Part shown: one piece after another, positions 1-47,308 of the stretch | How the letters are laid out: every line of letters begins with the position of its first letter | Numbering within the stretch: the stretch's first letter is position 1 | NCBI GenBank assembly: GCA_009702965.1 | Contig: WLHB01000006.1 | Location: 1 to 47,308 of the forward strand | Direction of reading: 5' to 3' | Length of the DNA: 47,308 bases | From: Actinomycetota bacterium | GTDB taxonomy: Bacteria > Actinomycetota > Actinomycetes > Nanopelagicales > Nanopelagicaceae | The notes under the pieces: model-generated | Told to the model about the DNA's origin: nothing | Databases searched by the model: none | Seen by the model: the letters and a program-made list of their open reading frames with translations, nothing else | Translations under genes and position numbers: made by a program

Positions 1-926
1 AGGTGTTCACCGGCAGGTAGAAGATTTACCAGAAGTGGAATACGTGACCCAATGCGATCAAAGTCATCGAGTGTGAGATTAACGCCGGCGCGACCAGCGA
101 TAGCAAGAAGGTGCACAACCGCGTTTGAGGAGCCGCCGATTGCACCGAGGGCGACAATTGCGTTGGTGAATGCGCCAAAGGTGAGGATGTCCTGCGGTTT
201 CAAATCTTCTTTCACCATCTCAACGATGCGGCGTCCTGAATCATGGCTTGCTTGAAGTAAACGACTATCGGCAGCTGGAGTACCGGCTAAACCAGGCAAC
301 GTCAATCCCAGCGCTTCTGCAATGCAACCCATTGTTGAAGCTGTTCCCATTGTGTTGCAATGGCCTTTGCTGCGAATCATGGAGCGCTCTGATGCGTTGA
401 AGTCTTCTTGACTCATCTTTCCAGAGCGCACGTCGGCGCTAAAGCGCCAGACATCTGTACCGCAACCGAGCATCTTTCCTTTAAATGTTCCGTTTAACAT
501 CGGCCCGCCCGGAACAATAATTGCTGGGAGATTTACCGATGTTGCACCCATCAGTAGCGATGGAATTGTTTTATCGCAACCACCAAGGAGAACCACGCCA
601 TCTATTGGATTTCCACGGATCATCTCTTCGGCGGCCATTGCAGCTAAGTTGCGCCACAACATGGCAGTCGGGCGAAGGTTAGTTTCACCGAGTGAGAGCA
701 TCGGTAAATTGTGAGGAACTCCCCCGGCCTCCCAAATTCCATTTTTTACACTCTGGGCAACTTCATCAAGGTGCATGTTGCAGGGGGTGAGATCAGATGC
801 TGTATTAAGAATTGCTATCTGCGGGCGTGTACCGGTGAAGGCTGAATCAGGATTTCCGCGGCGCATCCATGCGCGATGAATGTATGAGTCCTTTGTATTT
901 CCTGAAAACCAATCAGCGCTGCGCAT
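1..926 (-). CDS. IlvD/Edd-family dehydratase (dihydroxy-acid or sugar-acid dehydratase), 3' end truncated by window edge
   Basis: Manual reverse-strand translation gives MRSADWFSGNTKDSYIHRAWMRRGNPDSAF...TASDLTPCNMHLDEVA...LLGGCDKTIPSLLMGA...GHCNTMGTASTM...FTNAIVALGAIGGSSNAVVHL, with characteristic IlvD/Edd motifs. Not in the ORF track because it runs off the edge. Start could be further upstream (in-frame TTG). Confidence 0.88.
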   Translation of the reverse strand, partial: MRSADWFSGNTKDSYIHRAWMRRGNPDSAFTGTRPQIAILNTASDLTPCNMHLDEVAQSVKNGIWEAGGVPHNLPMLSLGETNLRPTAMLWRNLAAMAAEEMIRGNPIDGVVLLGGCDKTIPSLLMGATSVNLPAIIVPGGPMLNGTFKGKMLGCGTDVWRFSADVRSGKMSQEDFNASERSMIRSKGHCNTMGTASTMGCIAEALGLTLPGLAGTPAADSRLLQASHDSGRRIVEMVKEDLKPQDILTFGAFTNAIVALGAIGGSSNAVVHLLAIAGRAGVNLTLDDFDRIGSRIPLLVNLLPAGEH

Positions 927-1000
927 TCGATAAGTATACGAGGGCAAAGTGGCTTCGTGAAGGGACTTCAGTTTTAGATTGATCTCGGTAGACTAAAGAT

Positions 1001-2458
1001 ATGAATAACGAGAACGCTGAAGGAGAGACCACCACAACAAAGAGAGTGCATGATCAAGCACCTTCTGAAGCTTATGGTGAATTTATGAAGACAGGGTGGA
1101 TCCCTTCTGATCTGCCCGAACTAGCGCCTCTCGAAGTTGTTACCTACGCATATACGCGCAGACAAGTTCTCTCTGCAGCGTTTCCCGACGTACGACTTGT
1201 TATTCCTGCCGGTAATTCAAAGGTGCGCGCTAACGATACTGACTACGTCTATCGCCCAGATTCAACTTTTGCTTACTACAGCGGAGTTCAGGGCAGCGAT
1301 GCGACTGAAGATGCAGTTTTAGTTATGGAGCCGAAGGCTGAAGGCGGCCACGATACTTATTTGTATATACATCCGCGTTCTACGCGTGATACCGATGCTT
1401 TCTATCGCGATACCCACTATGGCGAGCTCTGGGTTGGACGTCGCTACACGCTGAGCGAAGCGCAATCTCGATATCAGATTGCTACTCGAAAAGTCACCGA
1501 GCTTCAGAATTTTCTTACAGGTACTCCTGCGCTTTTGTTGCGCGGAGGCGATCGCATGGTTGATGCAGCAATTGCAGTTCATCCACGTGAAGAAGAATTC
1601 TTGATCTTTACATCTGAGCAACGTCTGATCAAAGATGAATACGAGATTCGCGAGATGCAACTTGCAGTCGATGCGACTGGTTTTGGTTTTAACGATGTGA
1701 TCTTGACTCTTCCGGCAGCTGCCGAACATCCTCGCGGTGAACGCATTATTGAAGGTGCATTCTTTGGTCGCGCACGCCTTGAAGGTCATGGCGTCGGTTA
1801 CAACACCATCGCAGCAAGTGGTTCACATGCCTGCGTACTCCATTGGACTCGCAATGATGGTCCCGTTCAACATGGTGATCTTGTGTTAATTGATGCTGGA
1901 ATCGAAGTTGATTCGTTTTACACCGCAGATATCACGCGCACTCTGCCAATTTCAGGAAAGTTCTCACCAGCTCAACGTGCGCTATATATGTTGGTCTACG
2001 AAGCACAACTTGCAGGATTTGCAGCCGTTAAACCTGGTGCAATTTTTTCAGATATTAATAAAGCCTGCCAAGCAGTTTTAGCTAAAGGTTTAGCCGATAT
2101 GGGCGTCCTTACAGTCAGTGCTGAAGAATCACTGCGACCTGAGGTTGGTCTGCATCGTCGCTGGACTTTGCATGGGGTGAGCCATCACTTAGGACTTGAT
2201 GTCCATGATTGCGCAAAGGCACGGAAAGAAAATTACACAGATGCCGTATTGCGTGAAGGAATGGTTATCACCGTCGAACCCGGTCTCTATATCCAGCCTG
2301 ATGATGAACTCTTCACCCCTGAATATCGAGGAATCGGAATCCGCATCGAAGATGACGTGGTTGTGACGGCAAATGGATGTCTCAATCTTTCAGAACGCAT
2401 CCCGCGCCATCCTGATGCGGTTGAAGAGTGGATCAGAACACTTCAGCAGTCGCGATAA
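1001..2458 (+). CDS. pepP: Aminopeptidase P family protein (Xaa-Pro aminopeptidase, M24B)
   Basis: 485 aa; metallopeptidase motifs (DAGIEVDSFYTADITRT, HGVSHHLGLDVHD, EPGLYI, GIRIEDDVVV). Confidence 0.92.
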   Translation: MNNENAEGETTTTKRVHDQAPSEAYGEFMKTGWIPSDLPELAPLEVVTYAYTRRQVLSAAFPDVRLVIPAGNSKVRANDTDYVYRPDSTFAYYSGVQGSDATEDAVLVMEPKAEGGHDTYLYIHPRSTRDTDAFYRDTHYGELWVGRRYTLSEAQSRYQIATRKVTELQNFLTGTPALLLRGGDRMVDAAIAVHPREEEFLIFTSEQRLIKDEYEIREMQLAVDATGFGFNDVILTLPAAAEHPRGERIIEGAFFGRARLEGHGVGYNTIAASGSHACVLHWTRNDGPVQHGDLVLIDAGIEVDSFYTADITRTLPISGKFSPAQRALYMLVYEAQLAGFAAVKPGAIFSDINKACQAVLAKGLADMGVLTVSAEESLRPEVGLHRRWTLHGVSHHLGLDVHDCAKARKENYTDAVLREGMVITVEPGLYIQPDDELFTPEYRGIGIRIEDDVVVTANGCLNLSERIPRHPDAVEEWIRTLQQSR

Positions 2459-2467
2459 GATTGGATA

Positions 2468-3394
2468 ATGAGCGAATCATTAATCCGCGCGCGGGGACTG
2501 ACAAAAAAGTTCGATGACTTCACCGCTGTAAATGGCATCGATTTTGATGTTCTTAAAGGCGAATCCTTCGGACTTTTAGGACCAAACGGTGCGGGCAAAT
2601 CAACTGCAATGCGCATGATTGGTGCAACATCTCAACGTACTTCAGGTGAGCTCACGATTTTAGGTAAAGATCCAGAACAATTTGGCCCACAGATTCGCGC
2701 TCACCTTGGCGTTGTGCCACAACAAGATAATTTAGATACTCAGTTAAGCGTTACTGAAAATCTTTACATTTACGGACGTTACTTTGGTCTGAGTCGCAAA
2801 TTCCTTAAAGGCAAGATCGAAGAACTTTTGGCATTTGCCCAACTTGAAGAGAAGCGAAGTGCAAAGGTTGAATCCTTAAGCGGTGGGATGAAGCGCCGCC
2901 TGACAATTGCACGTGCGCTCGTCAGCGAGCCTGAGATTTTAATGCTCGATGAACCCACCACAGGTCTTGATCCTCAAGCTCGACATATCTTGTGGGATCG
3001 TCTCTTTAGACTTAAAGAAGATGGTGTGACGCTTCTTATTACTACTCACTTTATGGATGAGGCTGAACAACTCTGTGATCGCCTTGTCGTGATGGATAAG
3101 GGTTCGATCATGGCTGAGGGAAGTCCTGCTCAGTTGATTAAAGATTACTCAACGAAGGAAGTTCTTGAAGTTCGCTTTGGTTCAGAGCGCAATGCAGGGA
3201 TGGCTAATGATTTAGGTCAGCTATGCGAAAGAATTGAAGAGTTGCCAGATCGCATCTTGATGTACACAGAAGATGGTGAAGAGCTTCTCGAGCGAGTGTA
3301 TAAGAAGGGTTTCCACCCAAAGACATCGCTTGTGCGCCGTAGTTCGCTAGAAGATGTTTTCTTGCGTCTTACCGGAAGAACTTTGGTCGATTAA
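2468..3394 (+). CDS. ABC transporter ATP-binding protein (NodI/DrrA-like)
   Basis: Walker A GPNGAGKST, signature LSGGMKRR, Walker B LMLDEPTTGLD. Confidence 0.94.
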   Translation: MSESLIRARGLTKKFDDFTAVNGIDFDVLKGESFGLLGPNGAGKSTAMRMIGATSQRTSGELTILGKDPEQFGPQIRAHLGVVPQQDNLDTQLSVTENLYIYGRYFGLSRKFLKGKIEELLAFAQLEEKRSAKVESLSGGMKRRLTIARALVSEPEILMLDEPTTGLDPQARHILWDRLFRLKEDGVTLLITTHFMDEAEQLCDRLVVMDKGSIMAEGSPAQLIKDYSTKEVLEVRFGSERNAGMANDLGQLCERIEELPDRILMYTEDGEELLERVYKKGFHPKTSLVRRSSLEDVFLRLTGRTLVD

Positions 3395-4233
3395 TGAGTT
3401 CTTTCCAAGCGCGACAAGGCTCTCTCAAGATTGTTGATGCTGCCAAGGTTGCAGCTCGTGGTGCACTCTTTGTTACCGAGGCCCGCCTGCGCTCAATGTT
3501 GAAATGGGTCTGGTTGATCATCTCCATTGCGATCGCTAATCCAGTTCTCTATCTCATCTCCATCGGCTTAGGTCTTGGCTCATATATTGATCAGAATGCA
3601 GGTAGCGCAGGTATTGATGGGGTTTCTTATCTAACATTTCTTGCACCAGCGCTCCTTGCAACAGCTGCAATTCAAGGTGCTATGGATGAGAGCGTCTTTC
3701 CTACCCTTGAAGGTTTTAAATGGAATAAAACATTCTTTTCGATGAATGCGACACCGTTGAGCGGAAATCACATCGCTATGGGTGTTTTCTTTAATAGTTT
3801 GATCCGTACAGTATTTACCGCCGTTCTCTATTGGCTGGTCATGCTCGCATTCGGAGTTCTTGAATCACCACGTGCCTATCTTGCAATCTTTACCGCCGTT
3901 ATGGCTGGTGCTGCCTTTGGTGCACTGATGCAGGCGCTGGCGGGATTACTCGAAAATGAAAATATGTTCTTTACTATTGTTGAGCGATTTATCATTATGC
4001 CGCTCTTCTTATTCTCAGGAACCTTCTATCCGCTTTCAAGTATGCCGATATTCCTACAGTGGATTGGTTGGATTTCACCTTTGTGGCACGCCACTGAATT
4101 AGGTCGCTGGCTAACGTATGGATCTGAAATCTCTACTTCGATGTTATTTGTGCACTTTATTTTCTTGAACTCAATTCTTGCAGTTGGACTGTTCGCTTCA
4201 CGCCGAATCTTCACGAGAAGGTTGGGTAAGTAA
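3394..4233 (+). CDS. ABC-2 type transporter permease
   Basis: Multi-TM protein in operon with ATPase; FLFSGTFYPLSSMP motif of NodJ/DrrB-like permeases; start overlaps previous stop. Confidence 0.88.
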   Translation: MSSFQARQGSLKIVDAAKVAARGALFVTEARLRSMLKWVWLIISIAIANPVLYLISIGLGLGSYIDQNAGSAGIDGVSYLTFLAPALLATAAIQGAMDESVFPTLEGFKWNKTFFSMNATPLSGNHIAMGVFFNSLIRTVFTAVLYWLVMLAFGVLESPRAYLAIFTAVMAGAAFGALMQALAGLLENENMFFTIVERFIIMPLFLFSGTFYPLSSMPIFLQWIGWISPLWHATELGRWLTYGSEISTSMLFVHFIFLNSILAVGLFASRRIFTRRLGK

Positions 4234-5060
4234 TGATTCTTTCAACTGCCGTAGCAATCGCTGAAGCCCGCATGGGTAAGCCAGGTGAAAAGTACTATTC
4301 AGGTCGCTCACGTGCGATTATGGAGCGAGCCTATATAGCCTTTAAATCATCGACGTGGATGATTGTTATTTCAGGTTTTGTTGAGCCAGTTCTCTTTCTT
4401 TTATCTTTTGGTTACGGGCTAAAGGATCTCGTCGGAGATATCACTGTTGCCGGACAACCTGTTGGCTATGTCGCATTTATCGCACCCGCACTTCTTGCGA
4501 CAAGTGCGATGAATGGCGCGATCTATGACTCAACTATGAATGTTTATTTCAAACTTAAACACGATCGCCTCTATCACGGCATGCTTGCAACTTCACTCGG
4601 ACCGATGGATGTAGCACTCGGTGAAATCAGCTGGGCACTTTTGCGTGGTCTGTCATACTCCATTGGATTCATGGCAATTGTTGCTCCCCTTGGGCTTATC
4701 CCAAGCATGTGGGGCATCTTGGCTATTCCTGCAGCAGTTCTGATCGCTTTTGGTTTTGCATCATTTGGTATGGCTGTTACTTCATATATGAAGTCATTCC
4801 AGCAGCTCGAGATAGTAAATGTGGTCTTATTGCCGATGTTCTTATTCTCTGGCTCTTTCTACCCACTAGATGTATTCCCAGAGTGGCTTCAAACGGTCAT
4901 TCGAATCTTCCCGTTGGCACATGCCATTGATCTTGTGCGTGGGCTAACTCTCGGCAATATCTCATGGGCTTTGGCCGGACATGCGATGTACTTTGTAGTG
5001 ATGATTGTTATTGGGCTCTTCTTTACTACAAGACGTCTTAACGCTCTCTTTATGCGTTAA
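4233..5060 (+). CDS. ABC-2 type transporter permease (paralogous to preceding gene)
   Basis: Multi-TM; MFLFSGSFYPLDVFPEWLQ motif; overlaps previous gene by 1 nt. Confidence 0.88.
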   Translation: MILSTAVAIAEARMGKPGEKYYSGRSRAIMERAYIAFKSSTWMIVISGFVEPVLFLLSFGYGLKDLVGDITVAGQPVGYVAFIAPALLATSAMNGAIYDSTMNVYFKLKHDRLYHGMLATSLGPMDVALGEISWALLRGLSYSIGFMAIVAPLGLIPSMWGILAIPAAVLIAFGFASFGMAVTSYMKSFQQLEIVNVVLLPMFLFSGSFYPLDVFPEWLQTVIRIFPLAHAIDLVRGLTLGNISWALAGHAMYFVVMIVIGLFFTTRRLNALFMR

Positions 5061-5395
5061 GAAGCAATCTGTAATCCGAACCACGCGGCCGCGAGTCCAA
5101 AAACCAGCGATAACGTTAAATTGATGGCAACCTCTTTATATTTCTTGAGTTCATAACCAAGGTAGAGGTCGAGAATAAATGTTGACCAGGTTGTAAATGC
5201 TCCAGCAAAACCAAGGGCTAGAAAGTCGTGCCAGTGCGTTTTATCTGCAAAGGTGAGACCGACAAGAAAAGATCCGAAGACATTTACGATAAATGTTCCT
5301 ACGGGTTTGCTGGTGAACTTGCGAAAGTACTGATCGATTAAAAAGCGCGCTGGAGCTCCTAGGCTAGCGCCGAGCACGACATATAGCGCGGTCAT
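5057..5395 (-). CDS. crcB: CrcB/Fluc family fluoride channel subunit
   Basis: 112 aa, LGASLGAPARFLID, GTFIVNVFGSFLVG, GFAGAFTTWSTF motifs. Confidence 0.9.
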   Translation of the reverse strand: MTALYVVLGASLGAPARFLIDQYFRKFTSKPVGTFIVNVFGSFLVGLTFADKTHWHDFLALGFAGAFTTWSTFILDLYLGYELKKYKEVAINLTLSLVFGLAAAWFGLQIAS

Positions 5396-5745
5396 GGTTT
5401 TGCCTTTATTGTCGCTCGACCATAAGCAATTGCTATAACAATCGTAATGAGCGATGCAACAGCGGTCAGCACCAAATATCCGAAGCCTTTTGCATTTTCA
5501 CCGACTACTTCGATTGTAATTGCAGAAAATGTGGTCATGCCTCCGCAGAATCCGGGGAGCAAGAACCACCGTACATTCTGCGTCCCACGTCGCTCCATCA
5601 AAACCAGAAGGTAGCCAGCAAGTGCCACCCCAATGAGATTGGCATTTAAAGTCGCCGCCGCAGAATCTGATGTGACAAAAGTAAGCGCGTATCGAGTAAG
5701 AGAACCAAGCGCGCCACCAATAGCGACGAGAAGAACCGCTTTCAG
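5392..5745 (-). CDS. crcB: CrcB/Fluc family fluoride channel subunit, second copy; ORF-track start (5628) truncates TM1, in-frame extension reaches CTG at 5745
   Basis: In-frame upstream translation (L/M)KAVLLVAIGGALGSLTRYALTFV...NANLIGVALAGYLL...GFCGGMTTFSA matches full CrcB architecture; TAG lies in frame two codons upstream of the CTG. Confidence 0.82.
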   Translation of the reverse strand: MKAVLLVAIGGALGSLTRYALTFVTSDSAAATLNANLIGVALAGYLLVLMERRGTQNVRWFLLPGFCGGMTTFSAITIEVVGENAKGFGYLVLTAVASLITIVIAIAYGRATIKAKP

Positions 5746-6095
5746 CGTCTACTCTTTTTTAGGAGAGTGTTTACGATCGTCATGATCGCGCTGATGATTA
5801 TGACTGCAAAGAGTGCGCTCCAGAAATCTCGAACATCGAGAGCATCGCTCCATCGAGCAGTGAGTGAGAACATCGCAGCGTTAACAACGAAGATGAAGAG
5901 TCCGAGTGTTAAAAAAGTGAGCGGGAAGGTGAGAATCTTTACGATTCCTCCGATTACGGCGTTAATCACACCGAAGAGAAGAGCGACCCACAGAAAGGTA
6001 AGAGCCCCACCGTTAATGCTGATTCCGGGTACAAGAAGAGTTGCGCACCAAAGAGCGGCTGCAAGTCCAAACCAACGAAGAATCTGTATTCCCAT
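5742..6095 (-). CDS. Phage holin family / PF04020-like small four-TM membrane protein
   Basis: MGIQILRWFGLAAALWCATLLVPGISINGGALTFLWVALLFGVINAVIG...LTFLTLGLFIFVVNAAMF; ORF extends to 6155 but the start near 6095 avoids overlap with sdhB. Confidence 0.75.
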   Translation of the reverse strand: MGIQILRWFGLAAALWCATLLVPGISINGGALTFLWVALLFGVINAVIGGIVKILTFPLTFLTLGLFIFVVNAAMFSLTARWSDALDVRDFWSALFAVIIISAIMTIVNTLLKKSRR

Positions 6096-6105
6096 AGGAA
6101 GAGTA

Positions 6106-6861
6106 TTACCCTTCGCGACGACGAATCTTGGATCCCAACCAGCGCGCTGGGTCATATTTCACATCTACAACGCGTTCCTTCATCGGAATGATCGCGTTAT
6201 CGGTAATGCGAATGTGCTCTGGGCAGACTTCGGTACAGCACTTTGTGATGTTACACATTCCCAGGCCATGCTCTTCTTGAGCAGTGCGCTTACGGTTCTT
6301 CAACATATCTAGTGGGTGCATATCTAGTTCTGCGATACGGATAAAGAATCGTGGACCAGCAAATGATTTCTTATTCTCTTCATGATCACGAATAACGTGA
6401 CATGTATCTTGGCAAAGGAAACATTCAATACATTTGCGGAACTCTTGGCTGCGCTCAACATCGATCTGTTCCATGCGAGCCTCGCCTGGGCCAAGATCTG
6501 CAGGATGTTCATATGCAGGGATCTCCATCGCCTTTTTATAGTTGAAGGAGACATCTGCAACAAGATCTTTAATAACAGGGAATGCGCGAAGTGGCGTCAC
6601 TGTAATCTCTTCGCCTTCTTCAAATGAACTCATGCGAGTCATGCAGGCAAGTCGTGGCTTACCGTTGATCTCCATAGAACAAGATCCACACTTACCGGCC
6701 TTACAGTTCCAACGAACTGCGAGGTCACCCATCTGGGTTGCTTGTACGCGATGAATTACATCTAGGACTACTTCGCCCTCGTTGGCTTCTACTTCAACGT
6801 TTTGAAGTGCGCCACTATTTGAGTCTCCACGCCAGATCCGAAGATTTACTTTGCGCGCCAT
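6106..6861 (-). CDS. sdhB: Succinate dehydrogenase/fumarate reductase iron-sulfur subunit
   Basis: CKAGKCGSC [2Fe-2S] motif, CIECFLCQDTC and CNITKCCTEVCPEHI clusters. Confidence 0.95.
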   Translation of the reverse strand: MARKVNLRIWRGDSNSGALQNVEVEANEGEVVLDVIHRVQATQMGDLAVRWNCKAGKCGSCSMEINGKPRLACMTRMSSFEEGEEITVTPLRAFPVIKDLVADVSFNYKKAMEIPAYEHPADLGPGEARMEQIDVERSQEFRKCIECFLCQDTCHVIRDHEENKKSFAGPRFFIRIAELDMHPLDMLKNRKRTAQEEHGLGMCNITKCCTEVCPEHIRITDNAIIPMKERVVDVKYDPARWLGSKIRRREG

Positions 6862-8744
6862 TAGTTGGAACCGCCTTTCGCAATTTCTTCCGATGTCATG
6901 TATTTCTCTAACTCGTGGATATCAAAGAGATCAAAAAGTTCTTTAGGAAGCGTAGGAAGTTTTTGTTCGCGCACAACAACCTCGCTGCCGTTATATGAAG
7001 AGATGTGGTTTACCTGGCGCCACTTATCGTTCATACCTGGGAAGTCATCGCGAGTATGTCCGCCACGTGATTCCTCACGAGCAATCGCCGACTTTGCGGT
7101 GCTTTCTGCCACCAACAACATGTTGTCAAGATCGAAAGCCAAGTGGAAACCTGGGTTGAATTTACGATCTCCGGCAACGCTCACATTTTGGCTGCGCTTT
7201 CGAATATCGGCGATCTTTTCGATCGCATCCTTGAGCTCTGATCCTGTGCGGATAATTCCCACCAGATTATGAGTTACCTCTTGTAGTTCCTGGTGAAGTG
7301 AATATGCATTCTCGCCACCTGCGCGTGTAAATGGTGCCTGAATGCGATCAGCTGCAGCTTTTACCGACGCCTCACTGACAGCAACTGCTGTTGCTGACTT
7401 AACGTAAGCGGCAGCTCCCATTCCAGCGCGACGGCCAAAGACCAAAAGATCTGACAATGAGTTTCCACCAAGACGGTTTGATCCATGCATTCCGCCAGCA
7501 ACTTCACCCGCGGCAAAGAGTCCCGGAACACCGATTGCAGCTGCAGTATCTGGCTCTACTTCAACTCCGCCCATCACGTAGTGACAGGTTGGGCCTACTT
7601 CCATCGCTTCTTTGGTGATATCTACACCAGCAAGTTCATAGAACTGGTGCCACATAGATGGCAGACGCTTCTTAATGACTTCAGCAGGAATTCGCTTTGA
7701 AACATCGAGGAATACACCGCCATGTTCTGTACCGCGACCTGCCTTAACTTCAGAGTTAATCGCGCGTGCAACTTCATCACGTGGCAATAGCTCTGGTGGG
7801 CGGCGGTTGTTATCTTGATCTAGATACCAACGATCAGCCTCTTCTTCATTATCTGCATACTTATCTTTAAATACATCTGGGATGTACTTAAACATAAATC
7901 GCTCGCCGAGAGTGTTGGTGAGAACTCCACCTTCGCCACGAACGGATTCGGTAACAAGAATTCCTCGCACAGATGGTGGCCATACCATTCCCGTTGGATG
8001 GAATTGCAAAAATTCCATATCGACAAGATTGGCTCCGGCCTTAAGAGCTAGCGCGTGGCCGTCTCCAGTACCTTCCCATGAGTTTGAGGTAATTTTAAAT
8101 GTCTTTCCAACGCCACCGGTTGCAATAATTACTGCTTGGGCTTCAAATAAAACTTCATTGCCACCTTCGCGCCAGTATCCATATGCGCCTGCGACAACAC
8201 CTTTCTCTTTAATGATCTCTGTGATCGTAAGTTCGGCAAAGACGCGAATGTTTGCTTCTGCATTTCCATATTCGCGTGCATCTTTTTGTTGTAGTTGAAC
8301 AATCTTCTGCTGCATTGTGCGGATGAGTTCAAGACCTGTGCGGTCACCTACATGTGCAAGGCGTGGATATTCATGTCCGCCGAAGTTACGCTGACTGATC
8401 TTTCCTTCTTTGGTGCGATCAAAGAGCGCACCCCACATTTCGAGTTCATAGATGCGATCAGGAGATTCTTTGGCGTGAAGTTCTGCCATTCTGTAATGGT
8501 TAAGGAATTTTCCACCTCGCATTGTGTCGCGGAAGTGAACCTGCCAATTATCTCCACTATTGACGTTACCCATCGATGCAGCTGCGCCACCCTCTGCCAT
8601 AACAGTGTGTGCCTTACCGAATAGTGATTTACAGATGATGGCAACGCGAAGGCCCGCTTCTCGTGCTTCTACGGCAGCGCGAAGACCGGCGCCGCCCGCA
8701 CCAATAACAAGGACGTCGTATTTATAGCGTTCTAGTTCAGTCAT
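6861..8744 (-). CDS. sdhA: Succinate dehydrogenase flavoprotein subunit (internal start MTELERYKYDVLVIGAGGAGLRAA)
   Basis: GAGGAGLRAA FAD motif, HTVMAEGGAAASMGN, QFHPTG, GRGTEHGG, GGMHGSNRLGGNSL; ORF start at 8897 would overlap the upstream gene extensively. Confidence 0.95.
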   Translation of the reverse strand: MTELERYKYDVLVIGAGGAGLRAAVEAREAGLRVAIICKSLFGKAHTVMAEGGAAASMGNVNSGDNWQVHFRDTMRGGKFLNHYRMAELHAKESPDRIYELEMWGALFDRTKEGKISQRNFGGHEYPRLAHVGDRTGLELIRTMQQKIVQLQQKDAREYGNAEANIRVFAELTITEIIKEKGVVAGAYGYWREGGNEVLFEAQAVIIATGGVGKTFKITSNSWEGTGDGHALALKAGANLVDMEFLQFHPTGMVWPPSVRGILVTESVRGEGGVLTNTLGERFMFKYIPDVFKDKYADNEEEADRWYLDQDNNRRPPELLPRDEVARAINSEVKAGRGTEHGGVFLDVSKRIPAEVIKKRLPSMWHQFYELAGVDITKEAMEVGPTCHYVMGGVEVEPDTAAAIGVPGLFAAGEVAGGMHGSNRLGGNSLSDLLVFGRRAGMGAAAYVKSATAVAVSEASVKAAADRIQAPFTRAGGENAYSLHQELQEVTHNLVGIIRTGSELKDAIEKIADIRKRSQNVSVAGDRKFNPGFHLAFDLDNMLLVAESTAKSAIAREESRGGHTRDDFPGMNDKWRQVNHISSYNGSEVVVREQKLPTLPKELFDLFDIHELEKYMTSEEIAKGGSN

Positions 8745-8761
8745 GTCTGTGTCCCTTAGAA

Positions 8762-9565
8762 TCACTCGAAGAAGTAGAAGTTTGTCCATGCGCCAGAGGC
8801 GACTTGGCGGACGTAGATATCGGCAAATGCAACTGCGAAGAGTGAGATCCATGCAAAGAGGGCATGTGAATGATTCAGGCGTGAAATTGTCGTCCATGCC
8901 TTATATCGAATTGGGTGCTTGGAAAAATGTTTTAACCGTCCACCAATAGTGTGGCGACATGTGTGACATGAGAGCGAGTACATCCAGAGCATCGCGGCGC
9001 TAAAGACCAAGACAAGTGAACCAACGCTCATAGCACCCCATTCACCGTCTTTATTTTTAAAAGAGATGATTGCATCGTAGGTGAGGATCACATTAAAAAT
9101 TAGACCTGCATAGAAAAACCATCGGTGAGCGTTCTGCAAGATCAGTGGTTGACGAGTTTCGCCGGTGTACTTCTTATGTGGTTCAGCAACTGCGCACGCT
9201 GGTGGTGACATCCAGAACGCACGGTAATACGCCTTGCGGTAGTAGTAACACGTCATGCGGAAACCGAGAGGGAAGATCAAAATGATAAGTGCTGGTGAAA
9301 GTGGGAAATTAAATATTTGTGCGCTGATAGGTGCAAAGCCGCCAATGACCGCTTCATCGACACATGCCTCTGAAAGACATGGTGAATAGAAAGGTGAGAT
9401 TAAGTGGTCTTTATAGTAATAATCACCCTCGAAGGCGCGGAAGGTTGCATAGATAACAAAGCTAAAGAGAACTCCGAATGTAGCTAGTGGTTGCAACCAC
9501 CACTTATCCGTGCGAAGCGTGCGCTCTTTAATCTGCGCACGCGATGGAGAGAAAACTCCTGACAT
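8762..9565 (-). CDS. sdhC: Succinate dehydrogenase membrane anchor (mycobacterial Sdh1-like, single long anchor)
   Basis: 267 aa multi-TM, SCHTCRHTIGGRLKHFSKHPIRYKAW; operon position upstream of sdhA. Confidence 0.85.
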   Translation of the reverse strand: MSGVFSPSRAQIKERTLRTDKWWLQPLATFGVLFSFVIYATFRAFEGDYYYKDHLISPFYSPCLSEACVDEAVIGGFAPISAQIFNFPLSPALIILIFPLGFRMTCYYYRKAYYRAFWMSPPACAVAEPHKKYTGETRQPLILQNAHRWFFYAGLIFNVILTYDAIISFKNKDGEWGAMSVGSLVLVFSAAMLWMYSLSCHTCRHTIGGRLKHFSKHPIRYKAWTTISRLNHSHALFAWISLFAVAFADIYVRQVASGAWTNFYFFE

Positions 9566-9709
9566 TCTTTAGTACCCCTTTTGCCCGCTCTCGCCACAAC
9601 TGGGTGGCTTTAATAAGGCAAGTGTGCGCCGATTAAGGCAAAGGCGCTAGGTGGTTGCCCGTGTACTGGCTATGAAGTCAGCCACAAATAAGGGAGATAA
9701 AAATAAAAC

Positions 9710-9795
9710 TGGCGGAGGGCGTGGGATTTGAACCCACGAGGCTTTCACCTGCCGGTTTTCAAGACCGGTGCACTCGGCCGCTATGCGAGCCCTCC
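9710..9795 (-). tRNA. tRNA-Ser (anticodon TGA), CCA encoded
   Basis: Reverse strand GGAGGGCTCGCATAGCGG...CCGGTCTTGAAAACCGG...GTGGGTTCAAATCCCAC GCCCTCCGCCA; long variable arm, anticodon loop CTTGAAA. Confidence 0.95.
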
Positions 9796-9843
9796 GTGGG
9801 AGAGGTTACATGAAGAAAGGCGTATCTAAAAAATCGAGAGTTT

Positions 9844-10665
9844 TTAGGCAGGAAGGTCGAGCAGTTTTTCGATGATCTTGGCAACGCCATCTTCTTTACA
9901 TGGCTCTGCCACATCTTTTGCAAAAGTCTGCGCATCAGGGTGGCCATCAGCCATTGCAAATGAGCGACCACACCACTCAAGCATGGAAAAGTCATTGGGG
10001 TTATCGCCAAATGAAACACATTCATCGGCTGAAATTCCAAGCCGCCCTGCCATCAAAGCGAGCGTCTCTCCTTTTGAAATACCTTTCGCTGAAATTTCTA
10101 GCAGTGACGCGGTCGGACTTGAGTGTGTAACGGTTACAAGATCACCGATCTCACGAATAGCAATCTCTAACATCTCATCTGATGTGTATTCATGTCCTGA
10201 ACACCGTACTAACATTTTCAAAATTGGAAGTGTGAGAACTTCTTCAATCTGATTGCAACCATCATGATCAATTCCAGCATCCCAGATTGCGACGTACGAT
10301 TTTTCGCGTTTGAAATAGTTGTGGGATTCAACGGCAAATGAAACTCCAGAAATGGCGTTACGTAAACGCTTAATAGTTTCGTGCAATAGATCATCTGGGA
10401 TGGCCCACTCTTCGATTACATTTCCATTAAGAAGGTCGTAATGCATTGCGCCGTTACAACAAATCGCGTTGCCATAACCAAAGGCATCTTTGATTTCACC
10501 CATCCAGCGCGGTGGACGTCCAGTGACAAACCAAATTTCAACGCCTAGATCGCGTGCGCGCTGAAAGGCGGCAAGTGTGCGGGGTGTGATGGTTCCATCA
10601 TGATGAACAATTGTTCCATCGAGATCAGTTGCGATTAATTTTGGGCGAGTTGTACCTAGATTCAC
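9844..10665 (-). CDS. HAD superfamily (Cof-like) hydrolase
   Basis: [45 protein letters not shown]. Confidence 0.93.
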
Positions 10666-11930
10666 ACAAGCTCAAATCGCGTCATACCAAGAAATGGTTG
10701 CAGTGCAGCAGGAACATTAACTGTCCCATCTGCATTTTGATGATTCTCTAGAATCGCAACAATCATGCGAGGAATCGCTACAAGCGTGCCATTAAGTGTG
10801 GCGATAGCTTTTGTGCCATCACTATCCTTATAGCGAATATTTAAGCGGCGGCCCTGAAATTCGGTGCAGTTCGATGTACTTGTGACCTCGCGGTAAGCAC
10901 CTTGTGTTGGTATCCATGCCTCAATATCGAATTTGCGGTTAGCGCTAGAACCAAGATCACCTGAGGCGACATCGATTACGCGATATGGAATCTCCATCGC
11001 GTTGAGGAAATCCTTCTCCCATTGCAATAGACGCTTATGCTCTTCTTTAGCCTCTTCAGGCTTACAGAATGAGAACATTTCGACCTTATCAAATTGATGA
11101 ACGCGAATAATCCCGCGGGTATCTTTGCCATAACTTCCTGCTTCACGACGGAAACATGATGAGTAGCCGGCATATCTCAATGGAAGTTTTGCTCCATCTA
11201 GTACTTCATCCATGTGAAAGGCTGCGAGTGGGACTTCACTTGTTCCAACTAAGTAATAGTCATCTTTTTCAAGATGATAAACGTTCTCTGCTGCTTGTCC
11301 TAGAAAGCCAGTACCTTCCATCGCTGCAGGCTTAACTAGCACTGGTGGGATAACGGGAATAAATCCTGCCTTGGTCGCAGAAGAAATTGCATAGTTAACG
11401 AGTGCAAACTCAAGTAGCGCGCCAACACCGGTTAAGTAATATGAACGGGAACCTGAAACCTTCGCTCCGCGTTCTGTGTCGATTGCGCCAAGAATTTTGC
11501 CTAACTCAACATGATCTTTTGGTTCAAAACCAGCGGCTGAAAAATCACGTGGTGTTCCTACGTGTTCGATAATGACGAAGTCTTCTTCGCCACCGATTGG
11601 GGCATCGGGATCTAAAACATTTGAAATAACCATCGCAAGAGAATGAGCCGTAGCCTCAAGGTCTGCCCTCTTTGCATCAGCAGCTTTTACCTTATCCGCC
11701 AGCTCTTTTGAGTTAGCCAATAGCGCTGCTTTTTCATCGCCTTTAGCCGCGCCTACAGATTTAGATAAGACATTTTGCTGTGCCCGTAATTGTTCAAATT
11801 CTGTGATTGCAAGACGTTTTGCATCATCACTTGCAAGGACTTTATCTACAATCGCGACATCTTCGCCGCGACCTTTCTGGGATGCGCGTACAACATCGGG
11901 ATTCTCGCGGAGGAATTTAATATCTATCAT
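10662..11930 (-). CDS. serS: Seryl-tRNA synthetase
   Basis: [23 protein letters not shown]-terminus; class II motifs [41 protein letters not shown]. Confidence 0.97.
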
Positions 11931-12775
11931 TTTCGCACCTCTCGTGGATATGAACCCAAGAATCTAATCTCGTCACAAATTTCACCCAATTCAGTGAGCG
12001 AACGTGCAACGGGTTCATCCTGACAATGTCCTTCAACATCAATGATGAAATGATAATGGCCGAGCTCGCGACCGGTGGGGCGACTCTGAATAAATGTCAG
12101 GTTTACATTGTGGTCGGCGAAAACTGTGAGAATTTCCAGCAGAGCACCAGCATGATCAATATCAATAAAGAGTGCGACAGAGGTTCTATCATCACCCGTT
12201 GGGGCTGGGATGTCGCCCGGTTTTTGAACTAAAACAAATCGCGTAACCGCTCCATCGTTATCGCCAATATTCTCTTCAATAATTGTGAGACCAAAGTGTT
12301 CAGCGGCAGCGCTAGATGCGATAGCTGCATCAAATTCGCCACGTGAAAGTGCTTGAGCAGCTGCGGCGGTAGATGATGTGGGCACTAACTCAGCATGCGG
12401 ATAGCGCTGCGCAATATATGTGCGGCATTGCGCCTCTGCATGTGGGTGTGTAGCAATTGTAGAAATAGTTGTGTTGGCCGATGTGGACATGAGAGCGAAG
12501 GTGACAGGCAGCGTTACTTCGCCAGCAACCACAAGAGGGGTTCCTGTCGCTAATTCATCTAGCGTTCTAGCAACAACACCCTCAACGGAATTCTCGATCG
12601 GCACAAGTGCGTACTCGGCTTCACCTGAGCGAACGGCGTCGAGTGCGGCGGTGACATTTGCATATGGAACGCGTAAATCCTGCGCGGTGGTTATCTTCTT
12701 GAGCGCGGCCTCAGTAAAGGTCCCCACTGGACCGAGATAGGCATATGTACTCACTGCCCAAGGATAGCCGAGCAC
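11927..12775 (-). CDS. pheA: Prephenate dehydratase
   Basis: [36 protein letters not shown]-domain [37 protein letters not shown]; true start may be GTG at VSTYAYLG. Confidence 0.94.
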
Positions 12776-12811
12776 GGTACTTCGATCTCACCTGGCATTA
12801 GGCTTAGCGAT

Positions 12812-13594
12812 ATGAATAGCCTCTTCTTTGAAAGCGCGGCGCGCTCGGCTATTGGATTGATTCGTAATGGAAATGAAGATGGTGCACTGACCCACCCGCG
12901 ATTACTTGCAGTAGCAGATGGAATGGGTGGGCATGCTGGTGGTGAAGTTGCCTCATCGATTGCACTCTTAGTCCTGGCTCGTCGTTCAACAATTTTCTTG
13001 GATCAAGAATTCGATCAAGATTCTGCTGATGATCTTTTTAATTCATCGATTGAAGATATTGATGAGGCGCTAAAGGAGGCAAGTGATGAGGATCCAGATT
13101 TAGCTGGGCTAGGTACAACTCTCACTTCGTTATTTTTACGGAACGATCAATTAGCTCTCTTACATGTAGGTGACTCGCGGCTCTATCGAATTCAAGGTAC
13201 AAAGATTGAACAATTAAGCATTGATCACACCGTGATGCAGGAGTTGCTCACCGCAGGAACAATCACCGAAGAAGATATTGCCGAGCATCCTCAGAGATCT
13301 ATGCTCACTCAAGCGCTCATGGGCACTTGTTCACTCTCTATCGCACTTCACCTTTTCGATGTAAAGGAATCTGATCGATTTATTCTCTGCAGTGATGGGC
13401 TCTCAGGAGTTCTCGATGATCAAAAAATATTCTCACTCGTTCAATCACTCGCACCTGAAGAAGCGGTAGCTGCCCTTGTTGACGCTGCATATGTACAAGG
13501 CGCACCAGATAATGTCACCGTCATTGTTGCCGATATTGCATCTGGGCAGCCTCACAATGAAAACCTAGAATTCTTTGGAACGGCCACAGCATGA
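12812..13594 (+). CDS. pstP: PP2C-family serine/threonine protein phosphatase
   Basis: VADGMGGHAGGEVAS, LLHVGDSRLYR, LCSDGLSGVL, DNVTVIV; adjacent to a PASTA kinase. Confidence 0.93.
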   Translation: MNSLFFESAARSAIGLIRNGNEDGALTHPRLLAVADGMGGHAGGEVASSIALLVLARRSTIFLDQEFDQDSADDLFNSSIEDIDEALKEASDEDPDLAGLGTTLTSLFLRNDQLALLHVGDSRLYRIQGTKIEQLSIDHTVMQELLTAGTITEEDIAEHPQRSMLTQALMGTCSLSIALHLFDVKESDRFILCSDGLSGVLDDQKIFSLVQSLAPEEAVAALVDAAYVQGAPDNVTVIVADIASGQPHNENLEFFGTATA

Positions 13595-15141
13595 ATGCAA
13601 AACTTTTAGGTGATCGTTATCTTCTTGGTGAAATGATCGGTACTGGCGGTATGGCAGATGTTTATACCGCTCAAGATCAACGACTTTCACGCGAAGTCGC
13701 AGTAAAAATCCTCCGTAGTGATTTAGCGAAAGATCAATCCTTTGTTGCGCGCTTTCGCAAAGAGGCAAAAGCGGCGGCGGGACTTAACCATCCAGGAATT
13801 GTTGCCGTCTATGACTCCGGTGAAGATCCAGCTCCATATATTGTGATGGAGCTCGTCACCGGGCATACCTTGCGCGAACTTATTCATGCTGGCGAACGTA
13901 TTGAATGTAACCGCGCACTTGAAATTGTCGTTGGGGTCTTAGAAGCACTTGATTACTCACATATGCGTGGAATTGTTCACCGCGATATCAAGCCTGCCAA
14001 CATTATGATCACCAGTAATGGTGATGTGAAGGTGATGGATTTTGGAATCGCCCGTGCAATCGATGATCTCGGTGCAACTCTGACGAGTACGTGGAATATT
14101 GTCGGTACCGCGCAATACCTTTCACCTGAACAAGCACAGGGTTCGATTGCAGATGCGCGAAGTGACCTTTATTCGACTGGATGCTTGCTCTATGAACTTC
14201 TTACGGGACGTCCACCATTTACTGGAGAGACGCCAGTCTCGATAGCCTTACAACACGTATCCGCTCAATTTTTACCTGCTCGCTCAATCCAACCTGATCT
14301 TCCTGCCGATGTTGAAACCGTTCTTGCTGTTGCGTTAAGCAAAAGCCCTGATGCTCGTTATCAAGATGCGCTCTCGATGTTGGCAGATGTTAAGCGTTTA
14401 AAGAGTGGTGTTCAGGTCACAACAAAGATTGTTCGAGTACATCCATTTAAGCGTCGTAGTTTTATCATCGCTGGCATCTCTGTCTTTATCGCAGCGACTC
14501 TTGCAATTGTTGGACTCTCACTCAATGGAGCCTCAGAGCCGAGTGTGGGTTATGAACTACCAAATGTCATTGGTTTAACTGAAGATCAGGCGCGTGAAGC
14601 GCTCAGTGAATATCTTGTTACGCTCACGCGCGCCCATGATCCTCGAATCCCTGCAGGGCGAATTGCTAGCCAAATCCCCCTTGCATCAAGTGATGTGCCA
14701 CCGGGTTCAGGAGTAGTTCTCACCATCTCTGATGGCCCAGGAGATGCGATAGTTCCAGATGGATTAATTGGACTTGATCTTATTGACGCTCGCGCAGCCC
14801 TTGCCGCTGTTGGTTTAGTGGTCTCACAAACAATTGCGACATCCTCGACTGAATTGCAAGGAACCGTTCTTGAGGTCACACCAGTTGCAGGTTCAACAAT
14901 TACTGCCGGTTCGGGCGTTATTTTAACGATTGCAAATGGCGAGGTCGAAGTACCGAACCTTCTGGGTGTTGAAGCGATTCAGGCAAAAACACTTCTCTTT
15001 AACGCAGATTTCCTCATCAAGGAATTTTATGACTATGACCCAACACAACCGATTGGTGTCGTTATTCGTCAAGCACCTGATGCAGGTACTTCGCAGACCA
15101 TTGGTAATTCAGTAACAATTACAATAAATCGAGCGCCTTAA
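13591..15141 (+). CDS. pknB: Serine/threonine protein kinase with C-terminal PASTA repeats
   Basis: GTGGMADVYTA, HRDIKPANIMI, DFGIARA; one TM; repeated PxxxGLxxxxA PASTA-like units. Confidence 0.95.
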   Translation: MNAKLLGDRYLLGEMIGTGGMADVYTAQDQRLSREVAVKILRSDLAKDQSFVARFRKEAKAAAGLNHPGIVAVYDSGEDPAPYIVMELVTGHTLRELIHAGERIECNRALEIVVGVLEALDYSHMRGIVHRDIKPANIMITSNGDVKVMDFGIARAIDDLGATLTSTWNIVGTAQYLSPEQAQGSIADARSDLYSTGCLLYELLTGRPPFTGETPVSIALQHVSAQFLPARSIQPDLPADVETVLAVALSKSPDARYQDALSMLADVKRLKSGVQVTTKIVRVHPFKRRSFIIAGISVFIAATLAIVGLSLNGASEPSVGYELPNVIGLTEDQAREALSEYLVTLTRAHDPRIPAGRIASQIPLASSDVPPGSGVVLTISDGPGDAIVPDGLIGLDLIDARAALAAVGLVVSQTIATSSTELQGTVLEVTPVAGSTITAGSGVILTIANGEVEVPNLLGVEAIQAKTLLFNADFLIKEFYDYDPTQPIGVVIRQAPDAGTSQTIGNSVTITINRAP

Positions 15142-15764
15142 ACTTTTCCAAGAACCGGTGCGAGCCCAATCAACTTTGCGAGCGCACCTTTATCACCACA
15201 CTCTGTTAGCCAGTTTGCCAACATAAGATGGCCATGTTCTGTAAGAACTGACTCTGGGTGAAATTGCACGCCTTCGATTGGCAGAGTTTTATGTCGCATC
15301 GACATTACAACTCCTGTATCTGTCTTTCCAGTTATCTCTAACTCTTTGCCGATAGTTCCAATTTCAACTGCTAGTGAGTGATAACGAGTAGCGGTAAATG
15401 GAGTAGGTACCTTCGTATAGACGCCGGTGCCATCGTGATGCACAAGAGAAGTTTTTCCATGCAGGAGTTCAGGTGCTCTAGACACCGTTGCACCAAAGGC
15501 AACTCCGATTGCTTGGTGGCCTAAACAGACACCAAAAAGTGGAATTGAATTCTCGGCGCAGTACTTAATCATCGCAACACTTACCCCGGCCTCTTCGGGT
15601 GTTCCCGGCCCTGGAGAGATAAGGACTCCGTCATATTTCTGTGCCTCTGACGCTTCGACTTCGTCGTTACGCACCACAGTGCACTCCGCCCCTAATTGCT
15701 GCAGGTATTGCACCAAGTTAAAGACAAAAGAGTCATAGTTATCGATGACAAGAATGCGGGTCAT
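15138..15764 (-). CDS. pabA: Glutamine amidotransferase, anthranilate/aminodeoxychorismate synthase component II
   Basis: MTRILVIDNYDSFVFNLVQYL, LISPGPGTPEEAG, GVCLGHQAIG, GVQFHPESVLTEHG; internal start chosen over 15887. Confidence 0.93.
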   Translation of the reverse strand: MTRILVIDNYDSFVFNLVQYLQQLGAECTVVRNDEVEASEAQKYDGVLISPGPGTPEEAGVSVAMIKYCAENSIPLFGVCLGHQAIGVAFGATVSRAPELLHGKTSLVHHDGTGVYTKVPTPFTATRYHSLAVEIGTIGKELEITGKTDTGVVMSMRHKTLPIEGVQFHPESVLTEHGHLMLANWLTECGDKGALAKLIGLAPVLGKV

Positions 15765-15854
15765 AGCGTTATTCTTACCTATTACTTCTGATCCCGTTAC
15801 CTCAAGCTTGGCGCGATGTGGCGCAATCACCCTCTCTCCGTGTAATCTGGGGCT

Positions 15855-16121
15855 ATGCCTAAATCGAAATTGCGCAAGAAAGTCCAAGAGTCACACGCTC
15901 ACGATGAGCAGATGCATATGGATGAACCACATGCTCCTCTTGAGAGTCCATCATGGCTAGCACCTGTGATGGTCGCCAATTTCCTCATCGGTCTCTTCTG
16001 GATTGTGACCTTCTACGTCTCTGAAACTCGTTACCCAGTCCCTGGAATTGGTAACTGGAACATGATCGTCGGCTTTACCTTTATCGGTATTGGCTTCTCT
16101 CTAGCGACAAAGTGGCGCTAA
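15855..16121 (+). CDS. crgA: Cell division protein CrgA
   Basis: 88 aa, MPKSKLRKK N-terminus and two TM segments; conserved position next to pknB/pabA. Confidence 0.85.
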   Translation: MPKSKLRKKVQESHAHDEQMHMDEPHAPLESPSWLAPVMVANFLIGLFWIVTFYVSETRYPVPGIGNWNMIVGFTFIGIGFSLATKWR

Positions 16122-16173
16122 CCCTCACTCTTTAGATCTATTTCTCAGCCTTCTCTCAGTTTTTTAGAGGAGC

Positions 16174-16893
16174 ATGTATTCCATGAGTGGTGAGAAGAAC
16201 GGCCAACGAATTCTCGTTGTTGATGATGAAGTAAATATCAGTGACCTGATTGCAACTAGCCTGCGATTTGTTGGCTTCGAGGTGCGTACTGCCGCTACTG
16301 GTTCACAAGCTCTCGCTATCGCTGAAGATTTCAAGCCGCATGCAATAGTCCTTGATGTCATGCTTCCTGATCAGGATGGTTTTGAAGTTTGTCGCCAAAT
16401 CCGTAACGAAGGTATCGATGTCGGAGTCTTATTTCTTACCGCTAAAGATGGAATGGAAGATAAAGTCGCAGGGCTGACAATCGGTGGCGATGATTACATG
16501 ACAAAGCCTTTCAGTCTTGAAGAGCTTGTCGCAAGAATTCGTGCGTTATTACGTCGTATTGGTGTAGTTGAGATCGAACATGATGATGAAAAAATTCGTT
16601 TTGCAGATCTAGAGCTCAACGAAGCAACACACGAAGTTCATCGCGCTGGCCATCTTCTTGATCTTTCACCTACAGAGTTCACATTGACGCGTTACCTACT
16701 GATCAATTCAGATCGTGTGGTTTCAAAATCACAGATACTTGATCATGTCTGGGAGTACGATTTTCGCGGTGATGCTGGAATTGTTGAAACATATATCTCA
16801 TACCTTCGCAAGAAGATAGATATCTTTGATCCCCCACTTATCCATACTGTTCGTGGGGTTGGGTATCGACTCAAAGTACCGAGTGAGCAATAG
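16174..16893 (+). CDS. OmpR-family response regulator
   Basis: VVDDEVNISDLI, VLDVMLPDQDGFEVC, winged-helix C-terminus; second ATG at 16183 is better spaced from AGAGGAG. Confidence 0.95.
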   Translation: MYSMSGEKNGQRILVVDDEVNISDLIATSLRFVGFEVRTAATGSQALAIAEDFKPHAIVLDVMLPDQDGFEVCRQIRNEGIDVGVLFLTAKDGMEDKVAGLTIGGDDYMTKPFSLEELVARIRALLRRIGVVEIEHDDEKIRFADLELNEATHEVHRAGHLLDLSPTEFTLTRYLLINSDRVVSKSQILDHVWEYDFRGDAGIVETYISYLRKKIDIFDPPLIHTVRGVGYRLKVPSEQ

Positions 16894-18374
16894 TGAAAAG
16901 TCCCTTCTCGCAATGGAGTCTACGTAATCGCCTTGTTCTCGGCGTTGCCTTACTCTCATCACTAGGTTTTATCGCATCTGGTGTTGTTGCGCAGAAATCA
17001 CTTGAAACTTTTCTCGTGCAGCAAATCGATGACCAGCTCCTTACTGTTGCAAGCGGTGCTCTGCCTCGAATAAGCCAGGCTGGAATCATTGATGATGAGC
17101 AAGAACGAGAAATGCGATCTTTCTCCGCTCGTGAAGATGATGACGATGATGACGATCTTCCAGTGAGCCCTCTGACGAGCGTGCCAACAACGACTTCGCT
17201 TACTCTATTAAATGCACAAGGTGATGTTATTGGTCGCCTTGGTGGTGGCTTAAACCGAGTATCAGCAGCTGATTTCTTGCAAGGAATTTCACTTGATGAA
17301 ACTGCTGCTTTCGCTGGCAAGCCATTTACTCTTAAATCTGCTGAAGAGAATTTCAGGGTTTTAGCGCTGCCTTTACCAGCCAACCTTGGATCGGTTGCAA
17401 TCGCACAATCACTTGATGATGTTGAGCGAACATTAAACAGATTGCAGTGGCTCTTACTTCTTATCGGCGGCATAGTGATTGCATTTATTGCAATTGCTTC
17501 CCGTTTAGTGATCAAGGTCAGCCTCAAGCCACTTTCACGCGTGGAAGAGACGGCAGAGAAGATCGCTTCCGGTGATCTTTCCGCTCGCCTTCCAGATGCT
17601 AAACCTTCAACTGAGGTGGGTCGCTTGACTACATCGCTCAATACAATGTTGTCGCGCATTGAAGAATCATTTTTGGCTCGCCAATCAAGTGAAGAGAAGT
17701 TGCGTCGCTTTGTCGCTGACGCCTCTCATGAACTTCGTACGCCGTTAACGGCGATTAGAGGATTCGCCGAACTTCACCGCCAAGGTGCCGTCTCTGGAGA
17801 AGCAGAGACAAAGGCTCTTCTCGGACGAATTGAGGGTGAATCAGTACGGATGGGCTCACTTGTTGAAGATCTTTTATTGCTCACTCGACTCGATCAAGGT
17901 CGCCAGATGCAACACATTCCTGTTGAGATGATTACAACAATAAATGATGCTGTCGCATCCGCTCGAGTCATCGGAGCCGATCACCCAATTACGGTGGTCG
18001 CTTCAGAGGATGAGTTGTATACATTGGGCGATCCACACCGAATTCATCAGGTGATTGCTAACTTATTGACCAACGCGAGAACACATACACCTGCAGGAAC
18101 ACCAATCACAGTATCCGTTGCTATCGATAGCGATGGTGTGCGTGTTTCGGTTGCAGATAAAGGACCTGGTTTAAGCGCTGACGATCAGAGGCAGATTTTT
18201 GAACGCTTCTACCGCGCCGATTCTTCACGAGTTCGAATTGATGGTGAGGGAAGCGGTTTAGGTCTCTCAATTGTTGATGCGGTCATGAAGGCACATGGCG
18301 GTAGCGTCTCAGTGAGCTCTGTATTAGGAGAAGGCGCAACATTTACTTTATTTTTTCCGCCATCAGATAGCTAA
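16893..18374 (+). CDS. Sensor histidine kinase (HAMP-HisKA-HATPase)
   Basis: GTG start; two TMs, DASHELRTPLTAIRGFAELH H-box, NLLTNARTHTP N-box, DKGPGLSADD, GSGLGLSIV. Confidence 0.95.
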   Translation: MKSPFSQWSLRNRLVLGVALLSSLGFIASGVVAQKSLETFLVQQIDDQLLTVASGALPRISQAGIIDDEQEREMRSFSAREDDDDDDDLPVSPLTSVPTTTSLTLLNAQGDVIGRLGGGLNRVSAADFLQGISLDETAAFAGKPFTLKSAEENFRVLALPLPANLGSVAIAQSLDDVERTLNRLQWLLLLIGGIVIAFIAIASRLVIKVSLKPLSRVEETAEKIASGDLSARLPDAKPSTEVGRLTTSLNTMLSRIEESFLARQSSEEKLRRFVADASHELRTPLTAIRGFAELHRQGAVSGEAETKALLGRIEGESVRMGSLVEDLLLLTRLDQGRQMQHIPVEMITTINDAVASARVIGADHPITVVASEDELYTLGDPHRIHQVIANLLTNARTHTPAGTPITVSVAIDSDGVRVSVADKGPGLSADDQRQIFERFYRADSSRVRIDGEGSGLGLSIVDAVMKAHGGSVSVSSVLGEGATFTLFFPPSDS

Positions 18375-18381
18375 TTAATTC

Positions 18382-19296
18382 TTACTGTTGCGGTCCTAAA
18401 GATTCCATAGCCCGCAAAGTTTCAATGCGCTCTTCAATGGGTGGATGTGTAGAGAAAAGTTTAGATACCGCTTTGCCATCAAGTGGTGATTCAATCCAAA
18501 TATGAGCAACCGCATTTGATCGCTGACGCACAACAGTTGAATCGATAGCTAGGGTTTCAAGTGCGCGACGTAGCCCTGCAGGATTGCGGGTAAATGAAAC
18601 TGCGGTGGCATCTGCAAGAGATTCACGCTTGCGAGAAATAGCGCTACGCAGAAGCGCTGCTGCCATTGGCGCCAAGATCATTATTACAAGTGAGACAACA
18701 AGCAGGATTGGGTTTGAATTACCGTCACGGCGATCTCGTCCGCCACCGAAGATCATCATGCGAGCCATGAAATCGCTGAGAATCGCGATTGCACCGGCAG
18801 TCGTTGCCGCAACGGCTGAAACCAAAGTATCTCGATTAGCAACGTGTGCCATCTCGTGTGCGATGACGCCCTGTAATTCATCACGATCCATCACTTCAAG
18901 AATGCGAGTAGTAAATGCAATCAGTGCATGTTCTGGATCTCGACCAGTTGCAAAAGCATTAGGGGCACTGTCCTGAACGATCGCAACTTGAGGCATTGGA
19001 AGTCCGCTTGCAATAACAACTTCTTCAATGAGGTTAAAAAGTTCGGGGTTATCTTCGCGAGAAATCAGTTGTGCGCCGGTCATTTTTAAAACTAATTTAT
19101 CTGAACCGTAATAAGAGCCCCACACACCAATAAGTGAGATGCCCACGGCGATGGGGACGATAAATGACGTTGTACCTGCGCCAAAGTAAGTCAGGGCTGC
19201 GTAAGCGACTAACCAAGTTAATCCACCCATTGCAGCAAGGAGAAAATAAGTTTTACGCTTATTTGATCCCTCTGCGTTGCGAAAATTTGATGACAT
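18382..19296 (-). CDS. htpX: M48 family membrane metalloprotease HtpX
   Basis: VIAHEMAHVANRDTL zinc motif, PNAFATGRDPEHA; MSSNFRNAEG start chosen. Confidence 0.94.
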   Translation of the reverse strand: MSSNFRNAEGSNKRKTYFLLAAMGGLTWLVAYAALTYFGAGTTSFIVPIAVGISLIGVWGSYYGSDKLVLKMTGAQLISREDNPELFNLIEEVVIASGLPMPQVAIVQDSAPNAFATGRDPEHALIAFTTRILEVMDRDELQGVIAHEMAHVANRDTLVSAVAATTAGAIAILSDFMARMMIFGGGRDRRDGNSNPILLVVSLVIMILAPMAAALLRSAISRKRESLADATAVSFTRNPAGLRRALETLAIDSTVVRQRSNAVAHIWIESPLDGKAVSKLFSTHPPIEERIETLRAMESLGPQQ

Positions 19297-19300
19297 GTAT

Positions 19301-19852
19301 TTAGAAATTAACCTTTGGTGCTTTGCGTGCCTCTGGATCTTCCACTTCATAGAAGTCGCGAGCGCTCACCTTTGCAAATCCAGCGAAGAAGCTAGTTGGA
19401 ATTGTTGCAACCGCTTCATTGAGAGCACGCACATTGTCGTTATAGAACTGGCGAGCAAATGCCACCTTATTCTCAGTTGTTGAAAGCTCTTCCTGAAGAG
19501 AGAGAAAGTTTGCTGATGCTTTGAGATCTGGATACGCCTCTGCAACTGCAAGAAGTCCGCGCAGTGCTTGTGTGAGCATTCCATCGGCAGCTGCGACATC
19601 TGCAACTCCGGTAGCTGATGTTGCTTTGGCTCGCGCAGATACGACAGCATCAAATGTAGATTGTTCGTGCGCTGCATATCCTTTTACTGTTTCCACGAGA
19701 TTAGGGATTAAATCTGAACGGCGCGTGAGTTGAACTTCGATCTGAGCAAATGCTTCATCGACGCTGATATTCAGACGAATTAGTCGGTTGTATTGAGCAA
19801 CAAAGAAGATTGCGAGAAGTGCGATGACACCGAGAATGATCAAGATTTCCAT
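19301..19852 (-). CDS. lemA: LemA family protein
   Basis: YNRLIRLNISVDEAFAQIEVQLTRRSDLIPNLVETVKGYAAHE. Confidence 0.95.
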   Translation of the reverse strand: MEILIILGVIALLAIFFVAQYNRLIRLNISVDEAFAQIEVQLTRRSDLIPNLVETVKGYAAHEQSTFDAVVSARAKATSATGVADVAAADGMLTQALRGLLAVAEAYPDLKASANFLSLQEELSTTENKVAFARQFYNDNVRALNEAVATIPTSFFAGFAKVSARDFYEVEDPEARKAPKVNF

Positions 19853-19894
19853 AATAGATTTAACCCCTTCACCGAAAGAGTTATTCCCGTTCGG

Positions 19895-20473
19895 TTAGTC
19901 GATCTTACTCCGATGGAAGTTAAGGAAGGAGCGGCTCGGAGTTGGGCCACGCTGACCCTGGTAGCGCGAACCATACTTCTCGCTTCCATATGGGTGCTCG
20001 GCAGGGGATGAAAGTTTGATCAGACAGAGCTGACCGATCTTCATTCCAGCAAAAAGTTTTACAGGAAGGTTTGCAACATTAGAAAGTTCTAGAGTGATGT
20101 GGCCAGAAAAACCTGGATCGATAAATCCGGCGGTTGAATGTGTGAGCAAGCCAAGGCGACCAAGGGATGACTTACCTTCAAGGCGCCCAGCGATGTCATC
20201 TGGCAAGGTGATTACTTCATAGGTGCTCGCTAGAACGAATTCACCTGGGTGCAAGATAAACGGCTCAGCGCCATCTGCGATCACTTCTCGGGTCAGCTCA
20301 GGCTGCTCAAGTGATGGGTCGATCACCGAGTACTTATGGTTTTCAAAGACTCGGAAGAATTTGTCGAGCCTGACATCAACTGATGACGGCTGAATCATCG
20401 CCTCGTGGAAGGGTTCGACGCCTACGCGTCCTGCGGAAATTTCGCTTCGAATATCGCGATCACTGAGTAGCAC
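19895..20473 (-). CDS. dcd: dCTP deaminase
   Basis: [49 protein letters not shown]. Confidence 0.96.
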
Positions 20474-20555
20474 GGCGTGAGCCTATCTCCCACGGCGCGA
20501 AAATCAATTGAAGCCACAACTTGCATAAGTTACTGGCGGGTAGCACCATATCGCC

Positions 20556-22382
20556 ATGGGACATTACATAGCCAACCTCCGTGACATTGAATTCTGCCTC
20601 TATGACCTCCTCGGTCGTGACAAGGTTCTTGGAACTTCTTTATATTCTGAAATAGACCGCGAAACCGCGAGCGGAATGCTCGAAGAAGTTAAGCGTATGT
20701 GCGAGAACGATCTCGCTGATTCCTTTGTTGAAGGCGATCGCATCGGAACAGATTTCAATAAGGCCACAGGCGATATCAAGCTCCCTGAAAGTTTTAAGAA
20801 GTCATACAAGGCATACGTTGATGGTGAATGGTGGCGTCTTGATGCACCAACTGATCTCGGTGGAATGAAAGTTCCGCCATCACTTCGTTGGGCAATTGCT
20901 GAAATGGTTCTTGGTTCAAACCCGGCAATTCACATTTATGCATCTGGTTATGCATTTGCACAAGTTGCTTACGTTCTTGGCACAGATGTTCAAAAGACAA
21001 TGGCAAAACATATGGTTGATCGTCATTGGGGTGCAACGATGCAGCTAACTGAACCTGATGCAGGTTCAGATGTTGGCGCTGGTCGCAGCAAGGCTGTGCA
21101 GCAACCAGATGGAACGTGGCATATCACCGGAACAAAGCGCTACATCACTTCAGGTGATGCTGATCTTTATGAAAACATTATGCACTTCACACTCGCTCGT
21201 CGCGAAGGTGGCGGACCAGGTACAAAGGGTCTCTCACTATTTTTGATTCCAAAGTTTATGTTTGATCTTGAGACAGGTGATCTTGGAAAGCGCAACGGAG
21301 TCTATGTCACAGGTGTAGAACATAAGATGGGTCTTAATGTTTCAGCAACGTGTGAAGTAAATCTTGGTGAGCACGAACCTGCAGTCGGATATCTTCTCGG
21401 TGATGTTCATGAAGGCATCGCACAAATGTTCAAAGTGATTGAATTTGCTCGCATGATGGTGGGAACAAAGGCGATTGCAACACTTTCTGCTGGATACCAG
21501 CAGGCACTGGCATACTCCAAGACCCGTATTCAGGGTGGAGATATGAAGGTAATGAACGATAAGGCTTCACCTCGTGTCAGCATTATTCATCACCCAGATG
21601 TGCGTCGTTCTTTGATGGTGCAGAAGTCTTATTCAGAAGGTATGAGAGCCCTCGTTCTCTACACAGCAACTATCCAAGATGAGATAGAACTTGCGCGCCA
21701 GGCTGGAGATGAAGATCTTCTAGCAAAGATGGAGGCGCTCAATGATCTCTTGCTCCCTGTTGTTAAGGGTTATGGATCAGAGAAATCGTGGACACTTCTT
21801 GGAACTGAATCACTACAAACATTTGGTGGCGCAGGCTTCACAGAAGATTGGCCGCTAGAGCAATATGTTCGTGATGCAAAGATCGATACCTTGTATGAAG
21901 GTACTACTGCAATTCAGGGACTTGATTTCTTCTTCCGCAAAGTTGTTAAAGATGGCGGAAAAGCACTTGGTCTTCTTGGAAAAGAGATTTCAAAGTTTGC
22001 TGAAACCGGTGGAGCACATGAAGTACAGAAGCAAGCGCTTCTCAAGGCACTTGGTGATCTACAAGGAATGGTTGGAGTTCTTGTCGGCCACGCAATGGCA
22101 TCTCAGGAAAAAGCTGACGAGATTTACAAGGTGGGCTTAAATACTTCTCGCGTACTCATGGCAGTCGGTGACATCATCACCGCATGGCTCTTGCTACGCC
22201 AGGCAGATATCGCATCTGCAAAGATCGCTGAAGGTGCAGGAAAAGATGCTGCTTTCTTTGAGGGAAAGATTGCATCGGCTCACTTCTTTGTGGCCAACTA
22301 CCTTCCACACATCACAGCTGATCGTAAGATCGTTGAGGCCACAGATAGTGCAATCATGGAGATCTCCGAGAACGCTTTCTAA
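20556..22382 (+). CDS. Acyl-CoA dehydrogenase, FadE5-like (608 aa)
   Basis: TEPDAGSDVGAGRSKAVQQPDGTWHITGTKRYITSGD, EHKMGLNVSATCEV, YEGTTAIQGLDFFFRK; close resemblance to mycobacterial FadE5 from memory. Confidence 0.93.
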   Translation: MGHYIANLRDIEFCLYDLLGRDKVLGTSLYSEIDRETASGMLEEVKRMCENDLADSFVEGDRIGTDFNKATGDIKLPESFKKSYKAYVDGEWWRLDAPTDLGGMKVPPSLRWAIAEMVLGSNPAIHIYASGYAFAQVAYVLGTDVQKTMAKHMVDRHWGATMQLTEPDAGSDVGAGRSKAVQQPDGTWHITGTKRYITSGDADLYENIMHFTLARREGGGPGTKGLSLFLIPKFMFDLETGDLGKRNGVYVTGVEHKMGLNVSATCEVNLGEHEPAVGYLLGDVHEGIAQMFKVIEFARMMVGTKAIATLSAGYQQALAYSKTRIQGGDMKVMNDKASPRVSIIHHPDVRRSLMVQKSYSEGMRALVLYTATIQDEIELARQAGDEDLLAKMEALNDLLLPVVKGYGSEKSWTLLGTESLQTFGGAGFTEDWPLEQYVRDAKIDTLYEGTTAIQGLDFFFRKVVKDGGKALGLLGKEISKFAETGGAHEVQKQALLKALGDLQGMVGVLVGHAMASQEKADEIYKVGLNTSRVLMAVGDIITAWLLLRQADIASAKIAEGAGKDAAFFEGKIASAHFFVANYLPHITADRKIVEATDSAIMEISENAF

Positions 22383-22399
22383 TCAGATACTCTTCTCGG

Positions 22400-23329
22400 A
22401 TGCTTAATCGCTTCCGAGGTGAGATTTACCTGATTTTAGGTGCCATCTTCTTCTCCTTCAATGGAGTGATTTCAACGCTGGTCTTAGACCACATGTCACC
22501 CTTCCGCCTTACTCAAGTGCGTTGCATTGGCGCATTTATTATTATTTTTCTTATTGTTGCGATGCGAGACGGGCAATCACTGCGCACTACAAGAAAAGAA
22601 CTTCCCACATTAATTGTCCTCGGAATTGTTGGCTTTGCAGCAGTACAGGCGGGATATTTCTTGGGTATCCAGCGCGGAGTTCCACTGAGCCTTGTCCTTA
22701 TTATTGAATTCACCGCACCAATCTGGATTGTTCTCTGGATTAAATTTGTGCAGAAGAGGCATGTACCCAATGCAATGTGGGGCGGAGTCACTCTCTCCTT
22801 TATCGGCCTCGTCTTTATCGCAAAGGTCTGGGATGGTTTGATCTTTGATCTCATTGGAATTCTTGGCGCACTTGTCTCCGCCTTTGCTCTCGCTGTCTAC
22901 TTTCTTGTTGGCTCTAAAGTTGGGCAGACGCGTTCTGCTCAATCAATGACTGTCTGGGGTCTTGGAATGGCCGGCCTTACATGGGCTCTAGTGATGCCTG
23001 TATGGCAATTTCCATTTGAAGTATTTTCACTCGAGATGAATCTTCAAGGAATCTTTGATGGAACATTTCTTCCGGGTTGGGTTTTAATTGCCTGGATTAT
23101 CGTTATGGGAACAATTGTTCCCTATCTCTTTGTTGTTGGTGGCCTGCGCCGTTTATCTCCATCAAATGCGAGTGTGATGGGAATGATTGAACCGGTTTTA
23201 GCGGGAGCATTCGCATGGATTTGGTTGGCTCAGAGTTGGGCGCCAATTCAATTAAGTGGCGCTGCAATTGTTCTTGTTGGAATTTATATTGCAGATAGAG
23301 CAAAGATCGCAGCGACGAACGCTAAATAG
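22400..23329 (+). CDS. EamA/DMT superfamily transporter
   Basis: Ten-TM-like pattern with duplicated EamA halves, FTAPIWIVLW, ASVMGMIEPVLAGAFAWIWL. Confidence 0.88.
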   Translation: MLNRFRGEIYLILGAIFFSFNGVISTLVLDHMSPFRLTQVRCIGAFIIIFLIVAMRDGQSLRTTRKELPTLIVLGIVGFAAVQAGYFLGIQRGVPLSLVLIIEFTAPIWIVLWIKFVQKRHVPNAMWGGVTLSFIGLVFIAKVWDGLIFDLIGILGALVSAFALAVYFLVGSKVGQTRSAQSMTVWGLGMAGLTWALVMPVWQFPFEVFSLEMNLQGIFDGTFLPGWVLIAWIIVMGTIVPYLFVVGGLRRLSPSNASVMGMIEPVLAGAFAWIWLAQSWAPIQLSGAAIVLVGIYIADRAKIAATNAK

Positions 23330-24814
23330 TTATTCGTTCCATCCGCCATCACCAGGTGAAGCGGGTTGTTTAAAATCAGATGGCTGTGATGAGGTGAAGT
23401 CGCGACCTGAACCAGGATTTGCTGCCATATCTGTAAAGCGAGCAAAGTGAAGTTGTGCGGTCACGGTAATGGTGCGTGTAGGTCCGTTACGGTGCTTTGC
23501 AACGATTAGATCTGCCTCGCCTTGGCGGTTCTGTGAATCGTACATATCTTCGCGGTGGAGCAAGATAACAACGTCAGCATCTTGTTCAATCGATCCAGAT
23601 TCACGTAGGTCAGAGAGCATTGGAACCTTATTTGTACGCTGCTCCGGGCCACGGTTGAGCTGAGAGATTGCAATAACCGGTACATCGAGTTCCTTCGCCA
23701 TAAGTTTAAGTTGGCGAGAGAATTCAGAGACCTCTTGCTGACGATTTTCTACGCGCTTACCTGATGTCATCAGCTGTAGGTAATCGATAACAACGAGCTG
23801 CAAGTTATGGCGCTGCTTGAGGCGACGGGCCTTAGCGCGGATCTCCATCATCGATAGGTTTGGTGAATCATCGATAAAGAGTGGAGCATCTGAAATTTCG
23901 CCCATACGACGAGCAAGTTTTGCCCAATCATCATCGCTGAGTTGTCCTGAGCGAATACTGTTAAGACCAACGCGCGCCTCTGCCGACAACATACGCATAG
24001 TGATTTCAGATTTCGACATTTCAAGAGAGAAGATCACAGATGTTTTATTCTCGTGAATAGATGCATGGCGCGCGATATCAAGACCAAGTGTTGACTTTCC
24101 AACTGCAGGTCGCGCTGCAAGAACGATCATATTTCCAGGATGTAATCCGTGAGTGAGTAGATCAAGATCGCGGAAACCAGTCTTTACACCTTCAACACCC
24201 GCGCCCTTTGAAATTGCTTCAATCTCATCGAGTGCTTGCGGCAAAATTGTAGAGAGCTGTACATAATCCTCTGATGAACGTCGCTCTGTAACCGCGTAGA
24301 CCTCTGCCTGTGCTTGATCAACTGCATCATCTACTTCACCTTCGGCGTTATATCCCAGTTGAACAATCTTTGTTCCTGCCTCGATAAGGCGGCGCATAAT
24401 TGCATGTTCCAAAATAATTTTTGCGTAGTACCCGCCATTTGCAGCAGTTGGTACGGAAGAGATCAGCGTATGTAGATATGGCGCACCACCGGCGCGTGCA
24501 ATATCTCCGCGCTTTGTTAACTCTGCAGAGACGGTAATTGCATCTGCTGGTTCGCCGCGTCCATAGAGATCGAGAATGGCATCAAAGATAAGTTCGTGGG
24601 CAGGTCGATAGAAATCGCGTTCGCGAATAACTTCAATAACATCTGCAATTGCATCTTTAGATAACATCATTGCGCCGAGAACAGATTGTTCTGCGATGAG
24701 ATCTTGTGGTGGTGTGCGCTCAAAGTCAGCGCCTACAGTTGAAAATGATCGGCTTGAATTGTTGGGGAGTTCTGCAATGCTCACAGTGCACACCCTCCCA
24801 TCGGCCACCGACAT
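23330..24814 (-). CDS. dnaB: Replicative DNA helicase
   Basis: AEQSVLGAMMLSKDAIADV, ARPAVGKSTLGLDIARHA, VVIDYLQLM, SDLRESGSIEQDADVVILLHRED. Confidence 0.97.
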   Translation of the reverse strand: MSVADGRVCTVSIAELPNNSSRSFSTVGADFERTPPQDLIAEQSVLGAMMLSKDAIADVIEVIRERDFYRPAHELIFDAILDLYGRGEPADAITVSAELTKRGDIARAGGAPYLHTLISSVPTAANGGYYAKIILEHAIMRRLIEAGTKIVQLGYNAEGEVDDAVDQAQAEVYAVTERRSSEDYVQLSTILPQALDEIEAISKGAGVEGVKTGFRDLDLLTHGLHPGNMIVLAARPAVGKSTLGLDIARHASIHENKTSVIFSLEMSKSEITMRMLSAEARVGLNSIRSGQLSDDDWAKLARRMGEISDAPLFIDDSPNLSMMEIRAKARRLKQRHNLQLVVIDYLQLMTSGKRVENRQQEVSEFSRQLKLMAKELDVPVIAISQLNRGPEQRTNKVPMLSDLRESGSIEQDADVVILLHREDMYDSQNRQGEADLIVAKHRNGPTRTITVTAQLHFARFTDMAANPGSGRDFTSSQPSDFKQPASPGDGGWNE

Positions 24815-24901
24815 CTATCTAAACTGACAACTAAATTGTTAGAGCCAGGTGCGAAACTTAGGCGTAGCGGGTGGCTTTGCGCGAAAAAAGGGCGATCACC
24901 G

Positions 24902-24976
24902 TGTGGAGAAGTTGTGCATAAGGGGGTGGATAACCCGACCTTTACCTGTGGATGGGTGTGTATAAGGTGTGGGTAA
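24902..24976 (+). promoter_or_regulatory. Cluster of DnaA-box-like 9-mers upstream of dnaB
   Basis: Direct-oriented TGTGGAGAA(24902), TGTGCATAA(24913), GGTGGATAA(24925), TGTGGATGG(24947), TGTGTATAA(24957), TGTGGGTAA(24968); two fit TGTGNATAA, the others differ from TGTGGATAA at 1-2 positions. Confidence 0.55.
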
Positions 24977-24990
24977 GTCTGCGATTACGG

Positions 24991-25017
24991 TGAACAGCGC
25001 GTTAAAAGTCCTGTTCA
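24991..25017. repeat. Perfect inverted repeat TGAACAG-N13-CTGTTCA
   Basis: TGAACAG 24991-24997 and CTGTTCA 25011-25017, read directly. Confidence 0.7.
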
Positions 25018-25128
25018 AAGGCTAACTCTTCCTCCACAGGGTGAATGGGGAAGAAAGATTTCAAAGTCTTATCAGGTGAGATTGCCTGCTTTCCAAAGTA
25101 AGCCAACTGCGGTGGGAGTATTACTCCC

Positions 25129-26100
25129 ATGATCGTTGATTACGCACTTTATCAAGATGGACGACGCAGTCATCGCGATGCACCAATCTCAGATCTCATC
25201 GCATTCGCCCAACAAGAAGGTGGCTTCATCTGGGTGGGCGTTTCTGAGCCAACGACAGAAGAATTTGAAAAATTATCCGCTGATTTTAAGTTTCATCCAT
25301 TAGCTATCGAAGATGCGGTGATGGCAAAGCAACGCGCAAAGTTAGAGATGTATGAAGGTATGACATTTGCTGTACTGCGTACAACTTTTTATGAAGAGAG
25401 CGCAAGCCAGGTAACAACTGGCGAGATCCTGGCATTTATCGGCGAGCATTACATCGTGATCGTTCGACATGGTGAAGGTTCACCATTGACCGGTGTGCGC
25501 AATCGATTAGAACAAAGTCCACAGCAACTTGCGCGCGGACCATATGCGGTGCTCCACGCAATCGTTGACTCGGTTATTAATACCTATATCGCAGTTGCTG
25601 GAGAGCTAGAAAAAGATGTGATCGAGGTTGAGCAGAGCGTCTTTAGCGATCGCAAGGCTTATAACTCTGAGAAGATCTATTTTTTGAAACGTGAACTGCT
25701 CGAATTTAGCCATGCAATACATCCATTGCTGCTCCCATTGCAACGCCTTGCCGTTGATTTCAATGACATAGTCCCTGACGCTCTCTCTCCATTTTTCCGA
25801 GATACTCTCGATCACTTGAATAGCGCTGTAGATATCGCAATTGGTCTCGATAATCTCTTAACGTCTGCGCTCACTGCTGATCTTGCACATGTGCAGGTGC
25901 AGCAAAATGCAGATATGCGCAAGATAACTTCTTGGGTTGCACTCGCTGCTACTCCGACCATGCTTGGTGGAATCTACGGAATGAACTTTGAACACATGCC
26001 AGAACTTCAATGGACATTTGGATATCCATTGGTTCTTGGCGTTATGGCTATTGTTACATCCGCCCTCTATTACAAATTTAAGAAATCCGGCTGGTTATAA
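25129..26100 (+). CDS. corA: CorA-family magnesium/cobalt transporter
   Basis: C-terminal two TMs with GIYGMNFEHMPEL (GMN motif). Confidence 0.95.
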   Translation: MIVDYALYQDGRRSHRDAPISDLIAFAQQEGGFIWVGVSEPTTEEFEKLSADFKFHPLAIEDAVMAKQRAKLEMYEGMTFAVLRTTFYEESASQVTTGEILAFIGEHYIVIVRHGEGSPLTGVRNRLEQSPQQLARGPYAVLHAIVDSVINTYIAVAGELEKDVIEVEQSVFSDRKAYNSEKIYFLKRELLEFSHAIHPLLLPLQRLAVDFNDIVPDALSPFFRDTLDHLNSAVDIAIGLDNLLTSALTADLAHVQVQQNADMRKITSWVALAATPTMLGGIYGMNFEHMPELQWTFGYPLVLGVMAIVTSALYYKFKKSGWL

Positions 26101-26103
26101 AGC

Positions 26104-26134
26104 AAAAGCCCCCCCGCTTTCGCGAGGGGCTTTT
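26104..26134. terminator. Bidirectional intrinsic terminator between corA and rplI
   Basis: AAAAGCCCCCCCGCTTTCGCGAGGGGCTTTT GC-rich stem flanked by A-run/T-run between convergent genes. Confidence 0.9.
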
Positions 26135-26153
26135 CACTTAATTTAGCTAGCGG

Positions 26154-26603
26154 TTACTTCGCTGGAACTACCGAAACGTTGACGCTTGCAACTACACCGT
26201 GTGCAAGTGAAACCTTCACAGCGTGTGTACCGGTCTTCTTGATATGTCCAGCGGTCTTAATGCTGTGACGATCAATATCTGAACCAGCGGCAGCTTTAAT
26301 TGCTGCTGCAATATCTTTATCTGTTACTGATCCAAAGAGGCGGCCATTTGCTCCGACCTTTACTGGAATTGAGATAGTTGCCTTTTCAAGGGCTGCCTTG
26401 ATCTCCTTAGCGTGATCGATATCGCGGACTTCGCGTGCAGCGCGTGCACGGCGGATTCCATCAATCTGCTTCTCTCCACCAAGTGACCATGCGATTGCTA
26501 CGCCACGTGGAAGAAGGAAATTGCGGGCGTAACCATCTTTAACAGTGACAACATCGCCTGCATTACCAAGCTTTGCAACTTCGCGAGTAAGAATAAGTTT
26601 CAT
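26154..26603 (-). CDS. rplI: 50S ribosomal protein L9
   Basis: MKLILTREVAKLGNAGDVVTVKDGYARNFLLPRGVA. Confidence 0.97.
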   Translation of the reverse strand: MKLILTREVAKLGNAGDVVTVKDGYARNFLLPRGVAIAWSLGGEKQIDGIRRARAAREVRDIDHAKEIKAALEKATISIPVKVGANGRLFGSVTDKDIAAAIKAAAGSDIDRHSIKTAGHIKKTGTHAVKVSLAHGVVASVNVSVVPAK

Positions 26604-26617
26604 TATTGGATACCCCC

Positions 26618-26905
26618 TTAGCGTGCTGTTGATGTGTAAGGCAAGAGTGCAACTTCACGGCTGTTCTTTACAGCAGTTGCAATCGAGCGTTGATGTTGTG
26701 TGCATGCGCCAGTGACACGGCGAGCGCGGATCTTGCCGCGATCTGAGATGTACTTGCGAAGGGTCGCAATATCTTTGTAATCGATATAAGTGACCTTGTC
26801 ACGACAGAAGCTGCAAGGCTTCTTCTTGAACTTCTTATTAAGGGCAGCGGCTTTTGCGCCCTTGTTCTTCGGTTCCTTTAGGTTCCGGTTATTACGTGCT
26901 CCCAT
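26618..26905 (-). CDS. rpsR: 30S ribosomal protein S18 (zinc-ligand-containing form)
   Basis: [54 protein letters not shown] and CTQH ligands. Confidence 0.97.
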
Positions 26906-26993
26906 TGTGGTGCTCCTTTTCGGGCCCTCGCGACGATCGATTCTCGATCACCATGAGGAATGGTTGGTTGGATTTAATTCAATTTAAACTAAA

Positions 26994-27500
26994 TTAAAAT
27001 GGAGGTTCGTCGGAGGTGGTGGTTGCCCATCCGCCGCCGGCTGGTGAAGGTGATGCTGCAGCCCAAGGATCGTCGTTAAATGAATCAGCGGCAGCAGCTG
27101 GTGCGCCTCCAAATCCACCGGTTCCGCCTGCGCGCTGGGTACGTGTGACCTTCGCTGTTGCATTGCGGAGTGATGGACCTACTTCATCTACTTCTACCTC
27201 AAACACTGTGCGCTTTTCGCCTTCTTTTGTTTCGTATGAACGTTGCTTAAGTCGACCGGAGAGAATGACGCGCATTCCTTTGGTAAGTGACTCTGCAACA
27301 TTCTCTGCAGCTTGACGCCAGATCTGGCATTGAAGGAAGAGGCTCTCGCCATCTTTCCATTCATTCGTTGTCTTATCGAGATAACGAGGTGTTGAAGCAA
27401 CGCGGAATTTTGCTACCGCCGCACCTGATGGGGTGAAACGTAGCTCTGGATCGTCAACGAGGTTTCCGATCATTGTGATTGTTGTATCTCCTGCTGCCAT
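26994..27500 (-). CDS. ssb: Single-stranded DNA-binding protein
   Basis: [30 protein letters not shown]; acidic tail DEPPF. Confidence 0.96.
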
Positions 27501-27628
27501 CTTTTCCTCTTCTCTCTCTAGGTTCTATGCCTATATCTACTCTGGGTGGTCTCTACTGGTGGAGTCCATACTTTTAAATTACATCCCACCGGCGACATTT
27601 TCTAGATGCCACCAAGGGAATGTGGAGA

Positions 27629-27913
27629 TTATTCGGGACGAATAACCTTGGTGCGAAGAACGGATTCGTTCAAATTAAGTTGACGGTCCAATTCTTTGAT
27701 CGCTGCAGGCTCACAGTGCATATCTACAACTGCGTAGATGCCTTCGCCTTTTTTATTGATCTCGAATGTCATACGGCGACGGCCCCACACATCGAGCTTG
27801 TCGACGCGGCCTCCGCTGTCTTTGATGATCTTGAGATATGTCTCAAGTGATGGTGTAACTGTACGTTCTTCGAGTTCTGGATCAAGAATGACCATTAGTT
27901 CATAGTGACGCAT
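27629..27913 (-). CDS. rpsF: 30S ribosomal protein S6
   Basis: [19 protein letters not shown] start; [22 protein letters not shown]. Confidence 0.96.
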
Positions 27914-27923
27914 GCGGTAACCC

Positions 27924-27972
27924 AACCTCCTCTGGACTAAGACGGCCACGGTATTTCCGTGACAGGAGGGTT
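27924..27972 (-). promoter_or_regulatory. Candidate structured 5' leader of rpsF (possible S6:S18 autoregulatory element)
   Basis: On the minus strand: AACCCTCCTGTCACGGAAATACCGTGGCCGTCTTAGTCCAGAGGAGGTT. Outer CCTCCT/AGGAGG stem covers the SD; inner CACGG/CCGTG hairpin is followed by GCCG. Confidence 0.5.
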
Positions 27973-28021
27973 ATTGCTCTCCATACCTTTGCCTACCCGT
28001 GTGGGAGCTTGATGTGGAGGG

Positions 28022-29230
28022 TTAAGGGTAACTGTCGGCGGATTTAAAGAGAAATTCATGCGGGAATTGGCCGCCCTTTGCCTGCTTCTTTACCAATACC
28101 CCGAGAAAGTAGAGGCAGGCCAGGATCCGTATCAGGGTAATCAAGGCGTAACCGCCTAGAGGTAGCCCAAACTTTGCTCCGGTCACAGTTGCTAGGTGTT
28201 GCCAGATTGCAACGTGATAAATCACTTCTGCGATCTGCCAGATCCAAAATGCGTGAAGATCTTTGCGAGTACTCATTGCGATTACTGCAAGTGGAACCAA
28301 CCAGAGAATATATTGTGGTGAATACACCTTGCTTGCAATCATTACTAACGCCAGCACAATAAAACTTACATCAGCAAGAGTAATTACATTTTTGGTTGAG
28401 AAAATTAGAAGCGAGACAAATAGCACTGAGACAAACAAGGCAAGAATCGCAAAGAAGTTTGTGTTTCCTAAGTTTACGCCAAGTGATGTTAAGGCATACC
28501 AGAGCGAACCCCAATCCTGACCGCGATCAAAGTTGAGTTCATAAAAACGTAACCAACCTTCGGGGGTTGTTAAGAGGACCGGAAGGTTAATGGTTGCAAA
28601 AGTTAGAACGGTTATAGCGATGTAGCGGATCAATTCTTTTACTTCATTGCGACGCCATAAAATTAGCACAATCGGTAAAAGTAGGAATACAGGTAAAAAC
28701 TTTGTTGAGATGGAAACTCCAATTGCAATTGCAGAGTGTTTATACTTTTTTCGATCAAACCAATAGATTGATAGCATCATTGAGATTATCGCCCAGAGAT
28801 CCCAGTTAATATAAAGTGATCCGACTGCCGCCGGAGCAAGCGTTGTTAAGTATGCAAACTCCGGTCGAATTCTGTAGACAATTATTGCAATCAAGATAAA
28901 CAGCGCGGCAAGGAATGCGATATTGATTCTGTAGTAAGTTCGAATTTCATTTTCACCGGCCGGAGTTGCTAGGGCGAAAATCCACATTACTGTGCCGGTA
29001 AGAACGGGATACTCAACCGCATCTGTTGTTGATGAGTAAGACCATTGATCCTTATCTAGATCACGTTCACCATAAAGGGCTGGAATATCTGAATAACAAG
29101 CCTGAATATATTGTGCAGGCGTTGCCCAACCATTTCCTTCACATGAACTAAATTTAAAAACACCTAAAAGAGTTGCAAGGAGTGCGAGAAAAATTAGCGT
29201 TGCTAGAGGCTTACTGATGCGCAACTTCAC
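28022..29230 (-). CDS. Polytopic membrane glycosyltransferase (GT87/DUF2029-like, Rv0051-type)
   Basis: Multi-TM; syntenic position between ponA and rpsF. Confidence 0.75.
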   Translation of the reverse strand: MKLRISKPLATLIFLALLATLLGVFKFSSCEGNGWATPAQYIQACYSDIPALYGERDLDKDQWSYSSTTDAVEYPVLTGTVMWIFALATPAGENEIRTYYRINIAFLAALFILIAIIVYRIRPEFAYLTTLAPAAVGSLYINWDLWAIISMMLSIYWFDRKKYKHSAIAIGVSISTKFLPVFLLLPIVLILWRRNEVKELIRYIAITVLTFATINLPVLLTTPEGWLRFYELNFDRGQDWGSLWYALTSLGVNLGNTNFFAILALFVSVLFVSLLIFSTKNVITLADVSFIVLALVMIASKVYSPQYILWLVPLAVIAMSTRKDLHAFWIWQIAEVIYHVAIWQHLATVTGAKFGLPLGGYALITLIRILACLYFLGVLVKKQAKGGQFPHEFLFKSADSYP

Positions 29231-29242
29231 ACAACTCCTCTA

Positions 29243-31162
29243 CTAATCCTTTGGAGTTTGTACGCCGCCCGATGTCATCTCGATCGGATCAAGGCCGCCA
29301 ACATTTGCTGGGGCAGGGAAAGTCATGACCGGCTCTCCTCGTAACGCCCCTTTCATAAATTGTGTCCATATACGTGCAGGGAATGTTCCACCTGTGACAG
29401 ATGTCAGTCCGCCAATTCCGTTCAATGATTCAGATGCTGAATCTCTAAAGAAGGCAACCGATGCAGCAAGCTGTGGGGTGTAACCACTAAACCATGCCGA
29501 CGCATTTGATTGTGAGGTACCTGTCTTACCTGCTGCCGGACGGCCTAGCGCTAAGGCGGCAGATCCAGTTCCACCATTTACTACGCTCTTTAACGCATAG
29601 GTCAGATCAGCCATCACATCTTCTGCAAAAACTTGTTGTGTCTGGGTTGTTGCTTCGTAGAGCACGCCCTTATTTGGCCCTGTAACTGATGTGACAAGGA
29701 ATGGTTTTGCATACACACCTTGGGCTGCAAAAGTTGCATACGCATTTGTTACATCGATGACGCGAGGTGATGCCACACCAAGAACAACCGAAGGTGTTGC
29801 GATCATCTCAACGCTTTCAGGAATTCCTGCACGACGAGCGGCGTCAACAACTTTATCCATGCCTGCCTTCATGCCAAGAGGCACAAAGACTGTGTTGATT
29901 GAGCTTTGTGTTGCGGTAAGAAGATCTACCTGACCCCACCCATTGTTTCCGTAATTGCTTACTGTGTACGGCTTACCAAGATCATCGAAAATTTGTGGTG
30001 AATCGCCATTCCACATCGACGTTAAAGGAATTCCTGCTTCAAGACCTGCAATGAGCGCAAATGGCTTAAAGGTAGAGCCCGCTAGTGCAATTGATTGAGT
30101 TGCGTCATTGAGTTGGCGCTCTAGATAGTCGCGACCGCCATACATGGCGATAATTTCACCAGTACCTGGTCTGATCGCAATAAGTCCAATACGTAAATTA
30201 TCAGGAGCGCTCTTTGGATACAGCTTTGTCACTGCATCTACCGCTGATTGTTGGGCTCTTTGAACAAGAGTCGTACGAATGACAAGTCCGCCTTCAAGTA
30301 ACTGTTCTTCGGTAAAACCGAGTCGACCAAGATCTCTCTGCACTTGAGAAATAATGTGTCCTTTAGGTCCACTCAGTGATCCCGATGTTACTCGCGGTGT
30401 AACGGTAGGAAACTTTGCGCTATCTGCTTGCTCTTGTGTGATCCACCCTTGATCCAACATTCCATCGATAACATATTGGAATCTATTTTGAAGTCGTACA
30501 AGGTTGTTCTCAGAAAGTGAAGGGTCGTAATACCCAGGCGCTCGCAAAATACTTGCAATCACAGCGGTCTGCGAAAGAGTGAGTTGATCAACGTTACGAT
30601 TGAAATATTGTTGTGAAGCGGTCTGTACACCGTATGAGCCACGACCGAAGTAGATGGTGTTGAGATAGTTTTCGAAGATTTGATCTTTTGAAAGAGCATT
30701 CTCTAACTTCATCGCAATAACGAGTTCGCGAATTTTTCTCTCAATCGTTCTACTTGATGTGAGAAATGCGGTCTTCGCGTATTGCTGAGTGATTGTTGAG
30801 CCACCTTGTGCATTGAGGTCGCCAGACTTCAAATTGTTAAGTAGGGCTCGAGCAATTCCGGTGAAGCTAAATGCCTGGTTTGAATAAAAATTGCGATCCT
30901 CTGCCGCCAACACTGCGTTACGCATATTGATTGGGATTTTTGCAATCGGCAAAATTTGGCGGTTCTGAGTTCCTATCCGGCCAATCTCGTTACCGTTTGA
31001 ATATTGAATAATGGTTGCTTGGCTATTGATATATTCATTTGGATCAGGGATTGAGACGGTGAACCAGGCGAAGGCGAAGAGAGCTGAGCCGGTGATAAAT
31101 CCAAATCCACCCAGAAAAATTGTGCTGCGAAATAAGCGGCGACGAATCGTTGCTTTATCCAT
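29243..31162 (-). CDS. ponA: Class A penicillin-binding protein (transglycosylase/transpeptidase)
   Basis: AAEDRNFYSNQAFSFTGIARA, GGSTITQQYAKTAFL, SxxK LAGSTFKPFALIAGLE, KTGTSQSNASAWFSGYTP. Confidence 0.95.
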   Translation of the reverse strand: MDKATIRRRLFRSTIFLGGFGFITGSALFAFAWFTVSIPDPNEYINSQATIIQYSNGNEIGRIGTQNRQILPIAKIPINMRNAVLAAEDRNFYSNQAFSFTGIARALLNNLKSGDLNAQGGSTITQQYAKTAFLTSSRTIERKIRELVIAMKLENALSKDQIFENYLNTIYFGRGSYGVQTASQQYFNRNVDQLTLSQTAVIASILRAPGYYDPSLSENNLVRLQNRFQYVIDGMLDQGWITQEQADSAKFPTVTPRVTSGSLSGPKGHIISQVQRDLGRLGFTEEQLLEGGLVIRTTLVQRAQQSAVDAVTKLYPKSAPDNLRIGLIAIRPGTGEIIAMYGGRDYLERQLNDATQSIALAGSTFKPFALIAGLEAGIPLTSMWNGDSPQIFDDLGKPYTVSNYGNNGWGQVDLLTATQSSINTVFVPLGMKAGMDKVVDAARRAGIPESVEMIATPSVVLGVASPRVIDVTNAYATFAAQGVYAKPFLVTSVTGPNKGVLYEATTQTQQVFAEDVMADLTYALKSVVNGGTGSAALALGRPAAGKTGTSQSNASAWFSGYTPQLAASVAFFRDSASESLNGIGGLTSVTGGTFPARIWTQFMKGALRGEPVMTFPAPANVGGLDPIEMTSGGVQTPKD

Positions 31163-31182
31163 TATGAAAGGTTACCCGTTAT

Positions 31183-31605
31183 CTACTCGTCCTCGAGCGT
31201 TCGTACTTTTCGTGGCGGTTTACGCGTGGTTCCATCACCTAATATAAAGGTGGAACAGAGGTGATTCCATGAACAACCCCGACATACCTCCACGACATAC
31301 ACAGAAAATTCACCGAATTCACTCTCCATTGCCGCTAATTCTTGGGGCGATTTAATTCGACCCGAAAATTGTCCAAGTTGATCGCCGAATGTGTAACGAA
31401 GTTCCACCAATTCTAGTTTTTTACAGACCGGACACTTTCTCTCAACTTTCTCACCGTGATATTTCGCTGCTCGCATCAAATATGGATCGGCGTCACAGGC
31501 ATCCACGACTCCGCGAAAAAGGGCAGTGAGAGTCGCGCGCTTGTCGAGGGTGTAATCGATGTAAGCGCGGAGAGATCTCAAGGTGAGAGTCTTTGCCACC
31601 TGCAC
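31183..31605 (-). CDS. DUF5318-type conserved actinobacterial protein
   Basis: 140 aa with paired CPVC and CRGCSWNHLC cysteine motifs; adjacent to ponA as in mycobacteria (Rv0049). Confidence 0.75.
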   Translation of the reverse strand: MQVAKTLTLRSLRAYIDYTLDKRATLTALFRGVVDACDADPYLMRAAKYHGEKVERKCPVCKKLELVELRYTFGDQLGQFSGRIKSPQELAAMESEFGEFSVYVVEVCRGCSWNHLCSTFILGDGTTRKPPRKVRTLEDE

Positions 31606-31639
31606 AGAATAATCGGTTAGGACTTACTACGCTTACCCA

Positions 31640-32914
31640 GTGAGCGCTAAAGAGATCTTCCTCGATCGCAAGCTCATGCGGTTATTGCGCGTGAGATGGA
31701 CCGGCGGAATGACCGATGGGATTTTTCAAAGCGCTCTTGCATCCTTTCTTCTCTTTTCTCCAGAGCGACAAGCGGACCCAATGGGTGCGGCTCTGGCTTT
31801 CGCTCTTGTTCTAGTTCCTTATTCAGTTATTGGTCCATTTGTTGGAACAATTCTTGATCGTTTCTCACGTCAACGAATACTTGTATTTTCAAACCTGATT
31901 CGAGCTCTCACTCTTTCTTGTATCGCACTTCTTATCTTTCAAGGCTACACAGGTGTTGAGCTCACTATTTTTGTTCTTATCGCATTTGGTGTTAACCGAT
32001 TAATTCTTGCGGGATTATCCGCCGCACTTCCTTTGATGGTAACTCGCGAAAAACTTATTGCTGCAAATGCTTATGCTGTCACTGGCGGATCTGTCTGGGT
32101 TGTTATTGGTGGCGGTATAGGACTCGGTGTTCGCAAAATTATTGATTCGATTGCAAGTGCAGATTATGCCGATGCGGTAATTGTGAGTGCGGCGGCATTT
32201 GGATATCTCTCTACCGCTTTCTTGGCATCTCTTTTGAAACGTCAAGAAATTGGGCCTCTACCTCACGAAATGGTGAAGGCATCGTTTACTCAAGGCTTTC
32301 GTGAAATGCGTGAGGGCATACGTTTCCTTGAAGATCATGCTGATGCTGCGCGAGGTATTGCCGCAATTGCAATTCAGCGCGGCGGACTGACTGCGCTGAC
32401 GTTAATGACTTTAGTTCTTGAACGTAATTTTTTTAACGACCCACAAGATCCTGATGCTGGCCTAGCCGGTGTCACTTTTATGATCGTGACCGCTGCAATA
32501 GGTTTGGTGATCGGTGCGATCGTGGCACCTTTTGGAGTTGCACGATTCGGACGTCATCGCTGGATTCGTTTTGCCATGCTTGCAGCTTCGGTCGGTGTTA
32601 TCAGTTTGGCATTTACACGAACTTCTCTGACTTTGGCACTCACGGCATTTTTTACAGCGCTCTGCGGACAGAGTGTCAAGGTAACTAATGACGCGCTTGT
32701 GCAATCAAAAATCGATGATATTTATCGCGGACGAGTCTTTGCGGTGTATGACGTGGTTGTAAATATTTCAATTGTGAGTGGCGCGCTTATTGCAGCGATT
32801 TTGCTCCCAACAAATGGGGATACCTGGACCTTGCCGGCAGTTGTTGGTGTTGGTTATCTGCTTACTGCATTAACTATTTTGCGGCCAAGCAAATTCTTTA
32901 TCCGTTCTGCTTAG
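31640..32914 (+). CDS. MFS transporter
   Basis: 12-TM-like protein; VPYSVIGPFVGTILDRFSRQRIL motif. Confidence 0.88.
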   Translation: MSAKEIFLDRKLMRLLRVRWTGGMTDGIFQSALASFLLFSPERQADPMGAALAFALVLVPYSVIGPFVGTILDRFSRQRILVFSNLIRALTLSCIALLIFQGYTGVELTIFVLIAFGVNRLILAGLSAALPLMVTREKLIAANAYAVTGGSVWVVIGGGIGLGVRKIIDSIASADYADAVIVSAAAFGYLSTAFLASLLKRQEIGPLPHEMVKASFTQGFREMREGIRFLEDHADAARGIAAIAIQRGGLTALTLMTLVLERNFFNDPQDPDAGLAGVTFMIVTAAIGLVIGAIVAPFGVARFGRHRWIRFAMLAASVGVISLAFTRTSLTLALTAFFTALCGQSVKVTNDALVQSKIDDIYRGRVFAVYDVVVNISIVSGALIAAILLPTNGDTWTLPAVVGVGYLLTALTILRPSKFFIRSA

Positions 32915-34376
32915 CCCACCATTCGTGTAATAACTCTGTCGCTCTCTCTTTTCCTAATGGACCTTGATCCATACGGAGCTCAAGGAGAAAATCAAGTGCC
33001 CTACCAACGGTTGCTCCAGGTTTTAAGTCAAGTAGTTGCATGACTTCTCCACCATCTAGGTCAGGGCGAATCTTTGATAACTCTTCCTGTTCCATGAGAG
33101 TGGCGATGCGATCTTCAAGGCCGTCATAGGTTGCGGCAAGGCGTGCCGCTTTTCGCGCGTTACGAGTAGTGCAATCTGCTCGGGTCAGCACATGGAGGTG
33201 ATCAAGAAGTGGGCCCGCATCACGTACATATCTGCGCACTGCCGAATCAGTCCATTCGCCATCACCGTATCCGTGGAAGCGAAGATGGAGCGCAATAAGT
33301 GTCTCTACCTCTTCGATAATCTCACTACTAAAGCGCAGCGCTTTGAGACGAGATTTTGCTAGGCGAGCGCCTACAACTTCATGGTGATGAAAGGAGACTC
33401 CACCTCCAGGAATGAGTGCGCGAGTTTTTGGTTTTCCAATGTCATGTAATAGCGCCACTAAACGAATAACAAGGTTTGGCCCACCCAATCGATCTTCCAA
33501 AGCAATCGCCTGCTCTAAAACTGTGATCGAATGCTCGTACACATCTTTATGGTGGTGGTGTTCATCTACTTCAAGTCGTAACTGTGGGATTTCAGGCAGG
33601 ACTTTCGCTGCTAGTCCGGTATCAACAAGAATTGTGATTCCGATACGTGGATGTGCAGACATCAACAGTTTGGTAATTTCGTCGCGAATTCGCTCTGCAG
33701 AGATAATCTCAAGACGGTCGGCCATCTCTTTCATGGCAGAGAGAACTTCTGGTGCGATTTCAAAATTCAATTGACTTGCAAAGCGTGCCGCACGCAACAT
33801 TCGCAGTGGGTCATCGCTAAAGGAATTCTCTGGTGTATTTGGTGTACGTAGAACTTTATTAGCTAAATCAATAAGTCCACCGTATGGATCAATGAATTCT
33901 GGTGTTGCACCAGTTAATTCGAGTGCCATTGAGTTCACTGTGAAATCTCGTCGCGATAAGTCTCCTTCAATAGATGTACCGAACTCCACATCAGGTTTTC
34001 TCGAGTCGCTTGAATATGTATCGCTTCGGTATGTTGTTATCTCAACCGTTGTTTCACTGCGCTTTGCAGCAACTGTTCCAAATTCAATTCCGGTATCCCA
34101 AACGTTATCTGCCCATTTCTGCAAAATTTTCTTACTCTCAAGAGCAGGGGCGTTGGTTGTGAAATCAAGATCATTGCCAAGCCTTCCCAGAAGTGCATCG
34201 CGCACAGGCCCACCTACGAGTGCGAGGGTAAAACCTTTCTCTTTAAAAACTGAAGCTAAAGAACTCGCTAAAGGTGCGCGCTGAACTAAAGAGGTGAGAG
34301 CCATTTCGCTGGCAGCGCTCAACCCCGCTTGAGAGGCGGCGTTCTGCTGACCTGAAGGCTTCTGAGATGAAGGCAT
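32898..34376 (-). CDS. pcnA: CCA tRNA nucleotidyltransferase (polyA polymerase family with HD domain)
   Basis: LVGGPVRDALLGRLGNDLDFTTNA, RRDFTVNSMAL, DPLRMLRAARFASQL, LLHDIGKPKTR; true start may be internal (e.g. MALTSLVQRAPL). Confidence 0.94.
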   Translation of the reverse strand: MPSSQKPSGQQNAASQAGLSAASEMALTSLVQRAPLASSLASVFKEKGFTLALVGGPVRDALLGRLGNDLDFTTNAPALESKKILQKWADNVWDTGIEFGTVAAKRSETTVEITTYRSDTYSSDSRKPDVEFGTSIEGDLSRRDFTVNSMALELTGATPEFIDPYGGLIDLANKVLRTPNTPENSFSDDPLRMLRAARFASQLNFEIAPEVLSAMKEMADRLEIISAERIRDEITKLLMSAHPRIGITILVDTGLAAKVLPEIPQLRLEVDEHHHHKDVYEHSITVLEQAIALEDRLGGPNLVIRLVALLHDIGKPKTRALIPGGGVSFHHHEVVGARLAKSRLKALRFSSEIIEEVETLIALHLRFHGYGDGEWTDSAVRRYVRDAGPLLDHLHVLTRADCTTRNARKAARLAATYDGLEDRIATLMEQEELSKIRPDLDGGEVMQLLDLKPGATVGRALDFLLELRMDQGPLGKERATELLHEWWAKQNG

Positions 34377-34377
34377 A

Positions 34378-35016
34378 ATGGCTAAGGCTAGTCCCGAGCA
34401 CTACCCTTATGTCATGAACCCGGCACCTAGTGCGGGCAGCGAAGGCATTAAGAAGAAGCGCAGGCGCAAGCGTCCTGCACATCGCGCCCCACAGAATCAC
34501 ACCTCTGGCGAGGTTGATACGACTACGCCAGTAAAAAAAGGTAAGTCTGCTACTCCAAAACCGCCATATGCAAAACGTGTTGATGAAATAAGTGCCGGTG
34601 GATTAGTTATCGATGAGACAAAGACGCAGGGTCTGCTCATTGGACGTCGCGATCATAAAGACGCAACCGGAAAACGTATTCTCTGGTCACTTCCTAAAGG
34701 TCATATAGAAGAAGGAGAGACACCAGAACAAGCTGCGATTCGTGAGGTTGCAGAAGAGACTGGGATAACTTCTGAGATTGAGCGCTCGCTAGGGGTAATT
34801 GATTTCTGGTTTATGGCCGGCGGTAAACGTATTCATAAGACCGTCCATCATTTTCAATTTAAAGAAACTGGTGGACTTTTAGCACCACAAGAATCTGAAG
34901 TTGATGAGGTTGGTTGGTTTCCGTTGAATGAAATCATTGGACTCTTGGCATATCCGGATGAGAAGAAATTAATTGCTCGCACTAAAGCAACGGAAATTTC
35001 TGGTACATCAGAGTGA
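34378..35016 (+). CDS. NUDIX hydrolase with basic N-terminal extension
   Basis: GHIEEGETPEQAAIREVAEETGI Nudix box. Confidence 0.95.
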   Translation: MAKASPEHYPYVMNPAPSAGSEGIKKKRRRKRPAHRAPQNHTSGEVDTTTPVKKGKSATPKPPYAKRVDEISAGGLVIDETKTQGLLIGRRDHKDATGKRILWSLPKGHIEEGETPEQAAIREVAEETGITSEIERSLGVIDFWFMAGGKRIHKTVHHFQFKETGGLLAPQESEVDEVGWFPLNEIIGLLAYPDEKKLIARTKATEISGTSE

Positions 35017-36116
35017 GAAAATTTCTCTTCGCCCTCCTTGCTCTCACTCTGGCTGGGTTTTCTTTTCCACAGAGTGCAACCGCGGCCACTCGGACAATTG
35101 AGCTAATTGAAAGACCTCATCAACTTATTGATGGAAGATTTATCGATGATGAACTTGCAACCTTACTTTCTCCTGAAGGTCGCCTTGGCTCATTAGTTTT
35201 CACATCCGTTCCTACTCAAACTCGCTGGATTATTGATGGTGCCTTTCTTGATGAAGTCCAGGCGATGACCGATGGTTACGCACTTGCTGATGAAAGTGAT
35301 GGTCAGGGTGTTGATGTTGCAATTGCATTTCTCGACCAATTAAAGATTGCCACATCTGGTGCGGTAATTACTCCAATTGCTTATGGAAATCCTGATCGCA
35401 CAATCGCAGAACAGCTTGCTCCGAGTGAGTTATCTTTTTACTTTTCATACGGTGCAGAGAGAGTCTCTTTTCATCTAGAACGTACCGTTGCAGTGGATAA
35501 GTCATATGTGGCGAAAGAGCGCGCAAAAATCAGTGGCCCGCTTAGAAAAAACTACACGGTTAATCGACAGGCTATTTCAAAACTCTCCACAGTTGTCACT
35601 GCCCCTGAACTCACACTCTTCCGTGCTCGATTGGCAATTCTTCTCTCTCCATCAATAAATGGTGAACTCTCTGAAAAATTTGCGGCTAACGCAATTGTTG
35701 GAGTTGCCGAACAACGAGCGAAATTGCGAATCAATCCTGGAAAGTACGCCCTCACATCTGAAACCGTTGAGGTTCCGCTGACCCTTGTAAATGGTTTTAG
35801 CTCGGCTGTAACAGTTAATCTGATCTTTCGTTCTTCTAACATCAAAGTCCTTGTCAATGACATGCGTCAGATAACGCTGGCACCTGAATCTCGAACTCAA
35901 TTTGCGGTGCCGTTCACAGTTGTCGCATCGGGGTCAACAAATATCAGTGCAGTTCTCACAAACGCTAAGGGGCAATGGCTTGGTCCATCCTCTAAGTTGG
36001 CTCTAACCATGACTTTGATCGACTCCCGAGTGGCGTGGTTTACAACCGGTGCTGCAGTTCTACTCTTTATTGGTGCAGCGGCGCAAACGTATCGCCGGAT
36101 TAGAAAGGGGCGTTGA
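35013..36116 (+). CDS. Secreted/membrane-anchored protein, Rv3909-like (DUF6049-type)
   Basis: N-terminal signal sequence (FLFALLALTLAGFSFPQSATAA), C-terminal TM plus RRIRKGR, position between NUDIX and murJ. Confidence 0.7.
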   Translation: MRKFLFALLALTLAGFSFPQSATAATRTIELIERPHQLIDGRFIDDELATLLSPEGRLGSLVFTSVPTQTRWIIDGAFLDEVQAMTDGYALADESDGQGVDVAIAFLDQLKIATSGAVITPIAYGNPDRTIAEQLAPSELSFYFSYGAERVSFHLERTVAVDKSYVAKERAKISGPLRKNYTVNRQAISKLSTVVTAPELTLFRARLAILLSPSINGELSEKFAANAIVGVAEQRAKLRINPGKYALTSETVEVPLTLVNGFSSAVTVNLIFRSSNIKVLVNDMRQITLAPESRTQFAVPFTVVASGSTNISAVLTNAKGQWLGPSSKLALTMTLIDSRVAWFTTGAAVLLFIGAAAQTYRRIRKGR

Positions 36117-37753
36117 TGAAAAATAATGAACTTTTCCGCGCCTCAGGCGTGATGGCCATTGGAACCATTCTCTCTCGCATCACCGGTTTCTTCCGCGCGA
36201 TTCTCGCCGTTGCAGTTTTAGGTACTGCTCTCCTTGCAGATACATACAACGTTGCAAACACGATGCCTAACATTCTTTACAATCTTTTGGTTGGCGGGGC
36301 ACTCACCGCGATCTTTGTTCCACAATTAGTACGATCTTTCTCTGATGAAGATGGCGGAGATGGTTTTGCTTCACGTCTAGTAACGACCATTTCAGGAATT
36401 CTTTTACTTTTAGTTATTCTCGGCGTTATTTTCGCCCCAGCGCTTGTGCGCCTTTACGCCCCTGAATTTTCGACAGTCGGTTTTGAAACAGAGAATCAGA
36501 TCGCGATTGCCTTCACCCGTTACTGTCTGCCGCAGATTTTCTTTCTTGGGCTCTTCACAATGTTGGGTCAGGTTGCCAATGCTCGGGGCTCTTTCGCACC
36601 GCTTATGTGGGCGCCTATCGCAAATAACCTTGTTGTTATTGTCGTTTTTGCCGGCGTCCTCGTATTCCAGAACTCGGTCACCATTGAGACTATTACGGAT
36701 TCACAGATTCAACTCTTGGGTTGGGGTACAACGCTAGGAATTGTGGTGCAAGCGCTCATTCTTATCCCGGTTGTGAAGCGATCAGGCATTCATCTTCGAA
36801 TCCGCTTTGGTTTACATGGTCTTGGTAAATCATTTTCACTTGCTGGTTGGACACTGGTCTATGTCCTTATCTCACAGCTTGGGTATTTAGTCACCGTTAA
36901 TGTTGCAACGAGCGCTGCTGTGCGAAGCTCACAAGAAGGAATAGCAACTGGTGTTGGATTCACGCCATTTACCGCTGCTTACTACATTATGTTATTGCCT
37001 TACTCAATTGTTACTATCTCGATAGTTACAGCGCTACTGCCACACCTTGCAAAACTTGCGATCGAAAAGAATGTTGATGAAGTTCGTAAACAACTGATTC
37101 GTGCAATTAAAATGGTTGGTGTTGTTACTGTACCAAGCGCGGTTGCGTTATTTTTCTTCGGTCCTTTAATGACTGAATCTCTCTACTTCGGAATCTCTCT
37201 CGATGACTCTCGCTATATCGGACAAGTGCTATCAGCGCTCAGTCTTGGACTTGTCGCATTCTCAATTAATCTCATTCTTATCCGTGGTTTTAATGCATTT
37301 GAAGACACCCGAACGCAAGTCGTTTCGATTTTGATAATCAACATTATCTCTGTTGCTTTATCGTATCTATTTTTATACACACTCAAAAGTCAACAAGTAA
37401 CAATTGGTTTAGGATTGGCCTTCTCTGTGAGTTACATTGTTGGCCTATTCATTACCTTGAGTTTACTTAAAAAACATATTGGTAAACTTGCTGTCGCGAC
37501 CTTTGCTGGTCATCACGCAAAACTCTTCGCCGCATCTTTCTTGGCAATGGCACCTCTCTTTCTTCTCATGTTTTTTCTTGAATGGGAGAGCGCGAATTCT
37601 TCTGTCCTTCTGCGAACTGCTCGCCTCTGCTTTATCTTGGCTGCGAGCGGAGCGCTCTACCTTCTCTTTGCAAAACTCTTCAAGATTGCAGAGATTGCAA
37701 CTCTCGCCGAGTTTGGACGAGGGCTTTTGAAGAAGAGAAAAAACGACTCCTAG
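36113..37753 (+). CDS. murJ: Lipid II flippase MurJ/MviN
   Basis: [56 protein letters not shown]. Confidence 0.95.
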
Positions 37754-37770
37754 GTGTGTACTCTGAAGCC

Positions 37771-38691
37771 ATGATTCGTGATCTTGTCATTGTTGGCTCT
37801 GGCCCAGCTGGATATACCGCCGCTATCTACGCCGCGCGAGCACAATTGAATCCAGTCCTTTATGAAGGTTCAGTCACAGCAGGTGGAGCGCTGATGACAA
37901 CAACTGAGGTTGAAAATTTCCCTGGTTTTGTCGATGGAGTTATGGGTCCTGAACTCATGGAGAGTATGCGCAAACAAGCGGCTCGCTTTGGAACAGAGCT
38001 CATCACTGATGATGTTGTTGAAATGGATCTCACGGGAGAAATAAAGACTGTAAAAGATGGAAGTGGGAATGTTGTTCAAGCGCGCGCAGTAATTCTTGCA
38101 ACTGGTTCTGCTTATCGCCATATTGGATTAGCAAATGAAGATCGTCTTTCAGGTCGTGGAGTTTCGTGGTGTGCCACCTGTGACGGATTCTTCTTTAGAG
38201 ATCAGACTATTGCCGTTGTTGGTGGTGGCGATTCTGCAGTCGAGGAAGCAACATTCTTAACAAAATTTGCAAGCAAGGTCGTTCTGATTCATCGTCGCGA
38301 CTCATTGCGCGCATCAAAGATCATGGCAGAGCGCGCACTTAACAATCCAAAGATCGAAATGCTCTGGAATACAGAGGTTGTTGATATTTTGGGTGAGAAT
38401 AAAGTTGAAGCGCTTGCTCTCAAGAACACTGTCACGGGTGAGCTTTCACAGCGCGATTTCACCGGACTCTTTGTTGCTATCGGACATATTCCTCGCAGCG
38501 AACTTATTGTGGGACAGATCGATTGTGATAACGAGGGTTACGTTAAGGTCGAAGGCCGATCCACGAGAACTAATCTCTCTGGTGTCTTTGCGTGTGGTGA
38601 TCTTGTTGATCATACGTATCGCCAAGCGATCACCGCGGCAGGCTCAGGCTGCCAGGCAGCGCTAGACGCTGAAAAATTCCTCTCTCACTAG
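37771..38691 (+). CDS. trxB: Thioredoxin-disulfide reductase
   Basis: [30 protein letters not shown] redox motif; start moved inside the 37582 ORF, which overlaps murJ. Confidence 0.96.
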
Positions 38692-38745
38692 TAATCTAGG
38701 TCGTATAGGTTTTCCATTCACAAAAAATAAAACAGGAGTAATTCA

Positions 38746-39066
38746 ATGGCAACAAGCAAAGTAACTACAGCAAATTTCGATGAGGTAGTCCTCAAGAGCA
38801 GTACTCCTGTACTTGTAGATTTCTGGGCTGAATGGTGTGGACCATGCCGCGCAATTGGGCCAATTCTTGAAGATATCTCGAATGAATATGGCGATAAGTT
38901 AAAGATTGTAAAGCTCAACACTGATGAAGAGTCAGCAATTGCTATTAAATATGGAGTTACATCGATTCCGATGTTAAATGTCTATGTAAATGGCGAAGTT
39001 GTAAAGACAATCATCGGCGCAAAGCCAAAGCCAGCTCTTCTTAAAGAGCTTGAAGCATTTATCTAA
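38746..39066 (+). CDS. trxA: Thioredoxin
   Basis: FWAEWCGPCRAIGPILE; AGGAG SD upstream. Confidence 0.97.
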   Translation: MATSKVTTANFDEVVLKSSTPVLVDFWAEWCGPCRAIGPILEDISNEYGDKLKIVKLNTDEESAIAIKYGVTSIPMLNVYVNGEVVKTIIGAKPKPALLKELEAFI

Positions 39067-39085
39067 ATAGTAAGATCTTTAGATA

Positions 39086-40099
39086 ATGCACCCACCGCTC
39101 ACACCTGATCAGATTCGTTCTTTTCAGCAAGAGCGCGGATTAAATGTAACCGGTCTTCTTGATGTGGCTACAGAGCGCGCTCTTGAAGATGCGCGGTGGA
39201 AACTAGGCGATCGTTCCCTCTATCTGCAGAGTTCTTCTTTAATGCATGGAGATGATGTCGCCGCATTGCAATCACGGCTAACTGAGATGGGTTTTGATTG
39301 TGGACGCGTTGATGGAATGTATGGCCCGCGCACTGAAAAAGCGATCAAGGAATTTCAAAAGTCGGTGGGAGCAAAAGTTGATGGCCGTTGCGGACCCGAG
39401 ACAATCATTGGTCTTATTCGTCTTACAAAAATTGTCTCTGGGGGCGCACCTGCTCAACTCCGTGAAAGTGCTGCAGTTCGCACTCGCGGACCCGCGTTAG
39501 CAAATAAAGTAATTGTTTTAGATCCGGGCAGTAATCCTGGTGAAGATGAAATTGTCTACGACATTGCTGTGCGCATTGAAGGACGACTCTTAGCCCTTGG
39601 CGCAAGTGTTTTTCTTACGCGCGGTGCACACAATTCTCCTGATGAAAGTGAGCGAATCTCGTTTGCTAATGCAAACCCAACAGATCTCTTTATCTCATTA
39701 CATACCGACCATAATCAAAACCCATTAGCCCAAGGTGTAGCAACCTATTTCTACGGTAGTGACGCGCATGGTGTGCACTCTGTTGTTGGTGAGAGATTTG
39801 CATCTTTATTGCAACGCGAAATTTCAGCGCGCACCAGTCTTCTTAATTGCAGAACACATGCCAAAACATGGGATCTTTTACGCCTCACCCAGGCACCGTC
39901 AGTCCGTGTTGATTGTGGGTATTTAAGCAACCCGCATGATGCCAAAAATTTAGCATCTCCTGAATTTCGTGATGCTCTAGCCGAAGCATTCATTATTGCT
40001 ATCCAGCGCCTCTATCTTGCCGCCGAAGATGATGCAAAAACTGGAACGCTGCGACTCTCAGATCTACGTAGCGCAGGTATTCGTCGTGCGGGTTTTTAA
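39086..40099 (+). CDS. cwlM: CwlM-like protein: two peptidoglycan-binding domains plus degenerate N-acetylmuramoyl-L-alanine amidase fold
   Basis: PG_binding_1-like repeats; VIVLDPGSNPGEDEIVYDIAVRIEGRL, FISLHTDHNQNPLAQGVATYFYG, TWDLLRLTQAPSVRVDCGYLSNPHDAKNL; located after trxB-trxA as in mycobacteria. Confidence 0.85.
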   Translation: MHPPLTPDQIRSFQQERGLNVTGLLDVATERALEDARWKLGDRSLYLQSSSLMHGDDVAALQSRLTEMGFDCGRVDGMYGPRTEKAIKEFQKSVGAKVDGRCGPETIIGLIRLTKIVSGGAPAQLRESAAVRTRGPALANKVIVLDPGSNPGEDEIVYDIAVRIEGRLLALGASVFLTRGAHNSPDESERISFANANPTDLFISLHTDHNQNPLAQGVATYFYGSDAHGVHSVVGERFASLLQREISARTSLLNCRTHAKTWDLLRLTQAPSVRVDCGYLSNPHDAKNLASPEFRDALAEAFIIAIQRLYLAAEDDAKTGTLRLSDLRSAGIRRAGF

Positions 40100-40148
40100 G
40101 AGAAAATAGCTCACCCAGTAGTTGCCTTGATATGCGACACTTCTCCCT

Positions 40149-41408
40149 ATGTCTGAGATCAATACGCGTTTTCATACAGGGGCGCCACAGAAGCTAGAGG
40201 AGCGCTTTGCCGCTCGCGCTTCACAGATGCTTCCTAGTGAAATTCGATCTCTCTTTGCTGTTGCATCGCGTCCTGAAATTGTCTCGTTAGCTGGCGGAAT
40301 GCCAAATCTCTCTGCGCTACCGATGGATATGATGGCAAGTGTCGTAAATGAACTTATTCTCACTAATGGCGCTGAAGCGCTCCAATATGGAAGTGGTCAG
40401 GGGCACCCAAAACTTCGTGAATTAATCTGCGATGTGATGGCGCTCGAAGGAATTCGTGCCAATGCTGATGACATTGTTGTTACCACCGGATCACAGCAAG
40501 CGTTAGATCTCATCTCTCGAATTTTCATTGATCCAGGTGATGTTGTTTTAGTTGAGGCTCCTTCATATGTTGGCGCGCTCGGCACCTTTCGCCAGTACCA
40601 GGCCTCAGTAGTCCATGTTGAGATGGATCAGGATGGGTTGGTTCCGCAATCACTTCGAGAAGCGATCACCGTGACTCGTGTGGCAGGGCGGAAAATTAAG
40701 TTTCTCTATTTGATTCCAAATTACCAAAATCCTACGGGCGTATTACTCCCTGCCGATCGGCGTACTGAAATTCTCGCAATCTGTCGAGAAGAAGGAATTT
40801 TCGTCGTTGAAGATAACCCATATGGGCTCCTTGGTTTTGATCGTCCCTCACCTAATGCGATGCGTGCAGAAGATTCAGAAAATGTCATCTACTTAGGTTC
40901 ATTTTCAAAGACAATCGCATCAGGGTTGCGCATTGGCTGGGCGTTGGTGCCGCAATCACTCAAAGATAAATTAGTGATCGCCTCTGAATCATCAATTTTA
41001 TGTCCTTCTAACTTCACTCAATTAACAATTGCTAATTACCTCACTCATCAGCCTTGGCGAGATCAAATTGCTAGCTTCTGTGAGGTTTATAAGGTGCGAC
41101 GTGATGCGATGTTGGAATCACTTGATGAGTATTTCCCTAAAGAAGCGACATGGACCAAACCTGGTGGTGGTTTCTATGTCTGGGTAAATCTGCCGCCTGA
41201 AATTGATACCAAGGCGATGATGCCTAAGGCGATCGTTGCAAAAGTTGCCTATGTTCCTGGAACCGCCTTCTACGCTGACGGGTTTGGTTCGTGGTCAATG
41301 CGTCTTTCATATTGCCACCCAACACCAGAGAGAATCCGTGAAGGTGTGAAGGCGTTAGGCCATGTCGTACATCAAGAGATGAATCGTCGAGGCTCAGCCC
41401 TCAATTAA
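40149..41408 (+). CDS. PLP-dependent aminotransferase class I/II (2-aminoadipate aminotransferase-like)
   Basis: [62 protein letters not shown]. Confidence 0.92.
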
Positions 41409-42257
41409 ATCCACGATGCGCTGGAGATCTTCACTTCCAGCGAATTCAATGGTGATCTTTCCTTTGCCCTTACCTTGCTCGATGCTGACGCGAGTATCAA
41501 GATAATCACTTAATAATTCAGCGCTTGCTAGCGCTGTCCCTGAAGTGCCGACTCGACTCTTTGGTTTTCCGCTCTTTTTCACTGGGTTAGCGGTTGCGAC
41601 AGTTTCTTCTGTTGCGCGAACACTTAGCCCCTCAGCGACAATGCGGTTCGCGAGTTTTTCGATCTCTTTCTCATCGCTCAAACCAAGAAGTGCGCGTGCG
41701 TGTCCTGCTGAGATGACACCTGCTGCAACTTTGCGCTGCACTGATGCTGGCAAATTAAGTAGGCGGAGCATGTTTGAGATGAGTGGACGTGAGCGTCCAA
41801 GTTTTGTCGCTAACTCATCATGGGTGCAACCAAAATCATCAAGTAAGCCAGCGTAAGCAGCAGCTTCTTCTAATGGGTTGAGTTGGCTTCTATGAATATT
41901 TTCAATCAGAGCTTCGCGAAGTAATTCATTATCTGGGGTTTGCCGAATAATGACAGGAATTGTTGTAAGCCCTGCAGCTTTAGCGGCTCGGAATCTGCGC
42001 TCTCCCATAATGAGTTCATAGCGCCCTTCAGAAACTTTTCTCACAACTGGAGGTTGCAGAATTCCAATCTCTTTAATCGATGCGATTAATTCATTGAGCG
42101 CTTCTTCATCAAAGTGTGTTCGGGGTTGGCGAGGATTGGGTGAGATTGATGAAATCGGTACTTCATTCTGTTGCGCAACTTCTGTTGTACCAACAGTGAG
42201 CGATGTTGGAATAAGTGAATCTAAATTTGTGCCGAGCCCGCCGCGTTTTGCACTCAT
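41394..42257 (-). CDS. parB: Chromosome partitioning protein ParB
   Basis: [67 protein letters not shown]. Confidence 0.97.
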
Positions 42258-43177
42258 GCGATCTCTCCATCTTTCTTGTAATTAATACTGACAACATTTG
42301 AATCAAAATCTGTTACACCTTTTGCTTTGCCACGTTCTGCAATTTCTCGAGCGACCTGCATATATGCAATAGCACCTGGTGATAATGGGTCATATGTCAT
42401 TACAGTTTGATTATATGAAGGTGCTTCAGAGACGCGCACAGCACGTGGAATTGGAATATCAATAAGTTCATTTGGGAAATGTGCTCTGACGTTGGCGGCA
42501 ACATCGTTTGCAAGACGTGTGCGTCCATCAAACATTGTCAGAAGAATTGTTGAGAGATTCAGTGATGGGTTCAATCGTTTCTTAACAACTGCGAATGTTT
42601 CAAGGAGTTGTGATAAACCTTCTAGCGCGTAGTACTCGGCTTGAATAGGAATGAGTAACTCTTTTGCTGCAGCAAAGGCGTTGACGGTAAGAAGTCCAAG
42701 TGATGGTGGGCAATCGATAAAAATGTAATCGTAATTTGCACTCAGCGTCTCTAGCGCTTCTTTTAATTGCAGTTCGCGTGCAACCATTGAAACTAAATTA
42801 ATCTCCGCATTCGCCAGAGATGTATTTGAAGAGATGCAATCAAGTGAAGGAAAGCCTGCAACTTTTTGTACAACGGATGAGATCTCGTGAGTTCCCATCA
42901 AAACTTCATAGATTCCTGCGTTATCACGGTGCGGAACACCAAGGGCTGTGCTGGCATTGCCTTGTGGATCTAAATCGATCACAAGGGTGCGAAGTCCTCC
43001 CATAGAGAGAGCGGCTGCAATATTGACTGTGGTGGTCGTTTTGCCGACCCCACCTTTCTGATTAGCGACGGTGAAGATTCGGGTTGAGGCTGGCTTAGCC
43101 ATCGCCTCTTTTAGCCGCCTGACTCCAACTACAGAGGGTGTTGATGTTTCACGTGAATCATCGTTGCCCTGGCTCAT
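42254..43177 (-). CDS. parA: Chromosome partitioning ATPase ParA
   Basis: [34 protein letters not shown]. Confidence 0.97.
43145..43160. promoter_or_regulatory. Candidate parS site (TGTTTCACGTGAATCA), inside parA 5' coding region
   Basis: 15/16 match to TGTTTCACGTGAAACA. Confidence 0.8.
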
Positions 43178-43185
43178 AGCCTTAT

Positions 43186-43776
43186 CTAAGCACCCTTTTT
43201 AATGGCGACGATACGCCCAAGCCCAATTCCCTCTAAAGTGATTTCGTGAAGGGTCGCTCCCTTGACCCCTTCCATCTCAGCCGAGGCGCCTTCGCCCTTC
43301 ATCGCTAAGAGACTTCCCCCGGTTTTGACCATATGCCAGCTCATCTTCTTCAACTTCTCAAGAGGTGCCACCGCGCGAGCGGTGACAAAGTCGGCAGATT
43401 TCTTCACATCTTGGGCTCTTCCGCGAATAACCTCGATATCAAGGCCCTCAACAGCCTCATTCAGAAAGGCGACTCTACGTTCAAGGGGTTCAATAAGGGT
43501 AACTTTGAGATCTGGTCGCGCCAGCGCGATGACAATTCCAGGCAGACCAGCCCCTGAGCCGATATCAAAGAGAGATGCCCCTTGTGGAAGGAGTTGGGTG
43601 ACGGGGAGGCAGTTGAAGATATGGCGCTCCCAGATCCGCTCGCCTTCGCGGGGGCCGATCAGACCACGCTCGATTCCCGCCGTTGTTAGAAAATGGGTGT
43701 AGGCAGCGATCTCTTCAAGGCGCTCTGGAAAGTAGCGCTCAATGAGTGTTTCACGGGAAACATCACTACCGGACAT
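43186..43776 (-). CDS. rsmG: 16S rRNA (guanine527-N7)-methyltransferase
   Basis: DVSRETLIERYFPERLEEI, ERIWERHIFNCLPV, DIGSGAGLPGIVIALARPDLKVTLIEP. Confidence 0.96.
   Translation of the reverse strand: MSGSDVSRETLIERYFPERLEEIAAYTHFLTTAGIERGLIGPREGERIWERHIFNCLPVTQLLPQGASLFDIGSGAGLPGIVIALARPDLKVTLIEPLERRVAFLNEAVEGLDIEVIRGRAQDVKKSADFVTARAVAPLEKLKKMSWHMVKTGGSLLAMKGEGASAEMEGVKGATLHEITLEGIGLGRIVAIKKGA
43747..43762. promoter_or_regulatory. Candidate parS site (TGTTTCACGGGAAACA), inside rsmG 5' coding region
   Basis: 15/16 match to TGTTTCACGTGAAACA. Confidence 0.8.
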
Positions 43777-43783
43777 GGTCTAC

Positions 43784-44305
43784 CTATGCTGGATAGATGA
43801 CGACGAAACGACGTGGGTCTTCACCATCTGATTCGCTGGTGAGGCCCAGATCTTGAATTGTGTCGTGGATGATCTTGCGCTCAAAGGCGTTCATTGGCTC
43901 AAGGGTGACTGAGTTACCTGTGCTGGTGACCTCTTTCGCCTTCTCTTTCGCCAAGGCGGTCAATTCGCTCCGGCGATTGGCGCGGAAACCTTCAATATCG
44001 AGCATTAATCGGCTGCGGTCCCCTGTCGCCGTCTGCACAGCAAGGCGGGTGAGCTCTTGAATAGAGTCGAGAACTTCGCCTTCCTGGCCAACAAGGTGGC
44101 GGAGCTTGCCACCGACGATAGCGAGTGAGGCGCGGTCGTTTTCGACATCAATATCGATATCGCCATCAAGATCTGCGATATCAAGAAGTGCCTCGAGGTA
44201 ATCAGCGGCAATATCGCCCTCTTCTTCGAGCTTCGCCGCGCTCTTTGGAGCCTTTGGCGCTTTCTCTTCGACTACGTCTTCTAGAACTGTATTTTCCTCT
44301 GTCAT
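43784..44305 (-). CDS. jag: Jag/KhpB-like KH-R3H RNA-binding protein
   Basis: GGKLRHLVGQEGEVLDSIQELTRLAV KH motif, RSELTALAKEKAKEV, PMNAFERKIIHDTIQD. Confidence 0.93.
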   Translation of the reverse strand: MTEENTVLEDVVEEKAPKAPKSAAKLEEEGDIAADYLEALLDIADLDGDIDIDVENDRASLAIVGGKLRHLVGQEGEVLDSIQELTRLAVQTATGDRSRLMLDIEGFRANRRSELTALAKEKAKEVTSTGNSVTLEPMNAFERKIIHDTIQDLGLTSESDGEDPRRFVVIYPA

Positions 44306-44371
44306 TAGACTCTCCTTGGTTAATTAATCCCTTTTAATGAGATTTAATGCTATTGGTGGTAAATGCCCGAA

Positions 44372-45319
44372 TTAAGGCTTCTTCTTCTTTTTCTTCTTCT
44401 TAGGTTGGTTTCGCTGACCTTTAACCTCTTCAGCGCCAGGGTTCTCCCCCTCGATCGTGCTTCCTTCAACGCCGTCAGTGGGTAGGGCTTCACCCTTCTT
44501 CTTCGCCTTTTTGCGCTCCAGCTCTTCAAAGGCTGGAGAGCCTGGCGTTGGGTTGCGCTTAATGACGTAGTACTGCTGTCCCCATGTCCAGAAGTTTGTT
44601 GTCGACCAATAGATCAAAACTCCGACAGGAAAGTTCACACCAGAAACTGCAAAAATTACTGGGAATAAATACAACATGATTTTCTGCTGCTGCAACATCA
44701 TATTGTTACTTGAATCCATCTTTGGCATTCCCTTTGTCATCAATTGACGCTGGGTTGTAAATGTTGTTGCTGACATAACAAAAATAAGCAGAACGGTTAC
44801 TAATTTAACTTTAATGTCATCGCTACCAAGAAATGTCTCGGAAATTTTAGCGCCGAAGAATTCTGCTTGCGCTGCGCTCTCAAGATAGTCACCTTTGAGG
44901 TATCCACGAGCAATTGGTGCAGCTACACCTTCAGGTGTCTTTGCTGCGATTCCGTTGAGCACTGTAAAGAGTGCGAAGAAGATAGGTGCTTGGGCAAGAA
45001 TTGGAAAACATGAAGCTAATGGGTTGGTTTTATGTTCCTTGTAGAGCTTCATCATCTCTTCAGATTGCTTCTGGCGATCATCTTTATACTTCTTTTGAAT
45101 CTCTTTCATATGTGGTTGAAGAGCGGTGAGTGCGCGCTGACTTTTAATCTGCTTCACAAAGAGTGGGATGAGAACAATACGGATAACTACTACAAGCCCC
45201 ATGATGGATAGAGACCATGTAACACCACTATTTTCTCCTAGAAGTGGAGAAAGAAGGTTATGAAATAAAACAATGATTCCTGATACAAGGTTGTATAGAG
45301 GATTAAGAATAAAGCCCAT
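44372..45319 (-). CDS. yidC: Membrane protein insertase YidC
   Basis: MGLVVVIRIVLIPLFVKQIKSQRAL, LASCFPILAQAPIFFALFTVL; lysine-rich C-terminus. Confidence 0.96.
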   Translation of the reverse strand: MGFILNPLYNLVSGIIVLFHNLLSPLLGENSGVTWSLSIMGLVVVIRIVLIPLFVKQIKSQRALTALQPHMKEIQKKYKDDRQKQSEEMMKLYKEHKTNPLASCFPILAQAPIFFALFTVLNGIAAKTPEGVAAPIARGYLKGDYLESAAQAEFFGAKISETFLGSDDIKVKLVTVLLIFVMSATTFTTQRQLMTKGMPKMDSSNNMMLQQQKIMLYLFPVIFAVSGVNFPVGVLIYWSTTNFWTWGQQYYVIKRNPTPGSPAFEELERKKAKKKGEALPTDGVEGSTIEGENPGAEEVKGQRNQPKKKKKKKKP

Positions 45320-45321
45320 AG

Positions 45322-45603
45322 TTACGCTGCCGCCTTTATGCTCTCAAGTGATTGTTCTACATTGCTTTTTTCGACTGGTTTGCTTTTCTCTTTAACGTAA
45401 TCAACCCCACCGTGGGACCATGGGTTACAACGCAATACTCTCCAGGCTGCCATTCCAACACCTTTGATCCCATATGTTTTGATTGCAGTAAGTGCATAAC
45501 TTGAACATGATGGGTAGTACTTACAGCGAGGTGCAAACGCTGGTGAGATAAATTTTTGGTAAAAAGTAATGAGCAGGGTTAATGGGGCAAGAAGTATTCT
45601 CAT
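45322..45603 (-). CDS. yidD: Membrane protein insertion efficiency factor YidD
   Basis: YQKFISPAFAPRCKYYPSCSSYALTAIKTYG, RVLRCNPWSHGGVDYV. Confidence 0.96.
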   Translation of the reverse strand: MRILLAPLTLLITFYQKFISPAFAPRCKYYPSCSSYALTAIKTYGIKGVGMAAWRVLRCNPWSHGGVDYVKEKSKPVEKSNVEQSLESIKAAA

Positions 45604-45962
45604 GATCGAGCCTTCACTTGTGCGGTACGGGCAACTAATCCGGTAATCAAAGTGTTGACCTCTGTTGAAAAAGATGGTGTTTGGCGCAGTACTCGAATAA
45701 CTAAAAGTGAGTTGGTTGGGAGCTGTGTAGCCAGGGGTGCAATATCGTGGCGAATTTGTCGAGCGATGCGATGGCGTTTGACAGACCCACCGACAGATTT
45801 ATTGACGATGAGTCCTGAGCGCGCACCACTTGGTTCTGAATTATTTGTGGCAGGTTTAATGTAAAGATATCCAACGAGGTTCTCTGTAGTAAGGCGAGAG
45901 CCGCTCTTTGTTGTGAGAGCAAAATCTTCGCTTGCAGTAAGGCGTGCGTTCTTTGGAAGCAC
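45600..45962 (-). CDS. rnpA: Ribonuclease P protein component
   Basis: MLPKNARLTASEDFALTTKSGSR; NKSVGGSVKRHRIARQIRH RNR-like motif. Confidence 0.94.
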   Translation of the reverse strand: MLPKNARLTASEDFALTTKSGSRLTTENLVGYLYIKPATNNSEPSGARSGLIVNKSVGGSVKRHRIARQIRHDIAPLATQLPTNSLLVIRVLRQTPSFSTEVNTLITGLVARTAQVKARS

Positions 45963-45985
45963 TCTTTAGCTCCGTGTTTTAGCGG

Positions 45986-46123
45986 TTACGCTGAAAGACG
46001 TGAGCGACCCTTAGCGCGGCGGGCACCGAGGATGGCGCGACCTGCACGAGTAGCCATACGAGCACGGAATCCATGCTTCTTGGCGCGACGGCGTGTATTT
46101 GGTTGGTAAGTACGCTTTGTCAT
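45986..46123 (-). CDS. rpmH: 50S ribosomal protein L34
   Basis: [45 protein letters not shown]; annotated ORF start at 46345 is too long. Confidence 0.97.
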
Positions 46124-46247
46124 GAGGTCGAACTCCTTTAATAAAGTAAAACAAATCTCTGTCGTATCAGGCTCTGGTGAGCCTGGATTCATAAATGCGG
46201 GGGAAGCAACGGGGTAACGGTAGAGGGCGCACCGCCTAAGGGTCAAA

Positions 46248-46286
46248 CTCGCCCCTTGCTCTACGCTGGTTGGTCCAAGGGGTGAG
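46248..46286. repeat. 11-bp inverted repeat (CTCGCCCCTTG / CAAGGGGTGAG) in the rpmH-dnaA intergenic region
   Basis: 46248-46258 pairs with 46276-46286; 10 Watson-Crick pairs plus one position that is a G-U wobble in + strand RNA. Confidence 0.6.
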
Positions 46287-46290
46287 AGCT

Positions 46291-46424
46291 TGTGGATAAC
46301 TACTTGCGCTTTTCCCAAAAGAGCTCTACTTTTCGACTTCTCCACAGGCTATCCGCCGAATTCGGGATTTTGCAGGGCTCAACCCCTACTTTAGACCACA
46401 GCCTGTGGATAACTTTGTGGATAA
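46291..46424 (+). promoter_or_regulatory. Three perfect DnaA boxes (TGTGGATAA) upstream of dnaA
   Basis: TGTGGATAA at 46291-46299, 46404-46412, 46416-46424; near match TTCTCCACA at 46338-46346. Confidence 0.85.
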
Positions 46425-46472
46425 CCGCGTAGTGTGTTTTTAGGTGTTTTTTTAAGTGATCAGGGGGCTTAC

Positions 46473-47308
46473 ATGGCTGTTGTAGATGTGGAATTGAGCG
46501 CCCTCTGGGAGCGAGTAATCGAACATGTCTCAATCGGTGAGCCCCAACATCGCGCGTTTTTGATGATGACCAAGGTCCTCGGGTTAATCCAGAGCGAAGA
46601 TGGCACGAGTTTCCTCGTCGCAGCCCCTAACGCATTTGCAAAAGATGTTTTGGAGTCACGACTTCGTATTGTTGTTAACGAAGTTCTCACTCGCGAGCTC
46701 GGAGATAAGACCAATATCGCGGTAATGATTGATGAAAATATCGAACTTGCAGATCTTCCCGCTCCAACGATTGTTGTCGAGAGCACACCTGCACCAAGTA
46801 AAACTTTGGGACGCGATGCTATTGGTTCAATCAAGAACGAAGAGCCATCTCAACTTAACCCTCGCTATATTTTTGAAACTTTTGTTATTGGAGCCTCTAA
46901 CCGTTTTGCCCACGCCGCTGCAGTGGCTGTCGCTGAAGCACCTGCTAAGGCTTATAACCCGTTATTTATCTACGGTGATTCCGGATTGGGTAAAACCCAC
47001 CTTTTACACGCTATTGGAGCTTATGCAAAAGAGCTTTATGGCAATGTTCGCGTGCGTTATGTTTCATCTGAAGAGTTCACCAATGACTTTATTAACTCGA
47101 TTCGTGACGATAAAGCATCTGCTTTTCAACGCCGCTACCGCGACCTAGATATTCTTCTTGTCGATGACATCCAGTTTTTAGAAAATAAAGAACGGACACA
47201 GGAAGAGTTCTTCCATACATTTAATACTTTGTATAACGCCAACAAACAGATTGTTATCTCTTCAGATCGTCCGCCAAAACAATTAACAACTCTTGAAGAT
47301 CGTCTTCG
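46473..47308 (+). CDS. dnaA: Chromosomal replication initiator protein DnaA (3' truncated by window end)
   Basis: [20 protein letters not shown]..., [60 protein letters not shown]; manual translation. Confidence 0.97.

Follow-up and report, generated by a model that had tools for sequence, protein, structure and literature searches.

In mycobacteria, DnaA has already been shown to bind upstream of dnaB. In one study (PMC7738170), five regions were bound in vitro by purified Mycobacterium tuberculosis DnaA: oriC, rpmH-dnaA, the dnaB upstream region and two more. Tagged M. smegmatis DnaA occupied the same five in vivo, that of dnaB included. The same study describes one M. tuberculosis DnaA mutant, I282T, in which binding upstream of dnaB was weaker and dnaB was under-expressed (PMC7738170). 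In Caulobacter crescentus, dnaB is listed among the DnaA-regulated genes (PMC8203912, citing Hottes et al. 2005), and Escherichia coli DnaA prefers pairs of boxes that lie 2-3 bp apart at nearly all of its targets (PMC11317965). The timing of initiation in actinobacteria, mycobacteria and streptomycetes included, is largely open. Near oriC of Streptomyces coelicolor, the DnaA-box clusters D78, H24 and H69 were reportedly described by Smulczyk-Krawczyszyn et al. in 2006; dnaB of this species may, we presume, sit on the H24 cosmid.

The window, meaning the whole stretch of DNA that was analysed, was one contig of 47308 bp from the 1.12-Mb, 76% complete genome of a freshwater actinobacterium, whose nearest named relatives are Candidatus Planktophila and other Nanopelagicales. 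A sequence-only reading had described six 9-mers running in the same direction upstream of dnaB. All six were found where that reading had placed them, at 24902-24976, in a single orientation and TTATCCACA-like when read on the dnaB (minus) strand (Table 1). Their start-to-start spacings (11, 12, 22, 10 and 11 bp), which correspond to approximately one helical turn with one slot skipped, had been given correctly, as had the distance of ~21.5 kb to dnaA, which starts at an ATG at 46473 and extends beyond the window end. Five boxes carried one mismatch to TTATCCACA and the box at 24947 carried two; none of the six was perfect. Adjacent boxes, all in the same orientation, were separated by 2, 3, (skipped slot), 1 and 2 bp, and a box spacing of 11-12 bp leaves gaps of 2-3 bp, the arrangement preferred by E. 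coli DnaA. The start of dnaB is probably GTG 24784 rather than ATG 24814, as judged from a Shine-Dalgarno sequence (GGGAGG) and from GTGAGCATYGCAGAA, which is kept in relatives. Past dnaB and corA, the window carried rplI, ssb and a penicillin-binding protein gene.

Table 1. Positions of the dnaB upstream array and of associated features in the window.
Feature	Position	Strand	Remarks
dnaB (replicative helicase)	23330..24784	-	PF03796 (DnaB_C) Pfam match, E 2e-106; start re-assigned to GTG
Putative -10 TAAGTT within CCTAAGTTACGC block	24855..24860	-	41 bp from slot 6
DnaA-box slot 6, TTCTCCACA, promoter-proximal	24902..24910	-	at least 7/9 in 33/46 loci
DnaA-box slot 5, TTATGCACA	24913..24921	-	at least 7/9 in 41/46 loci
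DnaA-box slot 4, TTATCCACC	24925..24933	-	last-base C kept; identical 9-mer in 21/46 loci
Skipped slot, GGAAA-like spacer (window: GGTAAA)	24934..24946	-	A 0.72-0.83 in three columns, 46 loci
DnaA-box slot 3, CCATCCACA, 2 mismatches	24947..24955	-	weakest slot; at least 7/9 in 18/46 loci
DnaA-box slot 2, TTATACACA	24957..24965	-	at least 7/9 in 26/46 loci
DnaA-box slot 1, TTACCCACA, dnaB-distal	24968..24976	-	identical 9-mer in 23/46 loci
Degenerate copy TTTGAACAGGACTTTT of Nanopelagicales CTGACCTGCGCTTTT block	25004..25019	-	block conserved in relatives
Outer inverted box TCCTCCACA, 2 mismatches	25030..25038	+	remnant of relatives' outer box pair
Diverged copy of inverted repeat ATCTCA-N6-TGAGAT	25065..25083	-	repeat conserved in Nanopelagicales
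corA-like transporter, divergent neighbour of dnaB	25129..26100	+	PF01544, 6e-54
rpmH-dnaA intergenic DnaA boxes	46291..46424	-	perfect TTATCCACA at 46291, 46404 and 46416

The density of these sites, which the sequence-only reading had proposed to set against background, proved exceptional. There was no general enrichment of 9-mers with at most one mismatch in the 1.12-Mb genome (207, compared with 186 for a reversed control pattern), and it is because of this that the cluster in the window stands out: five such sites on the same strand within 75 bp are expected ~3e-7 times per genome. Markov shuffles (n = 6) of a 1.33-Mb relative contained at most 3-4 same-strand sites with up to two mismatches per 67 bp, compared with six in the window. 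The complete 1.33-Mb chromosome of P. versatilis (67 loci) was also scanned for box clusters. Two places only, rpmH-dnaA and dnaA-dnaN, had three or more boxes with at most one mismatch per 120 bp. When up to two mismatches were allowed, no same-strand cluster on the chromosome was denser than the array upstream of dnaB. On the basis of the background counts, the expected frequency, the P. versatilis scan and the shuffles, a chance cluster was rejected.

Conservation within the order was determined from 46 Nanopelagicales dnaB upstream regions, the window counted in, which were anchored on the array; a MAFFT alignment of the entire upstream regions was gappy and slot anchoring performed better. 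The 9-mers and their spacing, whose presence in relatives had been put forward as a check, were found across these loci, with slot offsets of 0, 11, 23, 43, 55 and 67. Slots 1, 4 and 5 matched at least seven of nine letters in 41-42 of the 46 loci, counts that are somewhat favourable since the register was chosen for maximal match, and slots 2 and 3 were frequently poor matches (Table 1). Some slots were conserved in an off-consensus form, slot 4 as TTATCCACC in 21 loci and slot 6 as TTATCCCCA in 16, and these slot-specific departures suggest that the affinities of individual boxes may be tuned. When the 46 loci were aligned on slot 4, conservation was confined to the slots and the GGAAA of the skipped slot, and fell to background past both ends. 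The array remained with dnaB while its other neighbour varied: corA adjoined it in only six relatives, so the array belongs to dnaB, and corA was rejected as the regulated gene.

The array extended well beyond this order. Other orders of the class were represented by 33 named loci (Cellulomonas, Actinotalea, Arthrobacter, Nocardioides, Streptosporangium, Embleya, Kineosporia and others), in which there were 189 forward boxes, compared with 26 in shuffled sequence. At least three forward boxes per 80 bp were present in 52 of 60 further loci, representing 30 of 34 other families of Actinomycetes; the reverse-strand control on the same 60 loci gave 8/60 and the shuffled mean maximum was 0.6. Distances between boxes clustered class-wide at 11-12, 21-23, 32-34, 42-45, 54-57, 64-68 and 75-79 bp, with a vector strength of 0.77 at a period of 11.0 bp, and the box letters drifted across the class to the actinobacterial DnaA variant TTGTCCACA. 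In the sister classes within the phylum, array-like arrangements were seen in 4 of 40 loci on the forward strand and in 4 of 40 on the reverse strand. This near-absence makes the array an attribute of the class and not of dnaB generally, and a general trait of dnaB upstream regions in the phylum was rejected. Two families outside the class (L223 of f54; L229 and L247 of f60) had 4-5 forward boxes per 80 bp upstream of dnaB, which possibly reflect either an older origin of the array or an independent gain.

These distributions bear on the main rival explanation, that the array is primarily a site for DnaA titration or inactivation, of the type of the S. coelicolor and Bacillus subtilis clusters or datA, with its adjacency to dnaB incidental. 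We consider this explanation unlikely. A pure sink could sit anywhere near oriC, yet the array keeps its place before dnaB in 30 of 34 families despite changing neighbours; in addition, and as a milder argument, most of its boxes are one or two mismatches off consensus, not perfect as for high-affinity sinks. Titration is consistent with the position of the cluster, which is origin-proximal (21.5 kb from dnaA) and duplicated early, with its rank as the densest same-strand cluster in P. versatilis and with the enrichment of boxes near origins (PMC12371093); reviews describe the clusters near the origins of S. coelicolor and B. subtilis as repressors of mistimed initiation (PMC4585315, PMC5742627). 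The mycobacterial data argue against it, since the M. tuberculosis DnaA mutant that binds less to this region has lowered dnaB expression (PMC7738170). Titration may be a natural side effect or a second role of a dnaB control element.

Additional conserved sequences were found on both sides of the array. An outer box, often an inverted pair, lay on the far side of slot 1, at a distance of 64 bp across most of the class and of ~75 bp in Nanopelagicales; the pair TCCACA-N2-5-GTGGA was present in 25 of 91 loci and in none of the shuffled sequences. In the interval that separates this box from slot 1, at ~35 bp from the array on its upstream side, loci L048-L207 carried a non-DnaA motif, GCAGGTCAG, which was exact in 23/91 loci and had one mismatch in 16/91 (0.4% exact when shuffled). 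Nanopelagicales carried it as the reverse complement CTGACCTGC, exact in 25 of 45; the window had only degenerate copies of this motif and of the outer boxes. In loci L005-L043, the repeat ATCTCA-N6-TGAGAT, followed by AAAATACTTT, was located ~95-110 bp upstream of slot 1; the repeat looks like a putative site of another regulator. Downstream of the array, ~15 of 46 loci matched the CCTAAGTTACGC block, which includes the putative -10 element, at 11-12 of 12 positions; no clear -35 element was found for the putative TAAGTT promoter. In the subgroup L001-L009 the block was missing, the array ended ~50 bp from the start codon and a proximal promoter could not be recognised; the layout of array and promoter is therefore variable.

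The GGRDHTTVMHADRKI-type motif of DnaA domain IV reads the DnaA box. The DnaA C-terminus was sought in the window's own genome, a 76% complete assembly, and was not found; the DNA-binding motif was therefore taken from the DnaA of P. versatilis, which has the canonical box-recognition motif GGRDHTTVMHADRKI. Each of the three P. versatilis box clusters had a counterpart among the five mycobacterial DnaA regions. Recognition of the TTATCCACA-like sequence by a protein other than DnaA is very unlikely: the 9-mer and its spacing are those of DnaA, the letters drift class-wide to the DnaA variant TTGTCCACA, and the equivalent mycobacterial region is a top in vitro target of the purified protein (PMC7738170). 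What speaks for another protein are the conserved departures from the DnaA consensus in slot 4 (TTATCCACC) and slot 6 (TTATCCCCA) and the extra non-DnaA motif nearby.

An auxiliary replication origin or helicase-loading site, the former of which had been among the functions proposed by the sequence-only reading, gained no support and is extremely unlikely. Such a role might be considered from the many DnaA boxes, the proximity to dnaB and a weak cumulative GC-skew minimum of P. versatilis at ~1.29 Mb (dnaB at 1.31 Mb, dnaA at 0), but at 10-kb resolution this minimum cannot separate loci 20 kb apart. Moreover, the array boxes have one orientation only and, as judged by eye, no AT-rich unwinding element flanks them. 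The layout expected of oriC, with two box groups in opposite orientation, is found at dnaA-dnaN. In the window, the perfect rpmH-dnaA boxes were accompanied by a fourth, near-perfect box at 46338, which reads TTCTCCACA on the plus strand; this group (46291-46424) is a probable candidate for a dnaA autoregulation site.

Conserved, phased and attached to dnaB, the array is likely to be a cis-regulatory, cooperative DnaA-binding element of this gene. The features of a DnaA-regulated promoter are present, namely boxes near TTATCCACA, gaps of 2-3 bp and linkage to dnaB. Class-wide conservation, absence from sister classes, these gaps and the mycobacterial binding all upheld the earlier idea of a phased cooperative DnaA array on the dnaB control region, and of the three functions then proposed a dnaB regulatory switch was the best supported. 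In the window organism, DnaA would occupy the six direct boxes in adjacent pairs with gaps of 1-3 bp. The ATP form would predominate; this preference is proposed because the boxes are imperfect. The bound molecules would all lie on approximately one face of the helix and could assemble into a short, polar oligomer immediately ahead of the dnaB promoter, by which dnaB transcription would be tied to how much initiator is present and which nucleotide it carries. Activation, rather than repression, of dnaB by array-bound DnaA is the most likely outcome. Since it lies 21 kb from dnaA/oriC, the array would be duplicated just after initiation and may then take up several DnaA molecules.

A more elaborate arrangement is quite doubtful, namely an Actinomycetes-specific DnaA nucleoprotein element that acts as a DnaA-ATP sensor or as a datA/DARS-like resetting switch and couples helicase supply to initiation. 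Its conjectural parts would be the polar six-slot array, the tuned affinities, the GGAAA skipped slot, the outer inverted pair and GCAGGTCAG, the last as a putative accessory-protein site, and the element might be ancient.

As a control element of dnaB, the array could account for one of the five mycobacterial DnaA targets. Its presence in nearly all sampled families and its absence from sister classes suggest that a connection between the initiator and the supply of helicase is a defining trait of the class, and its slots, spacing and accessory motif make it a precise element for mutation. No description of the class-wide array geometry, the class restriction or the accessory GCAGGTCAG motif was found in the literature searched, which is not proof of absence.

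Of the known systems, the M. tuberculosis and M. smegmatis region (Rv0057; PMC7738170, 2020) involves the same gene and the same place and is bound by DnaA, and the mycobacterial targets and the P. versatilis clusters share rpmH-dnaA and oriC as companion sites. In its available sections that paper names the region, without array geometry or conservation beyond mycobacteria, and the likeness is one of gene and place (PMC7738170). Caulobacter dnaB is similar in having predicted DnaA boxes upstream and DnaA-dependent expression (PMC8203912). Caulobacter belongs to a different phylum from the window organism, and shared ancestry of the two control regions is unlikely because the sister classes are without the array. 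The S. coelicolor DnaA-box clusters, from the same class, are likewise origin-proximal and are reported to restrain initiation (PMC4585315, PMC5742627). Like datA, DARS1 and DARS2 of E. coli, the locus pairs its cluster of boxes with a further conserved motif, a possible binding site for an accessory protein. The datA and DARS sites use IHF and Fis; the array has the class-wide GCAGGTCAG, degenerate in the window, with a putative accessory binder, and unlike datA, DARS1 and DARS2 it is tied to one gene. In the low-affinity arrays of E. coli oriC and in double-box DnaA-regulated promoters (PMC11317965) the boxes are likewise 2-3 bp apart; unlike the oriC arrays, that upstream of dnaB consists of six one-direction slots, with one skipped, and lies upstream of a gene.
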